NCBI RefSeq assembly: GCF_012911565.1
Contig: NZ_JAAMPU010000105.1
Location: 186,001-250,000 of the forward strand
From: Flavobacterium silvaticum
GTDB lineage: Bacteria; Bacteroidota; Bacteroidia; Flavobacteriales; Flavobacteriaceae
Length of the DNA: 64,000 nt
Direction: 5' to 3'
The position numbers were made by a program, and so were the translations under genes. Under the pieces are notes generated by a model, which saw only the letters and a program-made list of their open reading frames with translations, was not told where the DNA came from and ran no database searches. The number at the start of each line of letters is the position of its first letter. The stretch's first letter is position 1. Below are positions 1 to 64,000 of this stretch, in pieces.

Positions 1-2456
1 AATAATTTCCAGCTTTTGGGCTCACGGTCATTGAACTGCATATATTCCATCAAAACCACATCGCGACCCAACAGTACTTCTGCTTCTTTACCTTCCGTAC
101 TGTTCGGATAGGTCAATGCAACGTAATTGAGTGCCTTTTTGTATTCGTCCAGGCCACGCATTTTTCCAACCGTACGGGCTTTGAGCAATTCCAGTTTCGG
201 GACGATTTCCTCACCTGTATATTGATCTATTGCGGCTGTTATTTTTGGAAGGACGGCTACATATTTTCCGGCCTCATATTCCTTGAATACAGTTTCGTAT
301 GCGGCATCCGGCCCAAGTGCAGCCTGGTTGCCGGCCTGATTTTGCGACAGGATCTGGGCATAACGCGAATCCGGATACTGGGTCAGTATGTCGTTTCTGA
401 CCTCGGCAGCTTTCGGGTCGTTCATGGCTTCATAGACCTTATACAAATTGTATTGTGCAGGAAGAATCAAACGTTCTTCCGGATTCTGCGAAAGCAATTT
501 CTCAAGTTTGTCGGCAGCCCTTGGATATTCGCGGAACTTTTCTTTGTAAATCACACCCAACTGATAGTAGGCGAAATTGCGTTCTTTGCCCAAACTGTCC
601 AGTACCGTTTGATTCGTCGGCAATTGGGAAATGTAGAAATCCGGTGTGTATTTCACTTCGGCATCCTCGGCCAGTTTCTTGGCGGCCTGTTTTTGCTCGT
701 CGGTGACTTCATCTGTGTTTTCTTCTTCAGAAGCTGACATCTTCGACGGCTTTACCGACCTCCAGTTATCTTCCTGTTTCCGATTGCCCCAATTTCGTTT
801 GAATTCCTGTTTCCCCATGGCAACCATAGCCGTGTTGTAGAAATAGAATGTTCCCGTTTTGGTTTTTTCCGCTGCTGGTTTGTTAATGTTCGCAAGACCT
901 GGTGAACCGGATTTCGGCATGGTAGAACTTCGCGCATTGGAACCCGATGCCATGTCACGGGCCGCATTTTCTGCTTTTACCATTTCCTTCTCGGCAGCTA
1001 TGCGTCTTTTTTCATCTTCTTTTTTAAGGTTGTCGATATATTCCTGATAGTAAGCGATCTGGGCTGGTTTTCCCATCGCGACCACTTTGAGTATACTGTC
1101 ATTTTTTTGGGCGATGCTTTCATATTTGATCACATCGGCAAGATTCTCCCTCTTTTTCTCTATCTGACGGAATTCACGCGTACGTGGTTTCAGGTGAATC
1201 ATCGTACTGTCGTAGTATGTTCCGGCAGTCACATATTTTGCTTTATTGAAATAAATGTCAGCTATATTTCGGTAGTTAGACGCATTCAGGTATGCATCCG
1301 TCGGCCCGGCATCCAATGACTTGTTATAATATTTGAGCGCCTTGTCCGGATTCTTGGCCTTGTCGTAATACAGCGCGTATTGAAAATTGATCCAATCTAA
1401 ATATCCTCTGTTTTCACGATCCTTGAGCAGTTTGTCGAACTTTTCATTGAACGCGATCGTATCCCCTTTTTTAGGATCGAACTGAGCCGATTGATGCAGA
1501 ATCGATTGAATATAATACATGCGCGGCCCTTTGCGTTTCATGTCGATTACCTTTTGGAAATAGGCAAACGCACTGTCGCTGTTCTTTTGAGATTCGTACA
1601 ATTGACCGATGATAAATTGGTATCGGGCTTCTTCCTCATTTTTCCTGGTGAATTCAACTGCCGTCTTCAATCGGACAATGGCACTGTCTTTTTCCTGGAC
1701 ATTCAGGAATGCCTGTGCCATTGTGGCATTTGCATCGGCGAAAATCTGATCCTTAAGTTTTATTTCCTTGAGCAGTTTTCTTAGGTTATTGATCGATTGG
1801 GATTCGTTTTCCAGACGCATATTCGTCTTTTCACGCCACACTTTGACCTCGTAGATACGGCTGCTCTGCGGATACTTGTACAACACATAATTGAATGCTT
1901 CCAACGCCGGCAAATACCGTTGGTCGTAATATCGGGCTTGTCCCAGCATTAAATAGGCTTCGTCCATTTGCGGGTTCTTTTCAGATCCGCCAATGTTCAT
2001 GGAATGTTTCTGGATGGCTTTGGTCGCCTTGGTTTCGGCTCGCTCGAAATTGCCGTTGCGTTCCTGTGCCGGTGCTGCTGCAGCTACCGGTTCCTGGACT
2101 GGAGGTGCCGCTCCTGCGTCTTTTGCGTCCTTTCCGGTTTTTGAAGATTTTGGAGGTGTCGCTACTTTTCCGGCAGTCGGATTGGCTGCTTTGTTCAGTT
2201 GTTCTTCATACGCCGCAACGTCCGGGGCAGGCTGCATTTGTTCTATTGGAAGAATCTCGAAATAGTTATCCGAATATTTGGTCTGGAGGTCGAGTCTTCC
2301 CGCATCCAAAGCCAATCCTCCGTTATATAGAATATTGTATTTGGTGCTCAGCGCATGGGAATTACGCGAGAGCCACGTGTCCCGACGAACGGAACAAGCC
2401 AGGGCTAATAAGGCAATCCCCGTGAAGACAACGGGTTTAAGGATATTGATTTTCAA
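1..2456 (-). CDS. sprE: SprE/PorW-type TPR lipoprotein of gliding and type IX secretion (3' end off window)
   Basis: About 818 residues are visible and the frame is still open at base 1, so the C-terminus is missing. The N-terminus is a lipoprotein signal with lipobox LALAC (Cys21), followed by CSVRRDTWLSRNSHALSTKYN, a stretch I recognise from flavobacterial SprE. The body is helical with TPR-like repeats, an Ala/Pro/Lys-rich linker near residues 85-125 and a charged segment near residues 430-480. In Flavobacterium SprE (PorW in Porphyromonas) is needed for gliding and type IX secretion and is thought to sit at the inner face of the outer membrane. No ATG or GTG lies between the upstream in-frame stop and the signal peptide, so TTG at 2456 is the only plausible start. 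It is followed at its 5' side by the ABC gene in the same orientation, about 100 bp away. Confidence 0.85.
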   Translation of the reverse strand, partial: MKINILKPVVFTGIALLALACSVRRDTWLSRNSHALSTKYNILYNGGLALDAGRLDLQTKYSDNYFEILPIEQMQPAPDVAAYEEQLNKAANPTAGKVATPPKSSKTGKDAKDAGAAPPVQEPVAAAAPAQERNGNFERAETKATKAIQKHSMNIGGSEKNPQMDEAYLMLGQARYYDQRYLPALEAFNYVLYKYPQSSRIYEVKVWREKTNMRLENESQSINNLRKLLKEIKLKDQIFADANATMAQAFLNVQEKDSAIVRLKTAVEFTRKNEEEARYQFIIGQLYESQKNSDSAFAYFQKVIDMKRKGPRMYYIQSILHQSAQFDPKKGDTIAFNEKFDKLLKDRENRGYLDWINFQYALYYDKAKNPDKALKYYNKSLDAGPTDAYLNASNYRNIADIYFNKAKYVTAGTYYDSTMIHLKPRTREFRQIEKKRENLADVIKYESIAQKNDSILKVVAMGKPAQIAYYQEYIDNLKKEDEKRRIAAEKEMVKAENAARDMASGSNARSSTMPKSGSPGLANINKPAAEKTKTGTFYFYNTAMVAMGKQEFKRNWGNRKQEDNWRSVKPSKMSASEEENTDEVTDEQKQAAKKLAEDAEVKYTPDFYISQLPTNQTVLDSLGKERNFAYYQLGVIYKEKFREYPRAADKLEKLLSQNPEERLILPAQYNLYKVYEAMNDPKAAEVRNDILTQYPDSRYAQILSQNQAGNQAALGPDAAYETVFKEYEAGKYVAVLPKITAAIDQYTGEEIVPKLELLKARTVGKMRGLDEYKKALNYVALTYPNSTEGKEAEVLLGRDVVLMEYMQFNDREPKSWKL

Positions 2457-2559
2457 GCTGAAAACGTTTTTCTCTAAAACTGCTTTAACGCAATTTTAGT
2501 ATACTTCAGGGGTAAAAATACGAGTCTTTGGATAATATCGGTTATACGAAACCAATTAT

Positions 2560-3255
2560 TTAAACTGCAAAGAAAGCTTCGAGTTCGTGAAGTGTTTCGG
2601 CCGATGTCCTGATATCTTTTACCACCTCACCTTTCTGCAATGCCACAATCCTGTCGCAGACTTCTACCGTATGGACCAAATCGTGACTCGAAATAAGTAA
2701 GGTTACATTCGGGTCTTCTGAAAGTTCTTTGATGATTTTTTTGAGGCGGTTTACCGTTGTCGGATCGAGATTGGCAAACGGCTCGTCAAGAATGATGACT
2801 TCCGGATTACCGATCAAAGCAGCGATGATTCCTACTTTTTTCATGTTCCCTTTGGAAAGATCGCGCAGGTATTTACGTGTTCCGAGGATTTCATTGTTGA
2901 AGAATTCCGAATATTTTGCCACCAAAGCATCCACATCGGCTTTGTTCCTGTTGCGGATTTCCCCAATGAAGTAGAAATATTCTTCGGCCGTAAGGTATCC
3001 GATAAGGAACGATTCATCAATAAATGCCGCGGTGAACTTTTTCCATTCCTCACTGGTATTTACCTCGACATTTTTATTGATGATGTGGCCGGACGTCGGC
3101 TCTATCAAATCAAGCAACAAACTGAAAAAAGTAGTTTTTCCGGCTCCGTTGTTTCCAACCAACCCGAGACTTTCTCCTTTTGAAATGTCAAGATTATGAA
3201 TGTTGAGTACTTTGACTCCTGAATATGATTTGCTTAAATCGCGAACTTGTATCAT
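2560..3255 (-). CDS. ABC transporter ATP-binding protein
   Basis: A 231-residue ABC ATPase of the ABC-2 exporter type. Visible motifs are Walker A GNNGAGKTT (34-42), a signature motif LSKGNMKK near 133-140, Walker B IILDEP (154-159), a D-loop NLD and the switch histidine in SSHD. The signature departs from LSGGQ, having Lys for the first Gly and Asn for Gln, and the Q-loop position reads FIDES without Gln; both occur in this kind of exporter. It starts 11 bases after the stop of the DUF5687 gene, so the two are almost certainly cotranscribed and form one transporter. The substrate cannot be read from sequence. Family certain; partner strongly inferred from spacing. Confidence 0.9.
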   Translation of the reverse strand: MIQVRDLSKSYSGVKVLNIHNLDISKGESLGLVGNNGAGKTTFFSLLLDLIEPTSGHIINKNVEVNTSEEWKKFTAAFIDESFLIGYLTAEEYFYFIGEIRNRNKADVDALVAKYSEFFNNEILGTRKYLRDLSKGNMKKVGIIAALIGNPEVIILDEPFANLDPTTVNRLKKIIKELSEDPNVTLLISSHDLVHTVEVCDRIVALQKGEVVKDIRTSAETLHELEAFFAV

Positions 3256-3266
3256 GTGATTCTACT

Positions 3267-4739
3267 TTATGCCTTTTCTTTATAGGCTTCTATGGTTTTG
3301 TATTTTTCTGTCCGATAGACCTTTTCGATAACGTTGAACATCTTGTCGCGGAACAAGAATCCGGCGATTCCGGCCAGCGCCAACAATAATAAACCGAGTT
3401 CGGAACCGTAAGCAAAATAACCTATGGTATATAAAAGTACCGGTACGAGAAGTTTTGGTAACGATATGAGAAGCGTTTTGAAATTGAATGCCTGTTTGTC
3501 ACCAAAAGCGCGTTTGCTTGAAGTCAGGTCGATTGGCGTTTTGACATAAGCCCCTGCCCATAATACCAGATAGGAATTGACACCTATATTATATATGGCA
3601 CCAAATACAATCAGCAAATAAATCTTCCATCCAAAAATAATGTAGAAAGACGCAATGACCGTAGAAATACACGTAGCGATGACCATCAGCCACCATTTTG
3701 AAGCCAGGTATTGTTTATAGGAAATATTCTGGCTCATCATCAATTGATAATAGGCACTATCCCAACTCGGGACGAACTGCCCAAACGTAAACAAGAATCC
3801 GCCCGATACGAAAATTCCGGCAAAAACCTGGAAACCCGGACTTGAATAGACTTCGATGCTTCCGGTGTAAAATAGCAGTCCGTAGAAAATAAAGGCGACA
3901 CTCATGAACAACGTAGTGCGTGAACGTTTGTTCCGGCGCAGCAACCTGATATCGTTTTTGAGAAATGTTCCCATGGATCCGAACTGGTTGAGCCAGGTAA
4001 GATTCTCGGTAGTGGCAAGATCGGTTTTGGAAGCCAGGCCCGTATCGAGGTGCAATCGTTTCCTGAAATAATTGAACGACGCATAATACAACAGTCCGAA
4101 AAACAGGCACGGAACCAGGAACATGAAATAGGTATCAGACAGGCTGTTGAAAAAATGTTGCGTGTACAATGTGGCATCGAACCAACCGTAATAATGTGAT
4201 ACAGCCGTTAGACCAACGATTGCAAGTACCGGATAGAAAACACTGTCTTTACTATTGATAAGGACATTGATGAAATTATTGCTGAAAACCAACGCAAAAA
4301 CCGCAACATGCCATAAAAGCACATTGACAACCGGCACATCGCTTTTGAGGAGAAGGACAACGGTAAACGGAACAAAAATAAACGCCTGATATAAATTGAA
4401 GAACGAAAACACACACTTGCTCAATGCATAATGAACGATGATTTTCTTTGGAATCGGGATCGGAAGCATCGGCTTGATGTTGAGCACTGGCATCTTCTGA
4501 AGGAAATACCGAACCGTCAAGTCAAAAAACAGGAAATAGAGCAAATACCGGTTCACCGTTTCAAGCGGCTCTAATTTTGCTTCTTCAAGCCCAAAATATA
4601 AGGCGACTCCAAGAAATAAGAAACAAACCGAAAAATAAACGGCTGCCAGTCCCATTAAGATTTTTAAGACGAGATTGGCGGCAAAAGCCTTGGATCTTAC
4701 GAATGATTTCCATTCAAGACCGGCGAAAAGTCTGAACAT
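3267..4739 (-). CDS. DUF5687 family membrane protein (ABC exporter permease partner)
   Basis: A 490-residue polytopic membrane protein opening MFRLFAGLEWKSFVRS, which is typical of DUF5687 in Bacteroidota. I count roughly ten hydrophobic segments in two halves (about residues 20-210 and 275-460), separated by a charged cytosolic loop around 225-275. The family is usually found next to an ABC ATPase, as here, and by its topology resembles ABC-2 permeases. It is the first gene of a unit with the ATPase. A TAnnTTTG element lies at 4789-4796 on the minus strand, about 50 bases upstream. Function as an exporter subunit is inferred; substrate unknown. Confidence 0.8.
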   Translation of the reverse strand: MFRLFAGLEWKSFVRSKAFAANLVLKILMGLAAVYFSVCFLFLGVALYFGLEEAKLEPLETVNRYLLYFLFFDLTVRYFLQKMPVLNIKPMLPIPIPKKIIVHYALSKCVFSFFNLYQAFIFVPFTVVLLLKSDVPVVNVLLWHVAVFALVFSNNFINVLINSKDSVFYPVLAIVGLTAVSHYYGWFDATLYTQHFFNSLSDTYFMFLVPCLFFGLLYYASFNYFRKRLHLDTGLASKTDLATTENLTWLNQFGSMGTFLKNDIRLLRRNKRSRTTLFMSVAFIFYGLLFYTGSIEVYSSPGFQVFAGIFVSGGFLFTFGQFVPSWDSAYYQLMMSQNISYKQYLASKWWLMVIATCISTVIASFYIIFGWKIYLLIVFGAIYNIGVNSYLVLWAGAYVKTPIDLTSSKRAFGDKQAFNFKTLLISLPKLLVPVLLYTIGYFAYGSELGLLLLALAGIAGFLFRDKMFNVIEKVYRTEKYKTIEAYKEKA

Positions 4740-4788
4740 TTGATTTGGTTTTGGTTCGATAGGGCTATCAAAAACCCATTTTGTTACA

Positions 4789-4796
4789 CAAAATTA
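4789..4796 (-). promoter_or_regulatory. Putative -7 element for the DUF5687/ABC unit
   Basis: TAATTTTG on the minus strand fits TAnnTTTG. A TTG lies 25 bases further upstream, which is long for a -33 box. It faces an identical octamer on the plus strand at 4851, giving a divergent promoter pair. Confidence 0.5.
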
Positions 4797-4850
4797 CGTA
4801 ACTTATTTTCCATTTGTGTGGCAAAATTCGACCAAAGCAATTAGGTTTTG

Positions 4851-4858
4851 TAATTTTG
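4851..4858 (+). promoter_or_regulatory. Putative -7 element for the flavin/2Fe-2S reductase gene
   Basis: TAATTTTG matches TAnnTTTG and ends 15 bases before the ATG at 4874. That implies a very short 5' leader. I see no good TTG at the -33 position. Confidence 0.55.
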
Positions 4859-4873
4859 CGAAAATTTTAAAGC

Positions 4874-5926
4874 ATGTCTTCGTTTTATAAACTGACCATA
4901 TCAGATGTACGCCGTGAAACCCCCGAAGCCATTTCGGTAGCTTTTCGCGTGCCCGACCAACTCCGCGATTATTACCGGTTCACCGCGGGCCAATACATCA
5001 ACCTCAAACTCACCCTTGACGGTCAGGAACTCAGACGTGCCTATTCCATTTGTTCCGCACCGAATTCAGATGAACTCCGCATCGCGATAAAATCTGTAAA
5101 GTCCGGCTTGTTCTCCGTATTCGCCAATTCCCAATTGCGCATTGGCGATACTATTGAAGTAGGTTTGCCCGAAGGAAATTTCACCTTCGAACCAAAACCA
5201 GGAAAACGAAAAAACTACGCCGCTTTTGCAGCCGGTAGCGGAATAACGCCGGTCATGGCCATTTTGCAGAGCGTGCTCGAAGGCGAACCGGACAGTAGTT
5301 TTGTGTTGATCTACGGAAACAAATCGCCACACGAAACCATTTTCCACGACAAGCTTCACGAACTCGAGCAGAAATTCACCGGCCGATTGTTCATCCATTT
5401 TGTATACAGCCAGGCTAAGGTGGAAAACCAATTGTTCGGTCGTATAGAAAGATCAACCGTCAATTTCATCCTCAACAATCGATACAAGGAACTCGAATTC
5501 GATTCGTTCTGGTTGTGCGGGCCGGAAGATATGATCAATACGGTAAGCGGCGTTTTGAAAGAGCACAACGTTCGCGAAAAAGACATCCGGTTTGAATTGT
5601 TCGTAGCGCCAAAGGCAGAAAAGCCGCTCGATATCGTCCTCAGCGGACATACCAAAATAACCGTTTTAGTAGACGATGAAGAAACGACATTCGAGATGTC
5701 ACGCAAGCAAACCGTGCTTGATGCCGCGCTTAAACAAGGTATCGACGCGCCGTATTCGTGCCAGGGCGGAATTTGCAGCAGTTGTTTGGGACGTGTGATA
5801 AAAGGCTCGGCAGAGATGGCAAAGAATGCAATCCTGACCGATGGTGAAATCAAGCAGGGATTGATTTTAACGTGCCAGGCGCATCCGACGAGCGATGAGA
5901 TTTATGTAGATTACGACGACGTTTAG
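4874..5926 (+). CDS. Flavin-dependent ferredoxin reductase with C-terminal 2Fe-2S domain (PaaE-like)
   Basis: 350 residues in three parts. An FAD-binding barrel carries RAYSIC (55-60, the R-x-Y-S motif). A pyridine-nucleotide domain has GSGITPV (121-127) and CGPEDM near 216-221. The C-terminal plant-type 2Fe-2S domain has Cys296, Cys301, Cys304 and Cys334 in a CX4CX2CX29C pattern. This order is that of PaaE and related ring-oxygenase reductases, which pass electrons from NAD(P)H through FAD to an iron-sulfur cluster. No paaABCD genes are nearby, so the physiological partner is unknown; it may serve a desaturase or hydroxylase elsewhere. Single-gene unit with its own promoter and a strong terminator. 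Confidence 0.88.
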   Translation: MSSFYKLTISDVRRETPEAISVAFRVPDQLRDYYRFTAGQYINLKLTLDGQELRRAYSICSAPNSDELRIAIKSVKSGLFSVFANSQLRIGDTIEVGLPEGNFTFEPKPGKRKNYAAFAAGSGITPVMAILQSVLEGEPDSSFVLIYGNKSPHETIFHDKLHELEQKFTGRLFIHFVYSQAKVENQLFGRIERSTVNFILNNRYKELEFDSFWLCGPEDMINTVSGVLKEHNVREKDIRFELFVAPKAEKPLDIVLSGHTKITVLVDDEETTFEMSRKQTVLDAALKQGIDAPYSCQGGICSSCLGRVIKGSAEMAKNAILTDGEIKQGLILTCQAHPTSDEIYVDYDDV

Positions 5927-5948
5927 TCAATTGATATTATATTCGCCG

Positions 5949-5988
5949 ACAACCTCAACTGCCAAAACTTTTGAGGTTGTTTTTTTTA
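5949..5988 (+). terminator. Rho-independent terminator after the reductase gene
   Basis: Arms ACAACCTCAA (5949-5958) and TTGAGGTTGT (5971-5980) pair perfectly over 10 bp. A T-run to 5988 follows and overlaps the end of the convergent GT9 gene. Confidence 0.85.
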
Positions 5989-7023
5989 TAAAAGTGACGC
6001 TACTTTTTTGACGATACTTTCTACGGAAATACTCCGCATCGCATCTTCATAACCTGCCACAACCTTGTTCCCATAAACGGAAGTCGGTAATAACGGATAC
6101 GTTTCCCTATCTGCAGTCAATGCATTTTCAATAGGTTGCCTATACGGATTGAAACCCGTGAACGGATGTGTCGCGCCCCAGATTGTCACAACCGGAACAC
6201 CGAACATCGCAGCCAAATGCGCGTTTCCGGAATCCATGCTCAACATCACCTCTAGCCGTGAAATCAATTCGAGTTCTTTGGCCAGGCCGAGTTTTCCCGA
6301 AAGATTGATGACGTTGTTTTTACCTGAAGCAAATGCGTCGAGTTGCTTTGTTTCTGGATCGCCTGCGCCAAAAAGAAAGACTTTGTTGTTTGGGTCAGAT
6401 GAAAGTTTGTCGATTACTTCTGCCATCGAATCCATCGGATAGACTTTTCCCGAATGTTGGGCAAAAGGAGCAATCCCAATCCAGTTTCCGGTTTTTGTAC
6501 CTACGATTGAAACCGTTTCGGCAGACAATTCCGGTTTTTGCGAAAAATGAGGTCCCGATAAATCAATGGGGAAACCTAGGCCGCTAAATACATCTGCATA
6601 TCTCTCGAAAGTACTTTTAAGTTGTTTGAAGATTTTATCCGTTGCACGTGTGAGTGCCTTTTTTTCCTCTCGCCCTTTATCAATAAAAGCGACGGGAAAA
6701 CCGGAAAGCGAAAACAACGTCCGGACAACTTTGGATCGCAACACATTATGCAAGTCCGCAATGCCATTGACACCGCGTTTTTTGATGTCGCCGTACAATC
6801 TGAAAAGGCCAAAAGTTCCTTTGTGCCGTTGCTTCAAATCGACGGCAAAAAAATCCACGTTTGGGATATCTGCAAAAAAAGGTTTGAAAAAACCTCTTGA
6901 AACGACCGTGACTTTAAGCATCGGGTGCTGCTTTACCAGAGCCCGTAAAACAGGAACCGTCATCGCGACATCGCCCATTGCGGACAGTCGGATGACGGCT
7001 ATATGATTGGGAATTTTGCCCAA
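5986..7023 (-). CDS. Glycosyltransferase family 9 (heptosyltransferase-like)
   Basis: 345 residues. The N-terminal RLSAMGDV (13-20) and the C-terminal SMDSGNAHLAA followed by TIWGATHP are hallmarks of the ADP-heptose:LPS heptosyltransferase family (GT9). These are soluble or membrane-associated cytoplasmic enzymes that add a sugar to the lipopolysaccharide core. It starts 3 bases after the stop of the DUF4254 gene, so the two form one unit. I have seen this pairing in other flavobacteria. Which core sugar it transfers is not readable. Confidence 0.88.
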   Translation of the reverse strand: MGKIPNHIAVIRLSAMGDVAMTVPVLRALVKQHPMLKVTVVSRGFFKPFFADIPNVDFFAVDLKQRHKGTFGLFRLYGDIKKRGVNGIADLHNVLRSKVVRTLFSLSGFPVAFIDKGREEKKALTRATDKIFKQLKSTFERYADVFSGLGFPIDLSGPHFSQKPELSAETVSIVGTKTGNWIGIAPFAQHSGKVYPMDSMAEVIDKLSSDPNNKVFLFGAGDPETKQLDAFASGKNNVINLSGKLGLAKELELISRLEVMLSMDSGNAHLAAMFGVPVVTIWGATHPFTGFNPYRQPIENALTADRETYPLLPTSVYGNKVVAGYEDAMRSISVESIVKKVASLL

Positions 7024-7026
7024 GTT

Positions 7027-7632
7027 TTATTTTTTATGCTGATACAACACCGGGTTCAGTTCCTCGTCATTGTACATTTTCATCTGCTTGTATACCTTCA
7101 TGAATTTGTCGCCTTTTTCAATGTCGGATAACAAATCATCTATTGCGACAGAAAGATCGGTGCGTTGTTCGAGCAGTATATTGAGTTTCGCCTGGCATTT
7201 GTCGCGATGGTCCTGAGTCGCTTCCGGACGCGTTGCTTCTTCCTGCATATGATAAATTTTCAGGGCCAGGATAGATAGTCTGTCAAACGCCCATGCCGGA
7301 CTTTCGCTATTGATCTTGGCCGTTTCCTTTACGTGGACATTGGCATATTTCTGAAGGAAATAACTGTCGATGTATTCCACCATATCGGTGCGTTCCTGAT
7401 TCGAAGCATCAATGCGGCGCTTTAATGTCAATGCGGCAACCGGGTCGATATTCGGGTCGCGGATGATATCTTCAAAATGCCATTGGACCGTGTCGATCCA
7501 GTTCTTATGGTACAACAAATGTTCGAATTGATCTTTTGCGAAAGGATTTTCTATAGGTTGATCTACGTTGTCGAATTTGTGGTAATCCTGAATACTCTGT
7601 TCAAATACGGAATAGGCCAGTTTTGCAAACAT
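7027..7632 (-). CDS. DUF4254 family protein
   Basis: 201 residues from the chosen start, soluble and mostly helical, with the DUF4254 stretch NPFAKDQFEHLLYHKNWID near the N-terminus and WHFEDIIRDPNI after it. Function unknown; its tight coupling to a GT9 gene suggests a role in lipopolysaccharide assembly, which is inference. The longer frame opens at 7683, but a -7 element TATCTTTG (7649-7656) lies inside that extension and would start transcription near 7643. The ATG at 7632, giving MFAKLAYSVFEQS, is therefore the better start. The longer start would also sit only 2 bases from the divergent upp start. Confidence 0.8.
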   Translation of the reverse strand: MFAKLAYSVFEQSIQDYHKFDNVDQPIENPFAKDQFEHLLYHKNWIDTVQWHFEDIIRDPNIDPVAALTLKRRIDASNQERTDMVEYIDSYFLQKYANVHVKETAKINSESPAWAFDRLSILALKIYHMQEEATRPEATQDHRDKCQAKLNILLEQRTDLSVAIDDLLSDIEKGDKFMKVYKQMKMYNDEELNPVLYQHKK

Positions 7633-7648
7633 ATGGTATAATTTGAGG

Positions 7649-7656
7649 CAAAGATA
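7649..7656 (-). promoter_or_regulatory. Putative -7 element for DUF4254-GT9 unit
   Basis: TATCTTTG on the minus strand fits TAnnTTTG and lies 17 bases upstream of the ATG at 7632. It decides the start of the DUF4254 gene. Confidence 0.6.
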
Positions 7657-7685
7657 CTTACTTTTATCGGGAGAAAATCGCATCT

Positions 7686-8339
7686 ATGAAAGTACATCAT
7701 CTATCCGGAAATCCCAGTCTGCTGAATCAATTCCTTGCCGAACTGCGCGACGTTTCCATCCAGAAAGACAGCATGCGATTCCGAAGAAACCTGGAACGGA
7801 TTGGGGAAATCATGGCATATGAAATAAGTAAATCATTGTCATTTGAAGAAAAATCAATGATGACACCGTTAGCCGAAAAGAAGTCGCAATTATTATCGAA
7901 TCAACCTGTAATCTGTTCGATACTCCGTGCGGGAATGCCGTTGCATCAGGGTTTTCTCAATTATTTTGACGGTGCCGAAAACGGATTTATATCGGCTTAC
8001 CGGAATCATTACAATAACGATGATGATTTTGAAATCGTTTCAGAATATACCGCCGTTCCATCCATCCAAAACAAAACGTTGCTTCTCGTAGATCCGATGC
8101 TTGCCACAGGACAATCGTTGGTCGCCATCTTCAGGGCACTCACTTTGGAACGGATTCCGTCGGAAGTGCATATTGCCTGCGTTATAGCTGCGCCCGAAGG
8201 TATCGCCCATCTGGAACAATACCTGCCTGAAAACTGTCACTTGTGGGTTGCCGCCATAGACGAAAAACTCAACGAACACCATTACATCGTTCCGGGACTG
8301 GGTGACGCGGGTGATTTAGCTTACGGCAATAAATTATAA
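7686..8339 (+). CDS. upp: Uracil phosphoribosyltransferase
   Basis: 217 residues, the usual length. It converts uracil and PRPP to UMP in pyrimidine salvage. The PRPP-binding loop reads VDPMLATG (135-142) and the uracil-binding C-terminal motif GLGDAGD lies at 204-210; SILRAGMP (78-85) is also typical. It is transcribed divergently from DUF4254. TACTTTTA at 7659-7666, a variant of the -7 element, lies about 20 bases upstream of its ATG. The last 6 bases overlap the end of the convergent DUF6427 gene. Confidence 0.95.
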   Translation: MKVHHLSGNPSLLNQFLAELRDVSIQKDSMRFRRNLERIGEIMAYEISKSLSFEEKSMMTPLAEKKSQLLSNQPVICSILRAGMPLHQGFLNYFDGAENGFISAYRNHYNNDDDFEIVSEYTAVPSIQNKTLLLVDPMLATGQSLVAIFRALTLERIPSEVHIACVIAAPEGIAHLEQYLPENCHLWVAAIDEKLNEHHYIVPGLGDAGDLAYGNKL

Positions 8340-9260
8340 CTGGATAAAAAAAGCGACGACGGCCAATAAGGCAATTCCCGTTACAAGTGCTTCGCGTTTC
8401 CAGATTTCCTCGATGTTTTCGGCCAGCGTCGATGCCATGATGGCCAAAGGCGCGAACGTGTAAATAAGCATATCGTTGCTTTTTGAAGGCGATATGATGT
8501 AGATGATAATCGCGATGACAAAGGCGGAAATCACTTTTTTGTAAGACGATTGCAGAATAAGCGGCCGATTTGACAATCCGAGCAACGTACCTCCGAAAAT
8601 CAAGACCACCACCGGAGCGAACATCGAAATGGCAATATTCTGATTTGGATCTGTGAAATAATCAATGCGAAGGAAAAGTTTCATTCCATTGATGACGTGG
8701 TCGATTCGGGCCGGATCGAGCCACAAGGAAAACATCAGGAAAACGGTAATCGCGGCAAAAGCGGCTATGAACGGAATGATCCAAACCCTGTAATCGCGCG
8801 ATACGTGAAAGAAAATCGAGATAAAGACCAACGCCAAAAACAAGATGCTCCAAAAATGGAATATGGCCGCCACGAATATCCAAAGCGAGGCATCGAAGAT
8901 TTTTTCGCGTGGTGCTTTTAACGAATGAAGTGATATTAGCCTGCGTAACGACAGCAATACAAAGAAGTTCGACAACAACAGATTCGTATTCGACAATACC
9001 GACGGAAAGAACAGCAAAAACAAAAAGTAGAACAGTATCGTAAACGAATTATCGCGGCTGAGTCCATTCTTCTTGACGATGAAATTGAGGATGAACAGTG
9101 ACGCAAACTGCAAACCGAGCAGCGAAATCTTGTGGATAATCCCGATGATTCCTGGCGTATCCGTATCGGCCAAAACATAGATTCCATAGAAAACCACGAC
9201 CGACACGATAAGCAAGGTGTAATTAAATGGTGTCGATTTTCTGAAAAGGCTTGCAATCAT
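8334..9260 (-). CDS. DUF6427 family integral membrane protein
   Basis: 308 residues, nearly all hydrophobic. I count about nine or ten membrane segments separated by short loops, from residue 15 to the C-terminus. The opening MIASLFRKSTPFNY and the later segment with SRDYRVWIIPF match a flavobacterial family (DUF6427) of unknown function. It sits divergent to DUF6341 and convergent with upp, overlapping the end of upp by 6 bases. No catalytic motif is visible. Conserved neighbours in related genomes suggest an envelope role, but nothing in the sequence proves it. Confidence 0.75.
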   Translation of the reverse strand: MIASLFRKSTPFNYTLLIVSVVVFYGIYVLADTDTPGIIGIIHKISLLGLQFASLFILNFIVKKNGLSRDNSFTILFYFLFLLFFPSVLSNTNLLLSNFFVLLSLRRLISLHSLKAPREKIFDASLWIFVAAIFHFWSILFLALVFISIFFHVSRDYRVWIIPFIAAFAAITVFLMFSLWLDPARIDHVINGMKLFLRIDYFTDPNQNIAISMFAPVVVLIFGGTLLGLSNRPLILQSSYKKVISAFVIAIIIYIISPSKSNDMLIYTFAPLAIMASTLAENIEEIWKREALVTGIALLAVVAFFIQL

Positions 9261-9280
9261 GCCCGAAATTTATACTTTTG
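9251..9280 (+). promoter_or_regulatory. Putative promoter for DUF6341
   Basis: TTG (9251-9253), a 19-base spacer and TACTTTTG (9273-9280) form a textbook Bacteroidota -33/-7 pair. The -33 box lies within the first codons of the divergent DUF6427 gene. Confidence 0.65.
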
Positions 9281-9309
9281 TGGGACGTAAAATTAATACT
9301 TGTTCCAAA

Positions 9310-9534
9310 ATGAGAGCCTTTTTCGAAGCAATCCAGTCATTATTCGTTGACTTTTTATTCAAGCCTCTTGACGGCCTGCGCGCGTTGGAGCTTAAAACCT
9401 GGTTCGGTGCAAACACCATCAACTGGATTTTTATGTTCATCTGCGCCTATTTCATGATTTACTGGATCAAGCAAATCAAGATTACCAAAGAAAACGACGG
9501 GCAGGATACTACAGCCCATTCGTTCCTGAAATAA
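9310..9534 (+). CDS. DUF6341 family small membrane protein
   Basis: 74 residues starting MRAFFEAIQSLFVDF, with one clear membrane segment NWIFMFICAYFMIYWI near residues 38-53 and a charged cytoplasmic tail. It matches a small flavobacterial family (DUF6341) of unknown function that sits next to DUF6427 and purD in relatives. The frame stays open back to 9259, but the -7 element at 9273-9280 would lie inside that extension. The ATG at 9310 fits both the family length and the promoter. It ends 10 bases before the convergent purD stop. Confidence 0.75.
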   Translation: MRAFFEAIQSLFVDFLFKPLDGLRALELKTWFGANTINWIFMFICAYFMIYWIKQIKITKENDGQDTTAHSFLK

Positions 9535-9544
9535 TAACGGTCTT

Positions 9545-10816
9545 TTACAGATCGAAGCCGATATCGCGGCGATAATACATCGTATCAAAATGTAGCTTGT
9601 CTATGTTCTGATACGATTTTTTTACGGCCTCATTGAAATCTTCTCCATACGATGTTACCGCAAGCACACGCCCGCCATTGCTGAGAACCTTGCCGTTGTC
9701 GAGTTTGGTTCCGGCATGGAATACAATCGAATTCGAGACATTTTCAAAACCTGTAATCTCTTTGCCTTTTTCATACTCTTCCGGATAACCGCCGGAAACG
9801 ACCATGACCGTAGTCGCCGATCTCGGGTCGATTTCCAACTGGAATTCATCGAGCTCCTGATTCGCTACAGCTTCGAACAATTCCACCAGATCTGACTTCA
9901 GGCGCGGAATGACGACTTCGGTTTCCGGATCGCCCATACGAACATTGTATTCGATCACAAACGGATCGTTGCCTACCTTGATGAGTCCAATGAACACGAA
10001 TCCTTTGTATTCTATATTGTCTTTCTGCAAACCTGCAACCGTCGGCTTCACAATACGTTCTTCAATCTTGTACAGGAAATCACCGCTCGCAAACGGAACA
10101 GGGGAAACAGCGCCCATGCCGCCGGTGTTGAGTCCGGTATCGGCTTCCCCAATGCGTTTGTAATCTTTGGCCATAGGAAGCACTTTGTAATTTTTTCCAT
10201 CGGTCAACACAAAACAACTGAGTTCGATTCCGTCCAAAAATTCCTCAATCACGACTTTTGAGCTTGCCGCCCCGAATTTGGCATCAACAAGCATATTGCG
10301 CAATTCATCTTTGGCTTCCTGTAAGTCTTTCAGGATCAACACGCCTTTTCCGGCGGCAAGGCCATCGGCTTTGAGAACATACGGCGGCTGGAGCGTCTCG
10401 AGAAAAGCATATCCGTCTTCTACCGTTTCCGCATTGAAACTCGCATAAGCTGCGGTTGGGATGTTGTGGCGCATCAAAAATTCCTTGGCGAACTCCTTGC
10501 TCCCTTCTAACGTCGCACCGAGTTTTGACGGGCCGATTACCGGAATTCCATTGAGTTTATCGTCGTTTTTGAAAAAGTCATAAATGCCGGCAACCAAAGG
10601 ATCTTCCGGGCCTACGACAACCATATCGACTTTATTGTTGAGGACAAAATCTTTGATGGATCCAAAGTCCGTTACCGAAATGTCAACATTATTTGCAATT
10701 TGTGCAGTTCCGGCATTTCCGGGTGCTACGAAAAGCGTTTGACATTTTGGGCTTTGGGTCATTTTCCAGGCCAGCGCATGTTCGCGTCCGCCTGAACCTA
10801 ATAGAAGTATGGTCAT
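9545..10816 (-). CDS. purD: Phosphoribosylamine-glycine ligase
   Basis: 423 residues, normal length for PurD (GAR synthetase). It ligates 5-phosphoribosylamine and glycine with ATP in the second step of purine synthesis. N-terminal MTILLLGSGGREHALAW is diagnostic. The ATP-grasp domain carries VLKADGLAAGKGV, GLNTGGMGA and VRMGDPETEV in the expected order. It has its own promoter and no purine neighbours, so it is a single-gene unit. Confidence 0.96.
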   Translation of the reverse strand: MTILLLGSGGREHALAWKMTQSPKCQTLFVAPGNAGTAQIANNVDISVTDFGSIKDFVLNNKVDMVVVGPEDPLVAGIYDFFKNDDKLNGIPVIGPSKLGATLEGSKEFAKEFLMRHNIPTAAYASFNAETVEDGYAFLETLQPPYVLKADGLAAGKGVLILKDLQEAKDELRNMLVDAKFGAASSKVVIEEFLDGIELSCFVLTDGKNYKVLPMAKDYKRIGEADTGLNTGGMGAVSPVPFASGDFLYKIEERIVKPTVAGLQKDNIEYKGFVFIGLIKVGNDPFVIEYNVRMGDPETEVVIPRLKSDLVELFEAVANQELDEFQLEIDPRSATTVMVVSGGYPEEYEKGKEITGFENVSNSIVFHAGTKLDNGKVLSNGGRVLAVTSYGEDFNEAVKKSYQNIDKLHFDTMYYRRDIGFDL

Positions 10817-10835
10817 TGTGGCTGTGTTGATGCGG

Positions 10836-10868
10836 CAAAAATACTTCGTTTGGATGATTTACGGTCAA
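10836..10868 (-). promoter_or_regulatory. purD: Putative purD promoter
   Basis: On the minus strand TTG (10868-10866), a 22-base spacer and TATTTTTG (10843-10836), ending 20 bases before the purD ATG. Confidence 0.65.
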
Positions 10869-10916
10869 TCGGTCAAATAAAAAGTCGAACAAACTGGTTT
10901 ACGTACTTCGGTTTTT

Positions 10917-10924
10917 TAAATTTG
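10917..10924 (+). promoter_or_regulatory. Putative -7 element for the 10940/CapK-like unit
   Basis: TAAATTTG fits TAnnTTTG, 15 bases before the ATG at 10940. CTG near 10894 is an imperfect -33 match at the right distance. Confidence 0.45.
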
Positions 10925-10939
10925 GATAAAATTTCAACG

Positions 10940-11221
10940 ATGGATCACAGGCTGAAAACTTTTGCATTCAAATCACTTTCACCGCTTCCGGCTCAGGGCG
11001 GCGTGAAACTATGCCATTTGTTGCAGAATTTTTCTGAAAATAAAGAGACTTCGACAGAAAGTGTTGATTATAATCTGGCAGAAAATAGGATTTATCCGGT
11101 ATTGCCCGATTCACAAATTGTATTTTTGCATTTTATTTCTGAGCCCGTGACAAAACCCGATTACAAGAGTTTCACCGAACAAGAGCCGTCAGTCGGAAGC
11201 ATCAATCAACGTAATTCTTAA
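10940..11221 (+). CDS. Hypothetical protein of 93 residues
   Basis: I do not recognise this protein. It starts MDHRLKTFAFKSLSPL and has no signal peptide, membrane segment or obvious motif; it is polar and somewhat acidic in the second half. A longer frame opens at 10850, but the -7 element at 10917-10924 favours the ATG at 10940. It stops 6 bases before the CapK-like gene, so if expressed it would be cotranscribed with it. It may also be a chance open frame in a 5' leader. Without it the stretch 10817-11227 would be gene-free. Confidence 0.35.
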   Translation: MDHRLKTFAFKSLSPLPAQGGVKLCHLLQNFSENKETSTESVDYNLAENRIYPVLPDSQIVFLHFISEPVTKPDYKSFTEQEPSVGSINQRNS

Positions 11222-11227
11222 AGCCTG

Positions 11228-12541
11228 ATGCTAAAAATCTTTGACTTAAGTTTGAAACTGAACGGTTTTCCATTGGAAAAAGCCCGAAGGCTGCTGCTGG
11301 AAATATTGTTGGTGCCGGAAGCGCAATATGAGTCTTTCATTGAACAAAAAAAGAAAGAAATAGTTGCGTTCCATTTGGAGCACAATTCCTTTTACCGCGA
11401 CCTGGCCAAAGACTTCGATGGAAACTGGGAAAGCCTGCCAATAATGCGAAAGATCGATTTTCAGCGTCCGCTGGTGGAACGGCTTTCTGATGGCTATACT
11501 CCAAAATCGGTATATCAGAATAAAACTTCGGGTTCAAGCGGCGATCCAATGGTTTTTGCACGTGATAAGATGGCGCATGCGCTAACCTGGGCCAATATCT
11601 CAAGGCGATTCGGCTGGTATGGGATAGATTTCAATCATTCATGGCAAGCCCGCTTTTACGGAATGACACTGGATTTCATCGACAATAAAAAGCTTCGGTT
11701 GAAAGACTATCTGAGCAAACGCTATCGGTTCAGCATTTTTGATTTATCAGATGATGCACTTGAAAAAGTCGTGGATAAATTCCGCTCCAAAAAATTCAGT
11801 TACATAAATGGCTACACCAGCCCAATCGTGCTATTGGCGAAATATCTGAAAAAGAAAAACCTCATCTTAAAGGATATTTGCCCTTCCTTAAAAGTGTGCA
11901 TCGTAACCTCTGAAATGCTTTTTGAAGACGATCATAAATTGCTTGAGGATCAATTCGGGGTTCCGGTAATCAATGAATATGGTGCTTCTGAACTGGAAGT
12001 GATTGCATTTGAGAATACTGACAATGAATGGATTGTAAACTCTGAAACGGTTTATGTAGAAATCCTGGATGAAAACAACAAACCGGTTCCATACGGACAA
12101 GAAGGCCGGATTGTAGTGACGAGTTTGTTTAACAAGGCGCATCCGTTCATTCGATATGAGGTAGGTGATTTTGGAATTCTTGACGAAAAAAGCACGGCCA
12201 AAAAACCGTTGCTCAAAAAATTGACCGGGCGTACCAACGATTTCGCCATTTTGCCAAGTGGGAAAAAACCGGCCGGGATGACGTTTTATTCCATCACGAA
12301 AAAGCTTTTTGACGACGATGGAAACGTGAAGGAATTTGTTATCAGACAAACTCAAAAAGATATTTTCGAAATAAATTATACCAGCGAACGCGTGTTGACC
12401 GAAACCGAAATGAAACACATCGAAAAGGTCATGGGCGATTATCTCGAACCGGGATTGCAGTATATTTTTAACCGAAAGGATGTTTTGGAACGCAGTTCTT
12501 CCGGAAAATTAAAGCAATTCGTGTCGCTTGTAAGAGACTGA
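11228..12541 (+). CDS. CapK/PaaK-like adenylate-forming enzyme
   Basis: 437 residues of the phenylacetate-CoA ligase-like branch of the adenylate-forming superfamily. The phosphate-binding loop is TSGSSGDP (100-107). Other family features are INEYGASELEV, GRIVVTSLFN and the hinge LKKLTGRTNDF. Members in capsule and lipopolysaccharide clusters are often called CapK; they are believed to activate a carboxylic acid for attachment to a sugar or carrier, but few have been tested. Position at the left edge of the polysaccharide cluster, convergent with a GT2 gene, supports that role. Substrate unknown. Confidence 0.78.
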   Translation: MLKIFDLSLKLNGFPLEKARRLLLEILLVPEAQYESFIEQKKKEIVAFHLEHNSFYRDLAKDFDGNWESLPIMRKIDFQRPLVERLSDGYTPKSVYQNKTSGSSGDPMVFARDKMAHALTWANISRRFGWYGIDFNHSWQARFYGMTLDFIDNKKLRLKDYLSKRYRFSIFDLSDDALEKVVDKFRSKKFSYINGYTSPIVLLAKYLKKKNLILKDICPSLKVCIVTSEMLFEDDHKLLEDQFGVPVINEYGASELEVIAFENTDNEWIVNSETVYVEILDENNKPVPYGQEGRIVVTSLFNKAHPFIRYEVGDFGILDEKSTAKKPLLKKLTGRTNDFAILPSGKKPAGMTFYSITKKLFDDDGNVKEFVIRQTQKDIFEINYTSERVLTETEMKHIEKVMGDYLEPGLQYIFNRKDVLERSSSGKLKQFVSLVRD

Positions 12542-12543
12542 TT

Positions 12544-13311
12544 TTAACGTGCTTTTTTGCTGAATCGGGGCTTGACAAGCAATTGGGTGAAAAGGAAGCC
12601 GCACATAGCCAATACAGAAACTACCGAATTGAGTTTGTGGAAATCTTTGTAAACCACATAATTGCTTTTGAGTAGTTTCCATTTTGAAGCCGAAATTGAA
12701 TCTTTTCGCACGCGGTAAAAAGCAAGGCTTTCCGGAACAGGTTTAGCCTTTTTCAATTGTCTCAGGATCGTAAGCCACAGAATCCAGTCCTGGCGTTTCC
12801 GGATTGACGAGATACCGATTTTACCAAAATAAGCCACGCTGTACATTCCAGTAAGGTTGCCCACGAAATTGCAAAAGAAAAGCTGTCGGTAACTTAAGTT
12901 GCGTGGTGCTTCGATGCATTTGTGTAGTGATTTTCCGTCTTCATCGATACAATCGTAAAACGAAAACGTGAACGGTTGCGAATTTTGGCGCATGAAATCA
13001 AGTTGCTTCCGGAGTTTTTCCGGTTTCCATAAATCATCTGAATCCACAAAAGCAATGTAATCGCCTTTGGCTAAGGAAACGGCCCTATTCCTGGCGATTC
13101 CGGCTCCGGAATTGACATCGAGTTTATGGAGTTTTATGCGTGAATCTGAAAGGAAAGGCGTGATGGCTTCAATGGTATCATCTGTAGAACAATCATCTAC
13201 CAAAAGCAATTCCCAGTTGGTATGGGTTTGGTTTTGTACGGATAAAATGGTTTCCGAAACAAATTTGCCGGAGTTGAACGTTGGCGTTATTATAGAAACA
13301 AGAGCTTCCAT
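12544..13311 (-). CDS. Glycosyltransferase family 2
   Basis: 255 residues with a GT-A fold. VSIITPTFNSGKFV (5-18), LLVDDCSTDDT (36-46) and the metal-binding DSDD in YIAFVDSDDLWKPEKL are the standard GT2 markers. A hydrophobic segment near the C-terminus may hold it at the membrane. It transfers a nucleotide-activated sugar to a lipid-linked intermediate; the sugar is not readable. Its first base overlaps the stop of the upstream sugar-transferase gene, so translation is probably coupled. It is the last gene of the minus-strand polysaccharide operon. Confidence 0.88.
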   Translation of the reverse strand: MEALVSIITPTFNSGKFVSETILSVQNQTHTNWELLLVDDCSTDDTIEAITPFLSDSRIKLHKLDVNSGAGIARNRAVSLAKGDYIAFVDSDDLWKPEKLRKQLDFMRQNSQPFTFSFYDCIDEDGKSLHKCIEAPRNLSYRQLFFCNFVGNLTGMYSVAYFGKIGISSIRKRQDWILWLTILRQLKKAKPVPESLAFYRVRKDSISASKWKLLKSNYVVYKDFHKLNSVVSVLAMCGFLFTQLLVKPRFSKKAR

Positions 13312-14678
13312 TAATACGCCTTTTCTTCTCCTTTGAAAATATTTATGACCGTTTGAAGGATGATTTTAAGATCTAAAAGAAACGACCAGTTTTCTATGTA
13401 AAATACGTCGAACTTGATACGGTTGATCATGTCGTCATCTGTCTCGATTTCACCTCGATATCCGCGAACCTGTGCTAAACCTGTGATGCCTGGCTTTACG
13501 TAATGACGCACCATATATTTCTTGACCTTCTGTCCGTAGGATTTATTTTGCGACCACAAGTGCGGACGCGGCCCGACAACAGACATATCCCCAACTAAAA
13601 CATTGATGAATTGCGGCAGTTCATCCATGCTTGTCTTTCTCATGAAACGACCGATACGGGTCACGCGCGGATCATTTTTGGAAGCTTCCCTTTCTGTGGT
13701 CTCGTTCATTTTCATTGATCGGAACTTATAACAGAAAAATTCGGTTTCATTGATTCCGGGACGGCCTTGCTTGAAAAACACCGGGCCTTTGGATTCCAGT
13801 TTTATAAGGATTGCAAGAACCGGCACGAGCCATATAAGTACCGTGAAAATAATGAAAAGGGCAAAGAGGATATCAAAGACGCGCTTGAAACCTTTGACGG
13901 CCGGTTCGTGCAGTTGGGTGCGTTGGAGCGAAAGTACCGGGAACAGTTCGAGGTAATCTACCTTGAGGCTTTTTGAAAATATTTCCTTGGTATCAGGGAT
14001 GAACTTTATGGACTTGTGGGTGGAATCGGCAAACTCTACAAGATCCTTTAACTGATCGTTCGATATCTCATTTAGCGAACAGTAGATTTCATCGATTCCG
14101 TTATCTATTGAAAATTGCTTTAGCGTATCCAAACGTCCTTTTATGTTTTCGTTCGACTTCTTGTCTGAAAAATAACCCATGAAACGGTATCCGTAATCGA
14201 TTCGCTTGTCAAAAAGTTCGCGAAGGCGGATGGCTTCCGGGGTATAGCCGATGATTACCGCATTCCTTAAGTTACTTCCGGTAATAATCCGGTATTTCTT
14301 GAGGTAGTAGAACAAAAGAAACTTGAAAATGGTAATGACCGTCATTACCGAAACAATATAAATGGCTAAAGCCCTACCACTGAACATGGCCGTTTTTGCA
14401 AAAGGGAAAAAAGCGATGAGCAACAACAGATACAACAAGCCTTGGCGAACGAGTTTCGAGAAAATCTCAACCGGCGTGGTAAATCGATAAACGGCATAAA
14501 ATTTAACGATAAACGAAAGACCTATCCAGACTATATTGATGTATAACAAGAAATAGTATCTGTCCAGGTTTAGCCAATCGGGGATAAAGAAAGCACCAAA
14601 ATTTATGGCACACAGATCAAGAAAGATGCTGATTGGCCTGATGAATTTGGAATATCTTCCCCGTTGTCCTGCGGTCAT
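13311..14678 (-). CDS. Polyprenyl-phosphate sugar-1-phosphate transferase (WcaJ/WbaP type)
   Basis: 455 residues. Four membrane segments in the first 130 residues lead into a CoA-binding-like middle domain ([13 protein letters not shown]) and a fifth hydrophobic stretch near 275-300. The C-terminal bacterial sugar transferase domain carries [32 protein letters not shown] and [10 protein letters not shown]. Such enzymes start repeat-unit assembly by loading a sugar-1-phosphate onto undecaprenyl phosphate. It is thus the expected initiating enzyme of this cluster. Glucose-1-phosphate is a common substrate for this architecture, but not proven here. Confidence 0.9.
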
Positions 14679-14679
14679 T

Positions 14680-15663
14680 CTACTTAATGTAATCGGTGAA
14701 GTCTTTGTGCTCTTCTTTACTCAGTTCTTCAGGTGAAAGTGACCGGAAATAATCATAGGTGACTTTCATTCCTTCTTCACGCGAAACCTTTGGCTCCCAA
14801 CCTAAAATGGTACGGGCTTTTGTAATGTCGGGCTGACGCTGCATAGGGTCATTTACAGGTAGCGGATGATACACTACTTTTTGCGCAGTTCCTGTAAGTT
14901 TTATGATTTCTTCGGCAAAATCCCGAATGGTTATTTCATTCGGGTTGCCTATGTTGACCGGATACACATAATCTGAATGAAGTAGTCTGAAAATTCCCTC
15001 TACCTGATCATCCACATAACAAAAGGAGCGTGTTTGCGAACCGTCACCAAAAATGGTAAGGTCTTCACCACGTAATGCCTGACCTATGAAAGCCGGAATT
15101 ACACGGCCGTCATTTAGTCGCATTCTTGGGCCATAAGTATTGAAAATTCGTACGATACGGGTTTCTACACCATGAAACGTATGATACGCCATAGTAATCG
15201 ATTCCTGGAAACGCTTCGCTTCATCATATACGCCGCGTGGCCCTATTGTATTGACATTTCCGTAATATTCTTCGGTTTGCGGATGCACGAGTGGATCGCC
15301 ATAGACTTCAGAAGTGGAAGCAATCAGGATGCGTGCTTTTTTAACTCTGGCCAAACCTAACAGATTATGGGTTCCCAAAGATCCTACCTTGAGGGTTTGG
15401 ATCGGGATTTTGAGATAATCTATCGGACTCGCGGGTGAAGCGAAATGCAGTATGTAATCCAAATCTCCCGGAACATGGACAAACTTTGAAATATCGTGGT
15501 GATAGAACTCGAAATGCGGATGGCTGAAAAGGTGTTCTATATTTTTGAGGTCGCCGGTAATCAGGTTATCCATCCCGATGACATAATATCCTTCGGCTAT
15601 AAACCGGTCACACAAATGCGAGCCAAGAAAGCCCGCGGCGCCGGTAATCAAAATTCTTTTCAT
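14680..15663 (-). CDS. UDP-glucuronate decarboxylase-type SDR (UDP-xylose synthase-like)
   Basis: 327 residues, an extended short-chain dehydrogenase. The NAD-binding motif is GAAGFLG (8-14) and the catalytic Tyr146/Lys150 lie in [30 protein letters not shown] and [10 protein letters not shown] match UDP-glucuronate decarboxylases closely. The expected reaction is UDP-glucuronate to UDP-xylose (or the 4-keto intermediate), supplying a sugar for the polysaccharide. It overlaps the ligase gene by 4 bases and is one base pair from the sugar-transferase gene. A related epimerase activity cannot be excluded. Confidence 0.83.
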
Positions 15664-16982
15664 AGACTTTTGTTTTTCTTCGGCAGTGGCTTAGTTGCTA
15701 CTACCGAATTGAACAGGCAATACATGGCAGTAAAAAAGGTAACCCCTCTTTGACGCCATAAAAACGATTCTGTCAAAAATAAACTTATCATCAGAACTGT
15801 GAAAGAAATGTGAACAAAATCTTTGTTTTTGGCACCTTTTTTAAGAGACAGGATTAACATAGCTAACAACAACAATAAACCAAAAATCCCTAAATCGGCG
15901 AAGTTCTGGACATATTGATTGTGGAAATTAAACTCACCATATCCGGAATACAAATGATGTTCAACTGCTTTTTGGGCAATCTTATCATAAGAGGCGTTGA
16001 GGCCATATCCATTCCAGAAAATAGCATCCTGCGAAAGCATCTCGGTAAAAATCCGAACCTGATAAACCCTGAAAGCTGTCCCGGGGAAATAATCATTTGG
16101 CGTAAATTGTTCTGTATTCCAGGCTTCACTAATGCTTTTATTGAACACATGGCCTTGGCTTGATGGCTTAGTATTGAGCGTATTTTCATTTGTTACCGTG
16201 AGGAATTCTTCTGAAAAACGTTGGATTATCTTACCCGAAAGCAGTATTCCGCCAAAGAGAATGACAGTTCCAAGAATAAGTGCGGCTTTTCTGTTCCAGA
16301 TTTGTCTTGCCGAAAACAAATGCCAAATCACCAAGATTGCAGTGACTGTCAGCATGATTTTGGACGAGAGCAAAACAATCATTCCGCCAAGTAACGCCGC
16401 ACAAAAAATCCTGGTGTGATTGATTCCTGGTGCCGATAAAAACCAGCAGAGCGCCAATGCAAAATATACCGAAACGTGAATGGCATTGACTTCGAGCGTT
16501 ACCAGTTCGTGATAGAAAAACACCGATGAATCATGTGAAATGGCAAATCTCGCCACAGCCCGTATCAGATAGGACACGGCATAAACAATCATGGCGTAAC
16601 TAAAGTACCTTAGGATTTTTGTTGTCTGCTCTTTAGGGAATACGGGTAATAGCATAAAGCAAACAGGAACTACGATCAGCATCAATTCCTTGGACAAAGC
16701 TCGCGCGGATCTGTGACTATCAATAGACCAAAACAACGAAATGACCATTAGCAGGTACAACAAGATGGGTAGCATTAAATACCCATCAAACCGAAATAAT
16801 CGATTACGCCAAAACGACCAAAGACTTACGGCTCCAAGAATGCCAAGTGAGATACTATTGAACTGATACGGCAGCGGAATACAGCACAACAAGAGCAAAA
16901 CAGCCGCAAAAGCTGGATTATTCCTACTTTCCCGACTGATGTCGAGCCATACAGTCTTCAAATAATTGTAGATATTCCCCAT
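15660..16982 (-). CDS. O-antigen ligase/polymerase family membrane protein
   Basis: 440 residues with about eleven or twelve membrane segments and a large periplasmic loop near 260-350 that contains [34 protein letters not shown]. The HNQYVQ motif in that loop is the signature of the WaaL/Wzy_C family. It either ligates polysaccharide to lipid A core or polymerises repeat units. Its first 59 bases overlap the end of the upstream glycosyltransferase gene, in another frame, and the overlap codes for [16 protein letters not shown]. It also overlaps the SDR gene by 4 bases. Confidence 0.82.
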
Positions 16983-18030
16983 TGATCTTTTCCCAGTTGA
17001 AATCGCGTTTTATAGCCTCGAAGTTGTTTTTGACGAGTTGCAAGTTATCACTTTTTTTAGTCGTCAACAGCAAGGTTGCAACCTCGGCGGGATTTGAAAA
17101 ATAATAGGCATTATCGCCCAGGATTCCGCGGTTGAAATCGTTGTTATGGGCGCAGATAAGGGCTTGTGATGACATCGCTTCAAGCAAGGACGGATTGGTT
17201 CCGCCAACCGAATGTCCGTGGAAATACAATGTGGAATAATAACGCAGGCTGTCGAGTTCCGCCAGGTTATAAATTCCACCTGTAAAACGAATGTGTTTGT
17301 ATTGCCCGAACTTTCCTTTGAGATAAGCACCGTATTTTGTTTCGTGCTTGCCGATGACAAGAATCGGGGTTTCATCACCACTTTTGACTACACCTTCAAG
17401 CACCATATCCAGATTGTTCTCTGGCTCAAAACGCGCCATGATCATGTTGTAATTCTCAGGTTGCAGCTCGTATTTGTCCAATACCGAAATATCGGGATTG
17501 TCGAACGGATGCGCCCCATAAGCTATGTAAGTGGAATCTTTACCGTAGCGTTTTTTAAGGGATTTCTGGATTCCGAGCGAATCGGCTACGAGATAATCAC
17601 TGCTGATTGCGGCCAATCTTTCGGCGAATTTAAGGAACTGACGCACCGGAGCCGAATATTTGCTTCGTTTCCACTCAAGTCCATCCATGTTGGTTATGGA
17701 AATCGGTTTTTTGGGAAGAAGGAAAAACCAAATGGAATTACTCGTGTAACCGAGTTGCAGGATGATGTCGAAATTCCTTTTGCGCGAGTCACGGATGCAG
17801 TTAAAATCATAGATGAACTGGCCAAACGTTCCCAGTTTGTGTTCCGGATCATTCTGGTGGATGATGCGTACGCCGTGAAACGTTTTTTCCTGATACGCAT
17901 GATTATGTGAATTGTAAACGTAGACCTCGTGGCCTTTTTCTACCAGATAGACTGAGAAAAATTCTGCAAATTGCTCAAAACCGCCGTAGTAGTTTGGGAT
18001 TCCGCGTGTTCCGATAATTGCAATTTTCAT
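16924..18030 (-). CDS. DUF1972 glycosyltransferase (rhamnosyltransferase-like)
   Basis: 368 residues. The N-terminus KIAIIGTRGIPNYYGGFEQF is the signature of the DUF1972 domain found on a GT4 group that includes rhamnosyltransferases. The C-terminal GT-B half has PILVIGKHETKYG and, in SVGGTNPSLLEAMSSQA, the E-x7-E-like donor site. Since rmlA, rmlC and rmlD lie in the same cluster, rhamnose is a sensible donor; this is inference. A -7 element at 18049-18056 suggests it can start an internal transcript. Confidence 0.85.
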   Translation of the reverse strand: MKIAIIGTRGIPNYYGGFEQFAEFFSVYLVEKGHEVYVYNSHNHAYQEKTFHGVRIIHQNDPEHKLGTFGQFIYDFNCIRDSRKRNFDIILQLGYTSNSIWFFLLPKKPISITNMDGLEWKRSKYSAPVRQFLKFAERLAAISSDYLVADSLGIQKSLKKRYGKDSTYIAYGAHPFDNPDISVLDKYELQPENYNMIMARFEPENNLDMVLEGVVKSGDETPILVIGKHETKYGAYLKGKFGQYKHIRFTGGIYNLAELDSLRYYSTLYFHGHSVGGTNPSLLEAMSSQALICAHNNDFNRGILGDNAYYFSNPAEVATLLLTTKKSDNLQLVKNNFEAIKRDFNWEKINGEYLQLFEDCMARHQSGK

Positions 18031-18048
18031 GGCCTTTTTCTATGGCCG

Positions 18049-18056
18049 CAAAAGTA
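18049..18056 (-). promoter_or_regulatory. Putative internal operon promoter (-7)
   Basis: TACTTTTG on the minus strand, 18 bases before the ATG at 18030, in the only real gap (51 bases) of the downstream half of the operon. Confidence 0.5.
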
Positions 18057-18081
18057 GGCAGTTTTTAGTTAAGTGAAAAGA

Positions 18082-19203
18082 CTAATTTGAAGCGGCTGAA
18101 GCTTTTTGGTCTTCGTCAATGGCCTTCAGGAATACCCGGGCCGAATTTTTCCAGCTGTATTGGCTGAATACTTCGTGGCTTTTATGTTCGGCTTCAGGCC
18201 AATTGTGCAGGCAATCGTTTATTTTTTGAATCAGTTCCGGTATGTTATACGGATCGAACAGGCCCTGATCTATAAACGTAAATTCAGACATGGCCGTAGT
18301 GTTGGAACAAACGGTAGGAATCCGGGCAGCTACTGATTCAAGAGGCGGAATACCGAAACCTTCTGCAATGGATGGATAAGCCGCTATAGTGGCTCCGCGT
18401 ACAATCTGGACCAAATCTTTGAATCCGATATTGGATAAGACTTTTACTTTCACCTTGATTTCGTCCGGTAAAGACGCGTAATGCTCATCGTACTTCTTAT
18501 TTGGTATGGCTTCATTTCCAACCAACACCAATTCGTGGTTTTTATAAAAGTTACCTTCTACAAAAGCCCGGAGCAGTCCGTCGTGGTTTTTACGCGGCTC
18601 CCATCGGCTCACAAATACAAAATAATCGCTGATCCCGAATTTTTCCAGGTTTTCCTTCCGGACCCGTGTTTTGTCATAGCTTTCAAAAAATATGGGATCG
18701 ACTGCATTGGGAGTTACAGCAACGTTGAATTGCCCAAAATGCTTTTCTATTCTTTGTCTGGAATAATTGGAAACGGTAAGGACTATATTGGAATGTTTGA
18801 TACTCCAATTGAAAAGAAAACGGTTCTTTATTTTATACAGAGATGGGAAATACTGTGGGAAATCAAGAAACAGTACGTCGTGAATAGTGACAATGTACTT
18901 ACAGGCTTTAACCGGCGGAACCACATATTGAAAATGGGCATAATCTATTTTATGGTTCCTGATCAGATTGGGAATGTCTATCAATAACCTGACGAACTTA
19001 TTCTTTGATTTGTATTTCAGAAAGGTCACATTGTCGTGCGGCCCAAAAATAGATTCCAGGTGTTGCACGTTTTGTGCGGCTAAAAAAAAATGTTTGGTCT
19101 TATCGTGTATAAGCTCGGTACAAAGTCCTTTCAGATAGGAAGTCGTACCCTGGAAGTTTCCATCGAACACATGGCAATCTATAAGAATATTAGTTTTTTT
19201 CAT
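18082..19203 (-). CDS. Glycosyltransferase family 4
   Basis: 373 residues, GT-B fold. Typical GT4 features are the N-terminal ILIDCHVFDGNFQGT, SRWEPRKNHDGLLRA for the start of the nucleotide-sugar domain and YPSIAEGFGIPPLE with the paired glutamates. Cytoplasmic side of the inner membrane. It overlaps the Wzy-like gene by 14 bases, so coupling is likely. The sugar is unknown. Confidence 0.88.
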   Translation of the reverse strand: MKKTNILIDCHVFDGNFQGTTSYLKGLCTELIHDKTKHFFLAAQNVQHLESIFGPHDNVTFLKYKSKNKFVRLLIDIPNLIRNHKIDYAHFQYVVPPVKACKYIVTIHDVLFLDFPQYFPSLYKIKNRFLFNWSIKHSNIVLTVSNYSRQRIEKHFGQFNVAVTPNAVDPIFFESYDKTRVRKENLEKFGISDYFVFVSRWEPRKNHDGLLRAFVEGNFYKNHELVLVGNEAIPNKKYDEHYASLPDEIKVKVKVLSNIGFKDLVQIVRGATIAAYPSIAEGFGIPPLESVAARIPTVCSNTTAMSEFTFIDQGLFDPYNIPELIQKINDCLHNWPEAEHKSHEVFSQYSWKNSARVFLKAIDEDQKASAASN

Positions 19204-20458
19204 CTATACGATTCGGATGTGACATGGCTTTTTCAGCAAAAAACAACAATGCACCAAGTATGAAGATTATAATATCCCTTCCGTTATAAATACCTGTGAT
19301 AGTTAAGGTTGTAAATAAATAGATCGTCCCTATTGCCGATATGAAAAGAAATAAAAATGTATTCTGATTGTTCTTTTTGTAAACGAACACATAGATCCTG
19401 AACAAAAAAATAAGATAAACCACTAATCCGATAAGGCCTGTTTTATATAATACATACGGATAGCCGTTGTGAAGTTCCGAAATGAATTTTAAGCCTTCTT
19501 TTTCTCCGGTGAGCGGCGCTTTGAATTTCAAATTCACCAAAGACCCATGCCCGTTGCCAAAAACATAACTGCTTGGATTTTTATCCATCAACGCAATGGC
19601 TCTTTTGGCTTCATATCCGCGCCAGTGATCCCATAAATCTTTGTGGTTTTCCCTGTCGATTTTTGTCTTGAACAATTCCGAAGGCGCATTTTTGACCTTG
19701 TAGAGAAACGCTTCCAATCCGGGTTTGTTCCTTTCCAGTTTTATTGAAAACAAATAGGCATAGAACAAAACGATAAGCCCAATGAATGCCGCTATGACCT
19801 TTATGGATTTTTTGGTTATGAGCGTGAATCCGTAAATGGTCAACAGCAGAATGATGGCAACCACAATCATGGTCCTTGAAAAGTAAAGGATGGACGAAAG
19901 TAAAAGGACGATGAACACGATGCGTTCCGTTGCCTTGTTTTTAAACAGTTTTGCATCCTGAAATTTAGAATGGTAGAGCAAAAAGAAAAGCGCGAAAACT
20001 TCCAGGAAGTTATCTTTTCCGAACTCTCTCACATCATTGATAGATCCGGATGAAAGGCTTCCGGTGCCCACTAAAATCAAGAAATGAAGCAGGGCAGAAA
20101 TAAATCCGCAGATCACAATGGTCCGGATAAAGGTTCCCAGATTACCGATTTTTCGAAAGAACAGATAACCTATGACTATTCCAAGGATCGGCTTTAAAAA
20201 GTGAAAAATATCCTTACTGATATTGAACCAATTATACTGGTTTATGAGTGTGCCCAGAAAACCCAGTACAAACAAAAACAGAACAGGCGAGATAAGTTTT
20301 AGGAAGGAAACGGATAAAATGGGCCTGTCGTAAAAAAAAAACAATCCCAAAACCCCGATCTGCAAAAAAATGTTGGCCTTAAACGAGGAAAGGTATAGCT
20401 GCGAAAGAATTACGATTATAAATAACGTTGTGTAAAATTTTGTTTTGCTCACTATCAT
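19190..20458 (-). CDS. O-antigen polymerase-like membrane protein (Wzy candidate)
   Basis: 422 residues with about eleven or twelve membrane segments and one large polar loop near 240-330 (KPGLEAFLYKVKNAPSELF, DHWRGYEAKRA, FISELHNGYPYVLYKTG). That loop with HNGYPYVL and the overall layout are those of O-antigen polymerases, which share little sequence. It sits between a GT4 and a GT2 gene in the same operon as the flippase, where Wzy is expected. The other ligase-like protein of the cluster is at 15660-16982; which one polymerises and which ligates cannot be settled by eye. Confidence 0.72.
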   Translation of the reverse strand: MIVSKTKFYTTLFIIVILSQLYLSSFKANIFLQIGVLGLFFFYDRPILSVSFLKLISPVLFLFVLGFLGTLINQYNWFNISKDIFHFLKPILGIVIGYLFFRKIGNLGTFIRTIVICGFISALLHFLILVGTGSLSSGSINDVREFGKDNFLEVFALFFLLYHSKFQDAKLFKNKATERIVFIVLLLSSILYFSRTMIVVAIILLLTIYGFTLITKKSIKVIAAFIGLIVLFYAYLFSIKLERNKPGLEAFLYKVKNAPSELFKTKIDRENHKDLWDHWRGYEAKRAIALMDKNPSSYVFGNGHGSLVNLKFKAPLTGEKEGLKFISELHNGYPYVLYKTGLIGLVVYLIFLFRIYVFVYKKNNQNTFLFLFISAIGTIYLFTTLTITGIYNGRDIIIFILGALLFFAEKAMSHPNRIDEKN

Positions 20459-20469
20459 TTACTATCGCA

Positions 20470-21309
20470 TTAAAACATCCCAAGAAACAATTGATTTAAT
20501 CCTGTTCGCAGTTTCACATTTTTGACAAAGCTATTGAATTGCAAAGCCACCGAAACCAAAAGTTTTGAAACACCTTTAAAATGTTTTGAAATATAAATTT
20601 TATAGCCTTTGACCAGCAGCGGGTTTTTAGAGGTGTTGAATCCCACAAAGTGGATATAATTGTAATTGGGAAGAAAGATTCTCTTTAGCCCAAGGTTGGA
20701 AATCCTTTTGCAAAAATCCACATCTTCAACATACAAAAAGTAGTCTTCGTCAAATCCGTTGATCTTTTGGTAGGTTTCTTTTCGCAGAAGTAAGAAGGAA
20801 CCACTGAGCCAGTCCACTTCATAACTCGGTTCTGAAAAAATTCCTTTGGTAAATTCGGTGTTCACGGCCAGTAATTTTTTCATCAGAAACATATTCCTGT
20901 AATTGGGGAAAACGCCGGCAACAGGTAAATATTTTCTTTGGGCATTAAGCATATTGATGCCAACTACACCTATCGATGCATCGTTTTTCAAAAAATCCAA
21001 TACCGGTTTTAAATCATCAAGGACTATGGTATCGTTGTTTATCAGGAGAATAGTGTCAGATTTAGCCTGTTTGACCGCCTCATTGTTTCCTTTGCCAAAG
21101 CCGAGATTGACTTTTGATTCGATAAGCACTACGTCAGGATAATTATCTTTTAAAAACGCACAACTTTCATCTTGTGAATTATTATCGATCAAGATAATTT
21201 CATTCGGAATTCCATATAATTTCCGAATCAAAGAATCCAAACAATCTTTTAAGTAAGGTAACCCGTTATAATTGACAATTATTACTGAAAGTTCAGTTTG
21301 CATAACCAA
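20470..21309 (-). CDS. Glycosyltransferase family 2 (rhamnosyltransferase-like)
   Basis: 279 residues. LSVIIVNYNGLPYLKDCL (7-24), IILIDNNSQDES and LLINNDTIV are the GT2 nucleotide-sugar motifs, and VDWLSGSFLLLRKETY with YVEDVDFCKR is the acceptor/catalytic region common to the WbbL-like rhamnosyltransferase group. A GTG start is used. It lies between the flippase and the Wzy-like gene with 10- to 20-base gaps. Rhamnose as donor is plausible given rml genes in the cluster. Confidence 0.87.
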   Translation of the reverse strand: MVMQTELSVIIVNYNGLPYLKDCLDSLIRKLYGIPNEIILIDNNSQDESCAFLKDNYPDVVLIESKVNLGFGKGNNEAVKQAKSDTILLINNDTIVLDDLKPVLDFLKNDASIGVVGINMLNAQRKYLPVAGVFPNYRNMFLMKKLLAVNTEFTKGIFSEPSYEVDWLSGSFLLLRKETYQKINGFDEDYFLYVEDVDFCKRISNLGLKRIFLPNYNYIHFVGFNTSKNPLLVKGYKIYISKHFKGVSKLLVSVALQFNSFVKNVKLRTGLNQLFLGMF

Positions 21310-21327
21310 TACTTATGAATTCCAAAT

Positions 21328-22614
21328 TTAGATAAAAGTATAGAAACCCAGATTCTTCTTTATTTTATAAACAAAAATCACGTTTACGATTACATTGGTA
21401 ATCAGGCTGGACAAAGCCGCTCCTTGTATTCCGTATGCTGAAATCAGGAATAAATTCAAGACCACGTTCAATACAAAGCCAATGAAGAAAATGTTCTTGA
21501 CCAGATTTTGCTGATTCGTCATATTCAAAATCTGGTCAACGTTTCCGGTCATGGCATTAAACAAGGCACCAGCGGTTATGAAAATGAGGCAGGTACTTCC
21601 GGCGACAAAATCTTCCCCGTAAATTGACAGTATTTCTTTACTGAATATCATAATGAACAAAGCCAGCGGAAGCGTAAGCACAATGACGATCTGCGTAGCC
21701 CGATTGATCACTTTTTTCATTTCCGGAATATTGTCCTGATGGAAAAGCTCCGAAATTTTTGGCATCACCACTACATTCATCGAGGCAATAAAGAAAAGCG
21801 CCAGATAACCTATTTTAAAAGCTGCGTTGTAAATCCCTATGTTTTCCTCTGTTTCCATTCGGCCCAGCATGAGAATATCGGTCCAGTTGAGCAGCAACAG
21901 AAACATACTGCCAACCATCATTGGAATCGATTTCCTTAGAATGTCTTTGTACGATAAATCAGGTAGAGAAAATTCCCTGCTTTGATAAAATGCCATAAAA
22001 AAGCCAACGAGTACGGTTATGGCTATTCCTAAAGTATAATCCAGAAACGTGAAATAACCGGGTAAATCAAAGCAATGGGTCAGTATTAAAAACAGGGTGA
22101 AAACAATGTTGGGTAAAACAAACAGCAATATTCCATAAGACAGATGCCTGCTGACCGAAATGAAATAATAACAAATGATTTCATGCAGGATCATGAACGG
22201 AACCGCAAAGGCAACGATCCGGAAATAAACTGCGAGAGATTCTTTTTCAAAAATCCCTTGCGCGATTAAATCGGCACCAAAAAAGGTGACCAGAACCGGG
22301 AAAACAGAAACGACCAACACAATTTTAGTCGCTTTTATAAGCAGCCCTTTCTTGAGTTCATCATTGGTGAAACTACCCGTGAATGCCAGGAAAACACTCG
22401 GAAGGCCCAAGGCAAAAAAAAGAAAGATGATTTGCAGGACGGTCAGCGCCAATGAAAATCTACCAAAGTCCGAACCGCCGTAATGGGTTGAAATATACCA
22501 GGTGGTAAAGAAAGTCAGGGCCATGGATATCATCCGGAACAAAAAGATCAATCCGCCTTTTTTCAGAATGAAGTTTATCAGGTCGATATCGTTGAGAATC
22601 TTTTTAAGCATCAA
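21328..22614 (-). CDS. Oligosaccharide flippase (Wzx)
   Basis: 428 residues with about 12 to 14 hydrophobic segments and few long loops. It belongs to the polysaccharide biosynthesis branch of the MOP exporters. The N-terminal GGLIFLFRMISMALTFFTTW and YGGSDFGRFSLALTVLQI are typical. It flips the undecaprenyl-linked repeat unit across the inner membrane for polymerisation. Its start overlaps the stop of the upstream gene as ATGA. Its presence with a Wzz-like protein makes the cluster Wzx/Wzy dependent. Confidence 0.88.
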   Translation of the reverse strand: MMLKKILNDIDLINFILKKGGLIFLFRMISMALTFFTTWYISTHYGGSDFGRFSLALTVLQIIFLFFALGLPSVFLAFTGSFTNDELKKGLLIKATKIVLVVSVFPVLVTFFGADLIAQGIFEKESLAVYFRIVAFAVPFMILHEIICYYFISVSRHLSYGILLFVLPNIVFTLFLILTHCFDLPGYFTFLDYTLGIAITVLVGFFMAFYQSREFSLPDLSYKDILRKSIPMMVGSMFLLLLNWTDILMLGRMETEENIGIYNAAFKIGYLALFFIASMNVVVMPKISELFHQDNIPEMKKVINRATQIVIVLTLPLALFIMIFSKEILSIYGEDFVAGSTCLIFITAGALFNAMTGNVDQILNMTNQQNLVKNIFFIGFVLNVVLNLFLISAYGIQGAALSSLITNVIVNVIFVYKIKKNLGFYTFI

Positions 22615-23435
22615 ATCTCAATAAGCAATTGATTCACCAGTTGTTCCCAATTTACCAATGGTGACATCGTTTCAATGTGCATATGCGTGGACAGGCTTGG
22701 CATAGGCGATACACCCAATAATGTATTGATGAAAACAGATTTGCCAAACAGTGTTTTGCTCAGGTATCTGTCGTTGGCGCGGTGAGAAGCCTTGATCAAT
22801 GTCTTTTTGTGCTTCTTCACCTCATGGACTTCAATCAAAAACGTGAAGGTCATGTCTGAAATTTGACGCCAATGTCCTTTTTGGGTGTGGAAAATAAAGT
22901 TTTTGGCTGCGTATTTCTGATGATATCTGTCCGGATAATCGCAAGGATGTATGACCAGATTTGGCTTTGTAAAGTATCTGTTCATAGAAAACAACGTCAA
23001 TTCACGTTTCCGCAACAGCTGCTTGAACTGGATCCTGGCCGGAATAATACTGTCCTTAACCTGGATAAGGTTTACAATTTGTTCGAATGTTTCCGGTTTG
23101 TGCAAATAATCGTCTTCACAAAAGTAAACCCATTCCTGATCGTTGAATCGTTCGGCGATTTTAATGGTTTCCCTTATGGATGCATCGTTCCCAAAAACAC
23201 CTTCAATCAATTCCACATCAAATTTCAGGAAGAATTCTTTCATTTCTGCCGAAAGATTGTCGCCCAAAACAGTAATCGAGTAATTGAATCCCTGAAGCGA
23301 ATCGTGAAGGCTTTTGAAACAGACCTTGATCAGCGTTTTTTTATCAAGACCAAATGGCCTCGGAGCATTGTGGACTGCGTTTACGGCATCACAACTTCTA
23401 TAAATGACATTGATTTTGGGCAAGCTTGCATTCAT
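22611..23435 (-). CDS. Putative GT-A type glycosyltransferase
   Basis: 274 residues from the ATG at 23435. I do not recognise the exact family. The pattern looks like a GT-A transferase: a beta-strand-rich N-terminal half, KSLHDSLQGFNYSITVLGD, then VYFCEDDYLH, whose acidic EDD triad (about residues 107-109) would bind the metal and sugar nucleotide. The C-terminal half has several basic and aromatic stretches. It precedes wzx with a 4-base overlap and heads the operon. A GTG at 23441 could add two residues. Role as a transferase for this polysaccharide is inferred. Confidence 0.65.
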   Translation of the reverse strand: MNASLPKINVIYRSCDAVNAVHNAPRPFGLDKKTLIKVCFKSLHDSLQGFNYSITVLGDNLSAEMKEFFLKFDVELIEGVFGNDASIRETIKIAERFNDQEWVYFCEDDYLHKPETFEQIVNLIQVKDSIIPARIQFKQLLRKRELTLFSMNRYFTKPNLVIHPCDYPDRYHQKYAAKNFIFHTQKGHWRQISDMTFTFLIEVHEVKKHKKTLIKASHRANDRYLSKTLFGKSVFINTLLGVSPMPSLSTHMHIETMSPLVNWEQLVNQLLIEI

Positions 23436-23440
23436 CTGCA

Positions 23441-23448
23441 CAAAAATA
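23441..23448 (-). promoter_or_regulatory. Putative -7 element at head of wzx operon
   Basis: TATTTTTG on the minus strand, ending 5 bases before the ATG at 23435. Transcription would begin at or next to the start codon, so the message would be almost leaderless. Confidence 0.4.
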
Positions 23449-23593
23449 CCCTTTTTGTCAGTATAACCAGATTAACGTGCGCATAAACTTACCTTCGACT
23501 GATCCTGCCTACGGGTATTTTAACCTCAGCGATAGCCTGATTCCGGGCAGCGTTGCCTATATTTATCGTCAAATAAGCCCAACAAACCCTTTG

Positions 23594-24517
23594 ATGAACG
23601 TCCTGATATTTTTAAAGACCCGAATTCCATCGCTTCTATACGGTGGCACAGAAAGAGTTATGTGGTATTTGGGGAATGAGCTGGTGAAAATGGGTCATTC
23701 CGTTACTTTTCTGGCCAATGAAGGCTCCAGTTGCGATTTTGCCAAAGTGCTCATTTACGATCCGGGCTTAGCTCTTGAAGATCAAATACCGGCAGATACG
23801 GACATAGTCCATGTAAACGATGATTATTTTACAGAAGATATATCGAAGCCTTTTATTGTCACCATTCACGGAAACCCCGAAACGGAAACGCCGCCCAAAA
23901 ATGCGGTTTTTGTTTCAAAGAATCATGCCGAACGATATGCGTCTGACAGCTACGTTTACAATGGATTGGACTGGAACGCCTACCAAAAACCGAATCTGGA
24001 ATCGCAAAGAAGCTATTTCCATTTTCTTGGGAACGCCGCCTGGAAAGTAAAGAATGTGAAAGGCGCCATAAGCATCATCTCAAAATCAAAGACAGAAAAA
24101 CTTTACGTGATGGGCGGAACGAGATGGCATCCGAACACCTTCACCTTTTCGAATAAAATTTCTTTTTTGGGAATGGTGGACGATGTTAAAAAGGCCCAAG
24201 TGATGAACCATTCCAAAGGATTGCTGTTTCCGGTGACCTGGAACGAACCTTTCGGATTGGCCATTATTGAAAGTCTTTTCTACGGATGTCCGGTTTTTGG
24301 ATCTACTTATGGCTCATTACCGGAACTCGTTCGCGAAGATGTCGGTTTGCTTTCCAATTCAGAAGAAGAACTTTCCCGGGCTATTTTAAATGCCGACAGC
24401 TTTTCAAAAAGCAGGTGTAACGAATATGTGGTCGAAGCATTCAATTCCAGGAAAATGGCGCTGGCATATCTTGAGAAATACGAGGCCGTTTTAAATAGAA
24501 CGCAGCCGGTATACTAA
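23594..24517 (+). CDS. Glycosyltransferase family 4
   Basis: 307 residues from the ATG at 23594, which opens MNVLIFLKTRIPSLLYGGTE, the usual N-terminus of this GT4 group. FHFLGNAAWKVKNVKGAI and, in FPVTWNEPFGLAIIESLFYG, the donor-site glutamates confirm the family. The frame is open back to 23426, but that extension overlaps the divergent gene and shows no family similarity. It is the only plus-strand glycosyltransferase in the cluster and needs its own promoter in 23442-23593; TATATTTA near 23560 is the closest -7 candidate. Confidence 0.82.
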   Translation: MNVLIFLKTRIPSLLYGGTERVMWYLGNELVKMGHSVTFLANEGSSCDFAKVLIYDPGLALEDQIPADTDIVHVNDDYFTEDISKPFIVTIHGNPETETPPKNAVFVSKNHAERYASDSYVYNGLDWNAYQKPNLESQRSYFHFLGNAAWKVKNVKGAISIISKSKTEKLYVMGGTRWHPNTFTFSNKISFLGMVDDVKKAQVMNHSKGLLFPVTWNEPFGLAIIESLFYGCPVFGSTYGSLPELVREDVGLLSNSEEELSRAILNADSFSKSRCNEYVVEAFNSRKMALAYLEKYEAVLNRTQPVY

Positions 24518-24524
24518 AACAAAA

Positions 24525-24554
24525 GAGGGAATTTCCAACTTAGAAAATTCCCTC
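24525..24554 (-). terminator. Terminator between convergent genes
   Basis: Arms GAGGGAATTT (24525-24534) and AAATTCCCTC (24545-24554) pair over 10 bp with a 10-base loop. On the minus strand the stem is followed by TTTTGTTTTA, so it serves the lipoprotein gene best; on the plus strand the T-tract is missing. Confidence 0.78.
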
Positions 24555-24574
24555 CCGTGTAGTATGTTACTTAG

Positions 24575-25102
24575 TTACATAGCCATTTTTTTCAACTCAT
24601 CCTGCAGAGACGTCTTTGCAATAAAGATTGGATCATAAGGTTCGTTTGGCAATTTTTTGATTGTTGCCGTAGCAGTAGCTTTGTCAAAAGTAATTTGTGG
24701 ATTATATCCGAAGAAAAAATCAATATCTCCGTTTTTAGCCTCAAAACTTTTATCGAAGTAATTCATTTTGAAGCTATTGATTTTGATTGGATCCTGGTTT
24801 TCGTTTCCGCCCAGGTCAAATCTGATATTCGCAGGAACCACATCTTCCGGTAGTTTAAAAACTACAGCTTGAGAAGCATCACTTCCTTTAACAGCTACAT
24901 CGACGTAATTTTTGGGATCTACAGGAGCGTTTACATCTTCCATGTAATAGATTTGAAAACTGTCATCTTTTTTTACAATCATATCGACTGTAATGGTGAA
25001 TGCATTGTTTTCCTCTTGTTTCGGCTCTTGTTGTTCCTCTTTGTTCTTACAAGATATGACCGAAAGGCTCAACAACACAAATAATAAGATTTTACTTTTC
25101 AT
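24575..25102 (-). CDS. Hypothetical lipoprotein
   Basis: 175 residues. The N-terminus MKSKILLFVLLSLSVISCKN is a lipoprotein signal with lipobox SVISC (Cys18), followed by a Glu/Gln-rich linker. The rest looks beta-rich and acidic, with FTITVDMIVKKDDSFQIYYM. I do not recognise the family. It sits between the DUF6311 gene and the lone plus-strand glycosyltransferase, inside the polysaccharide cluster. Its topic resembles carbohydrate-binding-like domains that end DUF6311 proteins, but I cannot show this. It is probably exposed on the periplasmic or outer surface. Confidence 0.72.
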   Translation of the reverse strand: MKSKILLFVLLSLSVISCKNKEEQQEPKQEENNAFTITVDMIVKKDDSFQIYYMEDVNAPVDPKNYVDVAVKGSDASQAVVFKLPEDVVPANIRFDLGGNENQDPIKINSFKMNYFDKSFEAKNGDIDFFFGYNPQITFDKATATATIKKLPNEPYDPIFIAKTSLQDELKKMAM

Positions 25103-25138
25103 GGTTTTAAATTTTGTACAAGTGTACTAAAAAAGTTG

Positions 25139-27598
25139 TTAGTTAATAATTTTGTTTTCTGTAATTATTTTAAATCCGATGACATTGTTTTCCCGAAGCA
25201 TCCGGATTCCCACTTTATAGGTTCCTTTACTGATGCTACTTTTCTGGATTTGAACCGAATAACCGGATTTATTGTATTTGCTGCCTACCTTAAAATGATC
25301 GGATACATCTCTCCTGATCACATTATCTGTAGCAATCATGTAGCAGTTCGTGTCGCCAATCAAAATCAATTCATGCGTGATTCCGTTGCAATCTTCGTTT
25401 TCGATGGCCGCCCAGCCGCTAACTTCTATTTTATCCTTTTCCTGCTTAAAATCATCAAGGTTTCCTATGACATTGCCGGTTTCAGATGGTACGGTTTGTA
25501 TTCGTTTTGGAACAATCTGCTCCTTGATATCAATCTCATCCTCCAATTTCTGATAACTCCAGCCTTGATTGCTTTTTAGCCCTATCACCAAATTATATTT
25601 GCCCAGCGGAATCTGGTTGAGGAAAATAGTGCTTTTGAAACCCGACTTCAACAGTGACGCGGACTTGAAGTTATCAACCAGATCCGGCCTTTCGAATATA
25701 TTGGTCTGTGCGAAATAAGCTTTGTCCTGACTCACCAGACCCACTTTGACCGAATCGCTCCTGATGCCCAAATCGCTGAAAAACGCCCAACCTTGAAGAT
25801 TTAATGTCTTCTCCGATTTGAGTTTCACATCAAAATTATATTTGACGATGTCGTTGCTGAACACCAAGCCGGTTTCGACTTTTACCTTTAGTTCCTTGTG
25901 GACTTTCTGGGACAATTCGGCTGTCTTATCGCTGAATCGGGACAATCTCCTGATACGGCTCTTGTTCGAATAAATGCAAAAGTATCCGTCGTGCTCTTTG
26001 ACGGTCACGTTCCCTGATTCGATGAGCGGGTAAAATGCATCGATGTACTTTTGGGTAGTGACGTAAATGTTATTTGGGTCTATGGAAGCTTCTGTGAGTT
26101 GCTTTTCCAATCCTTTCTTGAACTCATTGTTCGTGCTCCCAATGTCACGGGCGACGTATCCGCAGGTAATGGCCATCTTGTTTTTCAACGCCACAAAACA
26201 CAAATCCTGATAATCCAGTGCATTTTGCAGATTGTTTTCGAACGGAGGAAACGTAATGATTTTTTTGAAAGACGATGTCATGTCGATCCAACCCTGCTGA
26301 TCGATCTTCTTGGAAACATATGAACCAGAATCTTTATAACGGAACATCATTGGGCTGATGTCATACACCTGAACTACAAGTACGGCAGACAGAACGCCAA
26401 TCTGGACAAACCTGTTTATCCTGAGTTTCGAGAAAAAGATCAGGATGAAGAAAAGGAACGCATAATACAACGGCCAGATAAAACGGCCGCTGGCCCGGAA
26501 GATATTTCCAATTTTCAAGGCACTGTCGGGCATTGGTATTTCCAGAAGAAGTTTTTCGTTCAGCGTAATCAAATGGGTGATGGCGAAAAAAGTAAAAACT
26601 GCAATTACAATAAGAAATAACACCTTGTTGCGGTCAATCCGGAAGTTCCAGGTTTTCTTCCAGAACAGGATTTTATAAACCACCGAAAATACCAGCAGAA
26701 TCATAAAACCTACGCCCAGATAGGCAAAACCCTCATATTGGTTGACCTTATGGAAAGGCATTTGCGGCAAAATCCTGGAAAAGCCCTGGGCATTGAAAAA
26801 CGCATTGAGATTGGTACTGAACAACCCGTAGCTGTTCGCGACTTCAAGAGCCGTGTTGTCGCCGAATCGTATCAATCCTGTCAGATACCAAATCACCAGA
26901 ACCAGCAAAAACGGGACAATTACATACACGCCAAAACGAACGACCGAGATTTTTTTATCAAGCAGCATCTTAAGCGGCAGAATGCAATTAAATGCTGCGA
27001 CGATGACCAACAGATACGGATGCACTGCGGCAGAAAAGAGCAGCAAAAAGATTTGGTGGTAAATTACTTTCTGAGTATTATCTGTAGTTGATGACCTGAA
27101 ATAATTATAGAAACAAGCCACTATCATCCAATGTGCGCACAGTGCCGGATGCATTCCTCTGTAAAGCAATGTCGGGTTCAGGGAAATTAATAGTACAGCT
27201 GCAATAAGCACGTAGTCCGATGCTTTGAACAATCGTAAAAGCTTTACGGTATAATAAGTAAGCAGCAAATGGCATGATAAAAACCACAACCCGAAATATT
27301 GAAAGTCCGTTGGTAAAATCCCGTCAAAGAGTTTGAAGAAAAAGGCCAATAAGGGAATGGAATCGGTAAGCCCGACATTAGAACCTGCAGGATAATTGTA
27401 GTTCTGGATCGTTCCCAAAGGGAAAGTCCAGTTTTCCTGCCTGAAAAAAGCCCAACCCAAATAGTGCTGTCCCCAATCGTGATAGGCAGACATAAGCCAG
27501 TTTATATTCGTCGGATCTATGATTGATAGCCCATAAATAAATTTAAAGCAGAGCAGTGTAAGCAGCAGATAAGCCAGGTTAAAATGCTTTTCCTTCAT
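25139..27598 (-). CDS. DUF6311 family membrane protein
   Basis: 819 residues from the ATG at 27598. About 11 or 12 membrane segments fill the first 430 residues, with the family stretch WTFPLGTIQNYNYPAGSNVG in the first periplasmic loop. A periplasmic tail of about 390 residues follows. The architecture resembles lipid-linked-sugar glycosyltransferases of the GT-C type, a plausible but unproven role. The start is chosen because its ATG overlaps the rmlD stop as ATGA; 11 residues more would be possible from 27631. It is cotranscribed with the rml genes. Confidence 0.78.
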   Translation of the reverse strand: MKEKHFNLAYLLLTLLCFKFIYGLSIIDPTNINWLMSAYHDWGQHYLGWAFFRQENWTFPLGTIQNYNYPAGSNVGLTDSIPLLAFFFKLFDGILPTDFQYFGLWFLSCHLLLTYYTVKLLRLFKASDYVLIAAVLLISLNPTLLYRGMHPALCAHWMIVACFYNYFRSSTTDNTQKVIYHQIFLLLFSAAVHPYLLVIVAAFNCILPLKMLLDKKISVVRFGVYVIVPFLLVLVIWYLTGLIRFGDNTALEVANSYGLFSTNLNAFFNAQGFSRILPQMPFHKVNQYEGFAYLGVGFMILLVFSVVYKILFWKKTWNFRIDRNKVLFLIVIAVFTFFAITHLITLNEKLLLEIPMPDSALKIGNIFRASGRFIWPLYYAFLFFILIFFSKLRINRFVQIGVLSAVLVVQVYDISPMMFRYKDSGSYVSKKIDQQGWIDMTSSFKKIITFPPFENNLQNALDYQDLCFVALKNKMAITCGYVARDIGSTNNEFKKGLEKQLTEASIDPNNIYVTTQKYIDAFYPLIESGNVTVKEHDGYFCIYSNKSRIRRLSRFSDKTAELSQKVHKELKVKVETGLVFSNDIVKYNFDVKLKSEKTLNLQGWAFFSDLGIRSDSVKVGLVSQDKAYFAQTNIFERPDLVDNFKSASLLKSGFKSTIFLNQIPLGKYNLVIGLKSNQGWSYQKLEDEIDIKEQIVPKRIQTVPSETGNVIGNLDDFKQEKDKIEVSGWAAIENEDCNGITHELILIGDTNCYMIATDNVIRRDVSDHFKVGSKYNKSGYSVQIQKSSISKGTYKVGIRMLRENNVIGFKIITENKIIN

Positions 27599-28440
27599 AA
27601 TTTTGAAATGTTGGATAAGGCTGATTTCCATGAGTCTATTTCGATTCCAAAAACCTCCTTTATCTTGCTTTTATCCAGAACACTGTAAGCGGGGCGTTTT
27701 GCAGTTGTGGGAAATGCTTCGGTAGGAATGGGTTTCAGGTTGATTGAAATGTGGTTCACCCTAAAAATTTCCGCTGCAAAATCAAACCAGCTGGCCACAC
27801 CTTCATTGCTGAAATTATAAATCCCATATGCTGATTTACAGGATTTTATGATAGTCAGGATTGCTTTTGCCAGATCGACGGCATTCGTAGGTGTTCCAAT
27901 CTGGTCATTCACTACATTTAGTGAATCCCGTTCCGATGCCAGCCTGAGCATGGTTTTCATAAAATTGTTCCCGAATTGGGAATACACCCATGACGTCCTT
28001 ATGATGAAATATTTACCTCCTATGGCTTCTATGGCATTTTCACCATCACGCTTGGTTCTTCCGTAGATACCGGTTGGGTTTGTGGCATCATCTTCTGAAT
28101 AGGGCGTGGATTTTTGTCCGTCGAAAACAAAATCTGTAGAAATATGAATGAGCGTAGTATTGTGTTCAGAGCAAATCTTTGCCAGATTCCGTGCTCCATC
28201 CACATTGATCAATTGCGCTTTTTCGGGTTCAGATTCCGCTTTGTCCACAGCCGTGTATGCAGCTGCATTTATACAGAAATCTGGTTTTGTCTCAGAAAAA
28301 AGTTTCCGGATTTTGTCGCTATGGGTAATATCTCCGGTCTTGGAATCGGCAAATATGAAATGTAGTTGTGGATATTCCGCCGACACATATTGCAATGCCT
28401 GCCCCAATTGCCCGCCAGATCCGGTTACCAGAATTACCAT
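27595..28440 (-). CDS. rfbD: dTDP-4-dehydrorhamnose reductase
   Basis: 281 residues. NADPH-binding GSGGQLGQAL (7-16), the STD triplet (101-103) and catalytic Tyr126/Lys130 in YGRTK are in the expected places. It performs the last step to dTDP-L-rhamnose. It overlaps rfbC by 7 bases and DUF6311 by 4 bases, so the four genes form a tight operon. Confidence 0.94.
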   Translation of the reverse strand: MVILVTGSGGQLGQALQYVSAEYPQLHFIFADSKTGDITHSDKIRKLFSETKPDFCINAAAYTAVDKAESEPEKAQLINVDGARNLAKICSEHNTTLIHISTDFVFDGQKSTPYSEDDATNPTGIYGRTKRDGENAIEAIGGKYFIIRTSWVYSQFGNNFMKTMLRLASERDSLNVVNDQIGTPTNAVDLAKAILTIIKSCKSAYGIYNFSNEGVASWFDFAAEIFRVNHISINLKPIPTEAFPTTAKRPAYSVLDKSKIKEVFGIEIDSWKSALSNISKL

Positions 28441-28985
28441 GCCGGACGCGCGTTTGAGAGTAACGGCAAATTCCGGTCTTTTTCAGAAAGGATAAAATCT
28501 GCTTCAGGTAATTTCCAATCAATCCCGAGTGCCGGATCATTGAACAAAATGCCACCTTCTGATTCCCGATTGTAAAAATCGGAACATTTGTAAAAGAAGA
28601 TCGCGGTCTCACTCAACACGACGAATCCGTGTGCAAATCCCTTTGGGATATAGAATTGACGTTGGTTGTCTTCTGAAAGTAAAACAGCCTGATGTTGACC
28701 GAACGTTGGAGAATCCGGACGAATATCCACGGCCACATCCAGCACTTCACCTTTGAGGACACGAACCAGTTTGGCTTGTGAAAAAGCACCCGTCTGGTAA
28801 TGCAACCCTCTCAAAACGCCTTTCACAGATGCCGATTGATTATCCTGGACAAAAGAAATACGGTCGCCGATTCCTTCCTGGAAAAGCCTTTCATTGAAGC
28901 TTTCCATGAAGTAGCCACGTTCATCCCTGAGTATTTTGGGTTCTATTATAAAGCTTCCGGTGAGTTTGGTTTGTATGAATTCCAT
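28434..28985 (-). CDS. rfbC: dTDP-4-dehydrorhamnose 3,5-epimerase
   Basis: 183 residues, the normal size. RGYFMESFNE, SVKGVLRGLHYQ with the catalytic His, LDVAVDIRPDSPTFG and IPKGFAHGF are RmlC hallmarks. It makes dTDP-4-keto-L-rhamnose from dTDP-4-keto-6-deoxyglucose. It begins one base after rfbA ends and overlaps rfbD. Confidence 0.95.
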   Translation of the reverse strand: MEFIQTKLTGSFIIEPKILRDERGYFMESFNERLFQEGIGDRISFVQDNQSASVKGVLRGLHYQTGAFSQAKLVRVLKGEVLDVAVDIRPDSPTFGQHQAVLLSEDNQRQFYIPKGFAHGFVVLSETAIFFYKCSDFYNRESEGGILFNDPALGIDWKLPEADFILSEKDRNLPLLSNARPAW

Positions 28986-28986
28986 A

Positions 28987-29844
28987 TTAAATCAATCCCA
29001 TCAAGTGTTTTCCGTAACCGCTTTTAAGCAACGGTTGGGCGAGCTTTTTCAATTGGTCGGCATCTATGAAACCCATTCCAAACGCGGCTTCCTCAATAGA
29101 ACCTATCTTAAGTCCTTGTCTTTCCTCGATTACCTGGACAAACTGCGAAGCCTGCATCAACGAATTGAAAGTCCCGGTATCAAGCCAGGCGGTTCCGCGA
29201 TCCAGGATGCTGACTTTGAGATTGCCTCTTTTAAGGTATTCTTTGTTGACATCGGTGATTTCGAGTTCGCCTCTATGGCTCGGTTGAATGTTTGCTGCGA
29301 TTTCTACCACGGAATTATCATAAAAATAAATTCCGGGTACGGCATAATTGGATTTTGGCTCGGTAGGCTTTTCTTCAATCGACAGCACATTTCCGTCTGA
29401 ATCGAAATCTACAACACCATAACGTTCCGGATCGTGGACGTGATAGGCGTAAATGATGCCACCATCTGGGTCGTTATTAGACTTAAGCAACCCTGAAAGC
29501 CCGGTTCCGTAAAAAATATTGTCTCCCAGGATCAGCGCCACTTTGTCTGACCCAATGAATTCTTTTCCAATGATGAAAGCCTCAGCCAATCCGTTCGGAT
29601 GTTCCTGCACAGCATATTCGAATCGGCAACCCAGGCTTGATCCGTCTCCTAAAAGTTGTCGGAACAACGGCAAATCATGGGGCGTGGAAATAATCAGGAT
29701 TTCGCGAATGCCGGACCACATTAGGGTAGACAATGGATAATAGATCATCGGTTTGTCATAAATCGGCATCAGTTGCTTACTGACGGCAAGAGTAAGCGGA
29801 TGCAGACGTGTACCGGATCCACCGGCAAGGATAATTCCCTTCAT
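28987..29844 (-). CDS. rfbA: Glucose-1-phosphate thymidylyltransferase
   Basis: 285 residues. [11 protein letters not shown] (8-18), [13 protein letters not shown] and ILGDNIFYG are diagnostic of RmlA. It makes dTDP-glucose from dTTP and glucose-1-phosphate. It overlaps the Wzz-like gene by 4 bases. The next enzyme of the pathway, rmlB (dTDP-glucose 4,6-dehydratase), is not in this window. Confidence 0.96.
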
Positions 29845-30815
29845 GATTGAAGTTGGTGTTTTTTAGACTGAGTTGTGTAAAATCCTATGAACCCTTTGAT
29901 TAAAAAGAACAGCAGAACGAATACAAAAGGAAGCATGAACTTCATTTGGCCCAGAATTCCTTTGGCCTTTTTAATGTTCAGGGTTATTGCGCTTTCCTTG
30001 ATAATACGTTGATTTTGAACAAGGGCGACCTGTAGGTTTCCTATGTCCTCAATGAGTTTGTATTTGGTTTGCAACACATCGTTCAATTGATTATTCTGGC
30101 TTATGTTAACCTGGCTTGACAAATTTTGACCATTTTTGCTTCCAAGATTATCCAGGATTCCATTGATCTGCCCGATTGTCTGTTCATTGGTTTTAATCTT
30201 AAGCTCCAGATTCTTTATATACTCTTTTTGAATCTTGGCAAAGTAGGCACTGGAATTCAAAAAATTCAAAATAGGCTGAATACTTAGGTCTTGATTGGTC
30301 TTGTTAGCTGTTGTAATGGTAATGAGTTGAAAATCATAATTCTTACTGGTCACAGGATCTTCAATGATTTTTTTCATGTCAGCATCTTCTGCCATCAGCT
30401 TGATCATGTCAAAATTTGAATTGCTTCTGTTGATGAAGTTGTAAATATCAATTATCGGCTCTGCTTTAACCTCTGCCAGCTTTGTTGGATTTTTGATTCC
30501 CAGACCCGCCAGGAAGACTGTATCGTTTTCCCGGATTTTGGATTGTAACAGTTCAAGTTTGGAATACATATAATCGGCACTGCCAAAATGTGGCGCCACA
30601 ATAACCTGCGATTCATATATTTTTGGGCCTCTGTCCATGAACCATCCCAAGGCAATTCCTGCAAGGAACAAAACCCCAATCCAAACGATATTTTTGAACA
30701 GGTATTGGACGAACCGGAATATAGCACTTTTGACACCGTCAAATAACGAGTTGACCTTGTCACGGATTATAGATAAATCTATTTCGGTATTATCGATATT
30801 TTGCCGATTATTCAT
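29841..30815 (-). CDS. Wzz-like polysaccharide chain-length regulator
   Basis: 324 residues with a membrane segment near 45-60 ([18 protein letters not shown]), a large periplasmic, partly coiled-coil middle ([14 protein letters not shown] onward) and a second membrane segment near 296-314. That N- and C-terminal anchoring with a helical periplasmic domain is the layout of polysaccharide co-polymerases. No cytoplasmic kinase domain is present. It sets chain length in Wzx/Wzy systems. It is the first gene of the rml operon and lies 10 bases after DUF6909, so it could be read from the promoter at 32527. Confidence 0.75.
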
Positions 30816-30825
30816 GAATCATCGT

Positions 30826-32508
30826 TTAAATTAAAATCTGTTCTAAAATCTTTATCGTAATCAAATAGGTTGGCTTTACACCGGCTGTCCCAAGTCCGCC
30901 AGATGCCAGCGTACTTCCGGTTTCAAGCGGGTTGTCCGATGCATAATAGGCATAACGCACCTTGACGTCCGGGTTGATGCTCTTGCGGATTTTTGAGGCC
31001 GATTGTATCGCTTTTTGGTAATAAGCACCTTCCATTTCCAACCCGATGACGCCCCACGTCGATTTATTGAAAAACGTCAGCAAGTCGCGGTTCTGGAGCG
31101 ATGTTCCCAAAACGGTGACCATTGGTCCGGCGTAAACCGGAATGTCGTTTCCGTCGAAAAGATCGAAAGTCAATTGGTTTTCAAACGGATAATTATCGCC
31201 GGTTCCTTCGTTTATGTGTGCCGATGGAATCATGATATCGCCCTTCTCGCCTTCCAGAATTCCGGCTTTCCCCATAATGGAAACCGATTCCACATTGAGG
31301 TAAATCCGGCCTTCTTTAGTATTGTAAGGCTTGAGCAGTTCATCTATGGTTTCATACGCCTGTTCACCAAATGCATAATCCATAACGATGATCACGGAAG
31401 CATTTTTGGACGGTTTTACGTTAGGAAAAGAGGATTTCTTCCAGTCGGTTTTTGCCGTATCGAAAATCTGGACGTCTATATTGGTTCCGGATGTATCCGG
31501 AATCACGATCATTCCATTGGCCAACGCGTGTTTTTCGACTGTCGCACGCATGTCGTTTCCAGATGATTTGCTCAGTTCTTCATATACCTGAAATTCCGGT
31601 TTGCCTGCCATTTTAGTTTTGAACAGATGGCCTGCATACAATGAGTTCATCACCGAATGCATGTTGGCGCTGATAATATGGATCGGTCTTTCAATCAATC
31701 CGTTTTCAAAAAGTGTATCCTTTATATTCGTCGCCCAGATTTCACCGTGAATGTGATGTCCAAGCCTTTCGCGAAGAATCGGGCTGAATGTTATGGTGCG
31801 TTTCTGGTTTTCGTTCACCTCATCCAAAGCCAGTTTCCCAAGCCAATATACAATATGGAGCAAACGATCCGGCTTTTCCGCCGTCGCGAAACTATCGTAT
31901 ATGTCGAGTATTTCAGAAAACGTACGGCCAAGGATATTCGCCGCATGTGAAATAGCCTGTTCCTTATCTGATAACGCTAATTTTTTAGGGCTTTTGACAA
32001 ACTGACCCAATTTCTGCCAGTCGCGTGACGTTTCCGCATTGTCATCAAGCAAGACCTTGTCCTTGATTTTGTGCGATTCGATGAACAGGAACGTCAGGTG
32101 CGTCAGGATATCGTAAATGTCCGAACGGCCACGCGTGATTTCAACGTTCATCTGCTCTTCATCAATGCGGTAACAGTTGCGTTTCCGTTTTGGCGGAACT
32201 ATCGCCTTGAAATGTGACTTGGAATAGCCTTCATCCGAAGTCAGGTTAATGAACCGGCATTCTTCTATCCCGACAGGTAATCGTTCAATGACATAAAGTA
32301 AGCCGTTGAGTTCGACTTTTTCGGTGGCTATACTGCCGTAAATCTCAGGGCGCAATTCCAATAAGGCTTCGCGTAACGTTTCACCGGAAACGCCCATTGG
32401 CTTGTAAAACCCGCGGTTGAACAAGTGACGCATGGTGATGTACAATTTCTCTACGGCGCTCGAAGATTCCTGGGCGCGTGAGCGTACGATATTCTTGAAT
32501 TCTTTCAT
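30826..32508 (-). CDS. DUF6909 family protein with nucleoside phosphorylase-like C-terminus
   Basis: 560 residues, soluble, no signal. The N-terminal half is helical (SSAVEKLYITMRHLFNRGFY). In the C-terminal half, IMGKAGILEGEKGDIMIP (ending about residue 426) resembles the glycine-rich phosphate/base loop of purine nucleoside phosphorylases. GVIGLEMEGAYY (about 486-495) resembles the conserved Glu-Met-Glu ribose-binding motif of the same superfamily. An N-glycosidase or phosphorylase activity is therefore a fair guess, perhaps like AMP nucleosidase, but that is inference. It has its own promoter and precedes the polysaccharide operon by 10 bases. Confidence 0.72.
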   Translation of the reverse strand: MKEFKNIVRSRAQESSSAVEKLYITMRHLFNRGFYKPMGVSGETLREALLELRPEIYGSIATEKVELNGLLYVIERLPVGIEECRFINLTSDEGYSKSHFKAIVPPKRKRNCYRIDEEQMNVEITRGRSDIYDILTHLTFLFIESHKIKDKVLLDDNAETSRDWQKLGQFVKSPKKLALSDKEQAISHAANILGRTFSEILDIYDSFATAEKPDRLLHIVYWLGKLALDEVNENQKRTITFSPILRERLGHHIHGEIWATNIKDTLFENGLIERPIHIISANMHSVMNSLYAGHLFKTKMAGKPEFQVYEELSKSSGNDMRATVEKHALANGMIVIPDTSGTNIDVQIFDTAKTDWKKSSFPNVKPSKNASVIIVMDYAFGEQAYETIDELLKPYNTKEGRIYLNVESVSIMGKAGILEGEKGDIMIPSAHINEGTGDNYPFENQLTFDLFDGNDIPVYAGPMVTVLGTSLQNRDLLTFFNKSTWGVIGLEMEGAYYQKAIQSASKIRKSINPDVKVRYAYYASDNPLETGSTLASGGLGTAGVKPTYLITIKILEQILI

Positions 32509-32526
32509 TCAGGGTAATTCTGTGTG

Positions 32527-32534
32527 CAAATGTA
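32527..32534 (-). promoter_or_regulatory. Putative -7 element for DUF6909 (and possibly wzz-rml)
   Basis: TACATTTG on the minus strand, 18 bases before the ATG at 32508. No convincing TTG at -33. Confidence 0.5.
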
Positions 32535-32547
32535 TGCTTTTTGGAAT

Positions 32548-33507
32548 TTAGTTGGTTAAGCTCAGGTTAAACGCGAATTCGAGTGTCTTGCCTTTCATGC
32601 GTTCATGCCGTTCGTAGAATCCTTTGAACATGGGTGAATTTTTTTCCGCGTAATGATCGTCATAATATTTTTGGTATTCGGGACTTTTTTCATTCAGCCT
32701 CGATGTCACCCAAGAATGCGATTTGGTAAAGAACCATGATGTGACATTGGTTGAAACGATTGATCCTATCGATGGGTAATAATGCACCATTAAATGTTCT
32801 TTTCCTTTTTCATCGTTTATTTTTTCTTCCTTTTTATTGGAATCTATGATAAGCCATTCAATCCCAATGAAAAATCCGTTATCCGGACAAACCAATTGAT
32901 ACGGCTTAAGATCGATTTTGGTAAATCCACTTCCTTTTTTGGCAATACCGATAATATTGGAATCTGCAATATCTCGTCCCGGACTTCCATCGTCATTGAC
33001 TTCATAAAAATGAACCAGAAACGTCGCGTTTTTGATTTCAGATCTGGTAAGGATTTCTATTTTATCCAAAAACGGCGTCTTTTTTAATTGCTCAGAAAAA
33101 GCATAATATCTGGCAAGTTTCCACGGATAAATACTCGCTCCGTACCAAGTGTCATTATCGCTCTTTTTGTAATTCCCAATCGTATATTTCTCTGTTTCCA
33201 GACGTTTGTGCACATTAATTTCCCCCAATTCATAGGTATCACGTTCCAGTTCTATCCGGGCATCGGGTTTTATGGAAATGGTTTTTGATTTATATCCGAC
33301 GGCAGAAAAGACCAAAGCCGTTTCTGAAGTAGCTTTTTCAAAACGGAAAGATCCGTTCTCATCTGCCGAAGTCCCGACATCGCTGTCATTGATTCGGATG
33401 TTCACAAACGGAATTGGTTTTCCTGTATCAGATTCCACAATCTTTCCGGAAACCTGGGCGGTCGTCGAAAAGGTGACGACGATCAAAAAATAAAAATACC
33501 TCATCAA
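32548..33507 (-). CDS. Secreted protein with carboxypeptidase-regulatory-like domain
   Basis: 319 residues. A signal peptide (MMRYFYFLIVVTFSTTAQ) is followed by a CarboxypepD_reg-like beta-sandwich, GKIVESDTGKPIPFVNIRI to LVFSAVGYKSKTI. The C-terminal 200 residues carry a second domain I do not recognise, shared with the next gene: KTPFLDKIEILTRSE, LVHFYEVNDDGSPGRDI and GFFIGIEWL. This domain order resembles truncated SusC-like N-termini but lacks any TonB-dependent barrel. Likely periplasmic or surface exposed. It overlaps its paralogue by 4 bases. Confidence 0.75.
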   Translation of the reverse strand: MMRYFYFLIVVTFSTTAQVSGKIVESDTGKPIPFVNIRINDSDVGTSADENGSFRFEKATSETALVFSAVGYKSKTISIKPDARIELERDTYELGEINVHKRLETEKYTIGNYKKSDNDTWYGASIYPWKLARYYAFSEQLKKTPFLDKIEILTRSEIKNATFLVHFYEVNDDGSPGRDIADSNIIGIAKKGSGFTKIDLKPYQLVCPDNGFFIGIEWLIIDSNKKEEKINDEKGKEHLMVHYYPSIGSIVSTNVTSWFFTKSHSWVTSRLNEKSPEYQKYYDDHYAEKNSPMFKGFYERHERMKGKTLEFAFNLSLTN

Positions 33508-34400
33508 TCGGTCAGTGTTATGCTTAAGGCCGCGGTTTTGAATTTATCGTGATACTTTCTCATGAGCAGGTTTTCATACGATTGGGGGTTCGACAATTTC
33601 TCTTTGCCATCCTGTTTCCATTTGCCCGTCCAGTTCCAGGTGTCGTTTACTTCAGATGGCAATAGCCCGAACGTCGGCTCGTAGCTGTAGGATTTAAGGA
33701 TTCGTTTTCCGCCGGAAAGGCTTTTGGCTTTCGTCTCTGTCGTAAGCCTGTTCTCCGGAATGATCAACCGTTCGATTACAATGAAAATCCCGCCTTCCGG
33801 AACTTTGACATGGTATCTTTCAACATTGAAAGTGGTGTTGTGGTCGCCTTTGGTAACCGGAACCAGAATGTTTTCATCAAGCATATCTTGTCCCGGAAAA
33901 CCGTTCTGGTCCGTTTGAAGGAATCTGAGGTTCACCACACAATCTTCTTTTTGGCTTACGGTGCGGAATGTGATTTCCTTTAGATACGGATGTTTCAGCA
34001 CCTTTTCATCTGAAGGAAAAAATTTGGCCATGTTAAGGTTTGTCTGATACAAAACCCATGATCCGGTGAAGCCGGAGAGTTTTATGGATTTGTTGCCAAA
34101 TGGTTTTTTAATTTCAACCTGGTCCAACTGATACGAAACGGGATTAAGATTGACAGCAGAAAAATTTCCTTTGATCTTTTTGGTTTCGTAACCAATGGCC
34201 GAAAAAACCAACGACGCATTTGAAAATTCCTTGCCCAGTTCGAATTCGCCTTTTTCGTTTGCGTTTGTCCCTTTCTTTGAATCCTCGATCCAGATGTTGG
34301 CATAAGGTACCGGATTTCCACTGATGCTGTCGCGTACGACTCCGGATAATTGGGCACACGAAAGCATCGGCAGCAAAAGCGACAATAAAAGTTTCCTCAT
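33504..34400 (-). CDS. Paralogous secreted protein with carboxypeptidase-regulatory-like domain
   Basis: 298 residues and clearly homologous over its full length to the downstream gene: signal peptide MRKLLLSLLLPMLSCAQ, then GVVRDSISGNPVPYANIWI and LVFSAIGYETKKI, then HPYLKEITFRTVSQK, LRFLQTDQNGFPGQDM and GIFIVIERL. The shared G-x-P-G-x-D turn and aromatic strand suggest one fold. The Cys in LSCAQ might make it a lipoprotein. It follows the GH3 gene by one base, so it is part of one operon. Function unknown. Confidence 0.75.
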   Translation of the reverse strand: MRKLLLSLLLPMLSCAQLSGVVRDSISGNPVPYANIWIEDSKKGTNANEKGEFELGKEFSNASLVFSAIGYETKKIKGNFSAVNLNPVSYQLDQVEIKKPFGNKSIKLSGFTGSWVLYQTNLNMAKFFPSDEKVLKHPYLKEITFRTVSQKEDCVVNLRFLQTDQNGFPGQDMLDENILVPVTKGDHNTTFNVERYHVKVPEGGIFIVIERLIIPENRLTTETKAKSLSGGKRILKSYSYEPTFGLLPSEVNDTWNWTGKWKQDGKEKLSNPQSYENLLMRKYHDKFKTAALSITLTD

Positions 34401-34401
34401 G

Positions 34402-35880
34402 TTATAATTGGTCGGCTATGGTTCTGTCGTTCGATAAACGTGGCAGCTTGTTTTGCCCGCCTAATTTCCCGACAGCTTTCATATAACGCTCGAATCCGCC
34501 CTTTGGTACAGGCGTAACGACCAATTTCCGTAAAACTTTTCCTGTTATGAGATCATCGTAATAGACGTTCTGTTTCCGCATCGATGCGTCAATCGCATTT
34601 GAAAAAGCAGCCAAATCGTTCGGTTCCTGCTCGAATTCAATCAGCCATTCATGATACGGCAAATCAGCTGACGGGTTGATTTGTGGCGCAACGGTGAATT
34701 CGGTCACCACGGCATCTGAATCTTCCATCGCGTCACGCAATGCCTGTTCGACTTCTTTGCCAATCACGTGTTCGCCAAAAGCCGAAATGAAGTGTTTGAT
34801 GCGTCCGGAAACAATCACGCGGTACGGTTTGAGTGACGTAAATTGAACCGTATCACCAATGTTATAAGCCCAAAGACCGGCGTTTGTGGAAATAATCAAT
34901 GCATAATTGACGCCCAATTCCACTTCGCCAATCGTGTATCGTTTTGGATTTTCAGAAAAGAATTCATCGGCCTTTACGAATTCATAAAAAATCCCGGAAT
35001 TGAGCAGCAGCAACATGCCTTTGTCTTTTTGCGAATCCTGGTAGGCAAAGAAACCTTCCGAAGCCGGAAACAATTCGATGCTGTCCACTTTACGCCCGAT
35101 CAATTTTTCGAACATGGCCCGATATGGTTCGTAATTGACGCCACCGTAAATGAACAAATTGAAATTCGGGAACAGATTTCCAACCGTTTTTCCGGATCTT
35201 GCTTTCAGTTTCTCGAAATACATCTGAACCCACGACGGAATTCCGGAAATCACCGTCATGTCCTGATCGATGGTTTCTTCTACAATCGCATCGACTTTGG
35301 TTTCCCAGTCTTCGATGCAATTGGTCTTCAGGCTCGGAAGCCGGTTTCGCTGCAAATAAGCCGGAACGAAATGCGCGACGATTCCTGACAATCGGCCTAA
35401 TTTGATTCCATTTTTCTCTTCGAGTTCGGGGCTGCCCTGGAGGAAAATCATCTTGCCGTCTGCAAAATCCGCATTTCCGGTTTCGTGTATATAATGCAGG
35501 ATGGCATCGCGTGCGGCTTCGATATGATACGGCATCGATTCTTTGGTCAGCGGAATATACTTGGCGCCTGACGTGGTTCCGGAAGTCTTTGCGAAATACA
35601 ACGGTTTTCCGGGCCAGAGGATGTTTTCGTCTCCTTTTATCACTTGGTCCACATACGGTTTAAGTGCCTCATAATCGCGGATCGGGACACGGGAAACAAA
35701 ATCGCTGTGGTTTTTTATGGAACCAAAATTATGATCGTTCCCGAAAGATGTGGTAGCCGCTTTCCTGATGAGTCCTTCAAATACACGTTGTTGGGTTTCT
35801 ACCGGATTTGTCGCCCATTTTTGGGTCTTTTTGTAAATCACTCCGGCAAATAGTTTGGCTGCGATGCTTTTAAGCGACAT
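34402..35880 (-). CDS. GH3 family acyl-adenylating protein
   Basis: 492 residues. Related to the plant GH3 auxin-responsive family, which adenylates carboxylic acids and joins them to amino acids. The phosphate-binding loop is KTSGTTSGAK (98-107), with FPASEGFFAYQ and YNIGDTVQFTSL further on. Bacteroidota carry such genes widely, but the substrates are mostly unknown. It is in one tight operon with the upstream small membrane protein (14-base gap) and the two secreted paralogues. No pathway is evident. Confidence 0.82.
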   Translation of the reverse strand: MSLKSIAAKLFAGVIYKKTQKWATNPVETQQRVFEGLIRKAATTSFGNDHNFGSIKNHSDFVSRVPIRDYEALKPYVDQVIKGDENILWPGKPLYFAKTSGTTSGAKYIPLTKESMPYHIEAARDAILHYIHETGNADFADGKMIFLQGSPELEEKNGIKLGRLSGIVAHFVPAYLQRNRLPSLKTNCIEDWETKVDAIVEETIDQDMTVISGIPSWVQMYFEKLKARSGKTVGNLFPNFNLFIYGGVNYEPYRAMFEKLIGRKVDSIELFPASEGFFAYQDSQKDKGMLLLLNSGIFYEFVKADEFFSENPKRYTIGEVELGVNYALIISTNAGLWAYNIGDTVQFTSLKPYRVIVSGRIKHFISAFGEHVIGKEVEQALRDAMEDSDAVVTEFTVAPQINPSADLPYHEWLIEFEQEPNDLAAFSNAIDASMRKQNVYYDDLITGKVLRKLVVTPVPKGGFERYMKAVGKLGGQNKLPRLSNDRTIADQL

Positions 35881-35894
35881 GATTCGGGGATGGT

Positions 35895-36365
35895 TTATTT
35901 TTTAATCGGTTTGGTAGTTGTGGCATTCCGGATTTTGAGTTCGGCGGCAGATGGTTGCAGGCTTTGTTCATTGATCCGGGTGCTGTCTGCCACAATCGAA
36001 TCTTTATTGAGTTTTGCAGCTTCAACTTCTCCGGTCAATGCTTTTTTGATGGCTGACAGATAGATTTGGTTTTCGCGGATGGCTTTCTGTATCGAATCTG
36101 ATTTAAGCGCCAACTCTGTAGCTTCGCGTTTCATTTTGCCCGATGTATAGCCCGGAATGAATTCTCTCAACGGCGTAAAGGCAATGATGAATGTAGTCAC
36201 GAAAATAATAAGAATCGCGCCGAGCGATGCCACAACGAAAACATTCATCAGGGTCAGCCGCAATGAAAAAATTTCCTCGAACGTATCTTCATTCAAAATC
36301 ACCAACCGGTTTTTGGCATACAGTTTTTTGGCGATTTTTTTTCGTTTGAGTTTTTTCTTTGACAT
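35895..36365 (-). CDS. Single-pass membrane protein with basic N-terminus
   Basis: 156 residues from the ATG at 36365. The start MSKKKLKRKKIAKKLYAKNR is very basic and cytoplasmic, one membrane helix follows near residues 43-65 (NVFVVASLGAILIIFVTTFI), and the rest is a periplasmic coiled-coil-like stretch. I do not know a family name; similar proteins occur beside tatA and GH3 genes in flavobacteria. The frame opens at 36401, but TATATTTG at 36385-36392 would lie inside that extension, so 36365 is preferred. Confidence 0.7.
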   Translation of the reverse strand: MSKKKLKRKKIAKKLYAKNRLVILNEDTFEEIFSLRLTLMNVFVVASLGAILIIFVTTFIIAFTPLREFIPGYTSGKMKREATELALKSDSIQKAIRENQIYLSAIKKALTGEVEAAKLNKDSIVADSTRINEQSLQPSAAELKIRNATTTKPIKK

Positions 36366-36384
36366 GCCCAGACAAGACTTTGCA

Positions 36385-36392
36385 CAAATATA
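36385..36392 (-). promoter_or_regulatory. Putative -7 element for the 36365-GH3-paralogue operon
   Basis: TATATTTG on the minus strand, 19 bases before the ATG at 36365. Confidence 0.55.
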
Positions 36393-36483
36393 AGCAATCA
36401 CAAAGGCCGTCGCAGAAATCTTATGTCTGGATTATTTCACAAAAAATTGCCAAACCATAAAATCCGCACGATCAAAATCTTCG

Positions 36484-36491
36484 TATCTTTG
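36484..36491 (+). promoter_or_regulatory. tatA: Putative tatA -7 element
   Basis: TATCTTTG fits TAnnTTTG and lies 36 bases before the tatA ATG. I see no TTG at the right distance. Confidence 0.5.
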
Positions 36492-36527
36492 AAAACTTAA
36501 TAATGCTTCGGCTTAAAGATTATAACC

Positions 36528-36713
36528 ATGGGAAAAATGGGTGCTACAGAATGGATTTTGATTATCGCCGTCATCTTACTCCTTTTTGGAGGCAAAAAGA
36601 TTCCGGAACTTATGAAAGGCCTTGGATCCGGGGTTAAGGAATTCAAGAACGCCGCTAAGGACGACCAACCGGCAGACAAGAAAAACGAAGAGCAAAACAA
36701 TCCACCAGTATAA
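36528..36713 (+). CDS. tatA: Sec-independent translocase subunit TatA/E
   Basis: 61 residues. One N-terminal membrane helix ([22 protein letters not shown]) ends in the FGGKKIPEL hinge typical of TatA, followed by an amphipathic helix [15 protein letters not shown] and a short acidic tail. It forms the pore-like oligomer for export of folded proteins with twin-arginine signals. tatC is not in the window. It stands alone, with a -7 element and a perfect terminator. Confidence 0.93.
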
Positions 36714-36715
36714 AT

Positions 36716-36737
36716 CCCGGAAATTCCGGGTTTTTTT
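36716..36737 (+). terminator. tatA terminator
   Basis: CCCGGAA (36716-36722) and TTCCGGG (36724-36730) form a near-perfect palindrome followed directly by seven T. The T-run reaches the end of the convergent TMEM175-like gene. Confidence 0.8.
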
Positions 36738-37374
36738 ATGGCTTTTTTTTCCGTAGCTCCTTTTTGTTTTTAGCCGTGTAATAAATTCCTGTAATCAAAA
36801 TCGCCGGAAACCTCGTAAACAAAATGATGAATGCCAAAACTGGTATGTAGAAGGCCGCAATCAAACCTATTCCGGCATTGATCATATCGAGGTTGCAATA
36901 CATCCTGATCCGGCCGTTCCACTCTATAGACATATCTTCTTTCATGAAATTCGGCTTCATGGCGGCATAATCCCAAATGGCGTTCTGGAAAATGGCGATC
37001 ATCAAAATATTGATGCTATAACACACCATTGCCGGAATATCGAAAAAATATTCACTCACCAAAGAGGTTGAAAACGGAAGGACCACAATGAATAACAGCC
37101 AGAAAATAGTACACCATATCATGCGGTCGTCGATTTTCCTGATGTAGCCAAAAAAAGTATGATGGGTTTTCCAGAAAACGGCTATGTTGAAAAACGACAG
37201 CCCGAACGCGAGGAAATGCTTCCATTGCCGCAATAAATCTGAATAGTGCAAATGTCCGTCGGGTCCAATATTGACATGGATGTTAAGGGCCAGCAACGTA
37301 ATGGCTATGGCTACGATGGCATCGGTGAAAAATACAAGTCTGTCGAGTTGAAGATTCTTTTCTGGTTCCGGCAT
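36736..37374 (-). CDS. TMEM175/DUF1211-like membrane protein
   Basis: 212 residues with six hydrophobic segments. The first carries RLVFFTDAIVAIAITLLAL (12-30), the R-x3-F-(S/T)-D signature of the TMEM175 family of potassium channels. Bacterial members work as tetramers with one repeat each, as expected here, whereas vertebrate TMEM175 has two repeats. It may let K+ cross the inner membrane. Convergent with tatA and 11 bases after the tex stop in the same orientation, so it may be cotranscribed downstream of tex. Confidence 0.8.
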   Translation of the reverse strand: MPEPEKNLQLDRLVFFTDAIVAIAITLLALNIHVNIGPDGHLHYSDLLRQWKHFLAFGLSFFNIAVFWKTHHTFFGYIRKIDDRMIWCTIFWLLFIVVLPFSTSLVSEYFFDIPAMVCYSINILMIAIFQNAIWDYAAMKPNFMKEDMSIEWNGRIRMYCNLDMINAGIGLIAAFYIPVLAFIILFTRFPAILITGIYYTAKNKKELRKKKP

Positions 37375-37385
37375 ACTTAAAAGTA

Positions 37386-39509
37386 CTACAAAATCATCGT
37401 CAATTGAACGCGTTTTCTGGCTTCATCAATTTCAACGACTTTGACCTGTACGTGTTGGTGCAGTTTGACCACTTCATTCACATCGCTCACAAAACCGGCT
37501 TTAAGCTGGGAAATATGGACTAGCCCGCTTTCCTTGATGCCGACATCTACAAAACAGCCAAAATTGGTGATGTTGTTGACAATTCCGGGCAATACCATTC
37601 CGGTACGCAAATCTGAAATGGTTTTCACCGTGCTGTCGAATTCAAAAACTTTTGCGGCTTTTCTTGGGTCAAGGCCGGGCTTTTCGAGTTCTTTGATGAT
37701 GTCTTTCAGGCCTAAAATCCCAATGGTTTCAGAGGTGTATTTCGACGCATCGATAAGTGCCGTTTTGTCTTTTTTCCCAATTAGTTCAGCTACCGATAGT
37801 TTAAGGTCTTTGGCCATTTTCTCGACTACACCATAACTTTCCGGATGCACGGCGGAATTATCAAGCGGGTTTTTGGCAGACGGAATCCGGATGAAAGCAA
37901 CGCCTTGCTGATAGGCCTTATCACCTAATCTCGGCACTTTTTTAAGTTCTTTCCTATCCTGGAACGGCCCGTTTTCAGAGCGGTACGCCACGATATTTTC
38001 AGCCAGCTTCTCTCCTATCCCACTCACATAACTGAGCAGCGATTTACTTGCCGTATTGATATTGATGCCGACGGAATTCACACAACGGACCACGACCGTA
38101 TCAAGTTCCTCCTTAAGCTTTGTCTGATCCACATCGTGTTGGTATTGTCCAACACCGATGGCTTTCGGATCGATTTTCACCAGTTCCGCCAACGGGTCGC
38201 TGAGCCGTCGTCCGATTGAAACCGCACCGCGGACCGTAACATCGTATTTCGGGAATTCCTCACGCGCGATTTTTGATGCCGAATATACCGATGCGCCTGC
38301 CTCACTCACCACAAAAACCTGCACGTCGCGGTCAAACGGAATTTTCTTGATAAAGAATTCCGTTTCTCGTGAAGCCGTTCCGTTTCCTATTGAAATGGCT
38401 TCGATCTTATAGGCGTTGACCATCGATTTGACTTTTTTCATGGCAATAGCCGATTCGTTCTGTGGCGCATGCGGAAAAATGGTTTCATTATAGAGCAAAT
38501 CACCTTTTTCATCGAGGCAGACAATCTTACAGCCACTTCTGAATCCGGGATCGATGGCTAAAATCCGTTTTTCACCCAACGGTGGCGCGAGTAACAACTG
38601 ACTTAAGTTTCCGGCAAAAACACCTATCGAATTCAAATCGGCTTTGGCTTTGGCTTCCTGTAAAGCTTCGTTTGAAAGCGCCGGTTCGAGCAATCGTTTG
38701 TAACTGTCGGCAATGGCTTTTTCCAGATGGACGGCCGTCTCTTTTTTGTTTTTTATGATGTTGTCCTCCATGAAATCCAACGCTTCATCTTTTTCTATCG
38801 AAACATTCAACCGGACAAAACCTTCGTTTTCTGCACGCAACATGGCGAGTAATCGATGCGACGGCGTTCGTGACAAATTCTCGTTCCAATCGAAATACTG
38901 CTTGAACTTGGCGGCGTTCTCATCGTCCTGTTTACCTTTGACGACTTTGGTTTCGATGGCCGATTTTCGTTGGAACATCCGGCGTAACGTTTTCCGGATA
39001 TACATATTCTCGTTGATCCATTCTGCGATGATGTCACGTGCACCTTGTAAGGCTTCATCTTCGTTCGGGACGTTTTTGTTCAGGTATTTAGAGGCGATGA
39101 AATCCAGATCATCGGCGTTTTGGGCCATGATTATTTTGGCAAGCGGTTCCAATCCGTTTTCACGTGCCGTATCGGCTTTGGTCTTGCGTTTCTTTTTAAA
39201 CGGCAGATACAAATCTTCGAGTTCGGTCAAATCAAAACTCGCCTCTATCTTTTTTGAAAGTTCCGGCGTCAATCCGTTTTGTTCCCCAATGGATTTGAGG
39301 ATGGCTTCTTTGCGTTTGATGATACTATCAAATGATGCGTTCAGTTTGGCAATCTGCTCTATTACAACCTCATCCAGATTTCCGGTCATGTCTTTCCGGT
39401 AGCGTGAAATAAAAGGTATCGTACAATCTTCCGATAATAATTTTAAGGTGTTTTCAATGGATTTGGCCGGAGCCGAAACTTGTTGGGAAATGTATTGTAA
39501 TGGAGTCAT
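37386..39509 (-). CDS. tex: RNA-binding transcription accessory protein Tex
   Basis: 707 residues. The order of domains is as in Tex: helical N-terminus with FISRYRKDMTGNLDEV, a YqgF/RuvX-like domain with ILAIDPGFRSGCKIV near 325-340, helix-hairpin-helix motifs with ININTASKSLLSYVSGIG near 498-515, and a C-terminal S1 domain (GMVLPGIVNNITNFGCFVDV to the end). It binds RNA and affects transcription. Single gene; the 5' flank carries short degenerate repeats (see findings). Confidence 0.93.
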   Translation of the reverse strand: MTPLQYISQQVSAPAKSIENTLKLLSEDCTIPFISRYRKDMTGNLDEVVIEQIAKLNASFDSIIKRKEAILKSIGEQNGLTPELSKKIEASFDLTELEDLYLPFKKKRKTKADTARENGLEPLAKIIMAQNADDLDFIASKYLNKNVPNEDEALQGARDIIAEWINENMYIRKTLRRMFQRKSAIETKVVKGKQDDENAAKFKQYFDWNENLSRTPSHRLLAMLRAENEGFVRLNVSIEKDEALDFMEDNIIKNKKETAVHLEKAIADSYKRLLEPALSNEALQEAKAKADLNSIGVFAGNLSQLLLAPPLGEKRILAIDPGFRSGCKIVCLDEKGDLLYNETIFPHAPQNESAIAMKKVKSMVNAYKIEAISIGNGTASRETEFFIKKIPFDRDVQVFVVSEAGASVYSASKIAREEFPKYDVTVRGAVSIGRRLSDPLAELVKIDPKAIGVGQYQHDVDQTKLKEELDTVVVRCVNSVGININTASKSLLSYVSGIGEKLAENIVAYRSENGPFQDRKELKKVPRLGDKAYQQGVAFIRIPSAKNPLDNSAVHPESYGVVEKMAKDLKLSVAELIGKKDKTALIDASKYTSETIGILGLKDIIKELEKPGLDPRKAAKVFEFDSTVKTISDLRTGMVLPGIVNNITNFGCFVDVGIKESGLVHISQLKAGFVSDVNEVVKLHQHVQVKVVEIDEARKRVQLTMIL

Positions 39510-39560
39510 TTTTTAGAGAAAAGAAGCAAGAGCCAAGAAGCAAGATGTTGTAGTGTGAAG

Positions 39561-40433
39561 CTACTTTTTGATTTTCAGGTCTTTGTTTAAGATAATACTT
39601 TCGTGTTCGAGTTTATTCTGTTTGAAAAAAGCAATCAGTTCGTTCACTCTTTTCTGATTGTCGTAACCAATGCTGTATTGTAACTTTTGCTGGCAATGCG
39701 AACAGAGCCGTGTTGGATTTTTATCGGTTTCCGGCAGATGGTTCGATCCGTTCATCACACAGCTGGCATCAATGCAATGATGCAACCCGAACATATGCCC
39801 AATTTCATGCGAAGATACTTTTAGCAACCGTGTCAGGCAAAGGTCGAAATTTTCTTTTTTGAGCAACTCGTCCTGAAGCCTGAAAATAGAGGTTACACCA
39901 ACCTGTTTTTGATAAGATGCCAGGCCGAAAACATAATTCCACGAAGGTTGCGGATACAAATCGAGTTCTGAAATACCCATAAAGGCAATCGCGTCTTTGG
40001 TTTTTTGCCTTACCAGAACAGAATCCAGGACAAAAGAAGCCAACAGTTGTTCCTGGTCTTCTTTACCAATCCTGCGACAATCGGCAGGAATTTCATCGCT
40101 CGAAATACGTTCACCTATTTTCACTTCCAGCTGGAAGAAAATCTGCAGATATTCCTGCAACAATTGGATTTGCCGGGTTTGCAGTTCATTGAATTTCCCG
40201 ATTTGTGACACATAGATTGTCCTTTTGTAATCGGTAGGAATTATCGGTTTCGATTTTAGGAATTGACCGAAAGTCTGGCCGTTTTCAGGATGATCCCAAA
40301 GCCATTCACCAGGCAACGTTTTGGGCAGCGGTTGATCGTTTCCGGAAAGTCTTGAAAAATAGTCCCGTTTCCCATCTGTTTTGCATGACAGAAAAGCCAA
40401 CACCATAAAAAGACACCATTTCCTCATGTACAT
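39561..40433 (-). CDS. Archaemetzincin-like zinc protease lipoprotein
   Basis: 290 residues. The signal ends in lipobox LAFLSC (Cys17), so a mature lipoprotein is expected. The zinc site is HEIGHMFGLHHC starting at His209 with the extended HExxHxxGxxH, then DASCVMNG with the methionine-turn Met, then CSHC. This HExxHxxGxxHC-x4-CxM-x17-CxxC pattern is that of archaemetzincins, which have a second structural zinc site. Start could also be the ATG at 40427. Function in bacteria is unknown; a secreted lipid-anchored version is notable. Confidence 0.85.
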   Translation of the reverse strand: MYMRKWCLFMVLAFLSCKTDGKRDYFSRLSGNDQPLPKTLPGEWLWDHPENGQTFGQFLKSKPIIPTDYKRTIYVSQIGKFNELQTRQIQLLQEYLQIFFQLEVKIGERISSDEIPADCRRIGKEDQEQLLASFVLDSVLVRQKTKDAIAFMGISELDLYPQPSWNYVFGLASYQKQVGVTSIFRLQDELLKKENFDLCLTRLLKVSSHEIGHMFGLHHCIDASCVMNGSNHLPETDKNPTRLCSHCQQKLQYSIGYDNQKRVNELIAFFKQNKLEHESIILNKDLKIKK

Positions 40434-40515
40434 AAAGCTGAAATTGTGGTGAAGCTACGTCGTCACACCTGGATTAGATCCATAATAAATAATAGAAATA
40501 AAAATAAATAATGCT

Positions 40516-41433
40516 CTATTCCTGAACGATGAATTCCTTGGAACATTGTTTATTGAAATCCGGCTGGATCGTGCAATGGTTGATGCCGAATTTTTCCTTC
40601 AGCAGCTTTTCGATGGTTTCGGCCTGTTGGTTAAATTCTGAAATAGTCAGGTTTTCAGGGCAAGCCAAGTGCGCTTCCAGATGTAATTCTTCGTCATTGA
40701 GATGCCACAGATGCATGTGGTAGAGTTTTCCGATGTTTCGAATTTTGTGCACTTCGGACGCTATTTCCTCAATACTCAGGTGTGTCGGCGTGAACAACAT
40801 GAGAATCCGCGTCGAATCTTTAAGCAAACCGTATCCGACGACAATAAGGTAAACCGCAATAGCCAAGGTAAGGACACTATCGACCCAATACCAGTTGAAA
40901 AATTTCATGAGCAATCCACCAATAAGGACAGCGACAGATGCCATGGTGTCTGTCAATAAATGAAGGTAAGCCGATTTCATGTTGAGGTTCCTATCGGCAT
41001 CTGCCTTGAGCAAGAACACAGAAAAACCATTGGCGACAATTCCCAAAACCGAAAGCCAGATAACAAGGTTCGATTCTATATGTTGTGGTGAAAAGAATCT
41101 TTCGACAGCTTCATATATCAAAATCAACGCGACAATCACCAATGTTGCGGCATTGACAAAAGCGGCCAGGATTTCGGCTCTTTTATACCCAAAAGTTTCC
41201 TTGTGTGTGGCTTTTCTGTGTGATAATCTATGGGCAATAAAACTGAATACCAACGACAACACATCACTGAAGTTGTGCAAAGCATCACTCAATAACGCAA
41301 GTGATCCTGACAAAATTCCGCCAATGACCTGCGATGCCGTAATAGCTACATTAAGCAGTATTGAAATGAGCAGGTTCTTACCGTGAAGCTCTCCGTGTGA
41401 ATGATCGTGCCCGTGTCCCAAAATTACATACAA
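40516..41433 (-). CDS. Cation diffusion facilitator (zinc exporter family)
   Basis: 305 residues with six membrane segments. The N-terminus GHGHDHSHGELHG is rich in metal-binding His. Site-forming motifs are SDALHNFSD in the second segment and HLLTDT in the fifth, the HxxxD arrangement of Zn-type exporters. A C-terminal cytoplasmic domain with HMHLWHL completes the family picture. It exports Zn2+ (or Cd2+/Co2+) by proton exchange. It overlaps rpiB by 10 bases, so these are cotranscribed, which is an unrelated pairing. Confidence 0.9.
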   Translation of the reverse strand: MYVILGHGHDHSHGELHGKNLLISILLNVAITASQVIGGILSGSLALLSDALHNFSDVLSLVFSFIAHRLSHRKATHKETFGYKRAEILAAFVNAATLVIVALILIYEAVERFFSPQHIESNLVIWLSVLGIVANGFSVFLLKADADRNLNMKSAYLHLLTDTMASVAVLIGGLLMKFFNWYWVDSVLTLAIAVYLIVVGYGLLKDSTRILMLFTPTHLSIEEIASEVHKIRNIGKLYHMHLWHLNDEELHLEAHLACPENLTISEFNQQAETIEKLLKEKFGINHCTIQPDFNKQCSKEFIVQE

Positions 41434-41855
41434 GGAATTTTGCTGATACGAAGCGCGTGGCGTCCACCTTCGAATTCAGTTGCCAAAAATACTTCCACCA
41501 TTTCAACGGCTTGTGGAATTGAGGTGAAACGGGCCGGAATACTCAGTATGTTGGCATCGTTGTGGGATCTGGCCAGGAATGCGATTTCTTTGGTCCAGCA
41601 AACAGCCGAACGTATTTGTTGGTGTTTGTTGGCGGCCATCGAAATTCCGTTTCCGCTTCCGCAGATCGTGATGCCGAAATCTGCTTCTTTATTGGCTACG
41701 GCGTTGGCAACAGGATGGGCGAAATCTGCATAATCTACTGCTTGAGGCGTATCTGTCCCGAAATTAATTACTTCATGACCAAGCGACTGGAGTTTTTCTG
41801 CAATGGCTTTTTTATAATCGGGACCTGCGTGGTCGTTTCCTATGGCTATTTTCAT
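41424..41855 (-). CDS. rpiB: Ribose-5-phosphate isomerase B
   Basis: 143 residues of the RpiB/LacA family. GNDHAGPDYK (6-15) and ICGSGNGISMAANK with Cys65 are the phosphate-binding and catalytic elements. It interconverts ribulose-5-phosphate and ribose-5-phosphate in the pentose phosphate pathway. First gene of a unit with the cation exporter, driven by a -7 element at 41870-41877. Confidence 0.95.
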   Translation of the reverse strand: MKIAIGNDHAGPDYKKAIAEKLQSLGHEVINFGTDTPQAVDYADFAHPVANAVANKEADFGITICGSGNGISMAANKHQQIRSAVCWTKEIAFLARSHNDANILSIPARFTSIPQAVEMVEVFLATEFEGGRHALRISKIPCM

Positions 41856-41869
41856 GTGCGTTGTTTTAG

Positions 41870-41877
41870 CAAAGGTA
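41870..41877 (-). promoter_or_regulatory. rpiB: Putative rpiB -7 element
   Basis: TACCTTTG on the minus strand, 14 bases before the rpiB ATG. Confidence 0.55.
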
Positions 41878-42429
41878 AGTAATGAGTGAGAGTTATGAGC
41901 TTGATTAAATAATGCTATGCTAAAGACAATATCTCACGACTCAATACTCATGACTTTAGTGTAAAAATCCATTGTTAACTGGAAAACACAACCTCTTGAT
42001 TTTCAGATAACCTTAAATTAACATACATTGTTCAAAACCTGTGATAGATTTACAAAAGAAATTTGCATGGGTATTGAAATTTTTTATAATCCAGAATTGG
42101 ATTTAAAAAACCTATTTTATTTTGGGTGATTTTTATAAAAGTTTTGAGCTTACAAAAGTGCTTTATAAACAATTCAGGATTTTGTTTTTTTCGACATTTT
42201 TTATCGATTCTTAACTGTCAACAATTGTCAATAAGTGAAAAATATGGGTTGGAAATCAATCGTTTTCTTTCTTAATTGTATGTTAATAAATTGATACAAC
42301 AAATTTAAACCATATTTCAAATACAGGCTAAAAAAAATTATTGTGTCTATCAACACGCTATAATAACCATCATAAATAATTTAAATTTTAATCTTTTTAT
42401 TTTGATGTATATAATAGATGTTGAAAAGT
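41878..42429. other. Long AT-rich gene-free region at the strand switch
   Basis: No credible reading frame. It is the longest and by eye the most AT-rich gap of the window. It begins with an inverted pair of ATGAGT/GTGAG-like words (41881-41955), followed by many runs of A or T. TTATNCACA boxes are absent; the closest is TGTGTCTAT near 42341 (7 of 9). Genes to its left are almost all minus and to its right mostly plus. A replication-origin role is discussed in the findings. Confidence 0.5.
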
Positions 42430-42669
42430 TCAGACAATCCGAAGATCGTGCCCACCTTTGAGTTCGTCCAAAATGGCAAGGACAGATGCGGAATCGTTCG
42501 GATGGATTTTAAGTTTGATGCCGCCCAATGCCAGTGAATACATTGGAACAACCGAAGCTGTGGCCTCGTTCTCGAAATGATACCGTACCCCTTCATGTTC
42601 CAGACGATGTTTTAAGATTTCTATTTCATGCGTATACTGGAATACGGCAATGGTGATAAAGTTTTCCAT
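42430..42669 (-). CDS. DUF2007 family protein
   Basis: 79 residues. ITIAVFQYTHEIEILKHRLE near the N-terminus and VPMYSLALGGIKLKIHPND match the small DUF2007 proteins, called putative signal transducers for their ACT-like fold. No membrane segment. It stands alone with AT-rich gaps on both sides and is divergent from rnr. Function unknown. Confidence 0.8.
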   Translation of the reverse strand: MENFITIAVFQYTHEIEILKHRLEHEGVRYHFENEATASVVPMYSLALGGIKLKIHPNDSASVLAILDELKGGHDLRIV

Positions 42670-42809
42670 GACAGAATCTTTGTTTAAAGTTACAAAGGAT
42701 TACAGTATTGGTAACATATTGCTGCATAGTTATAATTAAATTAAAACTGGGTTCTGACTTAGCCGAATAGCTAAGGTATTTTGTACTTTCACGACAGTTT
42801 TAAATATGT

Positions 42810-44993
42810 ATGAGCAAAAAAAATAAAATACCTGGACAGCAGGCTAAAGATTTTACACATAAAATCGAAAAAGTCCTTTCCAGAAATGCTAACAAGGCAT
42901 TCAGTTACAAACAAATAGCGGCCATCTTAGAAGTAGACGATACCAAAAGCCGCAACCAGATTATAAAAGACCTCAAACTTCTGGCTGCTCAGAAAAAAAT
43001 CATAGAATCGGAACCCGGAAAATATTTGATCAAGGCTGTCAGCCAGGATTATTATGAAGGTACGATAGACATGACGAGCCGGAAAACGGCTTTTTTCATT
43101 TGTCCTGAATTCGAGGAAGATGTTTTCATTCCGACCCAAAATCTCAATCACGCCTTAGATAAAGACAAGGTAAAAGTATATGTCTACAATCGAAGAAAAG
43201 GCAAAAGACCGGAAGGTGAAGTAGTAGAAATTGTCGAAAGGCATAAGACAGATTTCGTGGGGGTTATCGATATCCAGAAAAATTTCGCATTCGTCTCTAC
43301 CGCCAATCCAAAGATGTACACGGATATTTTTATCCCGAAAGACAAAATAGGCGAAGCACAAAACGGTGATGTCGTCCTGGTTGCCATAGAAGACTGGCCT
43401 AAACGCGCCGACAGTCCGTTCGGTGTGGTGACGAAAGTCCTCGGACGACCAGGTGAACATGACACCGAAATCCACGCAATTCTGGCAGAATACGGACTTC
43501 CATATGATTTTCCTGTAGATGTTGAAGTGTATGCGCAAAAGCTCGACACCTCAATACAACAAGCTGAGATTGAAAAACGTCGCGACATGCGAAAAACATT
43601 GACGTTTACTATCGATCCGAAAGATGCAAAGGATTTTGACGATGCTTTATCGTTCGAAAAACTCCCGAATGGTAATTATGAAATCGGGATCCATATTGCC
43701 GATGTCTCGCATTATGTCCAGGAAGGAACCATTCTGGATGAAGAAGCCTATAACCGTGCTACATCTGTTTATTTAGTCGACAGGGTTGTTCCGATGCTTC
43801 CTGAGGTACTTTCCAACTTTGCGTGTTCGTTGCGTCCGCATGAGGAAAAATATACGTTCTCGGCTATTTTCGAACTCGATGTAAAAGCTAATGTGCTGAA
43901 TTCGTGGTTTGGGCGGACGGTGATTTATTCCGATCAGCGTTTCGCTTATGAAGAAGCACAGAAAATCATTGAGACCAAAAAAGATGAAATCCCTGCCGAA
44001 GTTTCGCTTACGGGACAAGCGTGTAAAGCACCTAAAGAAATTGTCGACGCCATTCTCAAAATGGACGAACTGGCCAAGATTATGCGTCGCAAAAGATTGT
44101 CGGACGGAGCTATATCTTTCGATAAGGTCGAGGTTAAATTCAACTTAGATGAAGATGGAGAACCAACTGGTGTTTATTTCAAGGAAGCCAAAGATTCGAA
44201 TCACCTGATTGAGGAATTCATGTTGTTGGCCAATAAAAAGGTGGCGGAATTCATCGGAAAACAGAAAAAGACTTTCGTATATCGAATCCACGACGAACCG
44301 AACGAAGATAAATTGATAGGCCTTCAGGGTGTGATTTCCAAATTCGGATACAGTATCGATTTTCGTGATAAAAAGAAAATTTCACAATCGATCAACAAAT
44401 TATTGCATGACGTACAGGGTAAGAAAGAACAGAATATGGTCGATACGCTTGCTATCCGAAGCATGAGTAAAGCCAAATATTCAGTACATAACATTGGACA
44501 CTATGGCCTGGCATTCGATTATTATTCGCACTTCACCTCACCTATCCGGCGTTATCCTGACGTGATGGCGCATAGGTTATTGCAATATTATCTTGACGGA
44601 GGAAAATCTGTATCAGAAGAAATTTACGAAGAAAAGTGCAAGCATTCAAGCGATATGGAAAACCTCGCGACCAATGCCGAACGTGATTCTGTAAAATATA
44701 TGCAGGTAAAATATATGCAGGATCACAAGGATGAAGAGTTCTTGGGCGTTATATCAGGTGTGACCGAATGGGGTATTTATGTGGAGATACTTTCGAATAA
44801 ATGTGAAGGCATGTGCCGCATCCGCGAGATTAAAGACGATTATTACACGTTCGATGAAAAGCAATATGCTTTGGTCGGGCAAGTCACCAAAAATACCATC
44901 CAACTCGGTGATGAAGTCTGGGTCAAAGTGAAGAACGCCGACCTGGTCAAGAAACAACTCGATTTTACTTTTTTACGAAAAAATGAAAACTGA
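42810..44993 (+). CDS. rnr: Ribonuclease R
   Basis: 727 residues. Order: N-terminal winged-helix-like segment (FSYKQIAAILEVDDTKSRNQ), cold-shock/OB domains, the RNB catalytic domain with TIDPKDAKDFDDALS carrying the metal-binding aspartates, and the C-terminal S1 domain (GVISGVTEWGIYVEI). It degrades structured RNA 3' to 5'. The HYGLAFDYYSHFTSPIRRYPD stretch, ending around residue 590, is diagnostic. Its stop overlaps an ATG of the next frame, and the GIN-domain gene follows directly, so they are probably cotranscribed. Confidence 0.95.
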   Translation: MSKKNKIPGQQAKDFTHKIEKVLSRNANKAFSYKQIAAILEVDDTKSRNQIIKDLKLLAAQKKIIESEPGKYLIKAVSQDYYEGTIDMTSRKTAFFICPEFEEDVFIPTQNLNHALDKDKVKVYVYNRRKGKRPEGEVVEIVERHKTDFVGVIDIQKNFAFVSTANPKMYTDIFIPKDKIGEAQNGDVVLVAIEDWPKRADSPFGVVTKVLGRPGEHDTEIHAILAEYGLPYDFPVDVEVYAQKLDTSIQQAEIEKRRDMRKTLTFTIDPKDAKDFDDALSFEKLPNGNYEIGIHIADVSHYVQEGTILDEEAYNRATSVYLVDRVVPMLPEVLSNFACSLRPHEEKYTFSAIFELDVKANVLNSWFGRTVIYSDQRFAYEEAQKIIETKKDEIPAEVSLTGQACKAPKEIVDAILKMDELAKIMRRKRLSDGAISFDKVEVKFNLDEDGEPTGVYFKEAKDSNHLIEEFMLLANKKVAEFIGKQKKTFVYRIHDEPNEDKLIGLQGVISKFGYSIDFRDKKKISQSINKLLHDVQGKKEQNMVDTLAIRSMSKAKYSVHNIGHYGLAFDYYSHFTSPIRRYPDVMAHRLLQYYLDGGKSVSEEIYEEKCKHSSDMENLATNAERDSVKYMQVKYMQDHKDEEFLGVISGVTEWGIYVEILSNKCEGMCRIREIKDDYYTFDEKQYALVGQVTKNTIQLGDEVWVKVKNADLVKKQLDFTFLRKNEN

Positions 44994-44994
44994 T

Positions 44995-45663
44995 ATGAAA
45001 AAGATCATTCTATTTTTTAGTGTCTTAGCTGCAATTACATCATCGGCCCAGGTTACAAAAGATCCGGGCGATTTTACCAAAGTCAAGATTTATGACAGGA
45101 TTTCAGCAGAATTGATCCCGTCATCTTCAAATAAAGTGGAAATCACAGGTTCACGCGCCAAAGACGTTATCGTGGCAAACCAAAACGGTGAATTGAAACT
45201 GGCTTTGCCACCACAAAAATTAATGCAGGGAGAAGAAATTCAGGCCAAAATCTACTATAAATCATTGAGTAGCATCGATGGAAGCGAAGGTACCTATATT
45301 TCGAGCCAGGCCACCATAGAATCGGCCAAACTGGAAGTAGTTGCCAAAGAAGGAGCGGAAATCAAATTGATGCTCGACGTGGAATTGCTCAAAGTGAAAT
45401 CGGTAACCGGCGGTACGATACGTTTGTCCGGAAAGGCCGATGAACAGGAAATTTCAATAGGTACCGGCGGAATGGTTTATGCCAAAGAACTTCAGACACA
45501 AAATACAGATGTCAGCATAAATGCCGGCGGGGAAGCCGAAGTCAATGCTTCCAAACTGGCAAAAGCCCGAACCAAAGCAGGTGGAAACATTACCATTTAC
45601 GGAAAGCCACAAACCGTTGACCAGAAATCGATACTTGGCGGGAGCATAGATTTAGCCGACTGA
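44995..45663 (+). CDS. GIN domain (DUF2807) secreted protein
   Basis: 222 residues from the ATG at 44995. MKKIILFFSVLAAITSSAQ is a clean signal peptide ending in SAQ. The remainder is repetitive beta structure (right-handed helix type) with DFTKVKIYDRISAELIPS, the opening of head GIN domains. GIN proteins are exported and of unknown function. A longer start at 44983 overlaps the rnr end but would put four residues before the signal; the 44995 ATG is preferred. One base separates it from the rnr stop. Confidence 0.82.
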   Translation: MKKIILFFSVLAAITSSAQVTKDPGDFTKVKIYDRISAELIPSSSNKVEITGSRAKDVIVANQNGELKLALPPQKLMQGEEIQAKIYYKSLSSIDGSEGTYISSQATIESAKLEVVAKEGAEIKLMLDVELLKVKSVTGGTIRLSGKADEQEISIGTGGMVYAKELQTQNTDVSINAGGEAEVNASKLAKARTKAGGNITIYGKPQTVDQKSILGGSIDLAD

Positions 45664-45695
45664 TAACAGATCATTTCGCAATCGATTTTTTCGGT

Positions 45696-45703
45696 TATAT
45701 TTG
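45696..45703 (+). promoter_or_regulatory. Putative -7 element for the LysE-type gene
   Basis: TATATTTG, 23 bases before the ATG at 45727. Confidence 0.5.
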
Positions 45704-45726
45704 TTTGACAAACCACCACAACATTT

Positions 45727-46413
45727 ATGCTTTTAGAAGACATTCTCGCCGCGATTCCGCTTGGATTTTTCCTGAGTTTTTTGATTGGCCCTGTCTTTTT
45801 CGTATTGCTTGAAACCAGTGTTGTCAAGGGTTTCAGGGCTGCAGTCTGTTTCGATTTGGGTGCTGTTGTGGCTGATGTGATCTTTATCCTGATTGCCTAT
45901 TTCAGTTCCTATAAACTTCTGGAAGCTATTAAGGACGATCCGGCTTTATTCATTTTCGGTGGACTTGTGATGCTGACGTACGGCATCATCAACCTGGCTA
46001 AAAACAAAAAATCGAGTAAGAATATTGACCCGGAAGATCCCGCGGAACTTGCCAAAACCAATTATTTAAACCTGTTCATCAAAGGATTTTTCCTCAATTT
46101 CATAAATATTGGTGTATTGGGATTTTGGCTTGCGATCATCATAGCCATGGGACCGAGATTGGAACTCAAACCGGTTCGTATGTTCACTTTTTTCGCTTCG
46201 GTAATCCTGAGTTATTTTATCATTGATGTTTTCAAGATATTGCTGGCCAAAAGATTACGAAATTATTTGACGCCGAATAATATCCTGCTGATCAAAAAAG
46301 GAATCAGTGTAGTACTTATCATTTGTGGTGTTTTCCTGCTGGCACAAGGTTGGTTTCCGCGTGAACGCAAGATTGTGGATAAAGCCTTGGAAAAACTCGA
46401 ACAACACGATTAA
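45727..46413 (+). CDS. LysE/RhtB family exporter
   Basis: 228 residues with six membrane segments. IPLGFFLSFLIGPVFFVLLE near the N-terminus is the typical LysE start, where the GP(V) turn is conserved, and FLLNFIN follows later. Members export amino acids or related compounds. Substrate not readable. It has its own promoter and is followed by tRNA-Cys. Confidence 0.82.
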   Translation: MLLEDILAAIPLGFFLSFLIGPVFFVLLETSVVKGFRAAVCFDLGAVVADVIFILIAYFSSYKLLEAIKDDPALFIFGGLVMLTYGIINLAKNKKSSKNIDPEDPAELAKTNYLNLFIKGFFLNFINIGVLGFWLAIIIAMGPRLELKPVRMFTFFASVILSYFIIDVFKILLAKRLRNYLTPNNILLIKKGISVVLIICGVFLLAQGWFPRERKIVDKALEKLEQHD

Positions 46414-46457
46414 CCCGAATTTTTAAGGCAAACGTTTTAATTTTTGAAAGATTTGCC

Positions 46458-46465
46458 TACATTTG
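46458..46465 (+). promoter_or_regulatory. Putative tRNA-Cys -7 element
   Basis: TACATTTG, 16 bases before the tRNA. TTTTTG lies upstream, but closer than the usual spacing. Confidence 0.5.
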
Positions 46466-46481
46466 CCCACCTGTACAAAAT

Positions 46482-46555
46482 GGCGTCGTGGCCGAGTGGC
46501 TAGGCCGGGCTCTGCAAAAGCTCTTACAGCGGTTCGAATCCGCTCGATGCCTCCA
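46482..46555 (+). tRNA. tRNA-Cys (GCA), CCA encoded
   Basis: The acceptor arm GGCGTCG (46482-46488) pairs with CGATGCC (46545-46551), with one G-U. The anticodon stem is GGGCT/AGCTC and the loop CTGCAAA, giving GCA at 46514-46516. The T-arm is AGCGG-TTCGAAT-CCGCT. T is the discriminator base and CCA is present at 46553-46555. All four arms fold, so this is sound. Confidence 0.96.
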
Positions 46556-46559
46556 AAAA

Positions 46560-46586
46560 CCTGTGAGATTTCTTGCGGGTTTTTTT
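46560..46586 (+). terminator. tRNA-Cys terminator
   Basis: CCTGTGAG (46560-46567) pairs with CTTGCGGG (46572-46579) with three wobble pairs; a run of seven T follows (46580-46586). Confidence 0.7.
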
Positions 46587-46597
46587 ATTTAATGAAG

Positions 46598-46957
46598 TCA
46601 GGACCTGAATTCTTCCAGAACGACACTGACACTTTCCACATCGCCACCCAAAGGCGGATTCACTTTTGAAACAGATACGGTGATTGTCGAAACCTGCGGC
46701 AACTCGGTGAAAATCCGGTCCACAATTCGTTTGGCGACTGTTTCCAGAAGCTTGGAAGGAATTGCCATTTCGTTCACTACGATTCTATTGAGAAGTACAT
46801 AATCAACAGTATCCGCGAGTTCGTCACTGACAGATGCTTTGCACAAATCTGCTTTGACTTCAAGATCTACGGTATATTCGGAACCGATTTTGGTTTCTTC
46901 CGGCAGGCAGCCGTGGCGTGAAAAGGTTCGGATGTTTTTGAGGCGGATGATTCCCAT
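46598..46957 (-). CDS. folB: Dihydroneopterin aldolase
   Basis: 119 residues, the usual size. KNIRTFSRHGCLPEETKIG near the N-terminus and LLETVAKRIVDRIF are FolB features; the Glu in PEE and the Tyr in GSEYTVDLEV lie at the pterin-binding site region. It makes 6-hydroxymethyl-dihydropterin in folate synthesis and may epimerise the substrate too. A single-gene unit with TATCTTTG 29 bases upstream. Confidence 0.93.
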   Translation of the reverse strand: MGIIRLKNIRTFSRHGCLPEETKIGSEYTVDLEVKADLCKASVSDELADTVDYVLLNRIVVNEMAIPSKLLETVAKRIVDRIFTELPQVSTITVSVSKVNPPLGGDVESVSVVLEEFRS

Positions 46958-46986
46958 TTTGATATGACAAGGTAAAAAGTTCCTCG

Positions 46987-46994
46987 CAAAGATA
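46987..46994 (-). promoter_or_regulatory. folB: Putative folB -7 element
   Basis: TATCTTTG on the minus strand, 29 bases before the ATG at 46957. It lies outside the adjoining repeat element. Confidence 0.5.
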
Positions 46995-47018
46995 AGGTTT
47001 CAATTCGACCCGATTGCC

Positions 47019-47155
47019 TAGCCCCGATGGACGCGGCAGCCTTTTGAAAAAGCGCCGGATTTGTTGCCCAAATGTGCAGCGACCCCGGGAGCTCTCGACA
47101 TTTGGCCGCAACAAACCACGATTTGAGAAAGCTATAGCAGACAGCGGGATTAGCT
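47019..47155 (+). repeat. Hairpin intergenic repeat, copy 1
   Basis: About 137 bp between folB and glnS. It begins TAGCCCCGATGG and ends GCGGGATTAGCT. Inner arms TTTGTTGC/CAAATGT (47060-47075) and ACATTTG/GCAACAAA (47098-47115) give a long hairpin whose loop holds AGCGACC and AGCTC. A 17-base word, GGCAGCCTTTTGAAAAA (47035-47051), recurs exactly in copy 2 on the other strand (54022-54038), as do GCTATAGC and the loop words. It is non-coding; an open frame running through it into glnS is not a gene extension. Confidence 0.85.
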
Positions 47156-47200
47156 TCAAATACTTACAATCTTCCGAACCACTAACTTCCGAACTTTCCC

Positions 47201-47208
47201 TACCTTTG
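47201..47208 (+). promoter_or_regulatory. glnS: Putative glnS -7 element
   Basis: TACCTTTG fits TAnnTTTG and lies 18 bases before the glnS ATG, after the repeat. Confidence 0.55.
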
Positions 47209-47226
47209 CACTTTCAAAATGCTATC

Positions 47227-49269
47227 ATGTCAGAAGAAAAATCGCTCAATTTCCTTGAGCAAATCATAGAAGATGATTTAACGAACGGATTGCCGCAAAG
47301 CAAATTACGGTTCCGTTTTCCGCCAGAACCTAACGGCTATCTGCATATTGGACATGCGAGTTCCATTGCACTAAATTTTGGGCTTGGCGAATCCTATAAC
47401 GCACCCGTAAATCTTCGTTTTGACGATACGAACCCGGAAAAAGAGGAACAGGAATTTGTCGATTCCATCAAGAAAGACGTGGAATGGCTGGGTTATTCCT
47501 GGGCTGAGGAACGTTATGCTTCTGATTATTTTCAGCAACTTTACGATTGGACAGTCGAATTGATAAAGAAAGGTAAAGCTTATGTTGACAGTCAATCTTC
47601 TGAAGAAATTGCAGAACAAAAAGGAACACCGACACAACCTGGAATAGCAGGACCTTATCGCGACAGATCTGTAGCAGAAAATTTGGATTTGTTCGAACGT
47701 ATGAAGAACGGCGAGTTTCCGGATGGAGCTCATATTGTGCGTGCCAAAATCGATATGACATCTCCGAATATGCTCATGCGTGATCCATTGATGTACAGAA
47801 TCATGCACAAACACCACCACAGAACCGGCGACGATTGGTGCATTTACCCTATGTATGACTGGGCTCACGGTGAAAGCGATTATCTCGAACAGATTTCCCA
47901 TTCGCTTTGTACGCTTGAATTTTTGCCGCACCGTGAATTGTACGATTGGTTCCTCGACCAGATTTTTGACGATAAGAAAGTGCGTCCGAAACAACGTGAA
48001 TTCGCCAGACGTAACCTGAGCCACACGGTTGTTTCCAAGCGGAAATTGCTCAAACTGGTTACTGAAAATTTCGTTTCCGGCTGGGACGATCCGCGTATGT
48101 CAACTATTTCGGGTATGCGCAGACGTGGCTATACGGCAGCTTCACTTAGGAATTTTGCCAATACGATCGGGATTGCAAAACGCGATAACCTGATCAATGT
48201 GTCGCTGTTGGAATTCTGCATCCGTGAAGATTTGAATAAAATTGCGCCTCGGGTTATGGCGGTCATCGATCCGGTGAAACTCATCATTACGAATTATCCC
48301 GAAGGAAAAGAGGAATGGCTTGAAGCTGAAAACAATCCGGAAGATGAGAATGCCGGTTTCAGGAAAGTACCATTTTCAAGAGAAATCTACATTGAGCGCG
48401 AAGACTTTATGGAAGAAGCGCCAGCCAAGTTTTTCAGGTTGTCGATAGGAAAAGAAGTGCGTTTAAAGAATGGCTATATTATTCAGGGAGAAGCTGTTGT
48501 AAAGGATTCCGACGGAAATACCACAGAAATTCACGCCACGTATGATCCGGAAAGTCTATCCGGAAGCGGAACCGAAGCCAGCCAGCGTAAAGTGGCCGGA
48601 ACACTACATTGGGTCAGCTCTGCTCACGCATTGCCAGCAGAAGTCCGTTTGTATGACAGGTTGTTCACAGACGAATCTCCCGATACACATAAAGGAAAAG
48701 ATTTCCTCGATTTCGTGAATCCGGATTCGTTGAAAGTGGTTCATGCTTTCGTTGAACCGAGTTTGAAATCTGCTGTAAACGAAGACAAATTCCAATTCCA
48801 ACGCATCGGATATTTTACGGTAGATAAAGATTCGACTGCTGATAAGCTGGTATTTAACAAAACCGTCGGGCTTAAGGATGCGTGGGAGGAAAAAGGCAAG
48901 AAAGAAGAAAACCTGGTCAATAATTCGCTCAAAGAAATTAACAGGTATTTTAAATCGGCTTCAGATTCGGATAGGGATGACATTGAAAAGGCCATTGCAG
49001 CGAATATCGCCTCACTTGAAAATTTCAGCCTGATCCAGAATTCACTTCGAAAAAATATCGATAACAATAAAAGTGCACTGCTTTTTGCCAACTGGCTCCT
49101 TACCTATTCGGCTCATGTAAAACTTGACGATCTTGAAGATGACCAGCAATTGAAATTTGCAGGAATGAGTTTGAAAAGTGACAACCTGGTTCGTGAAGCT
49201 TTTTACAAGTTGGCAGATAAAGAACAAATCATAAAAGACAAGTTCAAAGATTTGCTTTTGGATAATTAA
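47227..49269 (+). CDS. glnS: Glutamine-tRNA ligase with C-terminal extension
   Basis: 680 residues from the ATG at 47227, reading MSEEKSLNFLEQ. Class I synthetase: FPPEPNGYLHIGHA with HIGH at 40-43, and the KMSKS counterpart VVSKR at 268-272. The beta-barrel anticodon-binding region runs to about residue 555. The final 120 residues (KEENLVNNSLKEINRYFKS to the end) go beyond the length of the E. coli enzyme; in Bacteroidota this position often carries a YqeY-like fusion, but the match here is not clear by eye. A -7 element TACCTTTG is 18 bases upstream. Confidence 0.93.
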   Translation: MSEEKSLNFLEQIIEDDLTNGLPQSKLRFRFPPEPNGYLHIGHASSIALNFGLGESYNAPVNLRFDDTNPEKEEQEFVDSIKKDVEWLGYSWAEERYASDYFQQLYDWTVELIKKGKAYVDSQSSEEIAEQKGTPTQPGIAGPYRDRSVAENLDLFERMKNGEFPDGAHIVRAKIDMTSPNMLMRDPLMYRIMHKHHHRTGDDWCIYPMYDWAHGESDYLEQISHSLCTLEFLPHRELYDWFLDQIFDDKKVRPKQREFARRNLSHTVVSKRKLLKLVTENFVSGWDDPRMSTISGMRRRGYTAASLRNFANTIGIAKRDNLINVSLLEFCIREDLNKIAPRVMAVIDPVKLIITNYPEGKEEWLEAENNPEDENAGFRKVPFSREIYIEREDFMEEAPAKFFRLSIGKEVRLKNGYIIQGEAVVKDSDGNTTEIHATYDPESLSGSGTEASQRKVAGTLHWVSSAHALPAEVRLYDRLFTDESPDTHKGKDFLDFVNPDSLKVVHAFVEPSLKSAVNEDKFQFQRIGYFTVDKDSTADKLVFNKTVGLKDAWEEKGKKEENLVNNSLKEINRYFKSASDSDRDDIEKAIAANIASLENFSLIQNSLRKNIDNNKSALLFANWLLTYSAHVKLDDLEDDQQLKFAGMSLKSDNLVREAFYKLADKEQIIKDKFKDLLLDN

Positions 49270-49294
49270 AAACACCAAATCAATTTTATTTATA

Positions 49295-49322
49295 AAGAGC
49301 CGGCTAACAAAAGTCGGCTCTT
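49295..49322 (+). terminator. glnS terminator
   Basis: AAGAGCCGGCT (49295-49305) and AGTCGGCTCTT (49312-49322) pair over 11 bp with one G-T, followed by a T-rich stretch. Confidence 0.8.
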
Positions 49323-49408
49323 ATTATTTAAAAAATCTATGAAAAAAATAAATCGATAGTTTTTTACTTTTAAAAACGGATCGTATATTTTGCTTCTGAG
49401 CGACTTTT

Positions 49409-49436
49409 TTGAAATTGTCGATTTCTGATACATTTG
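49409..49436 (+). promoter_or_regulatory. Putative ytxH promoter
   Basis: TTG (49409-49411), a 17-base spacer and TACATTTG (49429-49436). The implied 5' leader is about 120 bases. Confidence 0.6.
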
Positions 49437-49485
49437 TAAAAATTTAGTTCATCAGATTTACGCTAATGAATTTTCGTTCATTTTA

Positions 49486-49542
49486 ACCTAAAAATGGCAT
49501 CTTCAAAATCGCTTCGGTTCAAATTTTAGGTAACTTTAGGTT
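49486..49542 (+). promoter_or_regulatory. Leader with alternative pairings before ytxH
   Basis: ACCTAAAA (49486-49493) can pair with TTTTAGGT (49524-49531), and the overlapping AACCTAAA (49485-49492) with TTTAGGTT (49535-49542), giving two mutually exclusive stems. A protein-binding operator is another reading. Confidence 0.4.
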
Positions 49543-49565
49543 CCTAATTAAAAACACAAAAAATC

Positions 49566-49901
49566 ATGGCTGGAAATTCAAAAGCGGTTGCGGCACTTTT
49601 ACTCGGAGCTGTCATTGGAGCGGGACTTGGAATTTTGTTCGCTCCTGAAAAAGGATCGGACACCCGAAAAAAGATAAAAGATGGATTCGATGATAAAAAA
49701 GATGAACTGAAAGACAAAGCTGATAAACTGGCGTCGTCACTGAAATCTAAATTCAGCAGTTCAAAGGCAGATCTGGAAACAGCTTTCGATGATCTTGCTT
49801 CGAACGTAGATGACAAAACCCAGGAAGTCGTCGCCACTTTGGAAAAGAAACTCGCCGATCTCAAAAAAGCCGCCGATTCATTCAAAGCGAAGACCACATA
49901 A
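49566..49901 (+). CDS. YtxH domain protein
   Basis: 111 residues. One N-terminal glycine-rich membrane segment (AVAALLLGAVIGAGLGILFAP) is followed by EKGSDTRKKIKDG and a long coiled coil rich in Lys, Asp and Ala. This is the YtxH layout, small stress-associated proteins of unknown exact role. In flavobacteria they are common and strongly expressed. A single-gene unit with its own promoter, a long leader and a terminator. Confidence 0.83.
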   Translation: MAGNSKAVAALLLGAVIGAGLGILFAPEKGSDTRKKIKDGFDDKKDELKDKADKLASSLKSKFSSSKADLETAFDDLASNVDDKTQEVVATLEKKLADLKKAADSFKAKTT

Positions 49902-49903
49902 AA

Positions 49904-49925
49904 AAAGAGGCCCTAAAGCCTCTTT
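49904..49925. terminator. Bidirectional terminator between ytxH and SPFH genes
   Basis: AAAGAGGC (49904-49911) and GCCTCTTT (49918-49925) pair over 8 bp, loop CCTAAA. Runs of A on one side and T on the other make it serve both convergent genes. Confidence 0.75.
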
Positions 49926-49926
49926 C

Positions 49927-50901
49927 TTATTTTTGTTCGGTATCGTCCTGATAGTCAGAATTCTTGTCTTCCCTACTCTTTCGATTCGTGTTTTTGATTT
50001 TCGTTTTCATGGCTTCACCAACCTGGTTCGAAGCGGCGAAAGAAACCACCATGTTATTGAGCATTTCACTTGCGGCCTGGGGAGAATTCGGCAACAGGAT
50101 CAGGTTTGAATTCGTATCGGAACCAATCGCCTGCAATGTATCGTAATGTTGTGTCACCACGATCAATGCCGAGGCTTCCTGGGAATTGATGCCAACATTA
50201 TTCAGTACTTCGACACTTTCTACCAAGCCACGTGCAATCTCGCGTCTTTGGTCTGCAATACCTTGACCCTGAAGTCTTTTGCTTTCTGCTTCGGCCTTTG
50301 CTTTGGCCACGATTCTAATGCGCTGGCTTTCTGCCTCGAATTCCGTTGCGGTCTTTTCACGGTCGGCGGCGTTGATCCGGTTCATGGCATTTTTGACCTG
50401 TATGTCCGGATCGATGTCTGTGACCAAAGTATTGATGATGTCGTATCCGTAAGTCGTCATGGCCTCGTTGAGTTCGCGTTTTACGGCGATGGCGATGTCG
50501 TCTTTTCGTTCAAAAACATCGTCTAGGATCAGTTTCGGAACCTCGGCACGCACCACATCAAACACATAAGCGGTAATCTGATCGTGCGGATATTCGAGTT
50601 TGTAAAAGGCATCATACACTTTTTCCTGTATCACCTTGAACTGGACAGAGACCTTCATCTTCACAAAAACATTGTCTTTTGTCTTGGTCTCGATGATTAC
50701 ATCAAGCTGTTGGATCTTAAGATTAACACGACCTGCAAGCCTGTCGATGATTGGAATCTTCATTTGCAGACCACTGTTCCTTACGCTGTGGAATTTTCCA
50801 AAACGTTCAATCACAACGGCACTTTGTTGCTTTACCGTAAAAAATGCTGCGAATAAAATAAATAGGGCAAATACTATTATGATAATAGTTGTAATTTCCA
50901 T
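49927..50901 (-). CDS. SPFH domain protein (stomatin/QmcA-like)
   Basis: 324 residues from the ATG at 50901, MEITTIIIIVFALFILFAAF. One N-terminal membrane helix leads to a band 7/SPFH domain with VIERFGKFHSVRNSGLQMKIP and TDIDPDIQVKNAMNRINAADREKTATEFEAE, then a coiled-coil arm. Such proteins form large membrane-associated oligomers and often support protease or lipid organisation. A longer frame from 50973 adds 24 residues with no signal and overlaps the divergent gene. No partner NfeD gene is adjacent. Confidence 0.87.
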   Translation of the reverse strand: MEITTIIIIVFALFILFAAFFTVKQQSAVVIERFGKFHSVRNSGLQMKIPIIDRLAGRVNLKIQQLDVIIETKTKDNVFVKMKVSVQFKVIQEKVYDAFYKLEYPHDQITAYVFDVVRAEVPKLILDDVFERKDDIAIAVKRELNEAMTTYGYDIINTLVTDIDPDIQVKNAMNRINAADREKTATEFEAESQRIRIVAKAKAEAESKRLQGQGIADQRREIARGLVESVEVLNNVGINSQEASALIVVTQHYDTLQAIGSDTNSNLILLPNSPQAASEMLNNMVVSFAASNQVGEAMKTKIKNTNRKSREDKNSDYQDDTEQK

Positions 50902-50964
50902 GATGTTGGTTTTATTTGTATTGCTGTAAATTACAAAAAAAGCGGCTTCTTTATCCCTATAACT

Positions 50965-51600
50965 ATGAGACATCTGATTTTGCCAATTGTAGCGCTATTT
51001 TCTTTCAACGCCTTTTCCCAAATGGATTACAAAGATTCGAACCGGATTGGTATTTTCGGGGGAATCACATCTTTCGATTTACAGACCAATGATTTCACGA
51101 ACAAATCCGGAATTGGGTGGACAGTAGGAGCGGGCATACGCGGAAATTTCTACAATGATTTCGACATGATCTACACAATCGGCTTCTTCGAAAGTAAGTT
51201 TTCAGCTCCAATTGCCCCGGTTGCGGGATTTCCAACCCAGGAAACGGACTTTAAGATCCAGGGTGTGCAGATTGCACTGATGCCAAGTTATAACATTGTA
51301 TACAACCACTTGTCAATTGAGGCGGGACCGGTATTTCAGGCAAACAGCAAATTAGGATATAAAAAAGACTTTGAAAATTATTATATGGACAAGCTTCCGT
51401 ATACGTTGAATGATATGGAAAAAGTAAATTCATTCAATTTTTTGGGTGCTGTTGGGTTTACTGCAGGTATCCGTGAGTTGCGTGCAAGCTTCAGGTATAT
51501 GTACGGATTTTCTAATTTTCTTGGTAAAATAGACCAGCCGGGAGCGAATTTCAAATCACATCCAAGTACGTTGGTCGGTACGCTTACGGTGTTTTTCTGA
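50965..51600 (+). CDS. Outer membrane beta-barrel protein
   Basis: 211 residues. Signal peptide MRHLILPIVALFSFNAFSQ, then alternating hydrophobic/polar strands with aromatic ends, such as GIFGGITSFDLQTND and TAGIRELRASFRYMYGF, ending in a C-terminal TVFF strand typical of outer membrane barrels. About eight strands would fit the length (OmpW/PorT-like small barrels). Its stop overlaps the next ATG (TGATG), so the two are coupled. Role unknown. Confidence 0.77.
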   Translation: MRHLILPIVALFSFNAFSQMDYKDSNRIGIFGGITSFDLQTNDFTNKSGIGWTVGAGIRGNFYNDFDMIYTIGFFESKFSAPIAPVAGFPTQETDFKIQGVQIALMPSYNIVYNHLSIEAGPVFQANSKLGYKKDFENYYMDKLPYTLNDMEKVNSFNFLGAVGFTAGIRELRASFRYMYGFSNFLGKIDQPGANFKSHPSTLVGTLTVFF

Positions 51601-52172
51601 TGAAATTAGTTGTCCAGATATTCGTATTGTTCTTTGGTTTTCAGATGGTTGCCCAACCAGTCTTATATCAAAAAGGTGGGAAGAAGCTAACGGTGAAATA
51701 TGTTATTTCAGATCCGAAAAAGACATTCGTAAAAGTGGAATCGGACGGAAAAATCTCCAAAATCAACAATTCAGAAATAGACTCCATCCGAATGGAAAAT
51801 CAATTGATGAAACCGATTCTGGACGGAAAAAAACCGAAGCTGTTTTTTATCATTTCCAAAAAAGGAAACCGGGAACTCGCTGTCAATAAAAGTGAAATAA
51901 TCAAGAATCGCGGCGGATTCGAATCGGTTCAAACCTTTTATAATTTAGTTGTTTCAGAAGATGGTAAGATTTCCAAGACGCTGACTTTTTCAAATAGCGA
52001 AACCGAAAAGGAAGTATCAAACCGAAACCAAATATTCTCTTTCATAACAGATAATTTTGCCGACTGTCCAAAAGTCACATCTCATTTCCAACTCTTTAAG
52101 AACGATACGGACAAACTGAATCTCACGATTCTGAATTATCTCGATAAGCCTGATACAGTGAAATGCAAATAA
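51600..52172 (+). CDS. Hypothetical secreted protein
   Basis: 190 residues. Signal peptide MKLVVQIFVLFFGFQMVAQ, then a Lys-rich beta-type body (QKGGKKLTVKYVISD, VKVESDGKISKINNSEIDS). I do not recognise the family. Coupled to the beta-barrel gene by a one-base overlap (TGATG) and ended by a strong terminator, so the two probably act together at the outer membrane, which is inference. Confidence 0.65.
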   Translation: MKLVVQIFVLFFGFQMVAQPVLYQKGGKKLTVKYVISDPKKTFVKVESDGKISKINNSEIDSIRMENQLMKPILDGKKPKLFFIISKKGNRELAVNKSEIIKNRGGFESVQTFYNLVVSEDGKISKTLTFSNSETEKEVSNRNQIFSFITDNFADCPKVTSHFQLFKNDTDKLNLTILNYLDKPDTVKCK

Positions 52173-52199
52173 AAAAGCTCCTTTTTACGGGAGCTTTTT
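52172..52199 (+). terminator. Terminator after the barrel/secreted pair
   Basis: AAAAAGCTCC (52172-52181) and GGAGCTTTTT (52190-52199) pair over 10 bp with an 8-base loop. It also lies right at the end of the convergent gltX. Confidence 0.85.
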
Positions 52200-52201
52200 C
52201 T

Positions 52202-53707
52202 TTATAAGTTGGCAATGGCATATTTGATCCTGCGGATGCTTTCGTCTTTGCCAATCAGTTCCAGAATGTCATACAAATGAATGCCTTTCATGCTTCCTAC
52301 AAGGCTCACGCGCAACGGTTGCATGATTTTTCCAATCCCGATTCCATTCGCTGCCGCCCAATCTTTTACATAGGTTTCCAATGCCGATGCGTCAAACCCA
52401 GGTGCATTTTCCAACAATTGGAATAATTGGCTCATGATTTCCGCCGATTGATCGTTCCATTTTTTGGCGGCTCCTTCTTCAAATGTTTCCGGCGCCACAA
52501 AAAGGTAATCGGATAATTCCCAGAATTCAGATACAAAATGTGCGCGGTCTTTTATAAGGGAAACGATGCGTTCTGCTTTTTCAGGTGAAATTGAAATCCC
52601 TTTTTCAGACAGTATTTCCAGATAGTACTCCGCCAGTTCCGAATCTGGTTTTCCAACGAGATATTGATGGTTGAACCACTTATTTTTATCCGGATTGAAC
52701 TTCGCACCGGCTTTGTGCACGCGTTCCAGATCAAAAGATTGTGCCAATTCATCTAATGTGAAAAGCTCTTTTTCCGTTCCGTCGTTCCAGCCCAAAAGAG
52801 CAAGGAAATTGACTACGGCTTCGGGGAAATATCCGTTTTCGCGATAGCCCGATGATATGCCTTCAGCTGTCTTCCATTCGAGTGGAAACACCGGAAAGCC
52901 CATTTTGTCGCCGTCGCGTTTGGACAATTTTCCATTTCCGATTGGCTTTAGGATCAACGGCAAATGCGCGAATTCAGGCGCCTGCCAACCGAAAGATTTA
53001 TACAGCAAGGCGTGGAGCGGGAGAGAAGGCAGCCATTCTTCACCGCGTATTACGTGAGACGTTTCCATTAAATGATCATCCACAATATTAGCCAGATGAT
53101 AGGTCGGCATGCCATCGCTTTTGAACAAAACCTTATCGTCGAGCAAATTCGTATCGAACTTAATTTCACCCCGGATCAAATCAGTAAGGATTAACGTTTC
53201 TCCTTCCGGAATCTTAAACCGGATTACATATTCGGCCCCATTTTCCAGGCGCTCTTTCGTTTGGGTCGCAGTCAGCGCCAACGAATTGTCAAGTACGTCG
53301 CGAACGGAATGATTGTATATGAATGTATTCCCATTAGCCTCGGCACTTTTGCGAAGGTTATCGAGACTTTCAGCCGAATCGAATGCATAATAGGCATGAC
53401 CCAATTCCACCAATCTATCTGCGTATTCGCGGTACATTTCCTTGCGCTCGCTTTGTCTGTACGGCCCGAATTTTTCATTCTTCCCAACGGTTTCGGAAGG
53501 TGAAATCCCCAGCCATTCCAAAGCCTCGAAAATATAGGCTTCGGCACCGGGAACGAACCGATTCTGGTCGGTATCTTCAATACGAAGGTAGAATGTCCCG
53601 CCGTGTTTTTTGGCGAACAAATAATTGAAAAGAGCCGTACGGACACCGCCAATATGGAGCGGGCCTGTCGGGCTTGGCGCAAATCGAACGCGAACTGGTC
53701 TTGGCAT
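52202..53707 (-). CDS. gltX: Glutamate-tRNA ligase
   Basis: 501 residues from the ATG at 53707. Class I synthetase: FAPSPTGPLHIGG (9-21) is the HIGH region and KLSKR at 260-264 the KMSKS counterpart. The C-terminal helical part binds the anticodon. It charges tRNA-Glu; glnS also exists here, so an indirect glutamine route is not needed. The frame extends to an ATG at 53725, but TATCTTTG at 53723-53730 would overlap it and transcription would start after it, so 53707 is the start. Confidence 0.96.
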   Translation of the reverse strand: MPRPVRVRFAPSPTGPLHIGGVRTALFNYLFAKKHGGTFYLRIEDTDQNRFVPGAEAYIFEALEWLGISPSETVGKNEKFGPYRQSERKEMYREYADRLVELGHAYYAFDSAESLDNLRKSAEANGNTFIYNHSVRDVLDNSLALTATQTKERLENGAEYVIRFKIPEGETLILTDLIRGEIKFDTNLLDDKVLFKSDGMPTYHLANIVDDHLMETSHVIRGEEWLPSLPLHALLYKSFGWQAPEFAHLPLILKPIGNGKLSKRDGDKMGFPVFPLEWKTAEGISSGYRENGYFPEAVVNFLALLGWNDGTEKELFTLDELAQSFDLERVHKAGAKFNPDKNKWFNHQYLVGKPDSELAEYYLEILSEKGISISPEKAERIVSLIKDRAHFVSEFWELSDYLFVAPETFEEGAAKKWNDQSAEIMSQLFQLLENAPGFDASALETYVKDWAAANGIGIGKIMQPLRVSLVGSMKGIHLYDILELIGKDESIRRIKYAIANL

Positions 53708-53722
53708 TTGTAGAAATTTTTG

Positions 53723-53730
53723 CAAAGATA
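53723..53730 (-). promoter_or_regulatory. gltX: Putative gltX -7 element
   Basis: TATCTTTG on the minus strand, 16 bases before the ATG at 53707. It fixes the start codon. Confidence 0.6.
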
Positions 53731-53914
53731 TACTAGTCGTCAGTCAAATGAAGAAAGCGAAGCACTAAAACATAAATTGCCCGGATTAAACTATAATTAT
53801 TTAGCAAATTAAGCCTGTTTACAAAAATCGCGTTTACAAAATTTTGTAAACGACTCATACGTAAACATTTTTTCGGCACTGCTCGACAATTCGTGCTTTT
53901 AGCTTCACATTTAG

Positions 53915-54055
53915 GAGCTGTTCCGGCTGTGCGCTATAGCTTTTTTGAAAACTGCCGCAATTTCAACGCGCTTCGGGAGCTTCCGTTGGTCGCTCCTTCG
54001 CTGCGGCAATTGCAGGCGGTTTTTTTCAAAAGGCTGCCACTTCCATCACGGGCTA
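53915..54055 (-). repeat. Hairpin intergenic repeat, copy 2 (inverted)
   Basis: About 140 bp between divergent gltX and the DUF4175 gene. Read on the minus strand it begins TAGCCCGTGATGGAAG and shares with copy 1 the exact 17-base word GGCAGCCTTTTGAAAAA, the palindrome GCTATAGC (53933-53940) and the loop motif AGCGACC..AGCTC (53974-53994). The inner arms differ in sequence but again pair (ACTGCC-GCAATT with AATTGC-GGCGGT), so the fold, not the sequence, is kept. The rest of 53731-54140 holds nothing else I can name. Confidence 0.85.
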
Positions 54056-54105
54056 GGCTGCTTTTCCATCAACAATCCCTTAACATATATTAAAACCGAA
54101 ATCCT

Positions 54106-54113
54106 TACTTTTA
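54106..54113 (+). promoter_or_regulatory. Putative variant -7 element for DUF4175
   Basis: TACTTTTA, one base off TAnnTTTG, 27 bases before the ATG at 54141. The same octamer precedes upp and the Skp-like gene. Confidence 0.4.
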
Positions 54114-54140
54114 TCGGTTATAGGAACAAATTCCACCATT

Positions 54141-57100
54141 TTGGAAACATCGAACGTCATTTACGAAAAGCTTGAGGCTTTCATCCGGAAATATTATACA
54201 AATGAACTCATTCGCGGCAGCATCTTTTTTGTCGGAATCGGTTTGTTATACTTTTTGCTTACGCTTTCGGTGGAATATTTCCTGTGGCTCAAACCGGTTT
54301 ACCGGACCATTTTATTCTGGGCTTTTGTAGCCGTTGAGATTTTCCTGTTGACACGGTTTGTTTTGTTCCCGATTTTTAAACTGACACGGTTGCAAAAAGG
54401 AATCGGTTACAAAGAAGCATCGGTCATCATCGGCAATCATTTTGGAGAAGTCAGCGACAAGCTCACGAATTTCCTGCAACTGAGCCAGGATGGAAGCAAA
54501 TCTGAACTATTGCTGGCATCAATCGATCAAAAGGCATCAGGACTCAAACTAGTTCCATTCACCAATGCCGTCAACTTTAAATCGAATACCAAATACCTGC
54601 CGCTAGCGATTCTTCCGGTGCTTTTCGTGTTGTTCTTTTGGCTATCAGGGAATAACGAATTCCTAAGCCAGAGCCTGAATCGAGTTGTCCATTACCAAAG
54701 CCAGTTTTTACCGCCGGCTCCGTTCGAACTTACCGTTTTAAATAAAAGCCTTCAGGTGGAGCAGAACCAGGATTTTGTGCTGCGTGTCAAAGCCCAGGGC
54801 AAGGTAATCCCGGAGCAGGCGATGATTTTCCTTGGAGATGAAAGCTATTATATGGAACCTGTGGGAGCAGGGGAATTCCAGTATGTTTTTTCAAAACCAA
54901 GAGCGGATACTGAATTTTATGTGCAGGCGAATCAGGTTCAGTCGAAGGAATATGAGCTTTCTGTTGTTACGGTTCCGTCCATCGAGAACTTTGAAATGGT
55001 GCTGAATTTCCCATCGTACCTGAATAAGAAATCTGAGAAAGTCCAGGGCGGCGGAAATGCAATCGTCCCCGAAGGAACCAAAATCACGTGGAACATCAAT
55101 ACCATAGCGACAGAGCGCGTCGATTATACATCGGGTGGAAGCAATCTTGCCTTCGGGAAAAACGGAGATGCATTTTCACTCTCAAAATCAATCACGCAAA
55201 ACACCGAATATCAAATCCGGACGTCGAATAAAAAAGTTCAGGATTACGAAAAGCTCAATTATCGCATTTCGGTCATCAAAGACCAATTCCCGACCATAAA
55301 CGTAGGAAATGCGCCCGACAGCCTTAAAGTAGAGAAAAAGTACGTTTTAGGCCAGGTTGCGGACGATTATGGATTGTCTAAACTTCAGGTCGTTTATTAT
55401 CCACAAGGCCAGCCGTCACAGGCAATCAGGGCCAATATCAATGTGAAAAAGGATGTTTTCGATCAATTCGTATTTGCTTTCCCGTCGAATCTTCAGGTCA
55501 AGGCAGGCATTTCGTATGATTATTACTTTGAAGTATTTGATAATGATGTGCTTAACGGATACAAAAGCAGTAAATCGTCTGTATTCTCGAATAGGATCCA
55601 AACCGAACAGGAAAAACAGGATGATGCTTTGCAACAGCAGAACAGCAACCTGAACAGCCTTGAAAAGTCGTTGCAGAATCAACAGAAGCAATTATCTGAA
55701 CTCGACAAAATCCAGCAATCGGGTAAAGAAAAAGAAAGCCTTGAATTCAAGGATCAGCAAAAAGTAAATGACTTCATCAAACGCCAGCAACAGCAGGACA
55801 AGATGATGAAAGATTTTGCAAAGAAGCTTGAGGAAAACCTGGAAAAATTCAATCCGGACAAAAAGGACGAGTTCAAGGAAGAATTGCAGCGTCGTCTGGA
55901 AAAGACCGATAAGGAAATGGAGAAGAATCAAAAGCTTCTTGACGAATTGAAGGAACTCAATGATAAAATCAGCAAGGAAGAATTGTTTGAAAAAATGGAT
56001 GAGTTCAAGCAGAATGCTAAAAATCAGACCAAGACTCTGGAACAATTGGTAGAACTGACCAAACGGTATTACGTTGAGAAAAAAGCCGAACAGATTGCCG
56101 ATAAACTTGACAAACTCGGCGACAAACAAAACGAGCTTTCCAACAAAGACAAGGAAAATACCGAAAAGGCACAGCAGGAAATAAACAAGGAATTCGACGA
56201 TCTCAAAAAGGAACTCGATGACCTTGAAAAAGACAACAAGGAGCTCAAGTCTCCAATGGATATACCTGACACGGATGCTCAGGAGAAAAGCGTAGAAGAC
56301 GACCTTAAAAAAGCTACGGAACAACTGCAAAAGAATGATTCCGGAAAGGCCAAGCCCAAACAAAAAAGTGCAGCCAATAAAATGAAGGAAATGGGTGGCA
56401 AGATGATGGAAAGCATGGGAGGTGGAGAAATGGAACAACTGGAAGAAGACGTAAAAATGTTGCGACAGATTCTTGACAATTTGCTTGCATTTTCTTTTTC
56501 AGAAGAAGATTTGATGAACGATTTTAAGTCGCTCAGGAGGAATGCACCGTCGTTCAACAAAAACCTCAAATTACAACAGGATTTGAAACTGCAGTTCCGC
56601 CATGTGGATGATTCGTTGTTTGCCATGTCTCTGAGGAATCCGAAAATCACTGAGAATGTAACGGAGGAAATAGGAAATGTCCATTACAACATGGATAAAT
56701 CGCTTGAAGCTTTTGCAGACGCACAGGTTCCGAAAGGCACGTCACATCAGCAATATGCCATATCAGCAGCCAATAGACTCGCCGATTTCCTCAGCCAGAT
56801 CATGAACAGCATGCAAATGCAGATGCAAATGTCAGGACAAGGTCAAGGCGGAAAACCAAAGCCGGGCCAAGGACAAGGGTCAGGAATGCAACTGCCGGAT
56901 ATTATCCAAAAGCAACAAGGTCTTGGAGAAAAAATGAAACAAGGCATGCAGAAAGGGGATAAGCCCGGAGACAAATCTGGCGAACAACCCGGCGATGGAC
57001 AAAAACCGGGACAGGGAAAGAAACCAGGTGAAAAAGGACAGAATCCGGGTCAGGGCGGACAAGGCCAACAGGGACAGAACGGTAAATCTGGCCAGAATGG

Positions 57101-57584
57101 AAAGAGCGGAAATTCAGGTGGTGGAAACGGGCAAGGTCAGGGTAATCAGGATAGCGATGGACGCGATGGGGAAGGAGATGCCAAAGCCATTATGGAAATT
57201 TATAAGGAACAACGTCAGTTGCGCGAAGCCCTTGAAAAGGAATTGCGTAAACAAGGCATGGGTGGAAACGGACAGGCTGCTTTGGATCAGATGAAATCCA
57301 TTGAGAAACAGCTTCTTAACAAAGGTTTTAATAACGATGTGCTTCAAAAAGCATTAAATCTGAAATATGAATTGCTAAAACTTGAAAAAGCCGTCCAGCA
57401 GCAAGGTGAGGAAAAGAAGCGGCAATCTGAAACCAATCGCAAAGCGTTTAACAATCAAACCAATGCGCTTCCGGCCTCTCTTCAGGACTATTTGAACAGC
57501 ATTGAAATATTAAACAGACAAAGCTTACCTTTGCGCTCCAATTACAACCAGAAGGTTCAGGAATATTTTAAAGCCAATGATTAG
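54141..57584 (+). CDS. DUF4175 family giant membrane protein
   Basis: 1147 residues. Two membrane segments near 25-75 and a third near 155-170 precede a periplasmic region (about 175-490) with Ig-like, beta-rich stretches such as LPPAPFELTVLNKSLQVEQN. A long charged coiled coil follows (about 500-830; LEKSLQNQQKQLSELDKIQ). Near 895-1015 is a Gly/Gln/Lys-rich low-complexity stretch, and a short helical tail ends the protein. The family is widespread in Bacteroidota and of unknown function. It overlaps ybeY by 8 bases, so they are one unit. Confidence 0.85.
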   Translation: METSNVIYEKLEAFIRKYYTNELIRGSIFFVGIGLLYFLLTLSVEYFLWLKPVYRTILFWAFVAVEIFLLTRFVLFPIFKLTRLQKGIGYKEASVIIGNHFGEVSDKLTNFLQLSQDGSKSELLLASIDQKASGLKLVPFTNAVNFKSNTKYLPLAILPVLFVLFFWLSGNNEFLSQSLNRVVHYQSQFLPPAPFELTVLNKSLQVEQNQDFVLRVKAQGKVIPEQAMIFLGDESYYMEPVGAGEFQYVFSKPRADTEFYVQANQVQSKEYELSVVTVPSIENFEMVLNFPSYLNKKSEKVQGGGNAIVPEGTKITWNINTIATERVDYTSGGSNLAFGKNGDAFSLSKSITQNTEYQIRTSNKKVQDYEKLNYRISVIKDQFPTINVGNAPDSLKVEKKYVLGQVADDYGLSKLQVVYYPQGQPSQAIRANINVKKDVFDQFVFAFPSNLQVKAGISYDYYFEVFDNDVLNGYKSSKSSVFSNRIQTEQEKQDDALQQQNSNLNSLEKSLQNQQKQLSELDKIQQSGKEKESLEFKDQQKVNDFIKRQQQQDKMMKDFAKKLEENLEKFNPDKKDEFKEELQRRLEKTDKEMEKNQKLLDELKELNDKISKEELFEKMDEFKQNAKNQTKTLEQLVELTKRYYVEKKAEQIADKLDKLGDKQNELSNKDKENTEKAQQEINKEFDDLKKELDDLEKDNKELKSPMDIPDTDAQEKSVEDDLKKATEQLQKNDSGKAKPKQKSAANKMKEMGGKMMESMGGGEMEQLEEDVKMLRQILDNLLAFSFSEEDLMNDFKSLRRNAPSFNKNLKLQQDLKLQFRHVDDSLFAMSLRNPKITENVTEEIGNVHYNMDKSLEAFADAQVPKGTSHQQYAISAANRLADFLSQIMNSMQMQMQMSGQGQGGKPKPGQGQGSGMQLPDIIQKQQGLGEKMKQGMQKGDKPGDKSGEQPGDGQKPGQGKKPGEKGQNPGQGGQGQQGQNGKSGQNGKSGNSGGGNGQGQGNQDSDGRDGEGDAKAIMEIYKEQRQLREALEKELRKQGMGGNGQAALDQMKSIEKQLLNKGFNNDVLQKALNLKYELLKLEKAVQQQGEEKKRQSETNRKAFNNQTNALPASLQDYLNSIEILNRQSLPLRSNYNQKVQEYFKAND
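56829..57180 (+). repeat. Low-complexity Gly/Gln/Lys-coding repeats
   Basis: Within the DUF4175 gene. Short degenerate units such as GQGQGGKPKPGQGQ, GDKPGDKSGEQPGDG, GQGGQGQQGQNGKSGQNGKS follow one another, coded by related but not identical codons. Confidence 0.8.
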
Positions 57585-57996
57585 TTTTAACTACGAAACG
57601 GAATTTGAATTGGAAGACGAAGCATATTATGCCGATTGGGTTTCCCGTATCATTTCTTCCGAATCCAAAATAGAAGGAGACATCAATTATATCTTCTGTG
57701 ACGATGACTATTTGCTTGAATTGAACCAGCAATATCTGAATCACGATACGTTGACCGACATTATCAGCTTCGATTATTCTGTAGGAAACGAATTACACGG
57801 AGATATTTTTATTTCTATCGATCGCGTCAAAGAAAACTCAGATGAATTTACCGTTTCGTTTGAAGACGAACTCAAAAGAGTTGTCGCCCACGGTGTATTG
57901 CACTACTGCGGTTATAAAGATAAAACAGAGAGTGACGAAAAGGTAATGCGGAACAAAGAAGAAGAAAAAATGTCTATGTTCCACGTGAAACAATAA
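57577..57996 (+). CDS. ybeY: Endoribonuclease YbeY (rRNA maturation)
   Basis: 139 residues. HGVLHYCGYKD at 105-115 is the zinc motif; YbeY normally has HGxLHxxGYDH with three His. Here His105 and His109 are present, but Asp115 takes the place of the third His. It takes part in 16S rRNA 3' end processing and ribosome quality control. The last five codons (Phe-His-Val-Lys-Gln) fall inside a perfect parS sequence. It overlaps the DUF4175 gene and precedes mnmG by 12 bases. Confidence 0.92.
   Translation: MISFNYETEFELEDEAYYADWVSRIISSESKIEGDINYIFCDDDYLLELNQQYLNHDTLTDIISFDYSVGNELHGDIFISIDRVKENSDEFTVSFEDELKRVVAHGVLHYCGYKDKTESDEKVMRNKEEEKMSMFHVKQ
57977..57992. promoter_or_regulatory. parS site (ParB-binding), perfect match
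   Basis: TGTTCCACGTGAAACA matches the widely conserved parS consensus TGTTNCACGTGNAACA at every fixed position and equals a Bacillus parS sequence. It overlaps the end of ybeY. A chance match in 64 kb is very unlikely. Confidence 0.85.
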
Positions 57997-58008
57997 TGAA
58001 GGAGAAGT

Positions 58009-59880
58009 ATGTTCAATGAAGTATACGATGTGATTGTTGTCGGAGCGGGACACGCAGGTTCTGAGGCTGCGGCGGCATCGGCAAATCTTGGGTGCAAGAC
58101 ATTGCTGGTGACTATGAGTTTGCAAAATATCGCCCAAATGTCGTGTAATCCGGCCATGGGAGGTATTGCTAAAGGCCAGATTGTTCGTGAGATTGACGCA
58201 CTTGGAGGTTATTCCGGTATTGTGTCCGATAAGACAGCCATCCAGTTCAAAATGCTCAACAAATCGAAAGGCCCGGCCATGTGGTCGCCACGTGTGCAAA
58301 GCGACCGAATGCGTTTTGCCGAAGAATGGCGATTGATGCTCGAGGCAACCCCAAATCTTGACTTTTATCAGGAAATGGTTTCGGGGTTGATTATAGAAAG
58401 TGGGAAAGTTGCCGGCGTCAAAACATCACTGGGAATTGAAATCCGATCCAAAGCTGTTGTGCTTACGAATGGGACTTTCCTGAACGGATTGATCCACATT
58501 GGTGAAAAGCAATTTGGCGGTGGAAGAGCTGGAGAAAGTGCATCTTACGGAATTACTGAAGATTTAGTAAAAGCAGGTTTTGAAGCCGGTAGAATGAAAA
58601 CCGGAACGCCGCCAAGGGTTGACGGTCGGTCACTTGATTATTCGAAAATGAATGAGGAAAGGGGAGATGAGAAGCCGCAGAAATTTTCCTATTCGGACGA
58701 AACTTCACCATTGAAAAACCAGCGTTCCTGTTACATGACTTATACTTCGCTCGATGTCCATGATATTTTACGTGAAGGTTTTGACAGATCGCCTATGTTT
58801 AACGGCCGAATCAAAAGCCTTGGGCCGCGTTATTGTCCTTCAATCGAAGATAAGATCAATCGATTTGCAGATAAAGAAAGGCATCAGCTTTTTGTTGAAC
58901 CTGAAGGTTGGAATACGGTTGAAGTCTATGTGAACGGATTTTCTACTTCTTTGCCGGAGGATATTCAGTATAAAGCATTGAAGTCTGTTGTTGGATTTGA
59001 GAATGTAAAATTCTTCCGCCCGGGATATGCCATAGAATACGATTATTTTCCACCGACACAATTGAAACACACACTTGAAACCAAATTGGTTGATGGTTTA
59101 TTCTTCGCCGGACAAATCAATGGAACTACAGGCTATGAAGAAGCCGGTGCACAAGGGTTGATGGCCGGAATAAATGCAGCATTAAAAGTCAAAGAACAAG
59201 ATCCGTTGATTTTGCGACGTGATGAAGCTTATATTGGTGTTTTAATTGATGATTTGATTACCAAAGGAACAGAAGAACCATATAGAATGTTCACCTCACG
59301 TGCCGAATACAGGACCTTGTTGCGTCAGGATAATGCCGATTTCCGTCTTACCCCCAAATCATTCGAAATTGGTTTGGCATCTGAGAAACGAATGAAACGT
59401 ATGGAACAAAAAATGGCTGAAAGCGAAAAAATGGTTCAGTTCTTTAAGCAGACGAGTGTTTCTGTTGAAGAAACGAATCCGATACTTTTAGAGAAGGAAA
59501 GCGCTCCCATTTCCCAGTCTGATAAAATGTTCAAAGTGTTTTCGCGTCCGCAGATTGAACTCGAAGATATGTTGCGATTTCGAGATGTTTCCGATTATGT
59601 CCTAGAAAACAATCTCGATGAAGAAATTGTAGAACAAGCAGCCATACAGGTCAAATATTCCGGATACATAGAAAAAGAGCGCAACAATGCGGATAAATTG
59701 ACCCGACTCGAAGACGTTCGTATTCCGGACGCGTTCGATTACAGCCAGATTAAGTCCATGTCAATAGAGGCAAGACAAAAATTAGCTAAAATCAAACCCA
59801 TAACTATATCGCAAGCATCTCGTGTCAGCGGTGTTTCCCCAAGCGATATTTCAGTTCTTTTAGTCCATATGGGACGATAG
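58009..59880 (+). CDS. mnmG: tRNA uridine-5-carboxymethylaminomethyl modification enzyme MnmG (GidA)
   Basis: 623 residues. FAD-binding VVGAGHAGSEAA with glycines at 12, 14 and 17, then SCNPAMGGIAKGQIVREID and GTFLNGLIHIGEKQFGGGR near 155-175. With MnmE it builds the cmnm5U34 modification of tRNA. AAGGAG lies 4 bases before the ATG, a clear Shine-Dalgarno, unusual in this phylum. It is bracketed by two parS-type sites. In many bacteria gidA is near the replication origin and the par genes. Confidence 0.96.
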   Translation: MFNEVYDVIVVGAGHAGSEAAAASANLGCKTLLVTMSLQNIAQMSCNPAMGGIAKGQIVREIDALGGYSGIVSDKTAIQFKMLNKSKGPAMWSPRVQSDRMRFAEEWRLMLEATPNLDFYQEMVSGLIIESGKVAGVKTSLGIEIRSKAVVLTNGTFLNGLIHIGEKQFGGGRAGESASYGITEDLVKAGFEAGRMKTGTPPRVDGRSLDYSKMNEERGDEKPQKFSYSDETSPLKNQRSCYMTYTSLDVHDILREGFDRSPMFNGRIKSLGPRYCPSIEDKINRFADKERHQLFVEPEGWNTVEVYVNGFSTSLPEDIQYKALKSVVGFENVKFFRPGYAIEYDYFPPTQLKHTLETKLVDGLFFAGQINGTTGYEEAGAQGLMAGINAALKVKEQDPLILRRDEAYIGVLIDDLITKGTEEPYRMFTSRAEYRTLLRQDNADFRLTPKSFEIGLASEKRMKRMEQKMAESEKMVQFFKQTSVSVEETNPILLEKESAPISQSDKMFKVFSRPQIELEDMLRFRDVSDYVLENNLDEEIVEQAAIQVKYSGYIEKERNNADKLTRLEDVRIPDAFDYSQIKSMSIEARQKLAKIKPITISQASRVSGVSPSDISVLLVHMGR

Positions 59881-59894
59881 TTTCACGTGGAACA
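59879..59894. promoter_or_regulatory. parS site, 15 of 16 match
   Basis: AGTTTCACGTGGAACA differs from the reverse complement of the first site (TGTTTCACGTGGAACA) only at its first base. It lies across the stop of mnmG and into the 32-base gap before the methyltransferase gene. Confidence 0.78.
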
Positions 59895-59912
59895 ATCAGA
59901 TTTTTACAAAAA

Positions 59913-60755
59913 GTGACAAAAACCATCTATTTATCAACCAAGGATCACTCAGTTAGCGGTGAAATTTTTGATTTAGAGTACAATTCTGAATCGGACTTGC
60001 TCAAAACGATTCCACAACCACCAGAATCGCAACTCGGCAACTATTATCAAAGCGAAGATTATATTTCCCACACCGATTCTAAACGAACGTTATTTGAGAA
60101 AGTATACCATTGGGTTCGGTCGTTTGCATTGAAGTCAAAGCTCAACCTGATTCAGCCATGGAAAGCAGCAAATTCCCGGTTGTTGGACATTGGTGCAGGA
60201 ACAGGGGATTTTTTATCCGAAGCCACAAAATCAGGTTGGCAAACCACCGGATTCGAACCAAGTGAATCGGCCCGAAAAATAGCTTTGGGAAAAGAGGTAA
60301 CACTTACAGACGACTTAAAGAATTTACCCGATTCCTCTTTCGATGCGATAACCATGTGGCATGTTCTGGAACACGTTCCGGACGTTGACGTACAAATTTT
60401 GGAACTCAAAAGGCTTTTGAAACCAACAGGGATTTTAGTCATCGCCGTTCCCAATTTCAAATCATATGATGCGAAGATCTATGGATCTTTTTGGGCAGCT
60501 TACGATGTACCACGTCATTTGACACATTTTTCGCGTCAGTCGATCTCAAGATTGTTTGCGAACCATCATATGGAACTCATCAAATATAAACCCATGTGGT
60601 TCGATGCCTTTTATGTGAGCTTATTGTCGGAAAAATATCGTTCCGGAAGTATGAAACCTATAAAATCTTTATTCAACGGATTGATTTCCAATATAAAAGG
60701 GTGTTTTTCAGGTGAATTTTCATCTCATATCTACCTCATTCGGCACAAAGCCTGA
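59913..60755 (+). CDS. Class I SAM-dependent methyltransferase
   Basis: 280 residues, GTG start. SAM-binding motif I is LLDIGAGTGDF (90-100), then the acidic and other motifs with FDAITMWHVLEHVPD (motif IV). The N-terminal 80 residues contain a segment with QPPESQLGNYYQSEDYISHTD, found in methyltransferases of lipid or sugar metabolism. Substrate unknown. It follows mnmG by 32 bases (containing parS), so it may be read through from mnmG. Confidence 0.85.
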   Translation: MTKTIYLSTKDHSVSGEIFDLEYNSESDLLKTIPQPPESQLGNYYQSEDYISHTDSKRTLFEKVYHWVRSFALKSKLNLIQPWKAANSRLLDIGAGTGDFLSEATKSGWQTTGFEPSESARKIALGKEVTLTDDLKNLPDSSFDAITMWHVLEHVPDVDVQILELKRLLKPTGILVIAVPNFKSYDAKIYGSFWAAYDVPRHLTHFSRQSISRLFANHHMELIKYKPMWFDAFYVSLLSEKYRSGSMKPIKSLFNGLISNIKGCFSGEFSSHIYLIRHKA

Positions 60756-60784
60756 AATACTTTTCCCTACTAAACGAATTTTTA

Positions 60785-60792
60785 TACTTTTA
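60785..60792 (+). promoter_or_regulatory. Putative variant -7 element for the Skp-like gene
   Basis: TACTTTTA, 28 bases before the ATG at 60821, the same variant as upstream of DUF4175. Confidence 0.4.
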
Positions 60793-60820
60793 CGCGAATT
60801 TTTTAAAACCGACAACCATA

Positions 60821-61411
60821 ATGAAAAAGATAGTAACAGTGCTTGCCTTTGCTTTGACCCTAATTGCATGTGACAAACCGACTGAGCAAAAAGAGTTCAA
60901 AACCGCCTATGTAGACACGGCCAAAATGATGGAAGATTATACTGAGGCGAAAGATGTTGAGGCAAAATACAAAGCCAAATCTGAGGAAATGGGTAAGGAA
61001 CTCGAAGCAGATGCCGCGCGTTTCAAAGCAGATGCCGCCGCGTTTGAACAAAAAGCACGTGCGTTGGGAGAAATCTGGGCTCAGCAAAACAGCGCTCCGT
61101 TGGCCAGAAGACAACAAGAATTGCAGTACAAGCAACAGGCACTTACACGCCAGATCCAGGATGAAAGCAGTACTGAAATGGATACGTTGGTGAAAAAACT
61201 AAAGAAATTCATCAAAGATTACGGTAAAGAAAAAGGATACGATTACATCTTTGCCACAGGTGATGTCGTTTCTATTTTGTCTGCCAAAGACCAATATGAC
61301 ATAACCAAAGATGTCGTAAAGGCACTAAACGATAAATATGCTTCCGAAGGCAAAAAAGAAGCTGCTGCTCCTGCGGCCGCTCCTGCGACAAAGCCGGAAG
61401 AAACCAAATAA
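60821..61411 (+). CDS. Skp/OmpH-like lipoprotein
   Basis: 196 residues. Signal MKKIVTVLAFALTLIACDKP with lipobox LIAC (Cys17), then a long coiled coil (KDVEAKYKAKSEEMGKEL) and YDYIFATGDVVSIL at its foot. This is the OmpH/Skp fold, a periplasmic chaperone holding outer membrane proteins. The classical Skp is soluble; this one has a lipobox. The Ala-rich tail ends in charged residues. Single-gene unit with terminator. Confidence 0.85.
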   Translation: MKKIVTVLAFALTLIACDKPTEQKEFKTAYVDTAKMMEDYTEAKDVEAKYKAKSEEMGKELEADAARFKADAAAFEQKARALGEIWAQQNSAPLARRQQELQYKQQALTRQIQDESSTEMDTLVKKLKKFIKDYGKEKGYDYIFATGDVVSILSAKDQYDITKDVVKALNDKYASEGKKEAAAPAAAPATKPEETK

Positions 61412-61432
61412 TCTTGCCGACCTAGCTTTGAA

Positions 61433-61460
61433 ATGCTCTCTTAAACGGAGGGCATTTTTT
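61433..61460 (+). terminator. Terminator after the Skp-like gene
   Basis: ATGCTCTC (61433-61440) pairs with GGAGGGCAT (61447-61455) with one wobble, followed by a T-run to 61460. Confidence 0.8.
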
Positions 61461-61522
61461 ATTTTGCAAACATCCAATCTGTTCCAAAAAATTGTAAATT
61501 CCCTGAATTATTCTAAGCCAAA

Positions 61523-63835
61523 ATGATGAATCCAACTTCTACCGCAGACTATGTGCTGCGCTTTATCAATCACACCAACAGGAATATCTTCCTTACAGGT
61601 CGCGCGGGTACGGGAAAAACTACGCTGCTTCGCGAAATCATCCAGACCACTCACAAGAATACGGCTGTGGTAGCGCCCACTGGAATTGCCGCTTTGAATG
61701 CCGGCGGAGTCACCATCCATTCACTTTTCCAACTACCTTTTGCGTGTTTTTTACCGACCGATTCCGCTGCTGATTTTTCCACTTCGGTCAAATGCGAAAC
61801 CCGGTCTTCGCTGCGTCGTCATTTCCGCATCAGCAGCCAGCGAAAAGCCGTCATTAAAAATCTGGAATTACTTGTAATCGACGAAGTCAGTATGCTTCGG
61901 GCCGATTTATTGGATGCGATGGATTTCATGCTTCGAAGCGTCCGGAAACGAAATGTTGCGTTTGGAGGCGTGCAGGTTTTGTTCATTGGCGATTTGTTGC
62001 AGCTTCCGCCTGTCGTGAACAATCAGGAATGGAATATCCTTCGGAATTATTATTATGGGAATTATTTTTTTCACGCCCAATGCCTTCGGGACCAACTGCC
62101 GCTTTACATAGAACTTACCCATATTTACCGTCAGACGGACGCTGAATTTATAGGCATTTTGAATAATCTGCGCAATAATGATCTGCAGCAACAAGATGTC
62201 GACCGGTTGAACCTTCAGGTAAAACCACATTTCAGCCTCGACCAAAATCCGGGTTATATCATCTTGACAACCCATAATGCCAAAGCCGATGCCATCAACA
62301 CATCGGCACTTGAAAGCATCGATGAAACGGTTTTTGAATATCATGCGGAAATCACCGGAGAATTTCCGGAAAGGATCTTTCCCATAGAGGAAACGCTCAG
62401 GCTCAAAGTTGGCGCCCAGGTTATCCTGACCAAGAACGATCTGTCTGCAGAAAAAAGATACTACAATGGAAAAATGGCTGAGGTCACTTTTCTGTCCGAT
62501 GAAGAAATCCAGCTGCGTTTTCCGGATGACGGCTCGTTCATAGAGCTCGAAAAATACGAATGGCAGAACATCAAATATTCTGTCAATCCAAACACACATG
62601 AAGTTACTGAAGAAATCATGGGAACGTTCGTGCATTTTCCCATCCGGTTGGCCTGGGCGATTACCGTCCACAAAAGCCAGGGATTGACGTTTGACAAAGC
62701 AGCACTTGACGTATCGCACATTTTCGCTCCCGGACAGGCCTACGTTGCTTTTTCGCGACTGCGTTCGTTAGACGGCCTTATTTTGCTTTCCAGGCTAAAC
62801 ATCAACGGACTTGACAACGACCGCGATGTGATTGATTTTGCCAAGAACAAATCGAACGAAGAAAGCCTTTTCGAGAATTTCTCCCATGATTCCAAACGAT
62901 ACGCCGAACAGAAACTGATCGATTGTTTCACGTGGCCTAATCTGGAACAGGAATGGCGCGATCTGTTTTTCCTAAAAGACAAAGATGAAACTACTGCGGC
63001 CCGGCGTAACGATGAAAAATGGGTTGTGTGGACTTATGAAAGATTCAAATTATTGCTTGAACCGGCCGCAGGTTTCCGGAACCAGATCATGCGTTTGTTT
63101 TTGGCAGATGAACCGGACATCAACTTTATCCGAGAACGACTTGAACTCGCCGTCAATTATTTTTACGAACATTTGAATGCGCTTGAAGAAGAATTGTTGC
63201 TCAGGATAGAATCGGTCAGTCGCATGAAAAAGGCAAAGGCCTATTTCGAATCGCTTTGCAGATTGGAAGACGAAACCAGCGGTGTCATTATCAATATGCT
63301 TCGGATCAAACGATTTATGGAATTGATTTCAGAAGGATCGGATCTGAATAAATCGAATCTTGAAAGCGCGGAAGCAGCCTCTTACCGCAAAACCAAAAAC
63401 GATGAAGCCGCCGCAAAATACCGAGAGCAAAACGGCACACTGACCGGAGATGTGGAACCGGCCAGGAATCGAAAACCCGCAAAGAAAGAAAAGAAAGCGC
63501 CCCAGAAACATACATCGGAAGTCACATATGAGCTTTACCTGCAGAAACTTTCCGTGGAAGAAATTGCTAAAGAGCGACAGTTGACCGAGCAAACCATATA
63601 CAATCACATGGCAAAATTGATAGAGGATGAGCGAGTGACGATTGACGAATTCATGCCGGACGACAGGCAACAGGAACTAGCCCAAATCTTCAAAGGACGC
63701 GACCACGAAGAAGCACTTGGCCCGCTAAAAATAGAATTGGGCGAAACCGTCACGTGGAACGAACTCAAATTATACCGGTCGGAAATCCGTCGTCAGCTGA
63801 GCCAGAACACGGCAAGCACTGCAGGAATAAAGTAA
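61523..63835 (+). CDS. Pif1/RecD-like helicase with C-terminal helix-turn-helix
   Basis: 770 residues. Superfamily 1 helicase: Walker A GRAGTGKTT (26-34), Walker B LLVIDEVSML near 115, and motifs V/VI in HKSQGLTFDKAALDVSHIFA and AYVAFSRLRSLDGL. The core matches the Pif1/RecD2 group. A basic linker (KPAKKEKKAPQ) leads to a helix-turn-helix domain at about 669-715 (YELYLQKLSVEEIAKERQL), the HTH_40-like domain often found on these helicases. Likely a DNA helicase of replication or recombination; exact role unknown. Convergent with the partial gene that follows. Confidence 0.87.
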   Translation: MMNPTSTADYVLRFINHTNRNIFLTGRAGTGKTTLLREIIQTTHKNTAVVAPTGIAALNAGGVTIHSLFQLPFACFLPTDSAADFSTSVKCETRSSLRRHFRISSQRKAVIKNLELLVIDEVSMLRADLLDAMDFMLRSVRKRNVAFGGVQVLFIGDLLQLPPVVNNQEWNILRNYYYGNYFFHAQCLRDQLPLYIELTHIYRQTDAEFIGILNNLRNNDLQQQDVDRLNLQVKPHFSLDQNPGYIILTTHNAKADAINTSALESIDETVFEYHAEITGEFPERIFPIEETLRLKVGAQVILTKNDLSAEKRYYNGKMAEVTFLSDEEIQLRFPDDGSFIELEKYEWQNIKYSVNPNTHEVTEEIMGTFVHFPIRLAWAITVHKSQGLTFDKAALDVSHIFAPGQAYVAFSRLRSLDGLILLSRLNINGLDNDRDVIDFAKNKSNEESLFENFSHDSKRYAEQKLIDCFTWPNLEQEWRDLFFLKDKDETTAARRNDEKWVVWTYERFKLLLEPAAGFRNQIMRLFLADEPDINFIRERLELAVNYFYEHLNALEEELLLRIESVSRMKKAKAYFESLCRLEDETSGVIINMLRIKRFMELISEGSDLNKSNLESAEAASYRKTKNDEAAAKYREQNGTLTGDVEPARNRKPAKKEKKAPQKHTSEVTYELYLQKLSVEEIAKERQLTEQTIYNHMAKLIEDERVTIDEFMPDDRQQELAQIFKGRDHEEALGPLKIELGETVTWNELKLYRSEIRRQLSQNTASTAGIK

Positions 63836-64000
63836 ATGCCTATGGTGCGTGCCCCGTCGTAATCTTTGGCGATGCGTTGCCCGGCGAGCAAAAAGAGCAA
63901 GGTAATACTGCTGCAGACGGCACCGTAATATCCATATTCCGTCAATCCGTTGACCATGATCTGTATCGGGCCCATGATGCACAGGATTCCGGAAATGATT
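63793..64000 (-). CDS. Partial membrane protein (5' end off window)
   Basis: 69 residues open to the right edge, with no in-frame stop upstream. Two hydrophobic stretches are seen (around GAVCSSITLLFLLAG and IGIYFIPAVLAVFWLS). I do not recognise the family. The last 43 bases overlap the end of the helicase gene on the other strand. The overlap is unusual, but the hydrophobic pattern and the C-terminal tryptophan argue that it is real. Confidence 0.5.
   Translation of the reverse strand, partial: IISGILCIMGPIQIMVNGLTEYGYYGAVCSSITLLFLLAGQRIAKDYDGARTIGIYFIPAVLAVFWLS

Follow-up and report, generated by a model that had tools for sequence, protein, structure and literature searches.

Two inverted hairpins of ~145 nt, lying in the divergent spacers folB/glnS and gltX/DUF4175 of Flavobacterium silvaticum, appear from their sequence to belong with the Flavo-1 family as a long variant, although they formally score below the family cut-off, and their fold is kept by compensatory change in a dispersed set of copies. 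The explanation that we tentatively place first is that of an old family, mostly inherited in place within intergenic spacers, in which the element would act as a folded single strand of TAGCCC polarity whatever the direction of the neighbouring gene. This strand would most likely be RNA, and a protein is probably bound at the conserved base and apex. The features are listed in Table 1, where the window is the whole stretch of 64,000 nucleotides that was analysed.

Table 1. Positions of the two elements, their modules and nearby promoter-like words in the window
Feature	Position	Strand	Location	Basis
Long Flavo-1-type element, copy 1	47016..47158	+	between folB (-) and glnS (+)	RF01705, R1
Long Flavo-1-type element, copy 2	53913..54058	-	between gltX (-) and DUF4175 (+)	RF01705, R1
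Apical module of copy 1, AGCGACCCCGGGAGCTC, degenerate form of AGCGACCAACGGAAGCTC	47078..47094	+		read from sequence
Apical module of copy 2, AGCGACCAACGGAAGCTC, exact consensus	53977..53994	-		apical-word scan (G000:C104:239977-239994)
Shared 17-mer GGCAGCCTTTTGAAAAA, copy 1	47035..47051	+		script check
Shared 17-mer GGCAGCCTTTTGAAAAA, copy 2	54022..54038	-		script check
GCTATAGC, 3' base module of copy 1	47131..47138	+		script check
GCTATAGC, 3' base module of copy 2	53933..53940	-		script check
TAnnTTTG word (predicted promoter word)	47201..47208	+	away from copy 1 towards glnS	exact-word scan
TAnnTTTG word (predicted promoter word)	46987..46994	-	away from copy 1 towards folB	exact-word scan

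The preliminary description had recognized two hairpins on opposite strands upstream of glnS and DUF4175, with a shared 17-mer, the words GCTATAGC, AGCGACC and AGCTC in common, and inner arms that differ but pair. These claims stood. Direct reading and a script found the 17-mer together with AAAGCTATAGC and GCCTAGCCC in both copies, the script located GCTATAGC, AGCGACC and AGCTC in each, and the arms of the two hairpins differ yet pair. Pfam matches for the neighbours were FolB and, for both synthetases, tRNA-synt_1c; the DUF4175 match was slightly below its cut-off (26.7 vs 27.3). The word TAnnTTTG, which we take to be the -7-like promoter word of the Bacteroidetes consensus, reads away from copy 1 on both sides, so that copy 1 may lie outside both neighbouring transcripts if these predicted promoters are used. 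An exact scan of the gltX-DUF4175 spacer from position 53726 found no such word. This second spacer also holds, between gltX and copy 2, a palindrome GTTTACAAAATTTTGTAAAC with further GTTTAC half-sites (window 53814-53873), and stretches 84% identical to it occur at G000:C106:9546-9607, C106:14874-14935 and C99:172181-172231. A tRNA gene (Rfam RF00005, window 46482-46552) separates folB from a LysE-type translocator gene.

Taken singly, the own-strand folds are modest relative to dinucleotide shuffles (z -1.22 for copy 1 and -0.99 for copy 2), and for both copies the complement folds better than the element strand, by 1.6 kcal/mol for copy 1 (-46.1 vs -44.5) and by 9.0 kcal/mol for copy 2 (-54.8 vs -45.8). 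The evidence for structure is the comparison of many copies and not any single fold.

The Rfam model for Flavo-1 (RF01705) matched copy 1 at 47016-47155 (40.8 bits, E 2.7e-5) and copy 2 at 53916-54058 (39.5 bits, E 6.5e-5), in both cases just under the curated gathering score of 42 bits and with model positions 1-76 aligned in full. Seventeen further matches were found in the genome, 8 of them at or above the 42-bit cut-off. The Flavo-1 base module, TAGCC...GATnGnAGcGG, is present in both window copies with its pairing and internal loops, and helix 1 is 97.7% paired in 37 copies from this genome and 98.8% paired in 101 copies from relatives. The window copies do not have the short top of the family, and their matches to the 76 model positions extend over 140 and 143 nt; we therefore call them a long variant of Flavo-1.

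The long form combines the Flavo-1 base with variable arms and a conserved apex in an architecture of 146 nt. The base consists of TAGCCCnGATG.. with ..AGCnGGAnnAGCTTC and contains conserved purine mismatches, and the apex has the consensus AGC-GA-CC-AAC-GG-AA-GCT. The arms, ~35-40 nt each, vary in sequence and keep their length and pairing. For the 38 of 48 own-genome copies that were laid out (10 were left out), the left arm measured 36-39 nt in all 38 and the right arm 35-39 nt in 37, the remaining one being 44 nt. Ends and tops are found in several combinations, including a second, GCGTGAG-like end type and both short and long tops. Six long copies of this genome (L040, L041, L042, L049, L065 and L067) carry a third end type, in which CGAATTGGCGAAGC- or TTCGCTTTGCTCGGG-like words replace TAGCCC.

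The proposal of a dispersed hairpin family was confirmed. Further copies are numerous both here and in relatives, and the outcome that had been named as refuting it, an absence of other copies or of preserved pairing, did not occur. The apical word, allowing up to 3 mismatches, had 50 matches in the genome compared with 2 for a reversed control pattern, which excludes chance. One match, L059, was dropped because the base words were not nearby, and 48 rows remained. From these, 37 copies were aligned, leaving out 11 duplicate, truncated or odd-ended copies, and used to build a long-form model called R1. Both window copies are in its training set, and they score 74.4 bits (copy 1) and 94.9 bits (copy 2). 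With 150 of 1007 candidates scored, R1 found at least 108 places in this genome (E<=0.01), a total that includes short forms; among those picked up were several of the short Flavo-1 copies matched by Rfam. Named relatives of GlnS, a set that may lack records very close to the window's genome, indicate Flavobacterium as the genus. Across the genus, scanned with stricter filters and 51 candidates scored per genome, R1 matched in 53 of 61 genomes, own included, and in none of the remaining 8 (E<=0.001). With 20 candidates scored for each genome of the order, matches were obtained in 56 of 156 genomes and 13 of 55 genera, and a fuller scan of three genomes gave 55 to 108 matches.

The two spacers of the window were also compared among 80 named glnS loci, of which, by protein matches, 69 hold the folB-glnS spacer and 66 the gltX-DUF4175 spacer. 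R1 detected three short forms in the 80 loci, two in F. soli and one in F. croceum. No copy was found in the folB-glnS spacer of the 69 loci, and the gltX-DUF4175 spacer had a copy in 1 of 66, a short form in F. soli (L203:16178-16262) that is oriented like copy 2. The short form in F. soli and the long form in the window at one spacer may reflect an exchange of tops or a separate arrival. A further 58 loci from the two neighbourhood searches gave no R1 match. With no copy in one spacer and a single short form in the other, the elements must have dispersed in the past.

The preliminary description had also held that compensating change keeps the fold, and both covariation and orthologous sites bear this out. 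In a MAFFT alignment of 37 own copies there were 439 two-sided cells, whereas shuffling gave 181 and slid structures no more than 215. The 101 copies from relatives gave 1195 two-sided cells, compared with 353 shuffled and at most 312 for slid structures, in an alignment that was made to the R1 model, leans to the structure and does not contain 9 of the fetched loci. The pair counts omit one 90-nt match from relatives and one 101-nt own match. The relatives' loci are best-scoring matches, which biases them towards good folds, and 18 lower-scoring copies served as a check. Orthology was assigned by masked flanks and placed 60 of 100 relatives' copies in 23 sets. Orientation is the same in 62 orthologous locus pairs, of which 42 match on both flanks, and opposite in 2. 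For an independent test we took from each set a single pair whose flanks match on both sides and whose elements are at least 0.80 identical, which left 13 sets. These contained 48 double changes, compared with 9.0 expected if the two sides changed independently, and 42 of the 48 keep the pair while 6 do not. Among single changes, 19 keep and 26 break the pair. Since random copies from relatives are 64% identical, the orthologous pairs are not chance look-alikes. The fold is thus kept by compensatory change, including in place at orthologous sites.

Complementary arms could also arise without function, if the elements were quasi-palindromes in which template switching during replication copies one arm from the other and so keeps the two complementary. 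This reading fits the excess of kept doubles among all 42 both-flank pairs, which are not independent (218 kept doubles vs 65 kept and 83 broken singles), as well as the closeness of G-U to A-C counts in the window's own genome described below. We nevertheless consider it improbable given the conserved unpaired purines, the near-constant arm length, and the strong excess of G-U over A-C in relatives, which copying would not give.

The preliminary description had interpreted the elements as mobile and non-autonomous and had suggested a search for a RAYT-type tyrosine transposase. A hairpin of this general kind (REP/BIME-, MITE- or IS200/605-like), mobilized in trans by a transposase and needing its fold to transpose, would account for at least 108 dispersed places in this genome, for the folB-glnS spacer lacking a copy in 69 named loci, and for the modular forms with short or long tops and other ends. 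It would also fit L183 compared with L181 and L284, where one spacer with 68-70% identical flanks holds the element in opposite orientation. The transposase search, which covered the Y1_Tnp family (PF01797), gave no match in this genome. Within the genus, Y1_Tnp was present in 40 of 61 genomes, own included, without association with the element (35 of the 53 genomes with R1 matches and 5 of the 8 without), and R1 had no match in 8 Y1_Tnp loci. No excess of target-site duplications was detected in 179 paired flanks, where 12 repeats of at least 5 were reached by 114 of 200 shuffles and 40 repeats of at least 4 by 39 of 200. The 53 long rows of this genome, in which one place occurs twice, have a mean identity of 0.54, and the highest value between distinct copies is 0.77. 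RAYT-type mobility was rejected on these grounds and the earlier claim found no support, with 60 of 100 relatives' copies orthologous; RAYT mobility in the narrow sense is already refuted here. Together with vertical inheritance and in-place compensation, these observations leave the broader mobile reading rather unlikely.

Two observations were made at individual loci of relatives. The flanks of the G031 Y1_Tnp locus L197 match those of element loci L180 and L192 (G025 and G047), and R1 found no copy in L197. In G042, the sets L402-L404 and L405-L406 are identical-scoring copies that by eye also share their near flanks; they are apparently pieces of larger repeats, and recent short-form transposition was rejected for them.

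We probed the strand on which the fold is maintained by counting G-U and A-C at consensus pairs with at least 60% Watson-Crick cells. The GU:AC ratio was 149:24 in 100 copies from relatives and 35:9 in the 18 lower-scoring copies of two genomes, G010 and G042. A simple register of the apical helix, which uses no model, gave 50:0 in 95 relatives' copies and only 4:1 in 15 lower-scoring copies. By RNA fold energy the element strand was better in 95 of the 100 relatives' copies and the complement in 4, and the corresponding numbers for the 18 lower-scoring copies were 14 and 4. The large excess of G-U over A-C implies that one strand is folded, as RNA or as single-stranded DNA. The relatives' ratio is alike in sense (24:4), antisense ('--', 78:12), convergent (22:4) and divergent (19:2) contexts, which indicates that, in relatives, neighbouring mRNAs are not where the fold is under selection.

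The strand signal is weak in the window's genome itself, where 52 distinct copies gave GU:AC 67:51, the best 28 copies 37:26 and the simple register 17:11, and where fold energy favored the element strand in 35 of the 52 and the complement in 17. Over the four gene contexts the ratios were 29:16, 15:15, 6:8 and 9:12. L002 and L027 are one place that is counted twice in the own-genome figures by context, for the best 28 copies and simple register, and for stop codons. In a folding test that disallowed G-U, with 3 of 48 own rows left out, this genome gave GT 19 and AC 28 and the relatives 56:43, where a conserved C.A position (44 cells, columns 27/133) can explain much of the AC count. Constraint looks relaxed in the window's own genome, or else the selected form could differ there.

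In relatives the elements also show a bias in position and orientation. Gene contexts came from a home-made ORF rule, which called copy 1 tandem although it is divergent. Among long copies of relatives, 48 are antisense to both neighbours vs 16 sense, or 24 vs 11 with one per orthologous set (p 0.04); the own genome displayed no orientation bias (16 and 18 for the two settings). In relatives, 35 of 63 cases have a stop codon that overlaps the 3' end of the element or is no more than 15 nt away, compared with 7 of 32 for the 5' end, and the difference persists when orthologs are collapsed (19 of 33 vs 4 of 21, p 0.01). For the lower-scoring copies the figures were 3 of 9 and 1 of 5, and for this genome 9 of 24 and 6 of 24.

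BIMEs of E. coli form 3'-UTR hairpins that contribute to mRNA stability or partial termination, and a gene-end mRNA element of this type would match the stop codons near the 3' end in relatives and the better folding of the complement of both window copies. The mRNA at these gene ends would, however, carry the reverse complement, while selection in relatives acts on the other strand, as seen in the antisense copies. The stop-codon figures of the own genome, the position of both window copies in divergent spacers and the runs that follow the element, which are of A rather than T, also argue against a 3'-UTR hairpin, and we regard it as unlikely. An A5 run follows the element in 73 of 158 copies, whereas a T5 run occurs within 30 nt of the hairpin in only 16 of 158. 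Since TAnnTTTG was not enriched upstream on the element strand either, an own promoter or intrinsic terminator was rejected. An upstream motif noticed by eye, TTTTGAAAA, was likewise discarded, as just 6 of 101 flanks from relatives had it and none of the 54 own flanks did.

In the one-contig genomes G010 and G042, origin and terminus were located by GC skew in 20 stretches each, leaving out 1 long and 14 short copies in unclear zones. Long copies were oriented against the replication fork in 26 of 31 cases (p 0.0002) and short copies in 40 of 64 (p 0.06), in a comparison where fork and gene direction are confounded. This orientation is compatible with folded single-stranded DNA acting at replication or recombination by an attC-like logic, in which extrahelical bases and free arms would serve a recombinase or replication protein. 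The gene-independent strand polarity in relatives agrees with such a role, as do arms that are free in sequence but paired, and the lack of a promoter. An excess of G-T over A-C is also expected for folded single-stranded DNA, more weakly, and the observed 149:24 fits RNA energetics better. The lagging-strand template is the strand most often single, and the bias places the element sequence off it. The bases of the attC core were not seen by eye. A single-stranded DNA role is a rather improbable alternative to the RNA proposed here.

Published accounts of Flavo-1 are brief. In the available parts of Weinberg et al. 2010 (PMC2864571) it is a probable RNA of Bacteroidetes, judged neither cis-regulatory nor a switch. 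The accessible text of PMC9723704 reports F. psychrophilum hits sense and antisense to transcribed regions, with many outside them, and gives no function; Flavo-1 is among abundant predicted sRNAs, without function, in the corresponding portion of PMC9029176, and is used as a test family in that of PMC3765529. The literature searched, partial text that mostly excluded subscription papers, held no functional account of Flavo-1 and no mention of a long form.

The window elements share with Flavo-1 (RF01705) the base module, internal loops and many intergenic copies in Flavobacteria in both orientations, the last also seen in the available text of PMC9723704. They differ in that the Rfam top is short and the window form ~70 nt longer, with near-fixed arms and a conserved apical module. 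REP/BIME elements with their RAYTs are likewise dispersed intergenic hairpins, often beside stop codons (PMC12306157, as far as its available text goes). Unlike that system, the window genome has no Y1 match, and the Flavo-1 long form is much longer, with arms that are not conserved in sequence and are inherited with compensation. Integron attC sites resemble it in a structure that outlasts sequence, conserved unpaired bases, the importance of the strand and a replication bias; here no attC core was seen and the copies are single and dispersed. The BOX elements of Streptococcus pneumoniae are modular in the same way, base pairing with base around an exchangeable middle, whereas in the long form a single long hairpin, capped by its own apex, makes up the middle; this likeness is one of description.

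Several observations run against the favored reading, that of an old family acting as a folded strand, probably RNA. In the window's own genome there is little polarity and no orientation bias, and the complement is the better-folding strand for the two window copies. The lower-scoring copies gave only 4:1 in the simple register, no promoter or terminator belonging to the elements was found, and the hits in the accessible part of PMC9723704 occur in both senses, many outside transcribed regions. It is doubtful, on present evidence, that the elements amount to a kind of gene-boundary element undescribed in the literature searched, namely strand-specific RNAs found genus-wide, antisense at gene ends and against the fork, long held in place, with arms that drift but pair, exchangeable tops, and a partner shared through base and apex. 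Membership in Flavo-1 is itself ordinary; the long architecture and the evidence on one-strand constraint and position are new. Flavo-1 is a widespread predicted bacterial RNA, and its function becomes testable through the defined long architecture with a conserved apex, the evidence for a fold kept in place and, in relatives, on one strand, and the bias in position and orientation at gene ends. The issue is then less one of mobile DNA than of a folded element that is maintained.
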